This document shows positions 1 to 50,747 of a stretch of 50,747 nucleotides of DNA, piece by piece. The notes under the pieces are model-generated. The model saw only the letters and a program-made list of their open reading frames with translations, was not told where the DNA came from and searched no databases. Position 1 is the stretch's first letter, and every line of letters begins with the position of its first letter. Position numbers and translations under genes: made by a program. Source of the DNA: Planctomycetota bacterium (lineage in GTDB: Bacteria > Planctomycetota > Planctomycetia > Gemmatales > Gemmataceae); contig JAIOPV010000142.1 of the NCBI GenBank assembly GCA_021413735.1, positions 1 through 50,747 on the forward strand, written 5' to 3'.

Positions 1-1
1 G

Positions 2-2752
2 ATCCTCGCTCGACCCGATGGGGTGATCCGGAAGGTCTGGCGACGCGTTCGCAAGCGGGCGGTGTCGGTCGGCTTGGCGGTGGCGCTGTTGGCGGCAGTC
101 GCGGCAGCGGGTTGGCTCGTGGTGCAGTCGGGCTCCGACCGGCAACTGACAGCGTTGACCAAAGAGTTTGAGGAAGGGATCAACGCCGAGGAATGGCCGT
201 CGGGTCACCGCGAAAATCTCGAAGCTCTGACTGATCGCCTTGCCGCGTCGGCTCCGGATCAAGCCGATTCGGCACGGAAGAGATTGACCGAACGGGCCAC
301 GAAGCGGTTCCGCGATGGTCTTCAGCGGGCGCGAGTTGAAATCACGGACGTCCCGGCGCTCGAGGCTGAACTCGCGTGGATCGCTGCACGCGATGCTGAA
401 GTTGGTGTGACGCTCAACCGCGAGCTGCGTGACCGCCTCCGTGGCTGGCGTCCAATTCTTGATCTCACTTCGCCGTTCGATCGGGTTGCTGAGTCGTTCT
501 CACCGGAGCTTGTTGCGGTCGAAGCCGGCCAACTTCGGCGAGTGAGGCGGGAGCGGATGCCGCCGAATGTCCCGACTCGTACCTCGTCACGTGGCCCGTT
601 GAAGGTCGAGGTCGATTTCGCTCCCGGTTGGGAAGACGGCACAGGCTACGGAGTGGTCTTCCACCTGCCGATGGCCCCCGGTGCGAGCCCGAACAGTGGG
701 TACACATTCCGGGTCGTGCCCGTCATTCGAAAGACGGCATCGGACGCACAAGGAGCCGCAGCGAACCCCTCCGGAAACATCGCCACGTTCCGCAACCCGG
801 ACGCGACCGTGCGGGCCGAGATACTCCGCGATGGCGTGGTTCTGCGTGAGTACGAGGCACGCCCCCGGGTTGGCTCACTCCGGCTCGCGGCCGAGCGGGC
901 CGGTGCGGTTTTGCGGTTTCGGGTCAACGACGAGCCTCAGTTCGAATTCGTGGACGCCTTTCCGCTCGGCGGGGACGACACGACCGTTCTCGGCGTTCTG
1001 TGGTCCCCACAGGCCGCGATCACGCGACTGCAGATCCAGACGCAATCGCTGCCGTCGAGCGCCAGTCCGCTTGAACGCGCTGATGACCTCTTCGACCGCG
1101 GTCAATTTGTCGAGGCCGTGGCGATCTATCAGCGTGCTACAACCGACCCGGCAACTGCTGCCGAGGCACTCTGCAAGGCCGGCATGTGCTACGTCAACGT
1201 CAAGAGGACGAATGAGGCGTTGCCGCTTCTTGAGAACGCGATGACTCAGAAGGGGGATCGGTGGCCTGCCATCGCGGCGTGTCAACTGTGGCTGCTCTTC
1301 CTCGAATCCGGCAGGTACGACGAAGCCGAGACCGCGCTGGCCAGCACGTCCGCGAAGTTCACCCCCGAGCAACTCGCCCGGCACGTCTCACATGCAACGC
1401 GGAACAAGATTCTGAGTCTCTACACGAGCACGAAAGTCAATTACTTTGCACCGGACGTCGATCTGGTGCGCCGGTCCGAAGCCGCCGTGCGGATCTCACG
1501 GCTACTCGATGAGGAGGCCGGTGAGCAGCACAACAAACAGTACCAACTTCTCCTCGCGCTGGCGGTCACCGGGGACTACGTGCAGGCCCGAGAAGTCGGA
1601 CGCCAGTACATGCCCTTTGCAATGGACCAAACTGCGACCCACCCGGCTGCCCTCGACACGTTTCCCTGGGCGATGCGGTGGTATTGCTGGATGATGCGGC
1701 AAACGGGAAAAGCCGGGGAAGCCCGAACCGATCTGGTGCGGTGGCGGGATGAGTACCTCCCGCGTTCGCCTGCGGGTTCACCGGCGTGGTTCAGGTGGAG
1801 CTACATGCCGATGCACCTCGAGTTCGCCCGAATCAACGCGGAGGAGCAGAAAATCAATGCGGCCGAATGGGAGATCGACGTATACCTCAAGGACTCGCCA
1901 CGGCCCATTCACAACTACAGTTTCCATGCCCCTGCCTACCTCATGAAAGGCTTCTGCCGACTGGAACAGGGCGATGCGGCAGGCGCAGTGAAGGCCTGGG
2001 ATCAAGGTCGGTGGCAGAGTTACACGGCTGAATGGAAGGACGGGAAGAGACCGCCGCAACCAACGCCTCCGGGCCGCAACGCCCTCATGGATCACTGGAT
2101 GCTGTCGTCGCTCTGCGACAAGTTGACCGACGCCGAGGCCAAAGATGTACTGCGCGACCTGATGGCAATGCTCGTTCAAGACCAGACGATGACACAGATG
2201 GCCGGAATCATCCAGCTTTCGCCGGATGTTCTGCGTAACGCCTGGCGATCACCGCGGGGTCGGGAACTCGCTCGCAAGATGGCGTTCCTGCAATTCGGGC
2301 CAGTGGAGCATTACCGGAACCTGATTCGAGTGCTGATCTACGAGAAGTTCCGTCAGGAATTGTGCGACGGCAAACCGAGCCCCGAGCAGGATGAGGTGCT
2401 CTGGGATGGCGTCCTTCGCCTGGGAAATCTCTTCTTCGACAGGAAACTCAGCAAGGCTCAGCTTTTCCCGGCAGCTCTTGGTTGGAAGGGCACCATTGGA
2501 GTGCTCGGGTGGGGCGGGGTTGCTCATCAACTACCGCCCGACACACGCGGTCCGGTGGCGTACGTACTGGGGCTGCGATACCTGAAGCTGAACAAGCCCG
2601 CCGATGCCAAGATGCTGTTCCGCACGGCGGTCACGGACTCTGCGGCAAGTTCGGCAGTGAATCGGCTCGCCACGGAGGAAATCGCAAAGCTCGACGGCAA
2701 GCCAGGGCCCACGCTTCTGCCGGTTGCCCCGCCACCACGGGAACGCCGGTGA
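2..2752 (+). CDS. TPR-rich C-terminal part of a probable membrane Ser/Thr protein kinase (5' partial)
   Basis: The reading frame is open to the left window edge, so the true start lies upstream; the first in-window start codon is a GTG at 23. The visible part begins with a basic stretch (RKVWRRVRKR), then one transmembrane helix of about 20 residues (Ala/Val/Leu-rich) and a large extracytoplasmic region. In planctomycete Ser/Thr kinases a kinase domain is typically followed by such a basic juxtamembrane segment, one helix and a TPR or sensor region, so an upstream kinase domain is inferred, not seen. Counting from the GTG, residues about 190-340 are beta-rich and resemble a LamG/jelly-roll-like sensor, and residues about 350-880 are helical with TPR-like pairs such as 'AEALCKAGMCYVNVKRTNEA' and 'AYVLGLRYLKLNKPADAKML'. 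The gene ends 10 bp from the convergent next gene. Confidence is high that it is coding and moderate for kinase linkage. Confidence 0.75.
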   Translation: MLARPDGVIRKVWRRVRKRAVSVGLAVALLAAVAAAGWLVVQSGSDRQLTALTKEFEEGINAEEWPSGHRENLEALTDRLAASAPDQADSARKRLTERATKRFRDGLQRARVEITDVPALEAELAWIAARDAEVGVTLNRELRDRLRGWRPILDLTSPFDRVAESFSPELVAVEAGQLRRVRRERMPPNVPTRTSSRGPLKVEVDFAPGWEDGTGYGVVFHLPMAPGASPNSGYTFRVVPVIRKTASDAQGAAANPSGNIATFRNPDATVRAEILRDGVVLREYEARPRVGSLRLAAERAGAVLRFRVNDEPQFEFVDAFPLGGDDTTVLGVLWSPQAAITRLQIQTQSLPSSASPLERADDLFDRGQFVEAVAIYQRATTDPATAAEALCKAGMCYVNVKRTNEALPLLENAMTQKGDRWPAIAACQLWLLFLESGRYDEAETALASTSAKFTPEQLARHVSHATRNKILSLYTSTKVNYFAPDVDLVRRSEAAVRISRLLDEEAGEQHNKQYQLLLALAVTGDYVQAREVGRQYMPFAMDQTATHPAALDTFPWAMRWYCWMMRQTGKAGEARTDLVRWRDEYLPRSPAGSPAWFRWSYMPMHLEFARINAEEQKINAAEWEIDVYLKDSPRPIHNYSFHAPAYLMKGFCRLEQGDAAGAVKAWDQGRWQSYTAEWKDGKRPPQPTPPGRNALMDHWMLSSLCDKLTDAEAKDVLRDLMAMLVQDQTMTQMAGIIQLSPDVLRNAWRSPRGRELARKMAFLQFGPVEHYRNLIRVLIYEKFRQELCDGKPSPEQDEVLWDGVLRLGNLFFDRKLSKAQLFPAALGWKGTIGVLGWGGVAHQLPPDTRGPVAYVLGLRYLKLNKPADAKMLFRTAVTDSAASSAVNRLATEEIAKLDGKPGPTLLPVAPPPRERR

Positions 2753-2762
2753 CAGCCCGTTG

Positions 2763-3284
2763 TTACTCGTGGCCTGATCCGCTGGGTGCAGTCCCATGGC
2801 CAGTGGAGTGGCCTTCCCGGTCTTCGCGGGCTTCCAAGACAGCCTTTCGGACAGGACGCAGCGCGAACACATCTGTGACTTGCGGGCCGTCGGTGCGATA
2901 GGCACGTGCCACGGTCGGCCCAATAGATGGATCATACGACGGAGCAAGGAAGACCCGTCCTGGCCGGACCGTGATGCCAGCGTAGTCCGTGCCGTAAGTC
3001 CCCACTGCGACCGCACCCGGGGACGACAACGCCCCCTTCGTCAAAAACGCGCGGTGACCGAATAACCGTTGCCCGCCAATATACCCGCCTGCGTTGTGAG
3101 CTGGCACCGACGGAATGGCAAATCGATTCACACTGAGCGGATTCCCCGCTCGCTCCATCGTGTGCGGAATCTCAAGTCTCGGGATTGGTGCTCGTTCAAC
3201 GAAGCGATCTTGCCCGAACGCGGAGCCAGAGGCAACGCTGAGGAGCACCGCGGCAATGGCGAACGAGCGCATGAGCGAATCCAT
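2763..3284 (-). CDS. Small secreted hypothetical protein
   Basis: This 173-residue product has a signal peptide (MRSFAIAAVLLSVASGSAFG, cleavage near AFG-QD). The mature part is Pro/Gly/Arg-rich with no recognisable domain, and the C-terminus is His/Gly-rich. The start could be the ATG at 3284 or the Met five codons later, which begins the cleaner signal peptide. It is convergent with the TPR/kinase gene (10 bp apart) and downstream of the GlcG-type surface protein, from which a long hairpin separates it. Function is unknown; export to the periplasm or cell surface is the only supported inference. Confidence 0.6.
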   Translation of the reverse strand: MDSLMRSFAIAAVLLSVASGSAFGQDRFVERAPIPRLEIPHTMERAGNPLSVNRFAIPSVPAHNAGGYIGGQRLFGHRAFLTKGALSSPGAVAVGTYGTDYAGITVRPGRVFLAPSYDPSIGPTVARAYRTDGPQVTDVFALRPVRKAVLEAREDREGHSTGHGTAPSGSGHE

Positions 3285-3288
3285 CCAA

Positions 3289-3350
3289 AACGATGAACGA
3301 TGAAGCGAAACCCAAGCACGTGTCTTGGATTTCCTTCATCGTTCATCGTT
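3289..3350. repeat. Long inverted repeat (27-bp imperfect stem), terminator-like
   Basis: The left arm (3289-3316) and right arm (3324-3350) form a stem with 17 perfectly paired outer bases, then one bulged base and one mismatch, and a 7-nt loop. The outer arms consist of the repeated heptamer-like unit CGATGAA/TTCATCG, and extra copies of the unit continue to about 3363. It lies just 3' of the GlcG-type gene and 5' of the small secreted gene, so it could terminate the former transcript or be a dispersed palindromic repeat. Confidence 0.7.
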
Positions 3351-3371
3351 CATCGCTCATCGCGACTTGAA

Positions 3372-5732
3372 TCAACCTTCCGGATTGCGGTTGGTCTTCT
3401 GGTATGGCAACCGAATACCGTTCACCAACACCTGATCGGCCCGCAGAATCGTCGTTGGGACGTAGAACCCAGCTTCACTCGCGATGGTCATCACGTCGTC
3501 CTGATCGACGCCGTCGCCGCTGACGCCCACGCCGCCGATCAATTGGCCGTTCTTGTAGAGCGGCGCGGCACCCGGGAAGAACACAATGCCGTCCTGGTTG
3601 TTGATGTTTGTCGGAGCGCGGAAGTTGGTGCCGGGGTTGAAGGCGTCGTAGCCCACCACGCTCTGGTATGCGGAAGCCGGCAACGGCGGCCCCACCATCA
3701 GGCCCGTCAGCGGATCGACCCCGCCGTCGTTCAACTGCGAGAACGGACCGGGTGGGGCGCCTTGCACGCTTTCCGGGAACCGTGGCAACGCCAGATAGCG
3801 GATCGTGCGTGCTTCGATTGCCGTGCCTGCCGGGACCCCGTTGACCTGGTCGATCGCTTGAAGCTGCGATGCGTTCGCGTAGTAGGCCGTGTTTCGCGCC
3901 TTCGCAACAGCCACGTCGAGTGAGAACACCGTTGCGTCTGGCTCGCGATACAACCCAACGATGTTGCCCTGTCGGTCGGACACGGCGAACACCATCTTCG
4001 TGCGAGTCCCGAGCGGCAACCGGATCGCAGCTCGCGTGACATCGGCCTGTGCGATGCCCTGGTTGACGATCTGCACAACATCTGCTGCCGAGACGCCATC
4101 GCCATCGTGCGGAAGAACCAGCCAGCCGTCGGGCACGGGCAAACCGTCTCGCGTGAGCAAGCCCGGTTGTCCCGCGACAAGGATCTGATTCGTGCCGTCG
4201 TTCGGGTCACCGCGACCGACTGCCACACCTTCCGCATTAATGACGCTGATGCCGTTCTGTCCGCCTGGGCCAACGATGTCGAGCGTGATGCCTACGAGAT
4301 CGATGCGGCCGGCCGGCAACCCGATTCCTTGCGGCAGCGGGACTCCATTAATGACGTTGACGGGATCGAGCGGGAAGCCAGGCGACAACGACGGACCCTG
4401 GAAGCCACCAACCGCAGCGAACGCCATCCATTCCGCTTCGAGCGAACGGTCGGGCTTCGTGGGGTCGTAGGTGATGCTGAGAGCCGAGTTCTCTTCGGTC
4501 GCGAAGCCAGTCTTGCCTGGGAAGAAGACGCCGATACCGCCGACGGATTGGCCGTTCTTGAAGATCGGGATACCGCCGGGCAACGTCGCGATGCCTCGAC
4601 CCTGTGCGATCGGGATGCCATTGGCTGTGCGTGGAGCGACGCCAGACTCGATGCCGTAGGAATCGGGCGGGAACAGTTCTTGACCGGGCGTCACGAACGC
4701 GGGATCGGCGTTGAATCGCTCAAGGCGGAGTTCATCGTCCGCCGTGCCAATGATCTTGTCTGGCCCAGGGCTGTACGTCTGGTCGCGATTCGTGTGTTCG
4801 ATCTGGAACAAGTCAACCTGTGGCGTATTGGCAACACCAGGCGGGAAGTGCCCCTTGGTTCCAACCGCGGCGACGAACCCAGGACCACGGAGCGTCGAGT
4901 TCGGATCGGTGATGTTCGGGTCGGAGTTCACTTCGCGTTCGGTCATCGTGGACTGACTGAGCGAACCAACGGTGCGGCTTGTGAGCGGTGCCTGATTGTT
5001 GCCGAAGAACGCTCCTGTGCGAGCCAGCGAAACCGCTCCGTCGATCGCAAACACGAGTTTCTCGGGGTCGCCGGTGATCGCTGGATCGACGCCACTTTCC
5101 ACGCGAACGCCGAGAATGCGGCCGTTGCGATCCGTGATGACGATGATGCCGTCGTTGCTGGCGGAAGCCGCTGCCGCTCGCTGAAGCAGGATATCGACTT
5201 CGCTCGCAGTGAGAACCTGTTGTGGTGCTGACACCGATCCTGGCAGCGCCAGATCCTCCAGGATCCGGTCGGCGGGATCAGCAATGACGGTATCGTTCGG
5301 GAGCACCTTGTAAAGATCGTCGGCACCGTCTCCGCCGTCGAAGGTGTTGTTGACGGTGCCCCCGAAGAGGCTGTCGTTTCCAGCACCGCCGTTGAGGTTC
5401 GACGTGCCACCGCCTGCAACCAGTTTGTCGTTGTCGTCGCCGCCGTTGATCGTGACAGGCTGCGTAACCAGTGCCCCAACAATGATGCTGTCCTTCCCGG
5501 ATCCACCATCAATGATGATGCTCGTGACACCGGCCGACGAGAACGTGCCGAGCTTCACGGTGCCATCGAGAACCAGGAGATCGCCACCTTCAGGGGTCAC
5601 GCGGATCCGATCGTTTCCCGCGTCGCCGGTGATGGTGAGAACACCGGCGGCAGACAGTGTGGCGGTTGCTGGCGTGGTGCGATCCTCAAGGTGTTCGCAC
5701 CGGAGAGCTGTTCGGAATTTCTCGTTCATCAT
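3372..5732 (-). CDS. Surface protein: calcium-binding repeats plus two GlcG/HbpS-like (DUF336) domains
   Basis: This 786-residue protein starts with a motif (CEHLEDRTTPA, residues 12-22) common at the N-terminus of Gemmataceae surface proteins. Residues about 24-140 contain RTX/haemolysin-type glycine-aspartate repeats (GGSGKD, GGDDNDKL, GGAGNDSLFGG, GGDGADDLY) expected to bind calcium outside the cell. Two copies of a GlcG/HbpS-like domain follow, from about residue 174 and from about residue 520. Each has the pattern 'FA(I/V)...G.I.G..(V/Y)...DA..SL..A.A.AR.(G/T)AFF/AYY' and later 'P(I/L)(F/Y)KNGQ..GG(I/V)GV'. The family includes haem-binding HbpS and the uncharacterised GlcG of glycolate operons. 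A role in haem or redox sensing at the surface is inferred only. The start is one of two adjacent ATG codons. Confidence 0.8.
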   Translation of the reverse strand: MMNEKFRTALRCEHLEDRTTPATATLSAAGVLTITGDAGNDRIRVTPEGGDLLVLDGTVKLGTFSSAGVTSIIIDGGSGKDSIIVGALVTQPVTINGGDDNDKLVAGGGTSNLNGGAGNDSLFGGTVNNTFDGGDGADDLYKVLPNDTVIADPADRILEDLALPGSVSAPQQVLTASEVDILLQRAAAASASNDGIIVITDRNGRILGVRVESGVDPAITGDPEKLVFAIDGAVSLARTGAFFGNNQAPLTSRTVGSLSQSTMTEREVNSDPNITDPNSTLRGPGFVAAVGTKGHFPPGVANTPQVDLFQIEHTNRDQTYSPGPDKIIGTADDELRLERFNADPAFVTPGQELFPPDSYGIESGVAPRTANGIPIAQGRGIATLPGGIPIFKNGQSVGGIGVFFPGKTGFATEENSALSITYDPTKPDRSLEAEWMAFAAVGGFQGPSLSPGFPLDPVNVINGVPLPQGIGLPAGRIDLVGITLDIVGPGGQNGISVINAEGVAVGRGDPNDGTNQILVAGQPGLLTRDGLPVPDGWLVLPHDGDGVSAADVVQIVNQGIAQADVTRAAIRLPLGTRTKMVFAVSDRQGNIVGLYREPDATVFSLDVAVAKARNTAYYANASQLQAIDQVNGVPAGTAIEARTIRYLALPRFPESVQGAPPGPFSQLNDGGVDPLTGLMVGPPLPASAYQSVVGYDAFNPGTNFRAPTNINNQDGIVFFPGAAPLYKNGQLIGGVGVSGDGVDQDDVMTIASEAGFYVPTTILRADQVLVNGIRLPYQKTNRNPEG

Positions 5733-5899
5733 GACGGTCCCCGCGAACTTGGTACTTGAGAGAAATCGGACGCCGTCGCGAAGAACTCCACCGATTCGGT
5801 AGATTTACCGGAATCATCCGACTAACCAGAAGAATCCTCATCTCCAGCACAGATTCTTCCGATGAAATTTGAGTAGTATCGTTGCCTGGGGGGATGGGA

Positions 5900-7972
5900 A
5901 TGGCCCGGCTATCACATTTGGGAAAGTGGGTCGCAGCCGGCGTCCTTTGCGCTGGAGGTGCGATTGCAATTGTGCCCCGGCTGCTGGGCGACGAATCCCG
6001 TGATGTTGCGCCTGTGCCGCACGCGGTGACGACGCCCTCGCAAGAAGTGGCGCCAGCCCCGCGCACAATCAGTCAACCGATGGCACCGGTGCTCAGCAAC
6101 GTTGGGGTTGGCACTCAACCTTTGCCGATTGCCGTGCTTCCCTCAATGCCGTTGCCCGCGCAACCTGTGCAAACGCCGCCCGCGAAGTTACCGCAGAACC
6201 TGCCGCCTCGCGATATTACCCGCGACCCGCTCAACCGCCTGCTCGAACCCACCACGCCGACGCCAACCCCTGCGCCGACGGGCGAGGCGCCAACGCTGGC
6301 GAATTACGTCTACTATCCGACGTTGGGATACGCAGGGCAGAGTGGTGTTGCGCCTCGCTCGGGGTCGAACGCCGAATACGACACGATGGAAGATCGCTGG
6401 CGTGTCGGGTTCCCGACCTGGGATCGCTACGGGAAGGGTCACCCAACGGTGAACGACTATCCGTATCGCCTCGGCCGGTGGTTCGATCCGTATAACCAGA
6501 ACGTGCTCAAGGGCGACTACCCCGTCATCGGGCAGCACACGTTCTTCAATTTCACAGGCATCGTCAGCACGCTGTTTGAAGGCCGTTCCATTCCGACGGC
6601 CACGACGCCATTTGAGAGTACGGCCCGCGAGAACACGGTCGACTTCTTCGGTCGGCCCGGTCAGTTCTTCTCGTCGCAGTTGGTGACGACTTCGTTCGAG
6701 TTGTTCCACGGCGACGCAGCGTTCAAGCCCGTTGACTGGAAGTTGAACCTCACACCGGCGTTCAACGTCAACAGCCTGAGCGTGCAAGAACTCGCGGTGG
6801 TAAGTCCGAATGTGCAGAAGGGCACGATTCGCGAACGAACCTGGACAACGCTGCAAGAATACTTCGCGGAATATAAGATCGCGGACCTGAGTTCGGAGTA
6901 CGACTTCGTGTCGGTACGAGTCGGTTCGCAGCCGTTCACGTCCGACTTCCGCGGCTTCATCTTCAGCGACGTGAACACTGGTATCCGCTTGTTCGGTAAC
7001 CTCGATGGCAACCGCACGCAGTACAACTTGGCCTACTTCAAGCCACGACAGAAGGACACGAACAGCCAGCTCAACACGTTCGACGGTCGCGGCCAGAACA
7101 TCGTGATCGCGAACTTGTATCGCCAGGACTTCATCTGGCCGGGATACACGGCTCAGGCGAGCTTCCATTACAACAACGACAACCCGAGCTTCTTCTTCGA
7201 CAAGAACGGCTTCCTCGTGCGTCCCGATCCCGTGGGCACGTTCCAGCCGCACCGGATCGACGCCTTCTACCTCGGGCTTGCGGGCGACGGGCATATCGGC
7301 CGGTACAACGTGTCGCACGTGTTCTACTGGGTGTTGGGGCACGATAGCCGCAACCCGCTGGCTGGTATCCCGCAGTCGATCTCGGCACAACTCGCGGCGT
7401 TTGAACTGTCCTACGACCGGGACTGGGCACGCTTCCGCGTCAGCGGCCTGTATCAATCGGGTGACGGCAACACGAACAACGGTCACGCGACCGGCTTCGA
7501 CGGCATCTTCGACAACACGAATTTCGGTGGCGAGTTCAGCTTCTGGCGTCGTCAGCGAATCCCGTTGTTCGGCGTGGGTTTGACCAACGATCAGAGCCAG
7601 TACGCGAACTTGCGGTCGAGCCGAATTCAGGGGCAGAGCAACTTCGTGAACCCCGGTTTGTGGCTCGGCAACATCGGTGCCGACTTCGATATCACGCCGC
7701 GATTCCGGAGCATCAACAACGTGAATGCGTTGTTCTTCGACAAGACGGCGTCGCTGGAAACCTTTACGTTCCAGAGCAACATTGCGAACTACATCGGCAC
7801 GGATTTGAGCAGCGGCATCGAGTGGCGGCCGCGGTTGAACAACAACGCGATCGTGATGGGTGGTGCCTCGGCACTGATCCCCGGCGGCGGCTTCCGCCAG
7901 CTTTACAACAAGAAGGACAGCAAGGTGAACCCGCTGATGTCGCTGTTTATGGAACTGATCCTCCAGTTCTGA
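5900..7972 (+). CDS. Outer-membrane beta-barrel protein (porin-like)
   Basis: The product has an N-terminal signal or anchor segment (KWVAAGVLCAGGAIAIV), then a Pro/Thr-rich linker (about residues 40-130) and a large domain of alternating aromatic/polar strands ending in Phe (ELILQF), the usual C-terminal signature of outer-membrane barrels. Strand-like stretches such as 'SEYDFVSVRVGSQPFTSDFR' and 'RTQYNLAYFKPRQK' resemble alginate-export or OprB-like planctomycete porins. ATG 5900 is preferred because a G-rich sequence (GGGGGGATGGGA) precedes it; ATG 5894 or TTG 5882 are possible. It probably transports solutes across the outer membrane; the substrate is unknown. It is convergent with the next gene across a hairpin. 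Confidence 0.75.
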   Translation: MARLSHLGKWVAAGVLCAGGAIAIVPRLLGDESRDVAPVPHAVTTPSQEVAPAPRTISQPMAPVLSNVGVGTQPLPIAVLPSMPLPAQPVQTPPAKLPQNLPPRDITRDPLNRLLEPTTPTPTPAPTGEAPTLANYVYYPTLGYAGQSGVAPRSGSNAEYDTMEDRWRVGFPTWDRYGKGHPTVNDYPYRLGRWFDPYNQNVLKGDYPVIGQHTFFNFTGIVSTLFEGRSIPTATTPFESTARENTVDFFGRPGQFFSSQLVTTSFELFHGDAAFKPVDWKLNLTPAFNVNSLSVQELAVVSPNVQKGTIRERTWTTLQEYFAEYKIADLSSEYDFVSVRVGSQPFTSDFRGFIFSDVNTGIRLFGNLDGNRTQYNLAYFKPRQKDTNSQLNTFDGRGQNIVIANLYRQDFIWPGYTAQASFHYNNDNPSFFFDKNGFLVRPDPVGTFQPHRIDAFYLGLAGDGHIGRYNVSHVFYWVLGHDSRNPLAGIPQSISAQLAAFELSYDRDWARFRVSGLYQSGDGNTNNGHATGFDGIFDNTNFGGEFSFWRRQRIPLFGVGLTNDQSQYANLRSSRIQGQSNFVNPGLWLGNIGADFDITPRFRSINNVNALFFDKTASLETFTFQSNIANYIGTDLSSGIEWRPRLNNNAIVMGGASALIPGGGFRQLYNKKDSKVNPLMSLFMELILQF

Positions 7973-7979
7973 TGCGGAA

Positions 7980-8011
7980 TGCGGCGTCCGCGATCAGACG
8001 CGGATGCCGCA
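7980..8011. terminator. Bidirectional terminator-like hairpin
   Basis: A 13-bp stem (7980-7992 with 7999-8011, one G-U pair) closes a 6-nt loop in the short gap between two convergent genes. No T-run follows on either side, so intrinsic termination is plausible but not assured. Confidence 0.6.
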
Positions 8012-8027
8012 GATTCACGGCGGATGT

Positions 8028-8537
8028 TCACGCTGGCAGAACGCACACCTCAATGGCCTTTCCATTGAGCCGCGCGACGAGGCATTTCTCACCCAGTTTA
8101 CGGGTGTATTCTCCGGCTTTCACCTCGATCAGTTGCTCAAGTGTTGCGTGAACGTCCACCTGTTCCACGAATGTGAGCCCGCCACTTCCTGATTTCAGCA
8201 GTCGATAGACCACTTCAGAAGCTTTCGAGCGGAGTGTCGCGTCCGGATTGGGCCGGATTTCGACCAGGATCACGAGATCGGCCTGCCAGACGTTTTCGCT
8301 CACGAACTTGGGAGTCAGAGGTTGCGAAATCTGGCCACCATCGAAGTCCAAATTGATCGGGTGTTCGCTGGAACTCCGCAGTTGTACGCGGTAAATCGCG
8401 ACCGCCCCTGGCGGCGTGAGAATCGGCTCCACGACGACACGATATTCCTTGGGATTTGACAGCGAGACTGCGTCTGTGGAACCCGTCATTGTGAGGAAGA
8501 GCAACGCGATTGAGCAGACGAATAGAGCGCACCACAT
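8028..8537 (-). CDS. Small exported hypothetical protein
   Basis: The product is 169 residues long from ATG 8537, chosen because a strong Shine-Dalgarno sequence (GAGGAG) lies eight bases upstream. A longer frame to 8582 would place non-hydrophobic sequence before the signal. Residues 1-24 form a signal peptide (MWCALFVCSIALLFL). The rest is beta-rich ('YRVVVEPILTPPGAVAIYRV'), with a C-terminal region containing 'KCLVARLNGKAIEVCVLPA'. No family is recognised. It is convergent with the beta-barrel gene. Confidence 0.6.
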   Translation of the reverse strand: MWCALFVCSIALLFLTMTGSTDAVSLSNPKEYRVVVEPILTPPGAVAIYRVQLRSSSEHPINLDFDGGQISQPLTPKFVSENVWQADLVILVEIRPNPDATLRSKASEVVYRLLKSGSGGLTFVEQVDVHATLEQLIEVKAGEYTRKLGEKCLVARLNGKAIEVCVLPA

Positions 8538-8948
8538 GAGAGTAACTCCTCGCTGGGCGGGATACTGAGCAGCAATCCGCAACGATCTTGGTTGGGAAAG
8601 CAGAACGCCGAACGCGAAGTGCGAAGTGCAGCGAAGACGCGAAGCGTGAGGTTAGTATATGCTGGATGGGGAGCAACTGAGTAAGATCTGACCGATTCTA
8701 AAATGTGATCTGGGCTCAGATTCGCTCCAACTGCAACTCTTCCGGCCTACCGTGTGCCATCGCTTCGATTTGGTTTTCCAATTGCAACCGCACTATTGAC
8801 ACATTAACAACCCGCTGGCCTTTCCCCTCGCGGATTGGTGCATTCACCAGCCGTCAGGTATCATTCACTTCGTTAGTCGCTTGTGCGATCGCCACCCGCC
8901 TTCACCCCCCGCGTTCGCAATGCGTGGGATTCGCTTTGAGAACAGTTC
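8538..8948. other. 411-bp divergent intergenic region
   Basis: This gap separates the small exported protein (minus) from the DUF1549 gene (plus). It contains a short GCGAAG-rich repeat near 8617-8647. A TTGACA hexamer occurs at 8796-8801 but has no good -10 box at the right distance. A weak TTGGTG/TATCAT pair (8835-8840 and 8859-8864) is a possible promoter for the plus-strand operon. No credible small ORF or RNA gene was seen. Confidence 0.4.
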
Positions 8949-10565
8949 ATGTTCCGCACTCAAACCCCAAACCTTTTCCGGTCGTTGCTCGCGTTCAGCG
9001 CGATCCTCGTGATTCCCGCGATCACCAGCGCCGAGGAGCCACTGCGCCGCACGATCGACGCTGAAGTCAAAGCCGGTTGGGCGAAGGGCAAGGTTACGCC
9101 CGCGAAGCCAAGCACTGATGCCGAGTTCCTGCGGCGAGTGTCGCTCGACCTCGTCGGCGTCATCCCCGGATACGACGAAACGGTCGCGTTCCTCGATAGC
9201 AAAGAACCCGATAAGCGCGCGAAGCTCATCGAGAAGTTGCTCGCCGATCCGCGGTTCGCACGTCATCAAGCCGACGTCTGGGATATGGTGCTGTTCGGCC
9301 GCAACCCGCCCGGTTACGAGACTCACCGCCGCGAAGGCTTCCAGACATGGCTGCGGTCGCGCTTCGAGAAGAACATCCCATACGATCAGTGGGCGGGCGA
9401 ACTCCTTCGCGCTGAAGGCACCAGCGCCGAAACGGGTGCCATGTACTTCGCTCAGTGGCGGAACGCACCCGAAGACGCCATCGAGGCCATCACGCAGACC
9501 TTCCTTGGGGTGCAACTCCAGTGCGCTCGCTGTCACGATCACCCGTACGAGGAGTGGAAGCAGCTCGACTTCTACGGCATGGCCGCGTTCCTGGCACGGC
9601 TCGACGTGGTGACCGTTGCTCAGAAAGGTAATCAGCCGATCTTCGCGATTGGTGAGCGGAACCTCGGTGAAGTGCGTTTCACTGGTCCCGTGAAAGACGC
9701 GAAGCCGGGCGATAAAGGCCAGCCGGTGAAGCCGAAGTTCCTGCTCGGTGGCGAACTCCCCGAAACGCCGCTGCCCAAGGATTTCAAGGAGGAACGGTTC
9801 CCTGAAAAGAAGATGCCTCCGAAGCCGAAGTTCTCGCGCAAGGACGCTCTCGCGGAGTGGGTCACGAAAACGGATAACCCGTTCTTCGCTCGTTCGATCG
9901 CAAACCGCGTTTGGGCGCAGTTCATGGGTCGCGGCATCGTTCACCCCATCGACAACATGAGCGCCTCGAACATGCCGAGCCACCCGGCGCTGCTCGAAGC
10001 ACTCACGAAAGAACTCGTCGCACACAAGTTCGACCTGAAGTGGTACATCCGCGAACTCGTGAGCAGCAACGCCTACCAGCTTTCGAGCATCGGAACGGGC
10101 GAACCGAATCCCGAGTGGTTCCAGCACGCACGCAGTCGCCCGCTGTCGGCCGAGGAGTTGGTCGAATCGTGGCAGGTTGCGACGGGTTACCTCGCGGCCG
10201 AATCGTCTGGCGCGAAGAAAGAGAACGATCGCTTTCGTCCGGTGGGTAGCAGCTACCTCATTCAGTTCTTCGGCAACCCGATCACTGGCACCGGCGATTT
10301 CCAGGGTGGACTTCGCGAGCATCTCTACCTGAACAACGGTCCGCTCGGCAGCATGATCGGCGGGAAGGGTGCGCTCGCCGAGTTCGTCGGCGATGCAAAG
10401 AAGCCTGTCGCAGAGCGAGTCGAACGTCTCTTCCTGATGACGCTGAATCGTCGCCCGGCTGCCGATGAAGTGAAGAAGTTCTCCGCGTATCTGACCGAAG
10501 GAAACTCGGCCAGCGAAGCTGTGTGGGTGCTGATTACCTGCAGCGAGTTCCGATTCAACCATTGA
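8949..10565 (+). CDS. DUF1549/DUF1553 (PSCyt2-PSD1) protein
   Basis: This 538-residue exported protein has a signal peptide (SLLAFSAILVIPAITSAEE). The DUF1549 (PSCyt2) domain spans about residues 35-240 ('FLRRVSLDLVGVIPGYDE', 'FLGVQLQCARCHDHPYEEW') and the DUF1553 (PSD1) domain about 280-535 ('NPFFARSIANRVWAQFMGRG', 'LSAEELVESWQVATGY'). The CARCHDHP motif resembles a CxxCH haem site. The separate N-terminal planctomycete cytochrome-c domain found in many relatives is absent. These proteins are among the most expanded families in Planctomycetes and nearly always precede a DUF1501 gene, as here; their biochemical role is not established. It is first in an apparent three-gene operon with DUF1501 and WD40 genes. 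Confidence 0.93.
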   Translation: MFRTQTPNLFRSLLAFSAILVIPAITSAEEPLRRTIDAEVKAGWAKGKVTPAKPSTDAEFLRRVSLDLVGVIPGYDETVAFLDSKEPDKRAKLIEKLLADPRFARHQADVWDMVLFGRNPPGYETHRREGFQTWLRSRFEKNIPYDQWAGELLRAEGTSAETGAMYFAQWRNAPEDAIEAITQTFLGVQLQCARCHDHPYEEWKQLDFYGMAAFLARLDVVTVAQKGNQPIFAIGERNLGEVRFTGPVKDAKPGDKGQPVKPKFLLGGELPETPLPKDFKEERFPEKKMPPKPKFSRKDALAEWVTKTDNPFFARSIANRVWAQFMGRGIVHPIDNMSASNMPSHPALLEALTKELVAHKFDLKWYIRELVSSNAYQLSSIGTGEPNPEWFQHARSRPLSAEELVESWQVATGYLAAESSGAKKENDRFRPVGSSYLIQFFGNPITGTGDFQGGLREHLYLNNGPLGSMIGGKGALAEFVGDAKKPVAERVERLFLMTLNRRPAADEVKKFSAYLTEGNSASEAVWVLITCSEFRFNH

Positions 10566-10571
10566 TTTTGA

Positions 10572-10629
10572 GTGGTCCGCTCGCTCCGCGAGCGGTCTTT
10601 CCGAACCGCTCGCGGAGCGAGCGGACCAC
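10572..10629. repeat. Perfect 25-bp inverted repeat between two operon genes
   Basis: The arms 10572-10596 and 10605-10629 are exact reverse complements with an 8-nt loop and contain the nested motif CGCTCGCTCCGCGAGCGG. The element almost fills the spacer between the DUF1549/1553 gene and the DUF1501 gene and ends 14 bp before the DUF1501 start codon. There is no T-run. It may reduce read-through or stabilise the upstream mRNA, or be a dispersed palindromic repeat. Confidence 0.85.
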
Positions 10630-10643
10630 AATGCGAGACCCCC

Positions 10644-11915
10644 ATGAACCCGCCGTGCATTCGGACTGAACATCTCTCGCGTCGCGCTCTGATGAAGGGT
10701 GCGCTCGGCACCGCTGCCGGTGGTGTCGTGATGAACTGGGGCGGCTTAACCGCTTCTCGCGCAATTGCCGAGGAAGCCCGCAAACAGAAGAAACACTGCA
10801 TTCTTCTGTGGATGAACGGCGGCGCGAGCCAGTTCGAGACGTTCGACATGAAACCTGGCCGACCAACCGGCGGGCCGTTCCGACCGACCGACTCGAACGT
10901 CCCTGGCATCAAAGTTTGCGAGCTGATGCCGCAGATGGCGAAGCAGATGGACAAGGTCGCGGTGATTCGGTCGATGCACACGTCGGAAATCGACCACCCC
11001 GGCGGCATCTATCTCATGCACACCGGCTACCGACCATCGGCGAACGTGCGCTTCCCGGAGATGGGGGCAGTTGTCGCGAAGTATCAGGGCACCGAAGGCG
11101 GCGAGTTGCCCGACTTCGTGAAGGTGTCGTCCAATGGCGACGCGGGCGGTGGCTTCCTTGGGCCGAAGTATCAGCCGTTCGGCATCGGCAGCGAGGGCAC
11201 ACTGCCGCCGTTCTCGACGTCGAGCATGGAACCCGCGAAGGAAGCGAAGCGTCATGATCTGCGGTCGTTCGTGGAGGACAAGTTCGCCACGGAAACCAGG
11301 AGCGAACTGGCGAAGATGCACCGCGAGGCTTACGAGGCCGCACGGCGACTTCAGAAGGGTCGCGATGCCTTCAAGATTGATGCGGAGTGGGCCAAGTCGA
11401 AGGAACTTTACGGCGACAGCGAGTTCGGCAAGCGCTGTCTGCTGGCGCGAAAGCTGGTCGAGTCAGGCGTCGCGTTCGTGGAAGTTGGGCAGAGCAGTTA
11501 CGATTCGCACGCCGACAATTTCCAGTGGCACCGCGGTCTTGTGCCGCCGATGGAACACGCCTGGGCTGGTTTGCTCGCCGACCTTAAGGAACGCGGACTG
11601 CTCGAAAACACGCTCGTCGTCTGGACTGGCGAAATCGGCCGCACACCGCAGATCAACAACCGAGCAGGCCGCGATCACTACGTTCGTTGCTGGTCAACTG
11701 CTCTGGCCGGTTGCGGCATCAAGGGCGGGCAGTTGTACGGTTCGAGCGACGAGAACGGCGTCGATGTGAAGGAGAATCCCGTTACGGAGGGCGACTTCTT
11801 CGCGACGATTTACAAGGCACTCGGCATCGACCCGAAGATTGAGAACTACGCGGGGCTGCGACCGATCCCACTCGCACAGTTCGGCTCGAAGGTTGTCAAG
11901 GCACTGTTGGGGTGA
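10644..11915 (+). CDS. DUF1501 family protein (Tat-exported, sulfatase-like fold)
   Basis: This 423-residue protein starts at ATG 10644; an upstream in-frame start at 10572 would translate the palindrome and is rejected. The N-terminus has a twin-arginine-like signal (SRRALMKGALGTAAGG). Typical DUF1501 motifs follow: 'CILLWMNGGASQFETFDMKP' near residues 52-71, 'DKVAVIRSMHTSEIDHPGG', 'SYDSHADNFQWH' and 'VVWTGEIGRTPQINNRAGRD'. The fold is related to alkaline phosphatase/sulfatase enzymes, but the activity of the family is not established. It probably acts with the DUF1549/1553 protein just upstream, with which it is almost always paired in Planctomycetes. Confidence 0.92.
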   Translation: MNPPCIRTEHLSRRALMKGALGTAAGGVVMNWGGLTASRAIAEEARKQKKHCILLWMNGGASQFETFDMKPGRPTGGPFRPTDSNVPGIKVCELMPQMAKQMDKVAVIRSMHTSEIDHPGGIYLMHTGYRPSANVRFPEMGAVVAKYQGTEGGELPDFVKVSSNGDAGGGFLGPKYQPFGIGSEGTLPPFSTSSMEPAKEAKRHDLRSFVEDKFATETRSELAKMHREAYEAARRLQKGRDAFKIDAEWAKSKELYGDSEFGKRCLLARKLVESGVAFVEVGQSSYDSHADNFQWHRGLVPPMEHAWAGLLADLKERGLLENTLVVWTGEIGRTPQINNRAGRDHYVRCWSTALAGCGIKGGQLYGSSDENGVDVKENPVTEGDFFATIYKALGIDPKIENYAGLRPIPLAQFGSKVVKALLG

Positions 11916-11943
11916 TCCTGATACACAGTTTCCGAGAAACGAA

Positions 11944-13131
11944 ATGTTCACTCCCACCAAGCCGACGCTTCGCTATCAACTCACGTTCGAGGGGTCGTGG
12001 CCGTGTGCCGTGGCGTTCGTCGGACCGCGACGACTCGCTGCCGCGAATCAACTCGGCAACATCTTCATCTGGGATCTGCCTGAGAAGCCGCCCGAGTTCA
12101 AGGCAGATCCCAAAGCGGAACGCCAGGCTCCGAACGTGTGGCCAATGCGCCGACTGGACGGCCACACGAACGAAGTCACTCGGCTCATTGCGACCCCAGA
12201 TGGCAAGCATCTCGTGTCGGCGTCGCTCGATCATTCGGTTCGCGTGTGGCCAGTGGATGGTGCCGTCGCGGGGAAGGCCGACGTGCTCCTCGATGAGGAC
12301 GCGCGGAAGCGTGAGGCTCGTCGAACGGGGAAGAAGGAGACATCGACCGCACCCTCAGCGACCGTCGAAACGCAGACCGTGTGCGAAGTTCTCGAAGGCC
12401 ACAAAGAATGGGTTTACGCCCTCGGACTGAGCGGCGACGGCAAGCGGCTCATCAGTGGCGACGCGGCATCGAAGGTCATCGTGTGGGATTTCGCCGCACG
12501 TAAGCCCCTCATGAAGTGGACCGGCCATCCGTGGAACTGGATCGCGGCCGCGGCACTATCACCCGATGGCAAGACAGCGTTCGTGTCCGAGAACCGCTAC
12601 AAGCGCGACGACTTCGACGTGCCGACGCCGGGGTTGAAGCTGTGGGATGTCGCGAGCGGCAAGGAAACGTTGGACGTGTTGAAGGTGCAGTTCCCGAAGT
12701 ACAACCCGAGTGATCGCAGCTATGGTGGTTCACAGATGTGGCGGAAGTTCGTGGCGAACGGTCTCATCTGCGTGGCGTATTCGCCGGACGGCAAGCTCAT
12801 CGCGGCAGGGCAGGGCGGCGAAACCGACACCGGCAAGATTCACGTGCACGATGCTGAGACGGGCAAGCTCGTTCGCGATGTGGCGAGCCATCAGTACGGC
12901 ATCACGGATCTGATGTTTTCGTCGGATAGCAAATACACCATCTCAGTGGGCCGCGATACTTGTGTGCGAGTCTGTCAGGTCGCCGACGGCAAAGAAGTCG
13001 CGGTTCTTGGGACGCCACGCGGCGGGCAGTTCAAGGATTGGCTCAGTGCGGTGGCGTTGTCGCCGGATGAGCAGTGGATCGCAGCGACAGACATCGCCGG
13101 ACTGGTTCACGTTTGGCAATTCGGCGGCTGA
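11944..13131 (+). CDS. WD40 repeat protein
   Basis: This is a 395-residue protein without a signal peptide. ATG 11944 is chosen because the upstream extension overlaps the DUF1501 gene and reads unlike protein. WD40 blades are visible: 'GHTNEVTRLIATPDGKHLVS', 'GHKEWVYALGLSGDGKRLIS', 'GHPWNWIAAAALSPDGKTAF', 'DLMFSSDSKYTISVGRD' and 'WLSAVALSPDEQWIAATD', giving about seven blades. It lies 28 bp after DUF1501 on the same strand; the PSD1/DUF1501/WD40 order recurs in planctomycete genomes and suggests a shared process, possibly as a scaffold. It is convergent with the spermidine-synthase-like gene. Confidence 0.9.
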   Translation: MFTPTKPTLRYQLTFEGSWPCAVAFVGPRRLAAANQLGNIFIWDLPEKPPEFKADPKAERQAPNVWPMRRLDGHTNEVTRLIATPDGKHLVSASLDHSVRVWPVDGAVAGKADVLLDEDARKREARRTGKKETSTAPSATVETQTVCEVLEGHKEWVYALGLSGDGKRLISGDAASKVIVWDFAARKPLMKWTGHPWNWIAAAALSPDGKTAFVSENRYKRDDFDVPTPGLKLWDVASGKETLDVLKVQFPKYNPSDRSYGGSQMWRKFVANGLICVAYSPDGKLIAAGQGGETDTGKIHVHDAETGKLVRDVASHQYGITDLMFSSDSKYTISVGRDTCVRVCQVADGKEVAVLGTPRGGQFKDWLSAVALSPDEQWIAATDIAGLVHVWQFGG

Positions 13132-13259
13132 ACAACGGCGCTTGCGAGATGCTTAAAGCTGGGTTACGCTTCATCTAAGTTGTGGGTCAGTTTAGCTCGT
13201 CGCTCTGCGACAGGACGATGTTGCGTCGTCCGAGCACATGGCTTGTCTTGCGACCCGAG

Positions 13260-13385
13260 GAAGGCTGTTCCAGCACCGCTTTCGGGTGACCCGGGGTGAA
13301 TTCATTCCGGGCCTGGAACAACCTCGCGGATCGCGGTTCCCGGAATGAATTCACCCCGGGTCACCCGGCGGTGCCGTGAGCCTTC
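13260..13385. repeat. 126-bp compound palindrome in a convergent intergenic region
   Basis: A perfect 29-bp inverted repeat (13283-13311 and 13339-13367) with a 27-nt centre is flanked by two more matching arm pairs: GCACCGC/GCGGTGC (13273-13279 and 13368-13374) and GAAGGCT/AGCCTTC (13260-13266 and 13379-13385). The arms contain GGTGAATTCATTCCGGG. No ORF lies within. It sits in the 347-bp gap between the WD40 gene and the minus-strand membrane gene, the rest of which (13132-13259) shows nothing recognisable. Confidence 0.8.
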
Positions 13386-13422
13386 CACGAATCAGGTCTT
13401 GAAGTAGACGACCCACAATGCA

Positions 13423-13456
13423 AAAGCCCCGGATTGGTTCCGGGGCTTTCTGTTTT
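13423..13456. terminator. Rho-independent terminator, probably bidirectional
   Basis: A 10-bp GC-rich stem (13423-13432 with 13440-13449, AAAGCCCCGG) with a 7-nt loop is followed on the plus strand by a T-rich tail (CTGTTTTA) and preceded by an A-run for the minus strand. It lies at the convergent ends of the WD40 gene and the membrane spermidine-synthase-like gene. Confidence 0.85.
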
Positions 13457-13478
13457 AATTCCACGGAGGAAGACGACA

Positions 13479-15923
13479 TCAATGTTCGCTCTTCTTCCAC
13501 ACGGCGAGCAGGTTCGCGAAGTCGTCGCGCCAGATGGGGCCGTCGGCGATCGTCGTGCGACGCCACCAATACGGATCGAATAGCACCGGATCTCGCGCTG
13601 GATCGCTGCGGGCCATAATCATCCACTGCGATTCAATGGAGCCGAGCTTCCGATCGCGTTCGCCCGGCCGGTCGTGATACTCCAACACTGTGAGCGAGCT
13701 ATCGAAGGAGCCTGCAGTTCGCGCCACCAACGGCGGCAAGTCAAGGTGCGGGTTCGTCACGTTCACTGCCAACACGCCGGTCGGAGTCAACTTCTGGAAG
13801 TACATCGCGAACGCTTCGCGAGTCAGCAAGTGAACCGGCATCGCGTCTGAGCAGAAACCATCGAGAATGATGAGATCGAACGAGGCGTCCGGAACCTTCG
13901 TGAGCTTGCGGCGGGCATCGCCGAGAACAATGTCGTACTTCACTCCGCGTTCCTTGCAGCAGCGCAGGAAGCCGAAGTATTCCGGGTTCTGGGCGATACG
14001 TGCAACCGCGGGGTCGATCTCGAAGAACGTCCACTCCTGCCCGGCTTCCGCGTAATACGATACCGTGCCTGTGCCGAGGCCAACCACCGCGACACGATGC
14101 AACTTCGTCTTGCGCTTCGACAAATCCTGGAACAGCCGGCCAATCGGTCCCGACTCGGAGTAATACGTCATCGGTTTCGGGCAATCGGCTTCATCGCATC
14201 GCTGCTGACCGTGAATCGTCGTGCCGTGAATGAGCCTGATGAACTTGCCGTCAGGCGAACGCGACACACGCACCACGCCGTAGAAATTTCGTTCCATGTG
14301 CAGCGTTTCGCCGAGGCGTCCGATGTCGAACGCACCCGCCAAGAACAACGCCCCCAAACACAACGCATAGCGTGCCGGCCGCCGAAGGAGCGCCGCGACC
14401 GCGACCGCTGGCAGTCCGAACATCAAGCCGCCTCGCAGTAGTTTCGCAGGCCACGGTTCCGGTTCATCAGGCTCCAACGGCGACACCACATACCGAGGCA
14501 CAAGCCAGACCAACGCCACGGAGATCGCCAGCAGCACGAAGACCAGCAACACATCCGCAGTGCGTAGCGGGGGTTCAGCACCCGGCTCCGCTGATCGTGG
14601 TCGAACAGCTGCAGCCAGCACGATTGCCAGCGGATACTCGATCATCCCAATCCGATGGAACAGGAGCGGCGCGACCAGTCCATTCAGCAAGCCGCCGATG
14701 ACGCCGCCAAGCGAAAGCCAGAAGTAGAACACCGTCAGGTGTTCAGCGGGCGGGCGATCTTTCGCGAGTTCCCCGTGACACACCAAACACACGCCGAAGA
14801 AGGCCCCCATGTGTAGCACGCCGATCAGCGCGAACGGTTCGCTCGCATCGACCAGCAACGACAGCGCCACAAACAGCAGCAACAGCGGCGTGAGCTGTCC
14901 GACGGCGTGGTGAACGGAGTCGGGCCAGCGTGCGAACACGAGTATGAAGCTGACGAGGTACAGCGCCAACGGCACGACCCACAGCAGCGGTACTGGCGCG
15001 AGGTTGGTGGAAACATGCGTTGTCACGCCGAGCATCAAACTCGATGGCAACGCCGCGAGAAACACCCACCGAGCGACACGCGAAGCACGGATCGGCGAAT
15101 GCGACAGATGCAGTTCAGCCTTCACTTCGCTTTGCGCTTCGGTCGTTCCTGCTTTCGCATGCCGGATCATTGTGAACACACACACAACCACGAGTCCCGC
15201 GTACAGCATGACGGCATCGGCGAACAACCATTGCTGTTCCGCGAGCGTGAGGCGTGGTTCGATCAGCAGGGGATAGCCGAGCAACCCGACGAGACTTCCC
15301 GCGTTACTGGCGGCGTAGAGGAAGTACGGATCGCGAGCGGATGGGTGCCCGGTGGCGGCGAACCAACGCTGCAACAACGGCGACGATGTACTGAGCACGA
15401 AGAACGGAATCCCGACGGCCACGCTGAGGAGTGCGACCAATCCGAAGATGGGATAATCCTGATCGTCGGGCAGCAGCGACGTGATAACGGGGACAGGCGA
15501 GCCGGTGGCGGCAACTGCGGCCTTGAACGTGACCAACACGGTGGCGAGCACGACGATGTGGAAGAGGGCTTGTCGTCGGACGCCGAGTTTATTGGTGGCC
15601 CGGTGCGCGTAGAGGTATCCGGCGAGGAGCACGGCCTGGAAGAACACCATGCAGGTGTTCCAGACGCCGGGTGAACCGCCGACAAGGGGGAGGAGCAGTT
15701 TCCCGACCAGCGGCTGGACGAGTAACAGCGTAGCGGCCCCGGTGAACAGGGTTATGGCGTAGAGGACGGGAAGCAAATCGCGACCTCTGTTGGGCGTGTG
15801 ACCCGAAGCGGTAGCGGGGGAGGACACCGTTATTGTTGTGCCGGCGGTGGTTCCGGCTTGTTCTAACAGGATGCAGACCGGACCGCCTCCGGGCAAGGGG
15901 CGACTTTGCTGCATGTTGCACAC
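13479..15923 (-). CDS. Membrane-bound spermidine-synthase-like methyltransferase-fold protein
   Basis: This is an 814-residue fusion. Residues about 50-580 hold many transmembrane helices ('VLYAITLFTGAATLLLVQPL' is the first), and residues about 600-800 form a spermidine/spermine-synthase-like Rossmann domain: glycine motif VAVVGLGTGTVSYYA, acidic end of strand 2 (FFEIDPAVARIA), DARRKL and IILDGFCSDAMPVHLLT, whose Asp matches the catalytic region of polyamine synthases. Such membrane fusions are common in bacteria and their substrates are mostly unknown, so true spermidine synthesis is not claimed. The start is ambiguous (15923 or Met 4). It begins 12 bp after the stop of the upstream beta-rich membrane protein, so it may be co-transcribed with the three-gene cassette. 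Confidence 0.85.
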   Translation of the reverse strand: MCNMQQSRPLPGGGPVCILLEQAGTTAGTTITVSSPATASGHTPNRGRDLLPVLYAITLFTGAATLLLVQPLVGKLLLPLVGGSPGVWNTCMVFFQAVLLAGYLYAHRATNKLGVRRQALFHIVVLATVLVTFKAAVAATGSPVPVITSLLPDDQDYPIFGLVALLSVAVGIPFFVLSTSSPLLQRWFAATGHPSARDPYFLYAASNAGSLVGLLGYPLLIEPRLTLAEQQWLFADAVMLYAGLVVVCVFTMIRHAKAGTTEAQSEVKAELHLSHSPIRASRVARWVFLAALPSSLMLGVTTHVSTNLAPVPLLWVVPLALYLVSFILVFARWPDSVHHAVGQLTPLLLLFVALSLLVDASEPFALIGVLHMGAFFGVCLVCHGELAKDRPPAEHLTVFYFWLSLGGVIGGLLNGLVAPLLFHRIGMIEYPLAIVLAAAVRPRSAEPGAEPPLRTADVLLVFVLLAISVALVWLVPRYVVSPLEPDEPEPWPAKLLRGGLMFGLPAVAVAALLRRPARYALCLGALFLAGAFDIGRLGETLHMERNFYGVVRVSRSPDGKFIRLIHGTTIHGQQRCDEADCPKPMTYYSESGPIGRLFQDLSKRKTKLHRVAVVGLGTGTVSYYAEAGQEWTFFEIDPAVARIAQNPEYFGFLRCCKERGVKYDIVLGDARRKLTKVPDASFDLIILDGFCSDAMPVHLLTREAFAMYFQKLTPTGVLAVNVTNPHLDLPPLVARTAGSFDSSLTVLEYHDRPGERDRKLGSIESQWMIMARSDPARDPVLFDPYWWRRTTIADGPIWRDDFANLLAVWKKSEH

Positions 15924-15935
15924 GGTGGCCAGTTG

Positions 15936-17183
15936 CTAATCGTCGAGGAAGGGCCGAGCCACCGTATCCGCGAACCACAACAGCACTCGAATGAACGGGA
16001 TCGACAGGAATTGCACGAGATCCCAGATGGTATCGACATTCTTCAGCGCGGATCCAAGGTTGTTCCACAGCTGATCCGGATTTGCGAGTGCGGGAACGAC
16101 AGCCGCTGCTCCCTTAACTGTCACGGCAGCGCCGGCTGTGAGTGCGACCGTCCACAGTCGGGTGTTGCTGGGGCGGATGGCGAGATTCAACTCTCCCTGC
16201 TGTGGACCATCTGATGTCGCCACGTCGTAATGCAATCCGACGAATGAAGTAAATAGCCCATTACTGACGACCACCATCTGAAAAGTCCACACACCGAGGT
16301 CGGCAGGCAAGTCGGTTACCTCAACAGATCCCGACACACCTCGCAGATGGACGGCCGAAGCGTGTGGGTGAGCGGGCTTGATCTGGACTCGATACTTCCT
16401 CCCGCCACCGTAGATCGGGTGCATCCCTGCGTTCGGCAGCACCTGTTCCCCTGCTTCATCGGCCGTGAAGATGCGAACATCGGCTTGGGTGAGCTTCTTC
16501 GGTTCGAGAAATCGAAATGGGGTTGTTGTTGCCACATCACGAACAGGGGGCACTGCGGCATTTCGATTCACTGGGCCTACGGGTTCGCCATTCACGCTCG
16601 CATCAAGTTCGAGCGAGATGGTATTCGTCGATACGACAGTGGTGAATCTGATCTTGTCACCGGGCGCGAATGTCGGTCTCCGTTGCTCCGATACGCCTGC
16701 GGAGACAGCATTTGCTGGCCCGACCAGCAGCCGCAGGCCGTCGAACTTGGTGCGGCCCGTGTGGGAGATGGTGACGTCCACTTTGGTGCCGTGCTCGTAG
16801 GTGCAGATCGACTCTGCTTTGACATCAATCTCCTTGAGAAGTGAGGGCACCACGCGAATTGCGGGCGTGGGAACGCGGACCCGGCGATTGGCGGTATCCA
16901 ACCCCGCGCTCACGACAAAGAGCGGTTCAGGGAACGATCCGATCTGGTGGAAAATCGCGACGACAGTGCAGCGGTAAACTTCGCCGGGATGGATCTCGAT
17001 GTCACGCTCGAAGAGATCGCTGTCGAGTTCGGCAACACTCCGGTCGCGTGAGGTGATTGACCGCAATACCGTTGCGGCACCTTTGGGCGGACACCGGATC
17101 AGAAGTTGCAAGGGCACGGCCTCTTCCACGTTCACGCGGGCAAGAGGGTTCAACAACTCGATGGTGATGGGCTCGTCGCTCAT
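15936..17183 (-). CDS. Unknown beta-rich protein with C-terminal membrane segments (third gene of cassette)
   Basis: This 415-residue protein is not recognised as a known family. It has no signal peptide. Residues about 5-330 read as successive beta-sandwich (Ig/CARDB-like) units, for example 'EVYRCTVVAIFHQIGSFPEP', 'TKVDVTISHTGRTKFDGLRL' and 'GVWTFQMVVVSNGLFTSFVG'. The C-terminus has two hydrophobic stretches: an Ala/Val-rich one near 345-367 and 'LVQFLSIPFIRVLLWFADTV' near 389-408. It could therefore be a cytoplasmic beta-domain tethered to, or inserted into, the membrane. Its ATG overlaps the stop of the ATPase gene by 4 bp (ATGA), implying translational coupling. Function is inferred only from linkage; an effector or membrane anchor for the ATPase is one possibility. 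Confidence 0.8.
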   Translation of the reverse strand: MSDEPITIELLNPLARVNVEEAVPLQLLIRCPPKGAATVLRSITSRDRSVAELDSDLFERDIEIHPGEVYRCTVVAIFHQIGSFPEPLFVVSAGLDTANRRVRVPTPAIRVVPSLLKEIDVKAESICTYEHGTKVDVTISHTGRTKFDGLRLLVGPANAVSAGVSEQRRPTFAPGDKIRFTTVVSTNTISLELDASVNGEPVGPVNRNAAVPPVRDVATTTPFRFLEPKKLTQADVRIFTADEAGEQVLPNAGMHPIYGGGRKYRVQIKPAHPHASAVHLRGVSGSVEVTDLPADLGVWTFQMVVVSNGLFTSFVGLHYDVATSDGPQQGELNLAIRPSNTRLWTVALTAGAAVTVKGAAAVVPALANPDQLWNNLGSALKNVDTIWDLVQFLSIPFIRVLLWFADTVARPFLDD

Positions 17184-19192
17184 GTCGGCACCTGCTCGGA
17201 ACCGGCCGGATCGTCTGCCAGGGCACCGCCCTTGATCGCGTTCACGCGGTCGCGGGCGTGAGCGAATAACTCACCGAGATAGCAGCGCTTAATCTCATCT
17301 CGAATCACCTTCCAGGCATCCGCCCAGGTATCGTTCTTCTCGTATTCGGCACGCTTGTCCAGAAGGTGTTTCGCGGCCCAGAGGCGAGCGACTGTGTCGG
17401 GAGGAATGAGTCGCCCGAACATCTGGTCCGGCTTTGGGAAGTCCTGCGACATCTCCCTTGCTCGCAGCATCCACACGGAGTAACGGGCGTACCGCTTGCC
17501 CTTGAGGAGTTCCGCACACCTTGCAATGTGGGCGTTGTAATGCTTGCCAAACCGTGCGAGATAAACGCAGACCCACGATGAGGGAATGGCCGGGTCCAGG
17601 AAGGTGAATTTCAGGAGAGGAAGCGTGTCGACAATCACCTCCTCACTGTTCTGAAGCCGCACACCGCCGTATTCAGCTGCAAGCGCATCCGTGAGAGGCT
17701 CGATCAGTTCCCACGTCTCATCGAGATGTTCCGAAGTGTAGTCCCATTCCGATTGCTTCTCGATCAACTCCTGTTGCTCGTGAACGACGTACTCGAAGTC
17801 GTAAAGCGGTTCGATTACGTGGACGCCGAGCGCTTCACGGAACGCCGGGTCCAGCGCTTCCAGTGCGGCTCGCACGGATTGCGTTCCCGCGATCGCAACC
17901 ACCTTATCCGCGTCGAACGGGAGGTACTGATCTGCCTCAGGGAGATTGGTGTAGAGACCTTGTTGAAGGAGGTCATCACTCAGCCAACCGGCCAGGCGAG
18001 CACGATAGAGCGTTTGAATTTCATCGGGCGTCGGTTGTCGCAGAACGAATCGTTCGTCCTTCCGGATGCGGTCCTTGAACTGCCGTTCCATCTTGGGATG
18101 CAATTCATTCCGCAAACCGAGCGTCATCGTGAAGAGGACAAGTACATTGGGGAGCGTGTTGTAAAGCTCGCTGAGGTGAGCGAAAAAGTGGTTCCAGTCC
18201 TCGAATGAATCGAACAGTTCATCACGTCCCTCTGCCTGATCGAAAACGAAGAGAAACACGAACGGGCGGTGTTCATCTCCATCGACCGAAAGCCTGCGTG
18301 AGAGATCAGGGCTGAATAGATGAATGAGTAACTTGATAGCGTCCGCGACCGCATATCGACGATCCAGGTCATCGCTGACACCGAATCGCTTCACCCAGTA
18401 CCCGCCATCGGGCCGCCGACGGAACCAATTCAACACGCGGTCGCGTGTTCCGAGCCCAGTTTCTCCAGCATCGGGGAATAAGTAGGTGAGCAACACACGC
18501 AGAGCGTACCGATGAACGGGGTTGCTCGGTTCGGCGAGGAACCGCGAACAAACCTCCTCACCAAACTTGGTGAAATCCAGAAGCTCGAAAACCTCTGGAT
18601 TGCGCTCCTTGGTCAGTTTCTCAATCGTCTCGTAACTCGCTCTCCTCCCGCCGAGTAAACCCAGGAACCGTCGGCGTCGCTTCGCCGTGCAACGCTTGAG
18701 AGCCGTGCGATTCTCCAAAAGTTGCCCGATGGCACGGAAGCCGATCGCACGCACGCGGGCAAGAAGCAGATGCTCCTCTGACGGCGCAGGTGCCGTGAGG
18801 GCAGCTATCATCCAGTCGAGCAGGCACGGCTGGAACTCGCTCACCTTCCAGTCATTCGACCCACCCACGAAGATGTAGCCGTGTTCCTCAGCGACGGTGG
18901 GTTGGGCAAAGTGTCGAAGGATGTGGCTTTTGCCAGCCCCCGCTTCACCGGAGAGGAGAACGACCTGCGACCTTTGATGATCTCGCACCGCAGCGATCTG
19001 CAATGCGATGTTGTCGCGAACCTCACGGTGCAATCCTTCAACATCAATCCGGCTTCGATCCGCATGCGTGGTGACGATCCGCTCAGTGAACGGCGATGCA
19101 TTCTCCGCGCCCTTTCGGATCACGCGGAGTTTGAACTCACGCAACAGACCCAGTCTCCGGAGTTCCGGACTTACGCTCGGCGAATCCGTCAT
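17180..19192 (-). CDS. P-loop (AAA/STAND-like) ATPase (second gene of cassette)
   Basis: This 670-residue protein has a clear Walker A motif GEAGAGKS at residues 82-89 and a Walker B-like strand FVFLFVFDQAE at 311-321, where DQAE resembles the DQxE of some STAND/ORC-like NTPases. About 220 residues, including a basic stretch (KRCTAKRRRRF), separate the two. A possible sensor strand follows (NVLVLFTMTLGLRNELHP). Residues 380-670 are mainly helical with no recognisable domain. It lies 3 bp after the winged-helix-repeat gene and overlaps the next gene by 4 bp, so the three products are probably made together and may form a complex. The ATPase call is firm from the motifs; the process is unknown. 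Defence or stress conflict biology is a hypothesis only. Confidence 0.85.
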   Translation of the reverse strand: MTDSPSVSPELRRLGLLREFKLRVIRKGAENASPFTERIVTTHADRSRIDVEGLHREVRDNIALQIAAVRDHQRSQVVLLSGEAGAGKSHILRHFAQPTVAEEHGYIFVGGSNDWKVSEFQPCLLDWMIAALTAPAPSEEHLLLARVRAIGFRAIGQLLENRTALKRCTAKRRRRFLGLLGGRRASYETIEKLTKERNPEVFELLDFTKFGEEVCSRFLAEPSNPVHRYALRVLLTYLFPDAGETGLGTRDRVLNWFRRRPDGGYWVKRFGVSDDLDRRYAVADAIKLLIHLFSPDLSRRLSVDGDEHRPFVFLFVFDQAEGRDELFDSFEDWNHFFAHLSELYNTLPNVLVLFTMTLGLRNELHPKMERQFKDRIRKDERFVLRQPTPDEIQTLYRARLAGWLSDDLLQQGLYTNLPEADQYLPFDADKVVAIAGTQSVRAALEALDPAFREALGVHVIEPLYDFEYVVHEQQELIEKQSEWDYTSEHLDETWELIEPLTDALAAEYGGVRLQNSEEVIVDTLPLLKFTFLDPAIPSSWVCVYLARFGKHYNAHIARCAELLKGKRYARYSVWMLRAREMSQDFPKPDQMFGRLIPPDTVARLWAAKHLLDKRAEYEKNDTWADAWKVIRDEIKRCYLGELFAHARDRVNAIKGGALADDPAGSEQVPT

Positions 19193-19195
19193 GAG

Positions 19196-20599
19196 TTACT
19201 TCCAGATGACGTAGTAGAGGACCCGGTCGTTCTGATGGATCGCGAGTTCTGGTTCCTTGGCTCGCTGCACTTCGTTGATTGGCTGAAGTTGGACCGCGCG
19301 TTCACTTTGAAGGTGTTTCAATTCCGCGTGAAACTGAGGAACGGTCAGTCCCGGAAGAATCCGCGCCGCGTCGTGGTAGAGTCGACGGATTTCAACCAGC
19401 TTATCCTCGAAATCCGGGTCGAGACACAGATCGTCGTAGGCGGTTTTGAGAGTGGTCCGGATCCGTTCTGGCGTGAGTGCCGGTTTTGCGTGGTCGTCAT
19501 GATGTTTCGCGACGTGCTTTTCGGCCAAAGCCTCCGCGTGAGGAGTCGGCTTGTTCTCGGGCGTCGGAACTGGCTTCGCAGCTTCAGCGGCCAGCGAGAT
19601 TCGGAGGTGCTTCAGCAGATCATCAACGGTGACTCCACTCACAGTCTGAATGAGTTTGTGAGCCGCCTTCGCCAGCTTGTCGAACTCCTTTTTGCCGCTC
19701 GGCGTTTCCAGAGGAGGAATGCGAGGAGGTTTCACAGCCCCATACGGAGCGGTCTTCGCTGGTCCCTGCTTGTGAAGTTGTTCCGCAGTCACCAAATCGT
19801 TCGCCGTGGCTGTGACGAACTCTTTGTCAGCCTTCGTTTCCTTCAGAGCGACCTTGATGAGATCCGCGAGTTTGGCAGGGGTGGCAGCTGCGGCAAGGAT
19901 CGCGGCCGATACCTTCTCCTTGTTATTCGGGGAGATCGGCTTGTCGCGACCGTACAGTTTCCCGTGAGCGTGAAGCTTCTTCGCCTCCACCAACTCGTTC
20001 GCCGTGGCTGTGACGAACTCTTTGTCAGCCTTCGTTTCCTTCAGAGCGACCTTGATGAGATCCGCGAGTTTGGTGGGGGTGGCAGCGGCGGCAAGGATCG
20101 CAGCCGACACCTTCTCCTTGTCGTTCGGGTCGATTGCGGCGTCGCGGCCATAGAGCGGACCCTTCCCCGGATGTTCGTGAAGGTGCTTGCTCGCCACCAT
20201 CTCATCAACAATTCCCTCGGCGAACGGCTTGTCAGCTTTCGTAAGCCCGATCGCGACTTTCTTGAGTTCGCCCAGTTTCTTCGGCTCAGCGGCTGCGGTC
20301 CGCACCGCCTCCTGAATGGCGTGCTTCTCATCTCGATTCCAGTATCGTTCCAGCCCGGCCTTTCCTGAGCCAAACTTGAAGACCCGTCCAGCCTGAAGAT
20401 CTTCCGCGAGGTATCCCGGCAGCGAAGCCTCGAACTCGTCTGCCTTCACCTTCTTGGGACGCGGGAGAACTTTTGCGAGTTCTTTCAGCGTCATCGGAGC
20501 GGTGGCGTTCGCAAGTGTTGACTGCAACAATTCCGGAAGAGTTTGGACCGGTGCGGCGGGTTCAGCTTGGGCTGTCGTTTCCGTGGCAGCATCGCTCAT
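19196..20599 (-). CDS. Winged-helix-like repeat protein (first gene of cassette)
   Basis: This 467-residue protein has about four tandem modules of 60-70 residues resembling winged helices: 'APMTLKELAKVLPRPKKVKA', 'EPKKLGELKKVAIGLTKADK', and then two nearly identical copies containing 'TPTKLADLIKVALKETKADK' and 'TPAKLADLIKVALKETKADK'. Each module ends with a short basic 'LYGRD'-type wing. A Pro-rich linker follows (about 300-320), then a helical C-terminal region with a His/Ala-rich patch (EALAEKHVAKHHDDHAK) and a final domain (about 380-467). A role in binding DNA or a partner is inferred from the fold-like pattern. It has a GGAG ribosome site just upstream of ATG 20599 and heads the minus-strand cassette, divergent from the FHA/coiled-coil gene. 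Confidence 0.8.
   Translation of the reverse strand: MSDAATETTAQAEPAAPVQTLPELLQSTLANATAPMTLKELAKVLPRPKKVKADEFEASLPGYLAEDLQAGRVFKFGSGKAGLERYWNRDEKHAIQEAVRTAAAEPKKLGELKKVAIGLTKADKPFAEGIVDEMVASKHLHEHPGKGPLYGRDAAIDPNDKEKVSAAILAAAATPTKLADLIKVALKETKADKEFVTATANELVEAKKLHAHGKLYGRDKPISPNNKEKVSAAILAAAATPAKLADLIKVALKETKADKEFVTATANDLVTAEQLHKQGPAKTAPYGAVKPPRIPPLETPSGKKEFDKLAKAAHKLIQTVSGVTVDDLLKHLRISLAAEAAKPVPTPENKPTPHAEALAEKHVAKHHDDHAKPALTPERIRTTLKTAYDDLCLDPDFEDKLVEIRRLYHDAARILPGLTVPQFHAELKHLQSERAVQLQPINEVQRAKEPELAIHQNDRVLYYVIWK
19797..20128 (-). repeat. Tandem 198-bp in-frame duplication inside the winged-helix-repeat gene
   Basis: Bases 19797-19875 and 19995-20073 are identical over 79 bp, and similarity continues with scattered substitutions to 19930 and 20128. 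The period is 198 bp, exactly 66 codons, matching one protein module. The near-identity indicates recent duplication or gene conversion. Confidence 0.85.
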
Positions 20600-20796
20600 G
20601 TGAGGTCTCCGTTCGTGAGCTTGAGATAAGTCGTCAGTATATGGTCACAGCGCTGCGGTGGTGACGGAGGCAAATGTTTCGTTCTGCTTGTTCGAGTTCG
20701 GCTTGTCAAAGCGGCCGGAATTCGTTCCAATCGCATTCTCGATAATTACGCACGGATGCGTACTCCCGGAATCAACACCTGGGAGCGCATTGAAAC
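20600..20796. promoter_or_regulatory. Divergent intergenic region between cassette and FHA/coiled-coil gene
   Basis: This 197-bp spacer must carry promoters for both directions. A GGAG ribosome site serves the minus-strand gene and a GGGAGCG sequence about ten bases before ATG 20797 serves the plus-strand gene. No convincing -35/-10 pair could be assigned by eye. Confidence 0.4.
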
Positions 20797-23700
20797 ATGA
20801 TCGGCTCGCTACCACCCAGCCCGCCCGCAGACAGACCCGAGCTTCCTCGGGTCCGGCTCGACGTTCGGGCTGCGTCTGGGCCAGCGACCAGTTCAACCAG
20901 CCGCACGCCAGCACGGGCCGTCACCTACGAAGTTGGCGGCGAAGAATTCCTCATCGGCGGCGCCGGCGGCTGCGATCTGCGACTTCCCGTGCCGAATCTG
21001 CCGCCGGTCGTCGCACAGATCACACGCAAACCGGACGGGGTTCGAGTCCGTCGCCTGACGCCGATTCTTCCCGTCGTTCTCAACGGCAATCCGCTTGCGG
21101 CCAACACGCCCACGGTCGTTGCCGCAGGAGATGTCCTTCTCGTTGCTGGCATCGAAATCACAATCGCCATCCAACACTCGGCCATCCTCTCGGCGCGATT
21201 TGTTGCGATTGATCCGGCAAGCGGAGGACGTGAGACACCTGTTTCGCAGCCCGCACCTCCACAAGAAACAACAGAGATCTTGCGGCCCACGCTTGCCAAA
21301 ACCGAGCAAGATGTCGAACTCATTCGTCGTGCTCGCGAACTCGATCAGCAAACGGAGGAACTCGAATCCGACCGCGTGATGTGGTATCGACGGCGTCAGC
21401 AGATGGAAGCCGAGTTTGAACGCCACCAAGCCACGCTCGTGGAAAGTGCCAAGCGAGAAGCGGCGCTCGCCGAACGCGAAGCCGAGTTGAACCGCTTCCG
21501 TGATGAACTCGCCAACCTTCGCGAAGGTCTGCTCAAGGAATATCAGGAGCGACGCACCGAACTGACGACTTCGCAGGAAGCGATTCGGACCGGGGAAGCC
21601 GAACTGAGCCGGCGATTGGCGGAACTTCAGACACAAACGGCGAATCACGCCAAGCTGCTCGAAGAGGAAGCGACCCGTCGGCGTGCACTGCTCGAAGAAG
21701 AACTGAAGACGCAGCGAGCCACATTCGAGGCTGAACTCGCGGCCCTCGCGACCGCATCCGAAGCCGAGACGTCCGCACGGTTCCGCGATCTGTTCGAGGA
21801 ACTGGAGAAGCAGCGAGAATCGACCCGGAACATCGTCGCTGAGGCGCAAGCAGAAGCGAATCGTCGTCGTGAGGCGGTCGAGGCAGAAGTTGCGGTTCAC
21901 GAGCCGAAGTTGCGAGAGCTTCGCGAACAGCAGGATCGGCTCGCGGCTGCGTTCCAGGAACTCACGCGGCAACGTGATCTGTTCGCGGCTGACCGTGGCA
22001 TCCTCGATCGCGCGAAAGATACGTTCGAGGCATCGAAGCTCGCCGAAACCGAACGGCTCGCCGCGTTGGAGAAGCAACTTGCCGATCGCGATGAGGAGCA
22101 ACTGCGTCGGCTGGAACAATTCCGCGAAGATCGTGCAGCGCTCGACCGTGATCGTAGTCAGTTTCAGGATGATCTCGTTCGGCTGGAGCGTCGCACGGCA
22201 GCGATGGAAGATCAAGAACGCCGCACCGCAGAGCGTGCCCGCGAGATTGATGTGCGGCTGGAACAACTTCGTCGCGATTCCGCCGAGTGGGAAGACACGG
22301 TTCGTCTCGCGGCGGCAGAGCAGGAACGCCTTCGCACCGAGGCCGAACGGCTCGATCGGCAGAAGACCGAACTCGATGCACAGTCGGCGACGCTGGCCGA
22401 GCGGGCCGGGCAACTCGAAGCGCAACAGGCAGTTTTGGCGGTGCTCCGGGCGAAGCTCGACCGCACGCGACAAGAAGCCGAGCGGGAGGTCGCACAACTC
22501 GCCACGGCTCGAACGCGAGAAGACGAGTCGTTGGCGGAACTGCGGGCCCGCATCAGCGAAGCCGAAGAGCTTCGCGCTCAACTCGCGACAGTCCAGGCCG
22601 ACACCGCGAAGGAACGGGATCGCCTCGACGAACGCGATTCGCTTCTGGCTGTGGGGTTGGCCGAGATTCAAACGCAGAAGGACGCCCTTTCCGCCGAGGC
22701 TGTGCGGTTGCAGGCTCGCGAAACTGAACTCGACGCACGCACCTCGGAATTCGCGGAGCAGGCCGGAACGCTGAAAGGCCGCGTGACACAGGCGTTCGAT
22801 CTGCAATCGCGGCTGGAAGCGGATCGCGTCGCACTGCGGGAACGCGAAGCGGCGCTGGCTCAGGCCGAGGAAGCACGACAGGCGTTTCAGGAACAGCTTC
22901 GCCGACGCGCCGAGGATCTCACGGCCCGTGCCAAGTCGCTCGATGAAGTCGCACGCTCGATTTCCACTGATCGCGCTGTCATTGATGAGGCCCGAGCCGC
23001 GACCGAGGCGAATCGCCTTACGGTTCTCGATGAGTTGGCCGAACGTCGGAAGCAACTTGAAGAACGCGGTGTCGAGATTGACCGCCTCGCGGCAGATTAC
23101 GCTGAGAAAGAACAGAATCTGGCTCGGCAGGTTGGTCGGCTCAAGGATGTCGGGGCTGCCGTCGCTGCGGAACGCAAGAGCCTGATCGAGACTCGTGCGA
23201 AGTGGGAACAAGAACGCGCCGCGGCGGCGGAGGCCGACGCGAAGGCACAGCAGGAACTCGCGGCGTTCCGGGCGCAGGCGCTCGCCGAGATCGACGGGCT
23301 TCGCAATCAGGCTCCGGAACTCGAAGGGCAGGCCACAGCAGCGTTCGAGCGGTTGTCGTCGGCGCGCGATATGCTTCGTGGGCATCTCTCCGAGTTGAAC
23401 GATTTCGCACGCCTGAGCCGCGAAGACTTGGCAGCGATTCGTGCGCAGGTTCGACAGGAAGCGGACCGCCTCCGCGAGCAAGAAGAAGCGTTGAACCGTG
23501 CGAAGGCTGAGCATCGCCTCGCGGTCACGGCGTTCCGTCAGCAGTTGATCGACTGGCAGGGTCAAGTTGGCGACATGAAGCGAACGCTGGCAACCAGCGA
23601 ATCGCGTCTCGATGCGAAGCAGGCTGCGGTCGAAACGGCGACGAAGCAAGCCGACGCGACGACGGTTCAGCTCGCCGAGCAAGCCGAGCAACTGCGGCGC

Positions 23701-24912
23701 GAGCGTGAGGCTGTGTCGGAGCGTCGCACGGAAGTCGAGCGACATCTCGGCGACATGCGAGAATGGTATCGCAAGAAGCTTCGCGAGTTGGCAGGCGGAA
23801 ACACGCCGATCAAAACCGAAGACTTCCCTGGGCCGCGGCTCGCGGAACTTGGCGACGGCACAACGACGGCTTCTGATGCGGCAGTCCCCACTCCGCATTC
23901 CGCACTCGAAGAACTGGAGCCGGGAGATCGTCAACTCGGCGAACTGCTGCGGTCGCACTCGCTCGTGGACGCTGAAACCCTGAACGCACTCTGGGCCGAG
24001 GCCGGTCGGCAGCGTCGCACGCTTCGGCAGGTGTTGCTCGCAAGCGGAGCCATCACGCTCTACCAGCTTGCGCTCATCGAAGCCGGGAATCTCGACGCCC
24101 TCATGGTCGGTCGGTTCCGCGTGATCGACAGGTTGCGGGTCACGCCACGCGAAGCGATCTATCGCGTGTTCGATCCAAGCCGCAGCGGTTCCGGTGTCTT
24201 CCTGCTACGGCATCTCGCGGAAGCTGAGATGCAAGACGCGGTGCATCCCGACGAGTTCCGTCAGCGGTTCGCAGCGGCACGCGACGCAGCACATCCGAAT
24301 CTGGCGAGCATCGCCGATGTGCTCGAAATTGCAGGTCGTCCGGCGGTTTTGCAAGAGTGGCCGAGCGGTCTGTTCAGCGCCGATTGGCCGGCTCAGGCTG
24401 GGCACCCCGGTTGCTGGATTCGCCTCGCGACTATGGCGGCATCCGGAATCGACACGGCTCACCGAAACGGTTTGATCCACGGACGCTTGACATCCGAATC
24501 GTTCAACCTGACTCCTGCTGGCGTGCTGAAAGTCACAGGTTTCGGGGAGCCGCCGTTCTTGTCCGCGTCGCCCGCTCCGACGGAGGTAAGTGCCTCTGCC
24601 GATCTGCGAGCGTTCGGGCAAGTGCTGTTCGCGTGGTCGCAGTTCGCCACAAAGCAGAAGAAGCCGGGCAAACCGAAGCCGTTCCCGGAATCGCTGCTTG
24701 GCATCATCCGCAGATTGGAAGCAGACGCCGAGCCGCCGATGGCCGACACCGTTGCCGCCGAGCGTCCGTATGAATCAGCAACGGAGTTGGTCAGCGACCT
24801 GAACCGCATCGCTCGCGATACGCCGTTCAGCGACGACGCCTGGGAAAAGCTGTTGAAGTTCGTCGCGGACAACGCTCCCGATTCGCCGGTGGGGTTGAAA
24901 CGCTCGGCGTAA
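20797..24912 (+). CDS. Giant coiled-coil protein with degenerate FHA domain and pseudokinase domain
   Basis: This 1371-residue protein has an FHA-like fold at residues about 40-126 ('EFLIGGAGGCDLRLPVPNLP', 'VVLNGNPLAANTPTVVAAGD'). The usual FHA GR...S..H residues are replaced, so phosphopeptide binding is doubtful. Residues about 165-1020 form a very long Glu/Arg/Ala/Leu-rich coiled coil. After a linker, 'GELLRSHSLVDAETLNALWA' and 'YQLALIEAG' precede a kinase-like domain from about 1105: the glycine loop is missing, the ATP-binding Lys is Arg (VFLLRHL), HRD is HGR (1228-1230) and DFG is GFG (1248-1250). It is thus a predicted pseudokinase and probably a structural scaffold. It is divergent from the ATPase cassette. 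No transmembrane segment is evident. Confidence 0.9.
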   Translation: MIGSLPPSPPADRPELPRVRLDVRAASGPATSSTSRTPARAVTYEVGGEEFLIGGAGGCDLRLPVPNLPPVVAQITRKPDGVRVRRLTPILPVVLNGNPLAANTPTVVAAGDVLLVAGIEITIAIQHSAILSARFVAIDPASGGRETPVSQPAPPQETTEILRPTLAKTEQDVELIRRARELDQQTEELESDRVMWYRRRQQMEAEFERHQATLVESAKREAALAEREAELNRFRDELANLREGLLKEYQERRTELTTSQEAIRTGEAELSRRLAELQTQTANHAKLLEEEATRRRALLEEELKTQRATFEAELAALATASEAETSARFRDLFEELEKQRESTRNIVAEAQAEANRRREAVEAEVAVHEPKLRELREQQDRLAAAFQELTRQRDLFAADRGILDRAKDTFEASKLAETERLAALEKQLADRDEEQLRRLEQFREDRAALDRDRSQFQDDLVRLERRTAAMEDQERRTAERAREIDVRLEQLRRDSAEWEDTVRLAAAEQERLRTEAERLDRQKTELDAQSATLAERAGQLEAQQAVLAVLRAKLDRTRQEAEREVAQLATARTREDESLAELRARISEAEELRAQLATVQADTAKERDRLDERDSLLAVGLAEIQTQKDALSAEAVRLQARETELDARTSEFAEQAGTLKGRVTQAFDLQSRLEADRVALREREAALAQAEEARQAFQEQLRRRAEDLTARAKSLDEVARSISTDRAVIDEARAATEANRLTVLDELAERRKQLEERGVEIDRLAADYAEKEQNLARQVGRLKDVGAAVAAERKSLIETRAKWEQERAAAAEADAKAQQELAAFRAQALAEIDGLRNQAPELEGQATAAFERLSSARDMLRGHLSELNDFARLSREDLAAIRAQVRQEADRLREQEEALNRAKAEHRLAVTAFRQQLIDWQGQVGDMKRTLATSESRLDAKQAAVETATKQADATTVQLAEQAEQLRREREAVSERRTEVERHLGDMREWYRKKLRELAGGNTPIKTEDFPGPRLAELGDGTTTASDAAVPTPHSALEELEPGDRQLGELLRSHSLVDAETLNALWAEAGRQRRTLRQVLLASGAITLYQLALIEAGNLDALMVGRFRVIDRLRVTPREAIYRVFDPSRSGSGVFLLRHLAEAEMQDAVHPDEFRQRFAAARDAAHPNLASIADVLEIAGRPAVLQEWPSGLFSADWPAQAGHPGCWIRLATMAASGIDTAHRNGLIHGRLTSESFNLTPAGVLKVTGFGEPPFLSASPAPTEVSASADLRAFGQVLFAWSQFATKQKKPGKPKPFPESLLGIIRRLEADAEPPMADTVAAERPYESATELVSDLNRIARDTPFSDDAWEKLLKFVADNAPDSPVGLKRSA

Positions 24913-24918
24913 TTTCTG

Positions 24919-24989
24919 GCGAGCCACGGGGTTTAACCCCCGTGGGCTTGCGGTGATGAACAGACCACGGGATAAACCCCGTGGCTCGC
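24919..24989. repeat. Bipartite palindromic repeat (17-bp outer arms, each half self-complementary)
   Basis: The outer arms GCGAGCCACGGGGTTTA (24919-24935) and its exact complement (24973-24989) flank inner arms, so each half (24924-24945 and 24965-24984) can also fold as its own hairpin. It lies directly 3' of the pseudokinase gene. Similar CCACGGGGTTTA...CCGTGG elements are, from memory, frequent in Gemmata-type genomes, but their copy number here cannot be tested from one window. Confidence 0.8.
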
Positions 24990-24992
24990 TGC

Positions 24993-25020
24993 TTGCCATT
25001 TCGCGAAGATGTGATACATC
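24993..25020 (+). promoter_or_regulatory. Possible sigma70-type promoter for leader peptide and aminotransferase
   Basis: TTGCCA (24993-24998) and TACATC (25015-25020) are spaced by 16 bp and would start transcription near 25028, about 27 bases before the leader peptide ATG. The match to consensus is modest, and the assignment rests mainly on its position upstream of the attenuator-like leader. Confidence 0.3.
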
Positions 25021-25054
25021 ATTTCCGTCGAGAGAATCCGCACAGGCGCTCAGA

Positions 25055-25159
25055 ATGTCGATGGCCCTAGCAATCCGATTCGCACCAGCCGCTCACGCAG
25101 CGGTTGTAGCCGGTATTGCCGCCGTCGCGTTCGCCGCCGCCGTCGCAGCTATTACTTAG
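25055..25159 (+). CDS. Candidate leader peptide, 34 residues, Ala/Val/Ile-rich
   Basis: The short ORF starts at ATG 25055 (an alternative Met lies two codons on) and ends at TAG 25157-25159. Its second half is almost entirely Ala, Val, Ile and Gly (AAVVAGIAAVAFAAAVAAIT). The stop codon abuts one strand of an alternative RNA hairpin, and an intrinsic terminator follows before an aminotransferase gene, the layout expected of an attenuation leader peptide. A small membrane peptide is the alternative reading. The ribosome site is weak. Confidence 0.45.
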   Translation: MSMALAIRFAPAAHAAVVAGIAAVAFAAAVAAIT

Positions 25160-25216
25160 CTCCGGGTTCCCGACTCAGTCACCTGTCGGCCCCGGAGTAA
25201 ACCTCCGGGGCTTTTT
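25160..25216 (+). promoter_or_regulatory. Attenuator-like switch: antiterminator versus terminator
   Basis: Segment 25160-25166 (CTCCGGG) is exactly complementary to 25191-25197 (CCCGGAG), and that same segment is half of the terminator stem 25190-25197/25203-25210. The two hairpins are mutually exclusive. A ribosome at the leader stop codon would cover the first segment and let the terminator form; a ribosome stalled earlier would free it to form the antiterminator. Confidence 0.5.
25190..25216 (+). terminator. Rho-independent terminator upstream of aminotransferase gene
   Basis: An 8-bp GC-rich stem (CCCCGGAG with CTCCGGGG), a 5-nt loop and a C-T5 tail make a textbook intrinsic terminator. 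It ends 26 bp before the aminotransferase start codon rather than after a long gene, which points to attenuation. Confidence 0.85.
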
Positions 25217-25242
25217 GCGTTTATCAGCCGAAAGGACCTCCG

Positions 25243-26553
25243 ATGCCACCGGCCCCGCTCGCCCGTTCCGAGAAGTCGCTGCGGACCACCGATTCGCCCA
25301 TCACTTACTACGTCCAGAAAGCACTCGAAACCCCGGCACTGATTTCCTTCGCCGCCGGGTTGGTCGATGAGGGGTCGTTCCCGGTTGCTGAAATCGCTGC
25401 CACCGTCGCCGAGATCATGGCCGATCCGGTGAGTGCTCGCGCTGCATTGCAGTACGGTTCCACGCAAGGTGATCCGAAGTTACGTCAACAGGTGTTGAAG
25501 CACGTTTGCGCTGCCGACGGCGTCAAACCCGCCGAGTTGAACCTTACCACTGCCGATGTCTGCATCACGACCGGCTCGCAGCAATTGCTCTACATTCTCG
25601 GCGAAGTTCTCTTCGATCCGGGCGACATCGTGATTGCCGAAGCGCCGTCGTACTTCGTGTATCACAGCCTGTTGCAGTCGCACGGGGCACGGGTTCTCAC
25701 TGTGCCGACCGACGACGACGGCATGAAGATGGACGCCCTCGAATCGCTGCTCGAAGAGTTGAAGCGAACCGGCGAACTCAGCCGCGTGAAGGTGATTTAC
25801 ACCGTCGATTACTTCCAGAACCCCACCGGGCTGACGCTCAGCGTCGAGCGACGGAAGAAACTGGTGGAGCTTGCACGCAAGTTCAGCACGGACCACCGCA
25901 TCATCATTCTCGAAGACGCTGCGTATCGAGAACTGCGGTACACCGGTCCCGATTTGCCGAGCGTGAAGCGGTTCGACCCCACGAACGAATTCGTCGTTTA
26001 CACGGGCACATTCTCGAAGCCGTGCGCTCCTGGTCTGAAAACCGGCTATGCGATCATGCCGCCAGACGTTATGGAGGCGTTACTCCATCTGAAAGGAAGT
26101 CACGACTTCGGCTCGGGGAACCTCGCGCAGCACGTCGCGGCCAGGCTCATGGAATCGGGAGCTTACGCGCGCCACGTCGAGACATTGCAGGCGATGTATC
26201 GCAACAAACGCGATGTGATGCTCGCCGCGTTCGAGAAAGAATTCCGCGACGTGCCTGGAGCATCGTGGACCGTTCCCGCTGGCGGGTTCTACGTTTGGCT
26301 CACTCTCGAAGGAATCGACACCGGACCGAACGGCTCGCTGGTCGCGGCGGCGCTCGAAGCGGGCGTTCTCTACGTTCCCGGTGAGTTCGGCCACGTCGCC
26401 GACGAAGAAGGCAGCCTGCCGACGAACCACTGCCGAATTTGCTTCGGCGTTGCGACCCCGGAGCTGATTCCAGAAGGAATTCGGCGACTGAGGAAGGCTG
26501 TCGGCGTTGTCATGGCCAAGGAACGTGAGGAAAAGTTGGCGGCGGCGGTTTAG
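25243..26553 (+). CDS. PLP-dependent class I/II aminotransferase (LysN/ARO8-like)
   Basis: This 436-residue fold-type I enzyme resembles the 2-aminoadipate/aromatic/multi-substrate aminotransferases and the catalytic half of MocR regulators. Visible motifs are 'ALQYGSTQGDPKLRQQV' (substrate loop), 'TTGSQQLLYILGEVLFDPGD', 'YTVDYFQNPTGLTLS' (Asn-Pro-Thr-Gly cofactor motif), 'IILEDAAYRELRY' (Asp-x-x-Tyr) and 'TGTFSKPCAPGLKTGY', with the PLP-binding Lys at about residue 259; 'RICFG' near the end supplies the substrate-carboxylate Arg. It transfers amino groups between an amino acid and a 2-oxoacid in the cytoplasm; substrate specificity is not readable. It has an AAAGGA ribosome site and the leader/terminator upstream, whose Ala/Val/Ile codons may reflect control by amino-acid supply. 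Confidence 0.88.
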   Translation: MPPAPLARSEKSLRTTDSPITYYVQKALETPALISFAAGLVDEGSFPVAEIAATVAEIMADPVSARAALQYGSTQGDPKLRQQVLKHVCAADGVKPAELNLTTADVCITTGSQQLLYILGEVLFDPGDIVIAEAPSYFVYHSLLQSHGARVLTVPTDDDGMKMDALESLLEELKRTGELSRVKVIYTVDYFQNPTGLTLSVERRKKLVELARKFSTDHRIIILEDAAYRELRYTGPDLPSVKRFDPTNEFVVYTGTFSKPCAPGLKTGYAIMPPDVMEALLHLKGSHDFGSGNLAQHVAARLMESGAYARHVETLQAMYRNKRDVMLAAFEKEFRDVPGASWTVPAGGFYVWLTLEGIDTGPNGSLVAAALEAGVLYVPGEFGHVADEEGSLPTNHCRICFGVATPELIPEGIRRLRKAVGVVMAKEREEKLAAAV

Positions 26554-26562
26554 GATCGAGTC

Positions 26563-26613
26563 ATCGCTGCTTGCAGCTTCGCAGACTCAGCCCTCGAAGC
26601 CGCAAGCGGCGAT
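26563..26613. terminator. Terminator-like hairpin after aminotransferase gene
   Basis: The arms 26563-26581 and 26595-26613 form a 19-bp stem with one G-U pair and one mismatch and a 13-nt loop. It starts 10 bp after the aminotransferase stop. No T-run follows. Confidence 0.55.
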
Positions 26614-26720
26614 TACCGGGCGAATACCAGATGTTCACAAACCGCGCTCCCCGCGCACGCGGTGGTTTGTTAGAGTGAGAACTAGCGGCGTTGTTCTCAC
26701 ACAGGCACGGCGGGTAACAC

Positions 26721-27344
26721 ATGCGGATCGGGGTTGTAAGCGACACCCACGATCGCCAGGAGGCGGTGGCGGAAGCCGTCCGCCTACTGATGGAGCAGCA
26801 CGTCGAATTAATCCTCCACTGCGGCGACATCGAATCACCCGAAACCGTCCGCGTTTTCAAACCGGTTCCCACACACTTCGTCTTCGGAAACTGGGATAAA
26901 GATAAGGCCCGACTTGCTGCCGCGATCAAGGAAATCGGCGGCACACACTACGAGTCGTTCGGTGCGCTGGAACTTGCCGGCAAGCGCATCGCCTGGGTTC
27001 ACAGCCACGAACGCCACCAACTCCGACAGCTCGAAAACGCCGACTTCTTCGATTACGTCTTCTACGGACACACCCACGTCCGCGAACAGCACCGCACGGG
27101 CAAAACGGTCGTTGCCAACCCTGGCGCGCTATTTCGAGCGAATCCGAAGACGTGCATCGTTCTTGATGTTCAAACCGGCGAGATCAAGCCAATCATTATT
27201 CCGATCGCGCCGAAACCATCCACAAACGGCGCGACGCATACCCCAGCCCCCGACGAAGGGCTCGGCTCGGTCATCACTCCGAGCCTTCGAACCATGCTCG
27301 AACAACTACCTCCACCGGTCGATCCTCCTGCTCCGCCTGGGTAA
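26721..27344 (+). CDS. YfcE/MJ0936-type metallophosphoesterase
   Basis: This 207-residue cytoplasmic calcineurin-like phosphoesterase carries all metal-binding motifs in order: GVVSDTHD (D-x-H, residues 4-11), HCGDIES, FGNWDKDK (GN), WVHSHERH and FYGHTHVREQ (GHTH), followed by 'VANPGALFRANPKTCIVLD'. The family hydrolyses phosphodiester bonds in vitro (E. coli YfcE), with physiological substrates unclear. The C-terminal 40 residues form a Pro-rich tail not found in minimal family members. It has its own upstream gap of about 170 bp after the aminotransferase hairpin. Confidence 0.9.
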   Translation: MRIGVVSDTHDRQEAVAEAVRLLMEQHVELILHCGDIESPETVRVFKPVPTHFVFGNWDKDKARLAAAIKEIGGTHYESFGALELAGKRIAWVHSHERHQLRQLENADFFDYVFYGHTHVREQHRTGKTVVANPGALFRANPKTCIVLDVQTGEIKPIIIPIAPKPSTNGATHTPAPDEGLGSVITPSLRTMLEQLPPPVDPPAPPG

Positions 27345-27478
27345 AATCTGGTCAATTATCACATCGCCTGTCCGTTTCCGCATCCGCCTTGACCCCCTCC
27401 TTTATCCAGGGTATTCCCACCTCCCGCGATGTGTGGCTCACGCCGCAATACCTCGCGAACGCTTCATGAGGAACTTTG

Positions 27479-28102
27479 ATGATGCGCAAATGGATCTCTG
27501 CCGCTGTGGCAATCACTGTGTTGATGCTCGTTCCGGGAAAATCTGAAGCGGGCCTTCTCCCCTACCAGGTATCGGTGACCCCCGATGCCGGTATGTACCG
27601 CTTCACGTACGCGATTTATCTTCCAACGAACTCTGTCCTCCGCCCAGGTGACTACTTCACCATCTACAACTTCGATGGATTTGTCCCTGGTACAGCGGTG
27701 GCAAACGGTTCAGTGTACTCGGCCAACTGGTCATTTTCGTCAAGCAATGTTGGGCCAACCCCGATTGGTGTGCTTCCGGACGATAACCCGGCGATTCCAA
27801 ACCTGACCTGGACGTACAACGGTCCCGTTATCAATGTCGGTGACGACCCAACTGCGGTTGGGATGGGAAATTTCTGGGCAATTTCACAGTATCCCGACAC
27901 AACGCAATCCTGGTTCACTGCCAGCACCGGCAGCACGACTGCCGCGACAGACAACAACATCATTCCGACGACAGTTCCCGTGCCGACTGCACCCCCTCCG
28001 GGGGTTCCAGAACCGGCCACCTTGCTGCTTGCAGGCATCGGCTTTCCGCTGCTCGCTGCCTTCCGACGTCGAAAGATTGTCGAGTGCGAGCAACAACATT
28101 AG
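27479..28102 (+). CDS. PEP-CTERM exported protein (paralogue 1)
   Basis: This is a secreted protein of about 207 residues with a signal peptide (AAVAITVLMLVPGKSEAG) and a C-terminal sorting tail: VPEPATLLLAGIGFPLLAAF, then basic RRRK. The PEP motif, hydrophobic helix and basic end are the PEP-CTERM signal processed by exosortase. The middle is beta-rich ('YRFTYAIYLPTNSVLRPGDY'). ATG 27479 is chosen for the GAGGA ribosome site just before it. A similar gene follows directly; the two share 'GDYFT(I/V)Y', 'N(L)TW.Y.GP' and 'SWFTA' motifs. The role is probably structural or at the surface; the exact function is unknown. Confidence 0.85.
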   Translation: MMRKWISAAVAITVLMLVPGKSEAGLLPYQVSVTPDAGMYRFTYAIYLPTNSVLRPGDYFTIYNFDGFVPGTAVANGSVYSANWSFSSSNVGPTPIGVLPDDNPAIPNLTWTYNGPVINVGDDPTAVGMGNFWAISQYPDTTQSWFTASTGSTTAATDNNIIPTTVPVPTAPPPGVPEPATLLLAGIGFPLLAAFRRRKIVECEQQH

Positions 28103-28328
28103 TGGTTCACGCTTCGTTGAAGAGGTCAGCTCTTTCTGCGTGAGTTGGGCTGAGGTTGAGATGAGCTCGGTTCCGCGCTTCTCAAGTCGCGGTTGACAGC
28201 AAAACGTTACCGGACTAAACCGGTGACTCGAAACGGCCAGCCAGATTGCCGCCGACGGAGGGAGACGCGGCAGTTTGGGATGGTGGCCAAGGATACGCCC
28301 AGAGTCGCTTTTCAAGGAGGGTGAGAGT

Positions 28329-28979
28329 ATGCTTCGTCGAACTTGGATTATGAGTATGTTGGCTGCGGGTCTCGCCGCACTGGCAATGGATGCTCCAGCT
28401 CGTGCCGGTCTGATTCCAGTTTCTGTAACCGTCCAACCAGAGTCCGGTAATTTCCGCTGGACATACAACGTCCCGCTACCAACGGGCATGAAGCTTCAGT
28501 CTGGTGACTACTTCACGGTTTACGATTTCGCAGGTTACGTGAAAGGAACGGGTGGTGTTCTCTCGGCGTATCCGGATCTCGGGCCGGCTTCCGCCGCCAA
28601 CTGGACGTTCTCGACGTCCAAGGTTGGTCCGACACCAGACCGGGTGAGTCCAACGGATGACCCGAATATCGACAACCTGACGTGGAAGTACACGGGGCCA
28701 ACGATCACGAGCGCTGACACACTGACCCAGACGCTCGGGAATTTCGTAGCGACCTCGCTATTTCAAGACACCACGCCGAGCTGGTTCACGGCCACGACCC
28801 ACACGCAAAACGGCAACCCTGCCAACACCGACAACAACATCATCGCCACACTCTCGCCGACGGGTGAAGTCGGACCGCCTCCGCCAGTTCCCGAACCGGC
28901 CACCCTCGCGCTGCTCGGAATTGGTTTGCCGTTGGTCGGTGGAGCCCGTTGGTTCCGCCGCAAGAAAGTCGCCGCTTGA
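28329..28979 (+). CDS. PEP-CTERM exported protein (paralogue 2)
   Basis: This 216-residue protein starts at ATG 28329, preceded by a strong AAGGAGG ribosome site; an in-frame upstream start is rejected. It has a signal peptide (MSMLAAGLAALAMDAPARAG), a beta-rich body ('GNFRWTYNVPLPTGMKLQSG', 'NLTWKYTGPTI', 'TPSWFTATTH') and a C-terminal tail VPEPATLALLGIGLPLVGGA plus RRKK. It aligns along its length with the preceding gene, indicating tandem duplication. Export and exosortase-dependent sorting are inferred from the tail. Confidence 0.87.
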   Translation: MLRRTWIMSMLAAGLAALAMDAPARAGLIPVSVTVQPESGNFRWTYNVPLPTGMKLQSGDYFTVYDFAGYVKGTGGVLSAYPDLGPASAANWTFSTSKVGPTPDRVSPTDDPNIDNLTWKYTGPTITSADTLTQTLGNFVATSLFQDTTPSWFTATTHTQNGNPANTDNNIIATLSPTGEVGPPPPVPEPATLALLGIGLPLVGGARWFRRKKVAA

Positions 28980-29006
28980 TTAACGTCAAGTGAGGAATTC
29001 CCAGCG

Positions 29007-29040
29007 ACCCGGCGCAGCAATGCGGCCGGGTTGCTTTGTT
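29007..29040 (+). terminator. Rho-independent terminator of the PEP-CTERM gene
   Basis: A 10-bp stem with one bulged base (29007-29016 with 29021-29031) closes a GCAA tetraloop and is followed by the T-rich tail TTGCTTTGTT. A group II intron sequence begins at the very next base, as expected for introns that insert behind terminator hairpins. Confidence 0.75.
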
Positions 29041-29460
29041 GTGTGCCAGGCATGTTGTGTATGAGGAGGTGGAAGTCCTCCGCGGGCCGTGGTGAGCGGA
29101 ACCGCAAGGCGAGGCAGGGGTGTCCGTCGTGAGACGGAATCTGAAGGAAGTCGAAGCCCCCAACCGGGAACCGACGCACAGGAACCGGATCAGGCCAGCG
29201 TGGTGGGGTCAGCGGGCAACGGACCGCGAAGCCCAATCTCACTCGGACACACACGAGGGTAAATCCGGCGGGTACTCGGTGAAGCACATACAACTTACCC
29301 TGGGAGGTCTCTCGTTTCGCGAAGGCAACCTTCGCAGCCACGTTGGCAACAACGCGGCACGATACGGGAGAAGTCAGCCGAGGTCGTTGTAGCGGCGGGC
29401 CGGCCCGAGCCGGTGAAGGTCGAGGAAGGACGACGGGGCAAACCCGCCTCCTACCCGATT
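29041..29460 (+). mobile_element. Truncated group II intron (5' ribozyme part only)
   Basis: The segment begins GTGTGCC, a typical group II intron 5' end, and reads like intron domain I: 'GGCCGTGGTGAGCGGAACCG', 'GAATCTGAAGGAAGTCGAAG', 'GAGGGTAAATCCGGCGG', 'TTACCCTGGGAGGTCT' and 'AAGTCAGCCGAGGTCGTTGT'. These match, from memory of the family, conserved stretches of bacterial introns encoding LtrA-like reverse transcriptases. No reverse-transcriptase ORF and no domain V hairpin follow; the phosphatase gene ends at 29486. It is therefore a fragment unable to splice or move by itself. The 3' boundary is approximate and may include the first codons of a lost maturase. Confidence 0.7.
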
Positions 29461-29485
29461 GATTGTCTCCCTGCCGAGGCGACTG

Positions 29486-30295
29486 CTACACTGGCGTTGC
29501 CGCGAGCTTCTTCGCCACTTCTCCGTGCGCCGTGCCATTCGTGCCAAGCAGTCCCTTGCGCTGCGAGAAGTCCGAAGCCTGATACTCAATCGGATTGCCC
29601 GCGAGATCGGTCACGGTGCCGCCAGCCTCTGTGACAAGGATGTGCCCGGCGCAGATATCCCAGTCGTAGAACGTCTCGTAAGTATTCGCGTAAACGTCCG
29701 CTTCGCCCCGAGCAACGAGAGCCAACTTCACGCCGCCGGAGTACGTCTCAATCACCTTCGCAGGCTTCAGCACTTCGACAGGCCGCGACACTTGCCCCGG
29801 CTTCGCCCAACTCTGCGTCAGCACGAACGCGGCCGGTTTCCGCTGCGATACCTTGCATCGCGTGAGCGTATCCGACCCAACAGCGCAATAACAGCCGCGA
29901 CCCCATTGTGCGTAGGTGATGCGATCCTGTGCTGGCTCCGCGACCACGCCAACAACGGGCTGACCATCCACGAGCAACCCAATCATCGTCGAGAACTGGC
30001 CGACCTTCTTGGCGAAACCGCGTGTGCCGTCGATCGGATCCACGACCCAGGTTCGCTTGCCACTCTTGGGGATGTCGTCAAATCCGGGAATCGACTCTTC
30101 TGCGCAAAGTGCGTCATTCGGAAATGCGGCGTGAAGCAACTTCAGGATGAGATCCTGCGATGCCTTGTCAACGTGCGTGCTAATGCTGACATCTGCGTCG
30201 GGAATCGCAACGAACGATTCGTATTCATGACGGATCAGTTTCGATGCTTTCCCCGCTGCTTCGAGCGCGACAAGCAGTTCCTTGTCGTAAATCAT
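29486..30295 (-). CDS. Inositol-monophosphatase-fold phosphatase (CysQ/HAL2-like)
   Basis: This 269-residue Mg-dependent phosphatase has the full metal-site set: AEES (about 68-71), WVVDPIDGTRGF (about 83-94) and YDWDICAGHILVTEAGG (about 211-227). DPIDGTRGF and overall length fit the 3'(2'),5'-bisphosphate nucleotidase branch (recycling of PAP from sulfate assimilation) better than classic inositol monophosphatase, but specificity is not certain. It is cytoplasmic. It follows the ABC-exporter-like gene on the same strand with a 49-bp gap, so may be co-transcribed with it. Its 3' end abuts the truncated group II intron. Confidence 0.88.
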   Translation of the reverse strand: MIYDKELLVALEAAGKASKLIRHEYESFVAIPDADVSISTHVDKASQDLILKLLHAAFPNDALCAEESIPGFDDIPKSGKRTWVVDPIDGTRGFAKKVGQFSTMIGLLVDGQPVVGVVAEPAQDRITYAQWGRGCYCAVGSDTLTRCKVSQRKPAAFVLTQSWAKPGQVSRPVEVLKPAKVIETYSGGVKLALVARGEADVYANTYETFYDWDICAGHILVTEAGGTVTDLAGNPIEYQASDFSQRKGLLGTNGTAHGEVAKKLAATPV

Positions 30296-30344
30296 GCGTC
30301 ATTCCTTCCCTGAAATCCTTGATACTCATCCCCAGCGATTCAGT

Positions 30345-32498
30345 TTATTCCTCCTCGCTGGTTGCGACCTCGCTCGCACTGTCGGCCACCATCTGCAGCC
30401 GACGGTAATGTTCGTTGTTCTCCCACAAATCAGCGTGCGAGCCAGACGCGACGAGGCGGCCTTCCTTCAACAAGAAGACGCGATCGACGCTCTGAAGAGT
30501 CGAGAGGCGGTTCGCCAGGAAGATCAGAGTGCGCCCCGCAGCGGCTCGTTCCAACGTGTCGTCGAGCAGTGCGAGCGTGTCTTCGTCAACGGACCCGGCG
30601 GGTTCTTCGATGATGAGGATGCTCGGGTCGCGGAGCAGGGCACGAGCCAACGCCAACCGGAAACGTTCACCAACCTTCAGGTCGTGGCCGTGTTCGCCGA
30701 CAACGGTTTCGTAACCGTGGGCGAGTTGCTCGATGAACGAGTGAGCGTGTGCGAGTTTCGCCGCTTCGATGATCTGCGGCATCGTGAACTGTTGATCGCC
30801 GCAACCGATGTTGTTCACCACGGTATCGGTGAACATCCAGTTGTTCTGCATCACCGCGACAACCTGCGTTCGCAGCGATTCATGCGTCACCCAGCGGATG
30901 TTCTTGTCTTCGATGCGAATCTCGCCCGCAGTCGGATCCATGAATCGCGGAATCAACTCGATCAAGGCTCGCTTTTCGACCGGGTCCGTGCCGACGATCG
31001 CAACCCGCGACCCGGCCGACACGGTGAAGTTCACGTTCTCCAAAAGTTTGCGACCGGTGCCAGGCTCCTCCAGTTTTACGCCACGGAATTCCACCTTCGT
31101 CGTGAGTGCAGGGAGATATTCCGCGTCGGGTGCTTCCGGTGCCTCGCCCTTGCGTCCCAGGAACTCGACGATTGCGGCAGCCGCTTCGCGACCACGCCGC
31201 AGTTTCAGCCGATAGTCGAACCAGTCGGCAATCGGCGGCATCAGCGACACGAGCGCCACGGCCATCATCGCCAGCCCCGCGACCGTGAACTCGGCAGCAA
31301 GAACTGACCGCCCCGCCAGATACAGCAACGCCACGGTTGCCATCAGGGCGATCGCCCCGAGCAGTGGTTGGGCGAGGGCAGTTCCGCGAAGTTTTCGCCA
31401 CATGGATCGGCCAGACTCGGCAAGTTGCCGTTCGACGCGATTCTGGTTGAATCGCTCCATCCGGAAGCACTTCACGAGTCGCAACAGACTGAGACTTTCG
31501 ACCATCAACGCGAGCGACGTTTCGGCCTGTCGTGCTCCCATTCGACCCTCGCGTCGGTAGTGAGCCGCGAACTGGCCACCGATTAACCAAACGAGAGACG
31601 CGAGGAGCAGGAAGCTCACCGCGAGCCACACGTTCGCGAGCAGGATGAGCACCAGCAATCCCAGCACGAGAATTGGGCTGCGGAATCGGGCAGTCAGCGA
31701 AGCGTGAACGGCGCTTCCGACTGCTTCGGTCTGCCGAGTGAACAATTGAGCTGGTTCGTCGGCACGTGCCAGGAGCGAACCGAGCCGATATGTGTGGACG
31801 TAAACCGCTCGCCGAAGCCGGGTGACGAGGTCAAGCGTGACCGCCGCACTCAGGTAAGCCAATGCGTTGACCATCACGCCCCGAAAGACAGCAATCGTGA
31901 ACGCCAGAATGAACAGCCCCGCGAGGTACGTCGGGTTTGCGTCGTTGTTCGCGCGTGGTCGCCACATCCAGCCATTCCACGATGCGATCGACCCGAGCAA
32001 CTGCCCTGTCCATTGGTTTCGCTCGCGGACAATCAGACTCAAGACTCCAAGCCGGGGAGGTTGGTCCGATGTTGCGGTCGGCTTCTCGGGAAGGTATGCG
32101 TCGGCTGCGGCTTGCCCAACGCGTTCCCGAAGCGCAATGTGAACACCCGCTTGCCAGCGTTGTTCCCACTCGAAAGCTGTTGGCGCGGGGGTCTTCTCGC
32201 CACCGATCAGCACCTTCGCCTGGGCATCCCAGGTCGTAACTCGCTTCACGGCTTCCGCTCGGTCGGCCTCGGGCAATTTCCCCCACTGTTCGGCGAACTC
32301 TTTCTGTTTTGTTGGCGAGAGTTGTGAGTAGCTTCGGATCTGCCCCCGGCTCGCGAGCAGATCCACGAACAGATACAGCAGGACAAGCAGAAGGAGATAC
32401 GTGAAAGCGACGCCGATGGAACTGAGGATCGCGACGATGCGTTCGGCGCGTGCCTTCAGGAAATCGGACTTCAGTTGATTCAGTGCGGAGGAGTCCAC
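30345..32498 (-). CDS. ABC exporter-type protein with degenerate ATPase domain
   Basis: This 717-residue half-transporter layout has six transmembrane helices (the first near residues 22-50, with an inserted soluble loop, then 190-440) and a C-terminal nucleotide-binding domain (about 475-710). The domain aligns well with ABCB exporters, but nearly every catalytic motif is altered: Walker A reads GTDPVEKRA instead of GxxGxGKS/T (Lys about 509), the signature LSGGQ reads LKVGE, Walker B IL(I/L)DE reads ILIIEEP, and the H-loop AHR reads ANR. The Q-loop Gln is kept. ATP hydrolysis is therefore unlikely in a homodimer; it may partner an active subunit or have a regulatory role. No second ABCB-type gene is adjacent. 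Confidence 0.85.
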   Translation of the reverse strand: MDSSALNQLKSDFLKARAERIVAILSSIGVAFTYLLLLVLLYLFVDLLASRGQIRSYSQLSPTKQKEFAEQWGKLPEADRAEAVKRVTTWDAQAKVLIGGEKTPAPTAFEWEQRWQAGVHIALRERVGQAAADAYLPEKPTATSDQPPRLGVLSLIVRERNQWTGQLLGSIASWNGWMWRPRANNDANPTYLAGLFILAFTIAVFRGVMVNALAYLSAAVTLDLVTRLRRAVYVHTYRLGSLLARADEPAQLFTRQTEAVGSAVHASLTARFRSPILVLGLLVLILLANVWLAVSFLLLASLVWLIGGQFAAHYRREGRMGARQAETSLALMVESLSLLRLVKCFRMERFNQNRVERQLAESGRSMWRKLRGTALAQPLLGAIALMATVALLYLAGRSVLAAEFTVAGLAMMAVALVSLMPPIADWFDYRLKLRRGREAAAAIVEFLGRKGEAPEAPDAEYLPALTTKVEFRGVKLEEPGTGRKLLENVNFTVSAGSRVAIVGTDPVEKRALIELIPRFMDPTAGEIRIEDKNIRWVTHESLRTQVVAVMQNNWMFTDTVVNNIGCGDQQFTMPQIIEAAKLAHAHSFIEQLAHGYETVVGEHGHDLKVGERFRLALARALLRDPSILIIEEPAGSVDEDTLALLDDTLERAAAGRTLIFLANRLSTLQSVDRVFLLKEGRLVASGSHADLWENNEHYRRLQMVADSASEVATSEEE

Positions 32499-32663
32499 AA
32501 CAACCTCGGGCTGGCGGCGGAGAACTCGAAGATATCACTGAGCGTAGCAGACGGAACAGAAGTCAGAATAGAGGAAAACCGACCTCTGAGGATCGAAGTG
32601 ATCGGAACAGCACGCATAACACGCGTATCCGGACCCGCTCCCGCTCGATTCTCCACACGAGTC

Positions 32664-33953
32664 TCACTGCCAACCGCGGCGGCGGAACATCCGAACGGCA
32701 ACGGTCAGCCAGACTACTGCAAGTACTGCCGACCCAATCAGGTTCCCCCAGTGATATCGTTCGACCCTGCCGTTGATCGCCGCATGCAGAATGCGGGGTG
32801 CGTGAAACTCGACCGCGAAGTACGGCAAGAACGGGATGTCATTCAATGACGAGATGAGGAGAAGCATCGACACCACCATCAGGTAACACATCCCACCCAG
32901 GAACGCGGCTCGCTGCGTCTTGGCGATCGCTGCGATCGTCATTCCGATTCCCAGGAATCCGCCTGCGACCGCGAAGATCGACAACCAGAAGAACAGCCGG
33001 GTCACGATAACCGGTTGCGAGACGACCGCGATCAATGCCGCGAGAGTGATTCCCGCGACGGGGTAGAACAACGCCTTCGCCGTGACGAGTTCCAGCGACG
33101 AGGCTGGCGAGAGTGCCTGTGCTAGCAGAATGCCGCGTTCGCGTTCCTCGCAACTGAGCGTCGGCAGCAAATACACACAGGTGAAGTACAGTGCGAAGAC
33201 AATGAAGCCCGTTGCGATCACCCCCCGTAAATCGAGGACGTCACCGCCGAGTCCCTCACGCTTCACTTCAAGGTCGGGGACGAGTTGACCCTTGCTGGAG
33301 GTCGCGACGGTCAGCGGGGCACCGAACACGGCGACCTTGGCGTCGAAGTCGGGCTCCTCGTTCCTCACGGCAGCTGCGACCTGATCCTGGAACCGCTTGT
33401 GTGCCTCGGTGAGGAGCCACTGGTTTTCGGAATCGAATTCGGGTTCTGGCGGTGGGGTGATTCCCCGCACCTGAGCCTGAGCAATGTTCCACCTTCGGAT
33501 TTCTCGCCAGAGCCACGCCTCATAGGGAGCGAGTGCCGTCGGGTTGCCTTGTGGGTGCCACACGGAAATGTGGATGGTGGCTCGCCCGGTTGCCGAGTCT
33601 TCGGCACGAATCTGGCGCAACTGAAGGCCGCCGGTCGTGGTCGGGTAGACGATGTAGCCACCCACCGTGTCGGCTTTTGGCAGCGGACGGAAGGCGATCT
33701 GCTGTCGCTCTTCCGCGGTGCGGTGTTCCCTGAGGTGCGTGACGAGGGTGCTATTTCGATCGTAATCGAGGAAACAGGTTTTGATGCCGCCGATCATGCC
33801 CGCGCCGGCACCCGACGAGTCGCCCTTGGGGGCGGACGCCTTGAGCAGCACCGCCAGCGCGATGAGCAGGAATCCCAGCGTGATACCGCCGCGATTGGCG
33901 AGATGTCGCTGCCATTCCTTGACGAGCAAAGCTCGGATGATGTACCAGCGCAT
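32664..33953 (-). CDS. ABC-2 type (NatB-like) permease
   Basis: This 429-residue membrane protein begins with 'IIRALLVKEWQRHLANRGG' and a first helix (TLGFLLIALAVLLKA, about 28-42), followed by a large extracytoplasmic domain (about 45-240) and five or six helices in the C-terminal half (for example 'VIATGFIVFALYFTCVYLLP', 'FWLSIFAVAGGFLGIGMTIA'). This layout is typical of NatB/CcmB-like ABC-2 permeases. It lies 68 bp downstream of the ABC ATPase gene on the same strand, so the two probably form an ATP-driven exporter; the substrate is unknown. The 165 bp before the next gene hold nothing recognisable. Confidence 0.85.
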   Translation of the reverse strand: MRWYIIRALLVKEWQRHLANRGGITLGFLLIALAVLLKASAPKGDSSGAGAGMIGGIKTCFLDYDRNSTLVTHLREHRTAEERQQIAFRPLPKADTVGGYIVYPTTTGGLQLRQIRAEDSATGRATIHISVWHPQGNPTALAPYEAWLWREIRRWNIAQAQVRGITPPPEPEFDSENQWLLTEAHKRFQDQVAAAVRNEEPDFDAKVAVFGAPLTVATSSKGQLVPDLEVKREGLGGDVLDLRGVIATGFIVFALYFTCVYLLPTLSCEERERGILLAQALSPASSLELVTAKALFYPVAGITLAALIAVVSQPVIVTRLFFWLSIFAVAGGFLGIGMTIAAIAKTQRAAFLGGMCYLMVVSMLLLISSLNDIPFLPYFAVEFHAPRILHAAINGRVERYHWGNLIGSAVLAVVWLTVAVRMFRRRGWQ

Positions 33954-34021
33954 AGTCGTGATTCGTGAGTTGGCCGCGACCGGAGGCGAACGCGGTGAAT
34001 GGTTCGGGAGCGTCGCTCATT

Positions 34022-34861
34022 TCAGTCGAAGGCCAAGCCGGTGAGTTTCAAGAATGTCGCGTGGAAGTCGAACTCGCGCGTTCGCATCGTCGCAACCTGA
34101 CCGCCCGCGACCAGCACAGACAAATCCGCGAGACTTGCTGCGTTATCCATGTCGAACACGAGCCGTGCGCCATCCTTGCGAATCACATCTACCTTGCGCT
34201 CTGTGTGCTGTTGCTTCAGCGCCAACGGCGAGTCGAGCGCCACCAGCTTTCCGCGACACACGATCCCCACGCGGTCGCAGATTTGCTCCACTTCTTCCAT
34301 GTTGTGCGTCGTCAGTATGATTGTGGCCCCGTGCTTCACCCGCTCGCGCAAGATGCGATGCACAACCTCGGCCGAGTGGATGTCGAGATTTGCCGTCGGC
34401 TCGTCGAGATACATGATCTGCGGTTCGTGCAGCAGGGCACGCGCGAGGAGCAGTTTCTTCCGCATTCCGAGTGAGTACCCGCGAACGGGAAGATCGCCAG
34501 CCTCGTCGAGTTCGACCATCTTCAGCACTTCCTTCGCCCGTGAGCGAGGGATGTTGTAAAGCTGACCGAAGAACTCCAGATTCCGCCGACCGGTGAACTC
34601 CTCGAAGTGGTTCTCGCGATCCGGAACGTAGCCGAACAGCGGCTTCACTTTGTCCCATTCGCGAATCACATCGTAGCCCGCCACGTGTACGCTACCTGCC
34701 GACGGTGCACGCTGACCGATGAGCACGCGAATCGTCGTCGATTTGCCGGCACCGTTGGGGCCAAGCAAACCGAAGAGTTCGCCACGACGGATGTCCAGAT
34801 CAAGCCCGTCCACGGCCGCGAACGTGCCGTAGAGCACACGGAGGCCGGCAAGGGAGATCAT
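34022..34861 (-). CDS. ABC transporter ATPase (CcmA/NatA-type)
   Basis: This 279-residue ATPase starts at ATG 34861 (MISLAGLRV), chosen because family members begin here; a longer frame starts at 34915. It has intact motifs: Walker A GLLGPNGAGKSTT (about 31-43), signature-like GYSLGMRKKL, Walker B IMYLDEPTANLD and switch His TTHNMEEVEQ. The C-terminal region (KVDVIRKDGARLVFDMDN) is typical of ABC-2 exporters. It should energise the downstream NatB-like permease and possibly the divergent ABC-2 permease at 35012. Confidence 0.92.
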   Translation of the reverse strand: MISLAGLRVLYGTFAAVDGLDLDIRRGELFGLLGPNGAGKSTTIRVLIGQRAPSAGSVHVAGYDVIREWDKVKPLFGYVPDRENHFEEFTGRRNLEFFGQLYNIPRSRAKEVLKMVELDEAGDLPVRGYSLGMRKKLLLARALLHEPQIMYLDEPTANLDIHSAEVVHRILRERVKHGATIILTTHNMEEVEQICDRVGIVCRGKLVALDSPLALKQQHTERKVDVIRKDGARLVFDMDNAASLADLSVLVAGGQVATMRTREFDFHATFLKLTGLAFD

Positions 34862-35011
34862 CGTTTCTGAAGTCTGCAAGCGTTCACCACGAAAGAACTG
34901 TGAGAGGTGGGGCACGCACGGGGAATATACGATAAGACGTAGGCAGTTGAGTTTTTCGGACAGGATTTCACGGAAACTGCCAGCAGATGCTCAAATAGCA
35001 ATGGGAAGCAC

Positions 35012-35821
35012 ATGGCGTCGTCATCGCGTTTGTTCGTCGCAGCGGCCCTGGCTCGCACTTATCCGCGGGTCGCGTGGTTGTTCCGGAGCCGATCCTGGAT
35101 GATTCAGGAGACTCTGCTACCCGTTCTCGCCGTCGCTGCGTTCGCTTACGCATATCGGGCGATGAACGCGCCGGCAGCGTACACGGGTTTCGTCGTCCTC
35201 GGGGCAGCGATGACGACGTTCTGGCTGAACGTGCTGTGGGGCATGGGCGCGCAACTTTACTGGGAACGCGATTCGGGCAACCTCGAACTCTATGTGATGT
35301 CGCCGGCACCGATGATGGGCGTTCTCACGGGCATGGCTCTCGGCGGCATGACGACCACGCTCGTCCGTGCTTTCGCGATCACGATTACGGGCGTGTTGAT
35401 GTTCGACGTTCCATTGCAGCCGACGAGTTGGTTCATGCTTGCCGGCGTGTTCTTCCTCACGCTCGCGGCGCTCTACGGACTCGGAATGATGTTCGCGTCG
35501 ATCTTCCTTCTCTGGGGACGTGAGGCGTGGCATCTCGTGAATCTGCTTCAGGAACCGGTGTATTTACTGAGCGGCACGAACTTCCCGGTGTCGATCTTCC
35601 CGCGGGCCGTCGCAGTAATCGCAAGCGCGATTCCGCTCACCGCTGGAATGGACGCAATGCGGCAGGTGCTCTTCCGCACGCCGGGTTTGTTCGATGTCTG
35701 GATTGAGGTGGCGGTGCTGGCGGGGTTGGCGGTCGTGTTCATGCTCGCCGCGCATCGTTGCCTGCGGTACATGGAACGGCGTGCGAAGGAAGACGGGAAG
35801 TTGACCGTTCGCTGGCAGTGA
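35012..35821 (+). CDS. ABC-2 type permease
   Basis: This 269-residue inner-membrane protein has six predicted helices in the standard ABC-2 pattern: 'TLLPVLAVAAFAYAYRAM', 'TGFVVLGAAMTTFWLNVLWG', the family motif ERDSGNLELYVMSPAP (cytoplasmic loop), 'GGMTTTLVRAFAITITGVLM', 'LAGVFFLTLAALYGLGMMFA' and a final helix near 236-255. A GGGAAG ribosome site precedes ATG 35012. It is divergent from the ABC ATPase gene with about 150 bp between starts and lacks its own ATPase, so it probably shares that ATPase. The substrate is unknown. Confidence 0.88.
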   Translation: MASSSRLFVAAALARTYPRVAWLFRSRSWMIQETLLPVLAVAAFAYAYRAMNAPAAYTGFVVLGAAMTTFWLNVLWGMGAQLYWERDSGNLELYVMSPAPMMGVLTGMALGGMTTTLVRAFAITITGVLMFDVPLQPTSWFMLAGVFFLTLAALYGLGMMFASIFLLWGREAWHLVNLLQEPVYLLSGTNFPVSIFPRAVAVIASAIPLTAGMDAMRQVLFRTPGLFDVWIEVAVLAGLAVVFMLAAHRCLRYMERRAKEDGKLTVRWQ

Positions 35822-35829
35822 CGCGAAGT

Positions 35830-36249
35830 TTACTTCCCCTTGAGCGGCAGATTGATCGTATTCGATCCGGGTTTGACCGTGAACTCGAAGCCACTCGTCT
35901 TGGGGTCGCCGTAGCGCAGCGGGGAAAGTGGTTTTGCCTCTGGTGCTTGGTTTGGTTTCGGTGGGCCAAGTTTATCCATCACCTGGACGGCAACCTTGTA
36001 GTCACCCGATGGGAGTCCTCTTTTGGATCCCACTTTCAGTTCATACTCACCATCGGAGCCAATCACTGCCCGCGGTGTTGGTCGCGAAGTGTCTCCGTCG
36101 GCAGGGTAGAAGGTCACCTCGCCAATGGGGGCATCTCGATCATCCACGGTGACCTTCCCGGTAACCGTGGCATCGAGTTCCCCGGAACAGCCCGAGAGGA
36201 GAACCCCCATCCCGAGATACGCCCCAAAAATCCACTGCCGCGGCATCAC
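35830..36249 (-). CDS. Small lipoprotein, carboxypeptidase-regulatory/transthyretin-like
   Basis: This 139-residue lipoprotein has a signal peptide ending in a lipobox (LLSGC, Cys about 21). The mature domain is a beta-sandwich with the pattern 'VTGKVTVDDRDAPIGEVTFY' and 'DGEYELKVGSKRGLPSGDYK', typical of the small lipoproteins that follow DUF1559 genes in Planctomycetes. It starts 29 bp after the DUF1559 gene and is probably co-transcribed. It probably sits on a membrane facing the periplasm; function is unknown. The start is one of two adjacent ATGs. Confidence 0.85.
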   Translation of the reverse strand: MMPRQWIFGAYLGMGVLLSGCSGELDATVTGKVTVDDRDAPIGEVTFYPADGDTSRPTPRAVIGSDGEYELKVGSKRGLPSGDYKVAVQVMDKLGPPKPNQAPEAKPLSPLRYGDPKTSGFEFTVKPGSNTINLPLKGK

Positions 36250-36278
36250 TCGATCTCCGTTGGCTTGGTCGGGGAGAA

Positions 36279-37214
36279 TCAGGGGAGGTTCGCCACTTCA
36301 CCGCCAGCCTTTGTTGCCAGTTGGCGATAGATGACGACATTGATGCTGTCCGGAATCCACTGTACCGACCCGTCCGCCATGCAGAAGTTTGCCCCGCCTT
36401 GGTGCAGGCTCCGGAACGAGATGGCCTGTGGCCAGTTTGAAGGATCGGCGGGGAAGGTGTTCAGCGCCACGTGACACGAGGCGTAGTCGCCGTTGGAGAA
36501 GAACGCCGCCGTGTGGACATTCCACTTCGCCACGTCCTCGCCGACCGCGAACGTGTTGCTCAAGCCATCCGAAATTTTCTCGAACTTGATCGGCTCCTGG
36601 TAGTTATTGCGGTAGAAGAGGCCGGACGCGCCGGTGGTGTTGTGGTGGTCCGATGCGTCAACCCCCGGCTGGCCCAAGTTGTAATTTCCCATTGGGTTGG
36701 CGCCAAGGTTCCCCTTGTAGTTCGTGTTTGTCTGCTTGATGCCCCCCATCTGAGCTGTTTGGATCGTGAGGGCGGCGGAGTTCTGGTCCGACGGGCACTG
36801 GAGGACCTTCATTGGAGTCTGGAGCACGGTCGAACCGTTCGCTGTGGACGCCGCAAAAAGTCCCCCACTGGGACTGCCCAACGTGCCGACTCGCGTTGGC
36901 TCAAGGGCGGTGTAGAGGCTTCCCTGTTCGAGATACGGCAGAATCTCGATTATCCAGCCGCGTCCGGTATGCGGCGGGACGGGATTGGGTCCCTCGGAAC
37001 CGTAACTGTGGCTGGTTGGCAGAGTACCCTGGGCGTCGTAATGAGCATGGAGGGCGATGCCGATTTGCTTGAGATTGTTCTTACACTGCATCCGCGCGGC
37101 AGATTCGCGGACCTTCTGGACGGCTGGGAGCAGGAGGCCAATCAAGATTGCGATAATTGCAATGACAACGAGTAACTCGATGAGTGTGAACCCTCGATTG
37201 CGATGATTGGGCAT
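36279..37214 (-). CDS. DUF1559 prepilin-like (pseudopilin) protein
   Basis: This 311-residue protein has a type IV prepilin N-terminus, RGFTLIELLVVIAIIAILIG (residues about 7-26), with the cleavage Gly, Phe+1 and Glu+5. It is followed by the DUF1559 (SBP_bac_10) signature 'AVQKVRESAARMQCKNNLKQ' and 'ALHAHYDAQGTLP', and the C-terminal 'SLHQGGANFCMADGSVQWIP'. DUF1559 proteins are hugely expanded in Planctomycetes and are thought to be assembled or exported by type II/IV pilus-like machinery. It is first in an operon with the small lipoprotein. The 191 bp upstream hold nothing recognisable. Confidence 0.93.
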   Translation of the reverse strand: MPNHRNRGFTLIELLVVIAIIAILIGLLLPAVQKVRESAARMQCKNNLKQIGIALHAHYDAQGTLPTSHSYGSEGPNPVPPHTGRGWIIEILPYLEQGSLYTALEPTRVGTLGSPSGGLFAASTANGSTVLQTPMKVLQCPSDQNSAALTIQTAQMGGIKQTNTNYKGNLGANPMGNYNLGQPGVDASDHHNTTGASGLFYRNNYQEPIKFEKISDGLSNTFAVGEDVAKWNVHTAAFFSNGDYASCHVALNTFPADPSNWPQAISFRSLHQGGANFCMADGSVQWIPDSINVVIYRQLATKAGGEVANLP

Positions 37215-37405
37215 ACGTTACCCCGGAGAGGAGCCCGATAATATGTCGGGAAGGAAACGTGAAGGATACGTGATGAAATTATCGCCTGAGCTCGATGGTT
37301 TGGTCAACAATCATTTCTCTTGAGTTGGAGGGTTGCATTTTTGCTTGCCGGTGTGATCGGCTCGCGCTACTCTGGCGTGGGATCTGAGTGTCTGGAGTAT
37401 TTCGC

Positions 37406-38245
37406 ATGCCCACACTGGTAGAGCTTGGTCGCAAACCATCACATGTTGCCGTCGAAGCCGATTTCGATCCGTGGATCGCGGGCCTTGTCGGTTTCCTGCT
37501 CAACGGCGTCGATCTCGTCGCGAACGGAAGCACGTTCCGGTTCGCGGAACTCGAAACGTATTACCACGGACCGGGGCATTTCGATCTGTTCGCCCATTGC
37601 GACCCCGTGCAACTGGAAAACGGTCGCTGGTACTTCCACCGCACGCAGGGCCAATACCGTGGCGGTTCGTTCAAGGGTCTCGACCTCGCGTTCGGCGATG
37701 GCACCGCCCACTTCGGCATCCTGATTCGCAGCATGGTCGCTGCGGACGGTTCCGTGCTCGATGGACCGTGCGTGTCGGTCGATCATCTCCTGGAACGCAC
37801 AAAGGCGAAGGACGTTGCGACGCTCGACTCGATGATCGCCAGTCGCAAACTGTGGGACGCGACTTCGCCGCTTCACCTTCGCGTGAGCGCCGAACCCAGG
37901 AAGGCGCAGGTGTATCGGAGTTCTCGCGTGGGGTTGTCGCTGAAGAAGGCGAAGGGGAAGGCAGACGCTCCGAAGTTTGTCGGGCGACCGTATCGCTTCC
38001 TGACGGAACCGCAAGGGATCACCAAGGGCAAGACGCATCTCGTGCTGACGCTGCACCGGTTGGGCGAATCAGCTGACGAGATCGCGAAAATCACCGGTTG
38101 CCCGAAGAAGACGGTTGAGCGTTACATCACGGATTTCGAGGCTGGGAAGGGCGTTGCGAACTTCGACGGCTACATCGGCCAGGATTTGAGCACAGGCGAT
38201 CTGTGCAAATTGCTTGGCACCTGGAGCGCCAAGCACGGCGGATAG
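37406..38245 (+). CDS. Alkyladenine-DNA-glycosylase-like protein with C-terminal helix-turn-helix
   Basis: This 279-residue cytoplasmic protein starts at ATG 37406 (GGAG site nine bases upstream; a GTG at 37388 is the alternative). Residues about 35-215 follow the layout of the AAG/MPG glycosylase fold: 'FRFAELETYYHGPGHFDLFA' resembles the catalytic RIVETEAY...H segment, 'ILIRSMVA' the VLLRALEP strand, 'VLDGPCVSVDHLLE' the GP helix, and 'SSRVGLS...GRPYRFL' the C-terminal RVGI...RPWRF part. Residues about 225-265 look like a helix-turn-helix (LGESADEIAKITGCPKKTVE). Removal of damaged bases is possible but unproven, as similarity is weak. Confidence 0.55.
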   Translation: MPTLVELGRKPSHVAVEADFDPWIAGLVGFLLNGVDLVANGSTFRFAELETYYHGPGHFDLFAHCDPVQLENGRWYFHRTQGQYRGGSFKGLDLAFGDGTAHFGILIRSMVAADGSVLDGPCVSVDHLLERTKAKDVATLDSMIASRKLWDATSPLHLRVSAEPRKAQVYRSSRVGLSLKKAKGKADAPKFVGRPYRFLTEPQGITKGKTHLVLTLHRLGESADEIAKITGCPKKTVERYITDFEAGKGVANFDGYIGQDLSTGDLCKLLGTWSAKHGG

Positions 38246-38267
38246 TTGTAGGGAATACGGATAAACC

Positions 38268-38304
38268 GACCCACCACGACCATATTCTGGCGTTCGTGGT
38301 GGTC
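38268..38304. terminator. Terminator-like hairpin between convergent genes
   Basis: CCACCACGA (38271-38279) pairs with TCGTGGTGG (38294-38302), and flanking GAC/TC bases extend the stem around a bulge. It lies between the ends of the glycosylase-like gene and pgi. There is no strong T-run. Confidence 0.5.
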
Positions 38305-38311
38305 AAGTTGC

Positions 38312-39811
38312 TCACTTCGCGGCGTCGGCCTTCTCCCCCTTCGGCAGATTTGGGATCGCCTTGAGATGCTTCGTCATGTTCGCCTTGAATACCTCGACCC
38401 CAGGTTGCCCATACGGATTCAGGCCCATCAAGCGGCCCTCAACCACCGTCGCCAACATCAGCATCTGCAACAACTGGCCAATTGTGTGTTCGGTCAGCGC
38501 AGGCAACAGGATGTCGGCGGTCGGTCGGGCCACGTCGCTGTAGGATTCCGTCATGGCCTTGTGTGCCGCATCCACCAAATCCGGCAATCCTTTGCGGCTG
38601 AACTGATTCAGGTCGTCTTCATTTCGGTCGGCCATCCCGATCATGACCGAAGGGTGAGCGAAGGTGCGGACCAGTAGGTTGTTAATCATCTTGTCCCGCA
38701 TGCCGTCCTGATGCTGTTGGCCCCGGCTGTGCAGATCGCGGGTGTTCACCACAGTAAACGGAGTCGGGCCACGACCGGATTTGCTGAGCGATTCGCTGAG
38801 AAGTTCGTCGTACCACCAACCAACGCTTTCGAGTTTGCGTGACCACGCTGCCGTCACTCGGGTCGGCTTCTTCAACTCCTCGGACATCAGGTAGTTGACC
38901 GCGGCATATTGCAGGACGGGGTTGCGGTCAAACGGTTCTTCGAGGAACCGCCGCGTCATGGTGGCAGCACCAAGCAGCATCGCCCGAATATCGAGGCCGA
39001 GCGTCGCCGCGGGCAACAAACCGACCGGCGTAAAGACGCCATATCGCGCACCGACCTCTTCCGGGATGTTGAGAATGTCCTCGTCGCTATAGCCTTCGGC
39101 TTTGCAGAGGTCGCGAAGTTTGCTCTTGGCCCCGGTGATCGGAACAATCACTCGTTTGAGCATCGGCGACTTCTGCCCGTAGAACTTCGCCGCCTCCATT
39201 TTCACCGCACGGTATGTCGCTGCGGTTTCGAGAGTGTCGTCCGATTTGGTCGCGACAATGATGCCCCAGCGTTCGTCGGTGAGATCCGGGTCGACGCACG
39301 TGTTTTCGAGCAACTCGAACAGGTCCTGGAGGGGATCGTTATCGAAGCTGTTCCCCTCGAAATACATCCGCGGCTTGCCCATCCGCAGTTTGGCGGGCAT
39401 CTCGTTGTGGTAGGAATGACACAGCGCGTCGAAGAGTGCCTTCGGCCCGAGGTAGCTGCCGCCGGTGCCGAGCACGACGATGCGGTCCACGTCTTCGCGG
39501 AGCCGGTTCGAGATGCGGATGATCTTGCCGAGGTCGCTTGCGTCCTGCTTCCGCTTGAATTGATCGAGAAGTTTCTGGGGAAGGTCGATGAAGCCCGCTT
39601 GCAAAGGGCGCAATTTGGGGGGCGGGTTGAGGAGTTCTCGCTCGGCCCCGACCAACCCGCGAATCTCCATCGCTGCTTTTTTGATCGAGTCGAGCCGATC
39701 CAGCGAGATGAGATGCTGGGTTTGAAGCTCGGCGAGCGGTGTCCACGCCTCGGGAGGCTGGGCCAGGAGCCGCTGGTAGTTGTACTCGATATTCTCGTCG
39801 GGCAGTTGCAT
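38312..39811 (-). CDS. pgi: Glucose-6-phosphate isomerase
   Basis: This 499-residue cytoplasmic enzyme interconverts glucose 6-phosphate and fructose 6-phosphate. The SIS-fold motifs are intact: IVVLGTGGSYLGPKALF (about 110-126, phosphate binding), 'YGVFTPVGLLPAATLGLDI', and the C-terminal signature NPYGQPGVEVFK, containing the catalytic-region Gln and Lys. Length fits the compact bacterial group rather than the 550-residue E. coli type. It is convergent with the glycosylase-like gene and divergent from the phosphoglycerate mutase gene, with 177 bp between starts, so two glycolytic genes share a control region. Confidence 0.95.
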   Translation of the reverse strand: MQLPDENIEYNYQRLLAQPPEAWTPLAELQTQHLISLDRLDSIKKAAMEIRGLVGAERELLNPPPKLRPLQAGFIDLPQKLLDQFKRKQDASDLGKIIRISNRLREDVDRIVVLGTGGSYLGPKALFDALCHSYHNEMPAKLRMGKPRMYFEGNSFDNDPLQDLFELLENTCVDPDLTDERWGIIVATKSDDTLETAATYRAVKMEAAKFYGQKSPMLKRVIVPITGAKSKLRDLCKAEGYSDEDILNIPEEVGARYGVFTPVGLLPAATLGLDIRAMLLGAATMTRRFLEEPFDRNPVLQYAAVNYLMSEELKKPTRVTAAWSRKLESVGWWYDELLSESLSKSGRGPTPFTVVNTRDLHSRGQQHQDGMRDKMINNLLVRTFAHPSVMIGMADRNEDDLNQFSRKGLPDLVDAAHKAMTESYSDVARPTADILLPALTEHTIGQLLQMLMLATVVEGRLMGLNPYGQPGVEVFKANMTKHLKAIPNLPKGEKADAAK

Positions 39812-39988
39812 CGTTCGTCCTTAGTCCATGGTCCTCTGTCCATGGTCCGTGGTCTTGGTCCGTTGTTGGGCTCCCTCGTTCCGCAAGGCTTACCGCTTCG
39901 TGACGGGCAACCGGTGAAGCATACGGGGCGAAGGACGCGGGACTCCTGCTACTGTACGTCATTTCCAGCAAGACGTAAACTATCCTCT
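39812..39988. promoter_or_regulatory. Divergent control region of pgi and apgM with GTCCATGGTCC direct repeats
   Basis: Two copies of GTCCATGGTCC (39824-39834 and 39838-39848) stand 14 bp apart, followed by partial copies (GTGGTCTTGGTCC). They lie just upstream of the pgi start. They could be operator half-sites or a dispersed repeat. No clear -35/-10 pair was assigned. Confidence 0.4.
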
Positions 39989-41194
39989 ATGAACATCCAC
40001 AACCTTGTCCGCGAACTGCGTGAACCCGGTAAGTCCAAAATCGTCCTGCTGGTGGCCGATGGCCTCGGCGGATTGCCTATGGAAGCTGGGGGAAAAACCG
40101 AACTTGAGACCGCAGCAACCCCAAATCTGGATGCCGCCGCACGCGACGGTATAACCGGACTTTCCATTCCCGTTCTGCCTGGAATTACCCCTGGAAGCGG
40201 ACCAGGGCATTTGGGCCTTTTCGGCTACGATCCCCTGGAATATCGCATCGGTCGGGGCATCCTCGAAGCACTCGGAATTAACTTCCCAGTTGGTTCGTCC
40301 GATGTCGCTATCCGCGGAAACTTCTGCACATTAGGCACAGACGGCAAAATCAGTGATCGTCGCGCAGGCCGACCGACGAACGAGAAGAACAAAGCAGCGG
40401 TCGAACGACTTCGTACAATCCGCGTTCCCGGCGTGGAGCTTTTTGTCGAACCGGTGAAAGAACACCGGTTCGTGCTCGTGATTCGTGGCGAAGGTTTGGG
40501 TGATGGCGTCAACGACACCGACCCGCAGGCAGTCGGTGTCGTTCCCCTGAAAGCCGAAGGCAAGGACGCTGCGGGAACGAAGACGGCTGAGGTCGTGAAC
40601 AAGTTCGTGGCCGAGGCGACGAAGGTACTGGCTCCGGAAGCGCCCGTGAATGGCGTGACGCTTCGAGGCTTCGCGACGTATCCGAAGATCGCGAAGTTCG
40701 AGGAAGTTTACGGGCTGAAGGCAGCCGCGATTGCAGTGTACCCGATGTACAAGGGGTTGGCTCGGCTCGTGGGAATGGACATTCTCGACCCCGGAGTGAC
40801 GCTTCAGGGGCAGATCGACACGATGACAAAGGTGTGGAAGGATTACGACTTCTTCTTCATGCATTACAAGTACACGGACAGCACCGGTGAGGACGGGAAC
40901 TTCCCGGCGAAGGTGCAGATGATCGAGAAACTGGATGAGGTGGTGCCAGCGATTCGTGCGTTGAAGCCGGACGTGTTCATCGTGACGGGCGATCACAGCA
41001 CGCCAAGCAAGATGAAGTCGCACTCCTGGCATCCGGTGCCGACGCTGTTGGTATCGGATGTGTGCCGCACTGACGAGGTGACGCACTTCAACGAGCGGAG
41101 CTGCTTGCGTGGCGGCTTGGGTCAGTTCCAGGCGATGCACTTGATGCTGCTGGCGATGGCGAACGCGGGGCGTCTCGGCAAGTACGGAGCGTGA
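39989..41194 (+). CDS. apgM: Archaeal-type 2,3-bisphosphoglycerate-independent phosphoglycerate mutase
   Basis: This 401-residue enzyme of the alkaline-phosphatase superfamily interconverts 3- and 2-phosphoglycerate in glycolysis using two metal ions. The start is ATG 39989; the frame is open far upstream only as antisense of pgi. Motifs are KIVLLVADGLGGLP (metal Asp), ITPGSGPGHLGLFGYDP (phosphorylated Ser region), 'RGNFCTLGTDGKISDRRAGR', 'FFFMHYKYTDSTGEDGN' and 'DVFIVTGDHSTPSKMKSHSW' (metal Asp-His and His). Its length of about 400 residues marks the aPGAM group rather than the 510-residue GpmI type. Confidence 0.95.
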   Translation: MNIHNLVRELREPGKSKIVLLVADGLGGLPMEAGGKTELETAATPNLDAAARDGITGLSIPVLPGITPGSGPGHLGLFGYDPLEYRIGRGILEALGINFPVGSSDVAIRGNFCTLGTDGKISDRRAGRPTNEKNKAAVERLRTIRVPGVELFVEPVKEHRFVLVIRGEGLGDGVNDTDPQAVGVVPLKAEGKDAAGTKTAEVVNKFVAEATKVLAPEAPVNGVTLRGFATYPKIAKFEEVYGLKAAAIAVYPMYKGLARLVGMDILDPGVTLQGQIDTMTKVWKDYDFFFMHYKYTDSTGEDGNFPAKVQMIEKLDEVVPAIRALKPDVFIVTGDHSTPSKMKSHSWHPVPTLLVSDVCRTDEVTHFNERSCLRGGLGQFQAMHLMLLAMANAGRLGKYGA

Positions 41195-41218
41195 GCGAGG
41201 AAATCCAAGGGGTTCAGA

Positions 41219-42205
41219 ATGCCGCCCAAGCCCACGTTACCCGAACCCGCGGCAACCCTGCCCGGCGAAGCCGACATCCTCGCGTCTGTCCTCGCCAACC
41301 TCGGCGACGACACCGCGAAACTCGTCTACGCCGACTGGCTCGATGAACACGACGACCCACGCGGTAAGCTGCTCCGCAATGCCGTCACCGCGTTTCGTGA
41401 CGGCAAGAAGATGCCATCGGTTCCGAGCAAGTTCAAGACGTGGGCCGATCTTGTCGGCATCGACCTCATGCGACGGCTTTGGTCAAAGACCACCACGCCA
41501 TTCGCATCGACAGTTCTGAACCTTGCGAAACCAGCCCTCTGCGTCATTTCCACGAAGGCGGCCGAGGCGAAAATCCCCGTCGGCGCAAGCAAGTTCGGCG
41601 GCGGTCCTGACCTGCCGCCGAACGCCAAATGGCCTGTGTTTCGAGGAAATCCGCTCTCGTTCCTGGCACAGTTCAACCTCGCGGAGTTGGCTGCCAGCCC
41701 AGCGTGTCGTGAACTGCCAGCGATGGGAATGCTGTCGATCTTCGCGCACTACGACGAGGACGAAGGTAACGACGACTTCCCGAAAGGCTCGTGGAAACTA
41801 CTGTACTTCCCGGACCCATCGAAACTCACGCGACACCTTCCGCCGGAAGTTTCGTTTCAGTCGTGTCGGCTGTCGTTTACGGAGTTCCTGGCCGTGCCGG
41901 ATGCCGATTCGCCGTGGTTCAAAGAACTCGGATTTGATATCGACAGTGACGCTGGCTATCGCGAACGGAGGGCATACCGTGATCAGTTCGTCGGGGATCC
42001 CTGCCACCGGGTTCTGGGTTACCCCGTATCGATCCAAAACGACTCCCTCGGCAAGAAGACGATGCGGCACTTGCTCACGCTCGACACGGACGACACCGCT
42101 GGCTGGGGTTGGGGCGATGGCGGCTCGTTGTACTTCACGATGAGCGAAGGGGACTTGAAGGCTCACCGATTCGACCGCGTTCAGATGGAAATGCAGAGCG
42201 GGTGA
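41219..42205 (+). CDS. TIGR02996-domain and DUF1963 (YwqG-like) protein
   Basis: This 328-residue cytoplasmic protein has an N-terminal TIGR02996-type segment (ILASVLANLGDDTAKLVYAD, then WLDEHDDPRGKLLRN; residues about 21-57), which is typical of Gemmataceae repeat-companion proteins. It is followed by a DUF1963/YwqG domain (about 110-320): 'SKFGGGPDLPPNAKWPVFRG', 'LSFLAQFNLAEL', 'GMLSIFAHYDEDEG', 'HRVLGYPVSIQND' and 'WGWGDGGSLYFTM'. The molecular function of DUF1963 is not established. It lies 24 bp after apgM, on the same strand, and could be read through from it. Confidence 0.85.
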   Translation: MPPKPTLPEPAATLPGEADILASVLANLGDDTAKLVYADWLDEHDDPRGKLLRNAVTAFRDGKKMPSVPSKFKTWADLVGIDLMRRLWSKTTTPFASTVLNLAKPALCVISTKAAEAKIPVGASKFGGGPDLPPNAKWPVFRGNPLSFLAQFNLAELAASPACRELPAMGMLSIFAHYDEDEGNDDFPKGSWKLLYFPDPSKLTRHLPPEVSFQSCRLSFTEFLAVPDADSPWFKELGFDIDSDAGYRERRAYRDQFVGDPCHRVLGYPVSIQNDSLGKKTMRHLLTLDTDDTAGWGWGDGGSLYFTMSEGDLKAHRFDRVQMEMQSG

Positions 42206-42241
42206 GGCGAGCCGCGACCGCCATAACGGTTGCGGCTCGCC
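42206..42241. terminator. Bidirectional terminator-like hairpin
   Basis: A 14-bp stem (42206-42219 with 42228-42241, one G-U pair) with an 8-nt loop starts right after the DUF1963 stop codon and precedes the convergent lgt gene end at 42250. Confidence 0.7.
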
Positions 42242-42249
42242 AAACAGGT

Positions 42250-43644
42250 TTAAACTGCGGTTTGTGTCGTCGGTTCTGTCCCGGCTGGCGGTTGACTCTT
42301 CCAACGCGATGGCATAGTGAGCCACAAGTACGATTCGATTCCCACTGCCGCCACCAAGACGATCACGCTGCCCCATTGCGAAAGCGTCAACCCGCCGTTG
42401 TACGACGGCTCAATTCGCAACGATTCATTGATGAAGCGGTGAATCGCGTAGCCGATCATCAGCACCACCATCAACTGCCCGTCGTGTCGGCGATATGGGT
42501 AGAACGCGAGCAACAGCAAGATCAGCAGCACCATGCTGACCGTTTCGTACAGTTGCGTCGGATACAACCCCACGGTGACCGGCGCAAAGGTCGGCAGATC
42601 CTCGGTCTTGCCGTTGCGTTCGACGCTCAACGATAACTGCGATTTGCCGCGTGGCCAGTCTCCGGTGAGTTCTTGCATTCGATCGGTGACGGTGAACGGG
42701 ACTTCGTCGTGAAGCGATTCGAGTGCCTTCTTGCCCTTGAGGTAACTCGGCCAGTCGTCGAACGCTGCTCGATGCCGTTCCGCCGTGACCGGTTGCCCCT
42801 TCACCAACTCTGGGCGTTGCGTTGTCGTCACGTTCGCGCCGGCAGCTTTGAGCGTCTCAAGAGCTGCCTTCGTCTTCTCGTCGGAACCGGACATTTCCAT
42901 GATGATCGCATTCCATTCGCCGTTCACCTTCACGATGCGATCGCCAACCTGGAGCCCAGCTTTGGCGGCAGGGGAATCGAGTTCCACAACCGTCACAACG
43001 GCCCGCGGATCTTCGAACAGCATGTTGCGTTCTCGCGGCTTGATCGCGAAGCCGGTCGAGGTCTGGAGGAACTTCTCGTTCACCAGTTGACCGCGTGCGT
43101 GTGCTGGCAACAGCGGGAAATGCGCTGCCCCGAGCGGCACAGGGCACACTTGCTCATTCGCGACCTGTCCCCAACAGCAGCCGTTGAGGTAACACCCGAT
43201 GCGACCGATCGCGAGCCCCATCGCCAGCAGCGGCGCGACCACATCCGCGAGCTGCCAGCCCGACACATGCAGCCGGCGCATGATGAACCAGTAGAAGAGG
43301 CCGTAGCCGACGACGCCGCCGAGAGCCGAACCGTAGAAGACGATGCCGCCTTCCCAGATCTTGAAGAAAGCCCCCGCGATGCCCGCAATCGACTGATCGG
43401 GGAACTGGTTCGCGTACTGGATCATGTACAGGATGCGTGCCCCGATGATCCCCGCGACGAACACCCAAATGGTGAAGTCCTGGAAGCGTGGGCCTTCCAT
43501 ACCGATCTTCTTGGCGCGGGCCGTGCCCCACCATGTCACGAGGATGAAGGTGATGAAGAGCATCGCCCCGAAGCCGTAGACGGGGATGCCGTCGGGCGGG
43601 AACGTGTTCTTCAGGATCGGTATTGTGAAGAGAACTTGTTGCAT
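42250..43644 (-). CDS. lgt: Prolipoprotein diacylglyceryl transferase with a PDZ-containing insertion
   Basis: This 464-residue inner-membrane enzyme attaches diacylglyceryl to the lipobox Cys of prolipoproteins. Start ATG 43644 removes an N-terminal extension that overlaps moxR. Lgt signatures are GGIVFYGSALGG (about 99-110, with Tyr where E. coli has the essential His103, as in many GCxxNGCCxG-type Lgts), the core GRIGCYLNGCCWG (147-159) and LYPTQLYE (360-367). Between them, residues about 185-355 form an insertion not found in standard 260-300 residue Lgts; it contains a PDZ-like core (VELDSPAAKAGLQVGDRIVK, 220-239). It lies 25 bp after moxR on the same strand. Confidence 0.9.
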   Translation of the reverse strand: MQQVLFTIPILKNTFPPDGIPVYGFGAMLFITFILVTWWGTARAKKIGMEGPRFQDFTIWVFVAGIIGARILYMIQYANQFPDQSIAGIAGAFFKIWEGGIVFYGSALGGVVGYGLFYWFIMRRLHVSGWQLADVVAPLLAMGLAIGRIGCYLNGCCWGQVANEQVCPVPLGAAHFPLLPAHARGQLVNEKFLQTSTGFAIKPRERNMLFEDPRAVVTVVELDSPAAKAGLQVGDRIVKVNGEWNAIIMEMSGSDEKTKAALETLKAAGANVTTTQRPELVKGQPVTAERHRAAFDDWPSYLKGKKALESLHDEVPFTVTDRMQELTGDWPRGKSQLSLSVERNGKTEDLPTFAPVTVGLYPTQLYETVSMVLLILLLLAFYPYRRHDGQLMVVLMIGYAIHRFINESLRIEPSYNGGLTLSQWGSVIVLVAAVGIESYLWLTMPSRWKSQPPAGTEPTTQTAV

Positions 43645-43669
43645 GGGAGATCCGGGGTCGCACGAAACT

Positions 43670-44644
43670 TCACGGGACGGGCAACTTCTCGAGCACTTGC
43701 CGAACCACCTGCTCGGGGCGAAGGTCTTCGGCCTCAGCTTCAAATGAGATCACCAACCGGTGCCGGAGAACGTCGGCGGCGGTTGCTTTCACATCCTCGG
43801 GCGTCGCGTATGCTCGACCACCCAGGAACGCATGCGCTTTCGCGGCACGATGCAACGCGATCACCGCACGGGTACTCGCACCAAGCTGAATCAGCCCCGC
43901 GAGATCGAGCCCATATTCGGCCGGCTTGCGGGTCGCGCGGACAATGTCCACGACGTATCCTTTCACCTTCGGATCAACGTACACCGAGTCCGTCGCGGAA
44001 CGCAACTCCTCTAGTTCGGCCGGCGTCAACACTGCGGGAATGTCGGTCGTGGTCGTGAGGCTCCCCATGCGATCCAGAACCGCGAGTTCATCGGTGCGCG
44101 ACGGATAATCGACCACCAGCTTCAGCATGAAACGATCGACCTGAGCCTCGGGCAATGGATACGTGCCTTCCTGCTCGATCGGATTCTGCGTCGCGAGCAC
44201 AAAGAAAGGACGCGGAAGTGGCAGCGTATATTCCCCAATTGTGACCTGCCGTTCGGCCATTGCTTCGAGCAGCGCAGATTGAACCTTCGCGGGGGCACGG
44301 TTGATCTCGTCAGCAAGTACCACATTCGCAAACACCGGCCCTTGCTTGACGGTGAACTCGCCGGATCGCGGGTTATAGATCTGCGTGCCGATGACGTCGG
44401 CCGGCAGCAAATCGGGCGTGAACTGGATGCGTTGGAACTTCAACTGCAAGGCGCGAGCGATTGTGCGAACCGCGAGCGTCTTCGCCAACCCGGGGACGCC
44501 TTCGAGCAAGACGTGGCCATCAGTGAGCAGCCCGATGAGGAGACCATCGACGAGGTGCCGTTGTCCGATGAGGACACTCTCGACTGCCCGGTAGAACGGG
44601 TCGAGCTTCGGTCGGAGTTTCTCGACGGTTATCGGGTCGGTCAT
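43670..44644 (-). CDS. MoxR-family AAA+ ATPase
   Basis: This 324-residue cytoplasmic AAA+ ATPase starts at ATG 44644 (AGAGGG ribosome site; longer frames run antisense into the peptidase gene). Motifs are Walker A GVPGLAKT (49-56), Walker B VVLADEINRAP (108-118), 'VQSALLEAMAERQVTIGE' and sensor FFVLATQNPIEQEGTYPLPE with the arginine-finger region AQVDRF; the C-terminal lid includes 'LIQLGASTRAVIALHRAAKA'. MoxR proteins act as chaperone-like ATPases, usually beside DUF58 and VWA genes. Those partners are absent here, and the next gene is lgt, which is unusual. Confidence 0.93.
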   Translation of the reverse strand: MTDPITVEKLRPKLDPFYRAVESVLIGQRHLVDGLLIGLLTDGHVLLEGVPGLAKTLAVRTIARALQLKFQRIQFTPDLLPADVIGTQIYNPRSGEFTVKQGPVFANVVLADEINRAPAKVQSALLEAMAERQVTIGEYTLPLPRPFFVLATQNPIEQEGTYPLPEAQVDRFMLKLVVDYPSRTDELAVLDRMGSLTTTTDIPAVLTPAELEELRSATDSVYVDPKVKGYVVDIVRATRKPAEYGLDLAGLIQLGASTRAVIALHRAAKAHAFLGGRAYATPEDVKATAADVLRHRLVISFEAEAEDLRPEQVVRQVLEKLPVP

Positions 44645-44791
44645 GATTCCCTCTGGGCGCAACAACTTCATGATACGGAGCCGACGCGAACGCGGGGAAT
44701 CGCCACTTCCAGAGAAAACGCTGGCGGGGGACAGGGCAAGCGGGGTAAACCTAACGAAAGCGTTCGCGTTCGCACTCCGGAGATTCACATC

Positions 44792-47700
44792 GTGTATCGC
44801 GCTGCCCGCGTCTTCGCAGGAATCGGCCTGTTCCTGCTGCTTGCCAATGTTGCCACGCCCGTCGCGGCTCAAATCACCAAGCGACCTCTCACATTCGCGG
44901 ACGAACACATCTGGCGAACTGCTGCGCCTCCGGTCCTGTCGCCGGATGGCGGGCACATCGCTTACGCGGTTTGGCCGGTCGAAGGCGATGGCGAATCCAT
45001 CGTGCGACACATCGCGACGGGCAAGGAATTTCGCTTCCCACGCGGTTCGGGTGTGGCTGCGACCGAGCCGAAGTTCACGCCGGATGCGAAGCATGTGCTT
45101 CTGCCACTGACACCGACCAAGGCTGAAATCGAGAAGGCGAAGGCCGACAAACTGAAGCCCGAAGAGATGCCGCAATCGACGCTCGCGGTTGTCGAACTGA
45201 CCACCGGGAACATCACCGACAAGTTACCGCAAAGTGGCGTGTTCGCGGTGGCGGGCGAAGGTGCTGGCATCGTGATTTATCGCAAACCGACGAAGCCCGA
45301 ACCCGGCAAGGACGACGCGAAAACGACACCGCCCGTGCTTCCGATCAAGGGAAAGTCGCCGACCCCCGTGCTACCGACCGCCACCAAAACTTACGGCACG
45401 GATCTGTTCATTCGCGATATCGCCGCGAAGACTGAACGCACCATCTCCGACGTGGCCGAGTTCAGTTTGACACGCGACCGAAAGCAGTTGATCTACCTCG
45501 TGAACTCCAAGCGTGAGGACAGGAACGGCGTCTTCGTCGTGCCCCCCAAAGGTGGAACGACCCCGGAGGCGATCAAGTCGGGGCAGGGGCGCTTCTCCGG
45601 ACTGACATGGGACGAGAAGCAAACGAAGCTCGCGTTCCTGTACGACGAAGGTGCTGTTCCGAATCCGAAGCTCGCACCGCCGCCGCGACCCGTGGGAACG
45701 CCTGTGGGCACCACACTTCCAGCACCCGCGGCACCGTCGGCCAGTGCGAAGTATCGCGCGTTTGTGTGGGATCGCACCGCGAAGCCCGCTCCTTCGACGG
45801 CGAGAGATTTCCGGTTAGGCGCGACCGGCGGTTTCGCTTCTCTCATTCCGGCGATCATCGCCGCGAACCCTTCGACTGTCGTGATAGCCGAGGAAGTTCT
45901 TGGCCCCGACTCACCGGGTATGCGACCGGGCTGGTCGCTCTCCAGCGGCACGCTCACGTTCTCGACGGATGGAACGAAACTGTTCGTAAACACGGCCCCG
46001 AAGCGCGAGCCGCTGCCGCCGGCAGGTCCGCCCAAACCTGACGATTTCCAGCTTGATCTCTGGCACTGGAAGGACGAACGACTCCAACCGATGCAGAAGC
46101 TCCAGGCCGGAGCCGATCAGGTGAAGACGTATTCCGGCGTCGTGTTGCTTGACGGCAAACTATTCCGTCAACTCTCCGACGACAACATCACGGTGAGCCA
46201 ACCGCAAGCTGGGAGCGATTGGGCACTCGGTTCCGACAACCGCCTGTATCGCCACGTCACGGGTTACGGGTTGCCGTTGTCGGAGTACTCCGCCGTGAAC
46301 ATCCGAACGGGTGAACACAAGGCGCTGCTGCCGGGGTTCGGCGGTTACAGCACCCCAACGCCAAGCATGTCGCCGACCGGTAAGCATCTCGTCGGGTTCG
46401 ACGGCAAGGACTGGTTCAGCATCTCGGTGCCCGATGGCAAGCGTGTGAACCTCACCGCGAACCTGAAGGTGAAGTTCATCGACGAACACGACGATCACCC
46501 TGGTTCGCCACCGCCCGCAGGCGCAGCACAGTGGACACAGGACGGCAAGTTCGTGTTGCTCGGCGATGGGTACGACATCTGGAAGTTCGCGGCCGACGGC
46601 TCCGCAAGCGAGAACCTCACGCGAATTGGCCGCGAACAGCACGTCCACTTCCGGTTGCTTCGAGTGCCGACGCAGGACACGTTCGAGCCATTCCATGGTT
46701 TCGATTTGTCGAAGCCGCAACTGCTCGGTGCCGAGAATACGCAGACGCGCGACACGGGTTTCTATCGCCTCGAACCGGGCGCCGCGCCGAAGTTGCTCAT
46801 CATGGGGGCGCGAGCCTACGGTCAGCCGACCAAAGCCAAGGACGCGGACGTGTACTTGCTCACGGTCCAGACCTTCTCGACATTCCCGGATTACTGCGTC
46901 ACGACGTCGGACTTCAACGAAATGAAGCGTGTCACGGACATCAACCCGCGTGTGAAGGAGTTCAACTGGGGCAAGGCCGAACTCGTGAATTACACCAGTT
47001 CCGACGGCACGAAGCTCTCGGGGGTGCTGGTGAAGCCTGAGAACTTCGACCCCTCGAAGAAGTACCCGATGGTGGTCTACATCTACGAACGGCTCTCCGA
47101 CACGGTTCACCATTTCCGGGTGCCGGTCGTGAATCGTGGGCAGGTCATTAACCCGACGTTCTACGCCAGCAATGGCTACCTCGTGCTGATGCCCGACATC
47201 GCGTACAAGGTCGGGGCACCCGGTCAGAGCGCGATCAAGTGCGTGCTTCCCGCGATTCAGGCGGTGGTCGATAAAGGTTACGTGAACGAGAAAGCGATCG
47301 GCATCAACGGTCAGTCGTGGGGTGGCTACCAGATCGCGTACATGGTTACGCAAACGGATCGCTTCAAGGCAGCGGTTGCGGGTGCGCCGGTGTCGAACAT
47401 GGTGAGTGCTTACGATGGCATTCGCTGGGGTACGGGGCTCACGCGGCAGTTCCAGTACGAATGGACGCAGAGCCGCATCGGGGCGACGCTGTGGGAAGCG
47501 CCGATGAAGTTCATCGAGAACAGCCCGGTGTTCATGGCCGACCGCGTGAAGACGCCACTCTTGATGATTCACAACGATCAGGACGACGCAGTGCCGTGGT
47601 ATCAGGGCATCGAGTACTACCTCGCACTGCGTCGGCTCGGCAAGGAGTGCTACCTGCTGAACTACAACGGCGAACCGCACAATCTCGTGAAGCGTGCCGC

Positions 47701-47854
47701 GGCTCGCGACTTCGCTGCGCGAATGTTTCAGTTCTTCGAGCATCATTTGAAGGGGCGGCCCGAACCCGCGTGGATGGTGAAGGGCGTGCCGTATCTTGAT
47801 CGCGACAAGGACAAGGACGAGATCAAGAAATTATTGGGGTCCAGCGGGAAATGA
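44792..47854 (+). CDS. Secreted S9 family prolyl-oligopeptidase-like peptidase
   Basis: This 1020-residue protein starts at GTG 44792, chosen for the GGAG site ten bases upstream and the signal peptide right after it (VFAGIGLFLLLANVATPVAA). Residues about 40-720 form a beta-propeller-like region with Pro/Thr-rich inserts. Residues about 740-1015 are the alpha/beta-hydrolase domain: nucleophile motif GINGQSWGGY (Ser about 842), HNDQDDAVPW (Asp about 931) and NYNGEPHNLVK (His about 963), giving a complete catalytic triad. It probably cleaves peptides in the periplasm. It is divergent from moxR and is followed, on the same strand, by another secreted peptidase. Confidence 0.92.
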   Translation: MYRAARVFAGIGLFLLLANVATPVAAQITKRPLTFADEHIWRTAAPPVLSPDGGHIAYAVWPVEGDGESIVRHIATGKEFRFPRGSGVAATEPKFTPDAKHVLLPLTPTKAEIEKAKADKLKPEEMPQSTLAVVELTTGNITDKLPQSGVFAVAGEGAGIVIYRKPTKPEPGKDDAKTTPPVLPIKGKSPTPVLPTATKTYGTDLFIRDIAAKTERTISDVAEFSLTRDRKQLIYLVNSKREDRNGVFVVPPKGGTTPEAIKSGQGRFSGLTWDEKQTKLAFLYDEGAVPNPKLAPPPRPVGTPVGTTLPAPAAPSASAKYRAFVWDRTAKPAPSTARDFRLGATGGFASLIPAIIAANPSTVVIAEEVLGPDSPGMRPGWSLSSGTLTFSTDGTKLFVNTAPKREPLPPAGPPKPDDFQLDLWHWKDERLQPMQKLQAGADQVKTYSGVVLLDGKLFRQLSDDNITVSQPQAGSDWALGSDNRLYRHVTGYGLPLSEYSAVNIRTGEHKALLPGFGGYSTPTPSMSPTGKHLVGFDGKDWFSISVPDGKRVNLTANLKVKFIDEHDDHPGSPPPAGAAQWTQDGKFVLLGDGYDIWKFAADGSASENLTRIGREQHVHFRLLRVPTQDTFEPFHGFDLSKPQLLGAENTQTRDTGFYRLEPGAAPKLLIMGARAYGQPTKAKDADVYLLTVQTFSTFPDYCVTTSDFNEMKRVTDINPRVKEFNWGKAELVNYTSSDGTKLSGVLVKPENFDPSKKYPMVVYIYERLSDTVHHFRVPVVNRGQVINPTFYASNGYLVLMPDIAYKVGAPGQSAIKCVLPAIQAVVDKGYVNEKAIGINGQSWGGYQIAYMVTQTDRFKAAVAGAPVSNMVSAYDGIRWGTGLTRQFQYEWTQSRIGATLWEAPMKFIENSPVFMADRVKTPLLMIHNDQDDAVPWYQGIEYYLALRRLGKECYLLNYNGEPHNLVKRAAARDFAARMFQFFEHHLKGRPEPAWMVKGVPYLDRDKDKDEIKKLLGSSGK

Positions 47855-47863
47855 TTGAGCCGC

Positions 47864-47927
47864 GTTTAGCGGCAGCCCCATCGGGGCTGCCGTCGGCGCA
47901 GTGGTCCCAACGGGACCACCGCTAAAC
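47864..47927. repeat. Cloverleaf-like compound palindrome
   Basis: A 9-bp outer stem (GTTTAGCGG 47864-47872 with CCGCTAAAC 47919-47927) encloses two hairpins: GCAGCCCC/GGGGCTGC (47872-47879 and 47883-47890) and GTGGTCCC/GGGACCAC (47901-47908 and 47912-47919). RNA or single-stranded DNA could fold as a three-way junction. It lies between two co-directional peptidase genes, 10 bp after the first stop codon, and could be a terminator or a mobile palindromic repeat. Confidence 0.8.
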
Positions 47928-47985
47928 ATTGTGGATCGCGATACAATCACCTCTCCAAACACACCGCCACCGCACGGAGACCGCC

Positions 47986-50747
47986 GTGTTTCGCATTGTC
48001 GCGTTGTTCGCCCTCGCTCTGTTCGCGCCGTTCGCACACGCTCAACCACTTCAAACGGTCGCTGAGAAATCCGAATACAAGGCCACATCGAAGTACGCTG
48101 ATGTCGTGGCTTTCTGCGAAGCCATTGCGAAACGCGGCCCCACAGCACGCCTCGAATACTTCGGCACCAGTCACGATGGTCGCAAGCTGCCGTTACTCGT
48201 CGTCTCCGATCCGCCCGTGAGCAATGCCGAGGAAGCGAAGAAGTCCGACAAGCTCGTTGTGATGGCCTTCGCGAACATTCACGCGGGGGAAGTCGATGGC
48301 AAGGAAGCACTGCTCGCGCTGGCTCGCGATCTCACCGACAAGAAGGATCACCCGCTCCTGAAGGATCTCGTGATTCTGCTGGTGCCGATCTTGAACGCAG
48401 ACGGCAACGAACGGATCGACCCCAAGAATCGCCCCGGCGACAACGGCCCCGTTGATGGTGCTGGCATCCGCGAAAACGCTCAGAAGCTCGATCTGAACCG
48501 CGACTTCGTGAAGCTCGAAACGCCAGAAGTGCGAGCGCTCGTGAAGCTGTTCAACACCTGGGATCCCGCGATGGTGATCGACTGCCACACCACCAATGGC
48601 AGCAACCACCGCCACACGCTCACCTACGACGGCCCACGATATCCGTCGTCAGATCGAGGAATCTGGACGAGGCATGTCATCTTCCCAGATGTCAAGAAAC
48701 GGATGAAAGAGAGATCGGGCTTCGACATCGCAGCCTATGGGAACTTCTCGCAAGACCGCACGAAGTGGGAAACCTATCCTGCCCTGCCGCGATACGGGGT
48801 TCAGTACCTCTCGCTCCGCGGACAAATCGGCATTCTCTCCGAATCGTACAGTTACGCCCCGTTCAAGGATCGTGTGAAGGCAAGTTCCGAGTTCGTGCTT
48901 GCGTGCTTTGAGTCAGCAGCCGCACACAAGACGGACGTTCTGCGGACGACCGATACGAAGCCACCCTGGTCATCTGTGATCGAGGTTCGAACAGAGACAG
49001 AGGCTTTCCCGGGGAGGGTGCGGATTCTCGGCTTCGAAGAAGAGGACAAGGACGGCAAATGGATCGCGACTGACAAATTGAAGGATTACTATCTGAAGCA
49101 CGTCGGTGCGGTCAAGCCGACGGAGTATGTGGAACGGCCACTCGCGGGGTACTTCATTCCCCCCAGTTACACGACGGCAATCGAAACAATCCGTCGGCAC
49201 GGAATCACCGTCGAGGAGTTGCGGGAAGACATCGACCTCAACGTCGAGGTTTACCGGGTTCAAACCGTTGACACCGTGGCTCGCCCCTTCCAGAAGCACC
49301 AACTTGTCTCGGTCGAGGTCAAGAAGCGAAGCGAGACCCGTCGCGTTCCCGCTGGCACCGTGCGGGTTCGCACCACGCAACCGCTCGGCACTCTCGCTGC
49401 GTACCTACTGGAACCTCGGAGTGAAGACGGTCTCACAACGTGGGGCATGTTCAACGATGGCCTGAAGCCCGGTGAAGACTTCCCCGTGATGCGGCTACGG
49501 AAAGCACATCCGCTAACCGTCGGGCCGCTGGCTCCGTTGCCCGAAAATCGTGTGGTCAACCAGCCCGTCACGGAAGCGTTGTTGATCGGCCACGGCGGGG
49601 GCTTCTCATTCGGGCTGCAAGGCTCGCCGGTGAGCGTCGGCGACTGGCTCGATGCGGAGCACTTCCTGCAGACGAAAGAGGGCAAACTCTGGAAGGTCGA
49701 GGCTCGCACGGGCAAGGCCGAGCCGTTCGCCGATCCGGAGAAGATCGCCAAGTCGCTGAAAGCGCTGAAAGATCTGGAGGCAAGCGAATTCGAGAATATC
49801 ACTCAGGGCCGATTCTTCCGCATGACGCCCGACCGGGCCGCGTTCACCTTCAACATGGGCCCCGACATCGCACTCGCGTATTTCGATGGCCGACCTGCCG
49901 TGCGGCTCACCAAGAGTGATGGCTCGAAGGAGTCGGTCACATTCTCGCCCGATAGCAAGCGTCTCGCGTTCGTGCGGAACGGTAACCTGTTCGTGGTGGA
50001 TTTCGAGAAGCCGGAAGAAAAGCAACTCACGCACGACGGTGGCAGCAACGACATTCTGAACGGGCAAGCCGACTGGGTGTACGAGGAGGAAATCTTCAAC
50101 CGCGACGGCAAGGCATTCTGGTGGAGCGGCGACGGCAAGCAGCTCGCGTTCATGCGGTTCGACGATTCGCCTGTTAAGAAGTTCAACATCGTGAACCTCA
50201 ACCCCGTTCGCGGCCAGCTCGAAACGTATCCGTATCCGAAGGTCGGCGACCCGAACCCCCTCGTGAAGATTGGCGTCGTTTCCGCGAGCGGCGGCAAGCC
50301 CGTGTTCCTCGACTTCGGCGAGCACAAACCCGAAGACATCGTGATCGCTCGCGTCGGCTGGTTGCCAGACTCGAAGACGGTGTTCGCATACGTGCAGAAC
50401 CGTTCGCAAACCTGGATGGATTTCACGACGTGGGCGACCCCTGACGCGAAGCCGAAGGTGCTGTTCCGCGACAGCACGAAAGCGTGGGTCGATGACACTG
50501 GCCCACCGCACTGGTTGCCGGATGGCTCATTCCTGTACGCCAGCGATCGCAGCGGTTGGCGACATCTGTACCACTTCGCGGCCAACGGCAAACTGCTTGG
50601 GCCTGTCACAACTGGCGAGTGGGAAGTGAAGGACGTGCTGCGTGTCGACGGCGGCGAGAAACAGATTTACTTCACGGCGACTTACACGAGCCACACGGGT
50701 ATTGATCTGTGTCGTGTGAAGCTCGGCGAGAAGACGGAACTGCTCAC
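47986..50747 (+). CDS. Secreted M14 carboxypeptidase fused to S9B (DPP IV-type) propeller (3' partial)
   Basis: A frame from GTG 47986 runs open to the window edge (at least 920 residues). It begins with a signal peptide (VALFALALFAPFAHAQ). Residues about 30-330 are an M14 zinc carboxypeptidase with all key residues: NIHAGE (His99, Glu102), LDLNRDF, IDCHTT (His201) and ILSESYSY (Glu286). A linker region (about 330-560) follows. From about 570 the sequence is the beta-propeller part of an S9B dipeptidyl-peptidase IV-like enzyme: 'VTFSPDSKRLAFVRNGNLFV', 'ADWVYEEEIFNR', 'FWWSGDGKQLAFMRFDD' and 'YPYPKVGDPNPLV'. The hydrolase domain would lie beyond the window. All 60-base lines were checked in frame with no stop or shift. 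It follows the S9 peptidase and cloverleaf repeat. Confidence 0.85.
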   Translation, partial: MFRIVALFALALFAPFAHAQPLQTVAEKSEYKATSKYADVVAFCEAIAKRGPTARLEYFGTSHDGRKLPLLVVSDPPVSNAEEAKKSDKLVVMAFANIHAGEVDGKEALLALARDLTDKKDHPLLKDLVILLVPILNADGNERIDPKNRPGDNGPVDGAGIRENAQKLDLNRDFVKLETPEVRALVKLFNTWDPAMVIDCHTTNGSNHRHTLTYDGPRYPSSDRGIWTRHVIFPDVKKRMKERSGFDIAAYGNFSQDRTKWETYPALPRYGVQYLSLRGQIGILSESYSYAPFKDRVKASSEFVLACFESAAAHKTDVLRTTDTKPPWSSVIEVRTETEAFPGRVRILGFEEEDKDGKWIATDKLKDYYLKHVGAVKPTEYVERPLAGYFIPPSYTTAIETIRRHGITVEELREDIDLNVEVYRVQTVDTVARPFQKHQLVSVEVKKRSETRRVPAGTVRVRTTQPLGTLAAYLLEPRSEDGLTTWGMFNDGLKPGEDFPVMRLRKAHPLTVGPLAPLPENRVVNQPVTEALLIGHGGGFSFGLQGSPVSVGDWLDAEHFLQTKEGKLWKVEARTGKAEPFADPEKIAKSLKALKDLEASEFENITQGRFFRMTPDRAAFTFNMGPDIALAYFDGRPAVRLTKSDGSKESVTFSPDSKRLAFVRNGNLFVVDFEKPEEKQLTHDGGSNDILNGQADWVYEEEIFNRDGKAFWWSGDGKQLAFMRFDDSPVKKFNIVNLNPVRGQLETYPYPKVGDPNPLVKIGVVSASGGKPVFLDFGEHKPEDIVIARVGWLPDSKTVFAYVQNRSQTWMDFTTWATPDAKPKVLFRDSTKAWVDDTGPPHWLPDGSFLYASDRSGWRHLYHFAANGKLLGPVTTGEWEVKDVLRVDGGEKQIYFTATYTSHTGIDLCRVKLGEKTELL

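Follow-up and report, generated by a model that had tools for sequence, protein, structure and literature searches.

A putative leader-peptide attenuator with alanine codons upstream of an aminotransferase gene in planctomycetes

Do planctomycetes control amino-acid genes by ribosome-mediated transcription attenuation, and if so, which amino acid is sensed? The question is raised by a short open reading frame (ORF) upstream of an aminotransferase gene in the window, the whole stretch of 50,747 nucleotides of planctomycete DNA analysed here. Leader-peptide attenuators of leu, ilv, his and trp genes are known from Proteobacteria and Actinobacteria. The available part of PMC2965389 describes such attenuation for these two phyla and for some Firmicutes; the stems planctomycet- and (Rhodo)pirellula are absent from its main text, and the available part of PMC8632094 mentions no planctomycete. 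Scattered candidates are known from other groups. An earlier note on this DNA knew of no described planctomycete example. This agrees with the literature searched: among the matches listed, at the level of titles and abstract starts and with subscription papers and preprints outside the search, leader-peptide attenuation is not described in planctomycetes.

The leader ORF of the window (Table 1) extends from an ATG at 25055 to a TAG at 25157-25159, and its 34 sense codons (MSMALAIRFAPAAHAAVVAGIAAVAFAAAVAAIT) include 16 Ala, 4 Val and 3 Ile. As the earlier note had read, it ends right at CTCCGGG (segment 2, 25160-25166), with zero gap after the stop codon. This motif is the complement of CCCGGAG at 25191-25197, which lies, again as first claimed, inside one arm of an intrinsic terminator whose arms (25189-25197 and 25203-25211) are 100% complementary and are directly followed by TTTTT (25212-25216). 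The terminator is located 31 nt from the aminotransferase gene, between the leader stop and the gene, which are 83 nt apart. By itself it is unremarkable (one in a 3-kb region vs 3.1 expected in shuffles). The antiterminator fold at 25160-25200 is unusual (z -4.13; 1/200 shuffles equally good), as is that of 25160-25216 (z -3.17; 0/200), and longer stretches stand out less (25120-25216, z -1.89, 9/200; 25030-25165, z -2.38, 4/200).

Table 1. Features of the putative attenuator and of the gene that it would control (positions in the window)
Feature	Coordinates	Strand	Basis or remark
Possible promoter of the leader transcript	24993..25022	+	TTGCCA, 18-nt spacer, CATCAT; weak -10
Leader ORF, 34 codons, stop TAG	25055..25159	+	Counterparts in relatives
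Segment 2, 5' outer strand of the putative antiterminator, adjoins the stop codon	25160..25166	+	Covariation, fold tests
Inner antiterminator strand CCGAC, may pair with 25185-25189	25170..25174	+	Predicted fold only
Inner antiterminator strand GTCGG	25185..25189	+	Predicted fold only
Segment 3, shared arm, pairing with segment 2 (antiterminator, from 25191) or segment 4 (terminator)	25189..25197	+	Covariation
Segment 4 (25203-25211) and T run (25212-25216) of the intrinsic terminator	25203..25216	+	Complementarity, covariation
Likely ribosome-binding site AAAGGA of the aminotransferase	25231..25236	+	Read from the sequence
Class I/II aminotransferase, 436 aa, putatively controlled gene; ATG 25243	25243..26553	+	PF00155

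The candidate promoter agrees with the consensus at 9/12 positions, a quality for which 0.6 sites would be expected in the region, but it does not satisfy the strict pattern TTGnnn-N15-19-TAnnnT. This strict pattern is present in the 110 nt preceding the leader ORF for 18/41 leaders vs 58/4000 control windows, which suggests that transcription probably starts upstream of the leader ORF. The terminated RNA would be expected to measure about 190 nt.

The family of the source genome (f1, 95 genomes) is taken, by inference, to be the Gemmataceae. The aminotransferase gene was identified in 44 of 59 genomes (the source genome and relatives, E <= 1e-60) and in 56/95 family genomes, own included (E <= 1e-80). 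The upstream regions examined were those of all 56 family genes and of 14 genes outside the family, leaving out the outside gene in G048; they reach only 156 nt for L084 and 359 nt for L062. Hand curation of the 56 family genes gave 41 complete arrangements, 4 variants and 11 genes with none (L011, L014, L016, L018, L026, L027, L035, L064, L079, L081, L084). Among the variants, L023 lacks a start codon at a distance of 20-50 codons, the ORF of L028 includes segment 2, L034 pairs only weakly, and L076 has its stop shifted downstream. Segment 2 begins 0-4 nt past the leader stop in the complete cases, a statement of geometry only, and in some relatives (e.g. L013, L015) the terminator stem is not immediately followed by a T run, a point against attenuation. 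A strict script recovers the arrangement in 36/56 family regions, L017, L021, L067, L077 and L082 being accepted by the hand count only, and in 0/14 aminotransferase genes outside the family. With the same script, 0/368 terminator-like hairpins pass on the two strands of 20 x 20 kb from the relative G007, a control that covers 400 kb of one relative's genome rather than the source genome; 21 of these hairpins have a segment 2, and 13 of the 21 also an ORF. The combination of features is therefore not due to chance.

Distribution of the arrangement within the family is patchy. On a tree of 30 genes (28 from the family and 2 from the same order, some not full length), presence and absence require 6 gains or losses, 4 of them forced by well-supported branches. 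This, together with the 11/56 family genes that have no leader, weighs against the attenuator reading. Three of the 11 (L014, L016 and L026) retain a terminator-like hairpin, and L011 has a hairpin without a T run. L011, L014 and L016 group in a single clade (95/80) next to genes that have the leader, although that fork is supported by just 83/47. Its members have lost the Ala leader ORF, carry segment 3 CCCCGGAA in place of CCCCGGAG, and keep promoter-like sequence and a terminator hairpin or its remnant near the gene; the clade is a natural test of the leader's role. Within one genus, comparison of L076 (G099) with L023 (G025) reveals a change of the leader TAG to TGG, and in the stop-shift variant L076 the ORF extends a few codons over segment 2 and ends at TAA.

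Both stems were evaluated on a MAFFT alignment (A1) that was not fitted to the structure and that contains 43 of the 45 hand-curated regions (without L028 and L076). In the antiterminator stem (2:3), 91.8% of cells are paired vs 85.2 in shuffled alignments, and 21 cells show double changes vs 5.6; in the terminator stem (3:4) the values are 98.6 vs 89.7% and 42 vs 9.4, all counts of this kind being inflated by the relatedness of the sequences. None of 500 shuffles reaches any of these four values. A weaker measure, which counts the 2:3 pairs showing any double change (4 vs 2.2), is equalled by 24/500 shuffles. For both stems the pairing measures fall when the partners are slid. Different genera carry CTCCGGG/CCCGGAG, CCTGGGG/CCCCAGG and CTCCGA/TCGGAG as their segment sets, and all three segments have changed jointly in L080 and L086 (CCTGGGG/CCCCAGG/CCTGGGG) and in L082 and L089 (CTCCGA/TCGGAG/CTCCGA). 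The proposal of the earlier note depended on conservation of the leader ORF and the alternative stem and on covariation of both stems: the arrangement is conserved in 41 complete and 4 variant cases of 56, and double base changes are kept in 2:3 and in 3:4.

Folding was compared with shuffles in 42 regions (A1 without L034). Shuffled versions of segment 2 fold equally well in at most 5/100 cases in 40/42 regions. The terminator is stronger than the antiterminator in 30/42 (mean -20.9 vs -18.5 kcal/mol). In only 16/42 regions does the spacer outperform shuffled versions of itself in folding (<=5/100), and RNAalifold, applied to 41 regions (A2; A1 also without L010 and L034), returns only 5 pairs of the outer antiterminator stem. 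The inner antiterminator helix, predicted in the window and absent from this consensus, was therefore rejected as a general feature. A local protector or pause hairpin (24 nt, inside the ORF) was sought against synonymous-codon shuffles: the mean z is 0.15, and in 0/41 leaders do as few as 2/40 shuffles or fewer equal it. The hairpin AGCCGCT-CACGC-AGCGGTT of the window ORF likewise does no better than such shuffles. As far as a local hairpin is concerned, classification in the enterobacterial trp/his four-segment subtype is consequently not supported. A T-box or riboswitch was also ruled out in the form of a described Rfam model, since the window region has no match at gathering score (E <= 5 gives only two sub-threshold Burkholderia sRNA models); 20 further loci have none at gathering score either.

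We therefore favour, with a probability of roughly 0.83 and from comparative sequence data, a ribosome-mediated transcription attenuator that would respond mainly through alanine codons. A conserved leader ORF with many such codons, an intrinsic terminator before the gene and a covarying antiterminator that excludes the terminator are all present. By geometry only, the antiterminator strand lies within the footprint of a ribosome at the stop codon and would be free when a ribosome stalls upstream; according to the available part of PMC4833913, such a ribosome shields as many as 12 nt beyond the stop. Transcription might start perhaps 25 nt upstream of the leader ORF, which would then be translated. 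A ribosome reaching the stop would mask segment 2, so that segment 3 could pair with segment 4 and the terminator thus formed would end transcription near 25216. Under a shortage of Ala-tRNA, the ribosome would be expected to halt in the Ala-rich last ~20 codons, leaving segment 2 free; pairing of 2:3 would then block the terminator and the aminotransferase would be transcribed. The idea, already put forward, that ribosome position sets the choice between antiterminator and terminator gains support from the conserved ORF, its abutting stop and the two mutually exclusive covarying stems. If there is indeed no protector hairpin, an untranslated leader would be predicted to read through, unlike in trp/his systems.

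The sensed amino acid was approached through the composition of 41 leaders (without L023, L028, L034 and L076). Leader starts were set at the most upstream ATG within 20-50 codons, or at GTG or TTG if there was none, which makes the N-termini uncertain. Ala represents 39.7% of residues, from 20% (L082) to 56%, with a share of at least 25% in 40/41 leaders and of 49% over the last 20 positions. Counting back from the stop, Ala outnumbers every other residue at each position between -2 and -25, most narrowly at -15 (27% Ala, 20% Val). At the 17 loci with both a leader and a full gene, the leader contains 43.6% Ala vs 10.0% in the gene. The corresponding values are 10.9 vs 8.2% for Val, 6.7 vs 3.5% for Ile and 7.3 vs 11.9% for Leu. 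Enrichment of Val and Ile is thus 1.3x and 1.9x in this matched comparison, and 1.6x and 1.8x in an unmatched one that sets 41 leaders against only 17 genes. Among Ala codons of the 17 loci, GCT (19 vs 6%) and GCA (16 vs 5%) are over-used in leaders and GCG (21 vs 45%) is under-used. U-ending codons are also commoner in leaders for Val, Ile and Leu, so the codon preference is not specific to Ala.

These figures bear on an alternative in which attenuation operates but the signal is Val plus Ile, or Ala, Val and Ile jointly, and the enzyme is a valine-pyruvate or branched-chain transaminase. Val and Ile do make up 13% and 6% of leader residues and exceed the level of the matched genes, which counts against the favoured reading, and the aminotransferase weakly matches a valine-pyruvate transaminase model, with 83.5 bits, far under the cut-off of 402. 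However, Ala is enriched about 4x and dominates from -2 to -25, and the family's citramalate-synthase leaders are composed differently (see below). We consider this alternative unlikely. The earlier description of the leader as rich in Ala, Val and Ile holds, with the refinement that Ala leads and the three residues do not weigh equally; the numbers favour Ala alone over Ala plus Val/Ile, and alanyl-tRNA is probably the signal sensed.

Similar leaders were identified upstream of other amino-acid genes. A search of 59 genomes with covariance model R1 gave 103 matches, with aminotransferase leaders ranked first. The 20 other matches examined comprise nine before leuA, four before a citramalate synthase gene and seven without such a leader (L113, L117, L119, L120, L123, L125, L131). 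Class-wide, R1 gave 36 matches. None of the nine examined (L212-L220) has an amino-acid leader, at least seven lying at the end of a longer gene, and the six matches outside the family are ordinary hairpins, with no aminotransferase leader among them. In view of these unrelated matches, the model is not specific below about 45 bits. The leuA product scores above the cut-off of 2-isopropylmalate synthase, and the other enzyme above that of TIGR00977 citramalate synthase. In the source genome, leuA, one of the nine cases, is preceded in a similar layout by a Leu-containing leader ORF and a terminator (L127 501-564, G000:C166:22407-22470, MLRCAILIENLRLLRLSGSRFSSRVG), and the citramalate synthase gene (L172, G000:C116:4557-5037) by an Ile/Val-rich leader and a terminator.

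Within the family, leuA is found in 83/95 genomes and citramalate synthase in 81/95; 21 upstream regions were examined for each (20 fetched plus L127 or L124). In 18/21 leuA regions, a terminator is preceded by a short ORF in which Leu residues stand side by side, and a candidate leader occurs in 20/21 citramalate-synthase regions, with at least 25% Ile+Val in 16/21; individual leaders were picked by their highest Leu or Ile+Val share, a choice that favours such a finding. When the best ORF per region is taken for each residue, the means are A 0.38, L 0.07, I 0.06 and V 0.12 for the aminotransferase (45 regions), L 0.25, A 0.06, I 0.06 and V 0.04 for leuA (19 regions), and I 0.14, V 0.18, A 0.15 and L 0.02 for citramalate synthase (20 regions). 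Leader residues therefore follow the pathway, and the similar leaders of leuA and citramalate synthase fit a regulatory residue that is the pathway product. An exact GCGCAGGGAGTGCGC inverted repeat, a candidate pause hairpin, is common to the leaders of 10/21 citramalate-synthase regions.

Leucine leaders extend beyond the family. Of 148 class genomes sampled, 143 carry leuA, and a short ORF with at least 30% Leu precedes it in 14/20 regions from 14 other families (10/14 families), compared with 0/20 on the antisense strand and 4/500 random G007 windows. A terminator was also detected downstream in 11 of these 14 regions. No Leu-rich ORF was found in the leuA regions of families f3 (0/3), f8, f12 and f15 (0/1 each).

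This correspondence with the pathway is difficult to reconcile with nascent-chain arrest or a general sensor of translation speed, in which the switch would not be alanine-specific. The like enrichment of U-ending codons for Ala, Val, Ile and Leu would suit such a sensor, but across genera the composition is kept and not the sequence, and an arrest peptide would explain the composition and not the second stem; this possibility appears improbable. Still less credible is the view that the ORF has a terminator of its own, plays no part in controlling the aminotransferase and encodes a small hydrophobic (membrane) peptide that is conserved for itself. Although the composition is rich in Ala, Val and Ile and 13/41 leaders resemble a transmembrane helix by a crude test, 28/41 fail this test, 25/41 have D, E, K or R somewhere among their final 20 residues, lengths vary from 24 to 50, and the 2:3 stem and its double changes would be left unexplained. 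Finally, chance or repeat-derived hairpins, for which the GC-rich genome, a regional terminator count no higher than in shuffles and an unrelated palindromic repeat at 24919-24989 might speak, have a negligible probability given the empty G007 control, the conservation of the arrangement in the family and the single copy of the terminator hairpin stem in its own genome, which rules out a dispersed repeat.

The attenuator reading raises the question of what the controlled enzyme does. For the 25 of 68 NCBIfam families shown, the aminotransferase stays below every cut-off. Among solved structures, its closest relatives are 1wst (a multiple substrate aminotransferase), 1x0m (an aminotransferase II homologue), 3aov (PH0207), 1vp4, 2zc0 (an alanine glyoxylate transaminase) and 2egy (an alpha-aminoadipate aminotransferase). 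The nearest named record carrying it is PNLP01000020.1 (Planctomycetaceae bacterium DS2.012, 86% identity). In the attenuator reading, the enzyme would probably make alanine. Absence of other alanine routes was ruled out as an argument for this role, since alanine dehydrogenase is encoded in 11/12 genomes checked; its presence in the source genome also counts against the favoured reading. Of the other class I aminotransferases of the source genome (L002-L006), an LL-diaminopimelate aminotransferase and HisC pass cut-offs and three pass none of those shown; none of the five settles the alanine question.

The putative attenuator shares with the leu, ilv, his and trp attenuators a leader ORF with cognate codons, a stop near the antiterminator strand and an intrinsic terminator before the gene, but differs in its amino acid and gene, in having no supported local protector hairpin and in matching no Rfam model at gathering score. 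The available part of PMC8079986 proposes as an attenuator the AlaL leader (22 aa, 6 Ala) before alaS of Streptomyces lividans TK24, the only alanine leader among the matches listed (titles, abstract starts). Both are Ala-containing leader peptides; however, AlaL precedes an alanyl-tRNA synthetase gene in an actinobacterium, whereas the leader of the window (16/34 Ala) precedes an aminotransferase gene in a planctomycete and has alternative stems that covary across many species. The histidine leader peptides of Firmicutes hisS, as given in the available part of PMC2965389, also represent attenuation beyond the two classical phyla but concern another amino acid and phylum. Short leader genes near structural genes, Planctomycetes included, were noted statistically in PMC4833913; in the part available, they peak at about 10-11 bp from the gene and are explained by ribosome reinitiation, unlike the 83 nt and terminator observed here.

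Comparative evidence for leader-peptide attenuation is hereby extended to planctomycetes. A broader picture can be drawn tentatively, at somewhat less than even odds: leader-peptide attenuation would be a class-wide mode of amino-acid control in planctomycetes (Leu for leuA, Ile/Val for citramalate synthase and, in one family, Ala), the aminotransferase would be a dedicated alanine transaminase under alanine feedback, and its leader would be the first attenuator of an alanine biosynthetic gene, built of three segments with no protector, so that an untranslated leader reads through. The attenuator offers a testable function for the aminotransferase and would be one for alanine biosynthesis. The internal membranes of planctomycetes have raised the question of how tightly transcription and translation are coupled; since attenuation requires coupling, its confirmation would show that coupling works on these genes.

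Several neighbouring features of the window deserve mention. For the upstream gene (20797-24912), SMC-type models give weak matches and Pfam gives none. Between it and the putative attenuator lies a nested palindromic repeat (24919-24989; 21-nt arms, 95% complementary), which may be an intergenic repeat or the terminator region of the upstream gene. Downstream of the aminotransferase, two adjoining Rfam group II intron D1-D4 matches, RF02001 (112 bits, full length) and RF01998 (44 bits), occupy 29123-29421 (+); with no further Rfam match at E <= 0.5 within 28900-29700, this is perhaps an intron remnant. Two neighbouring, similar-looking proteins (27476-28102 and 28275-28979, +) both end in a VPEPATL...R-rich tail, which we take to be PEP-CTERM-like.
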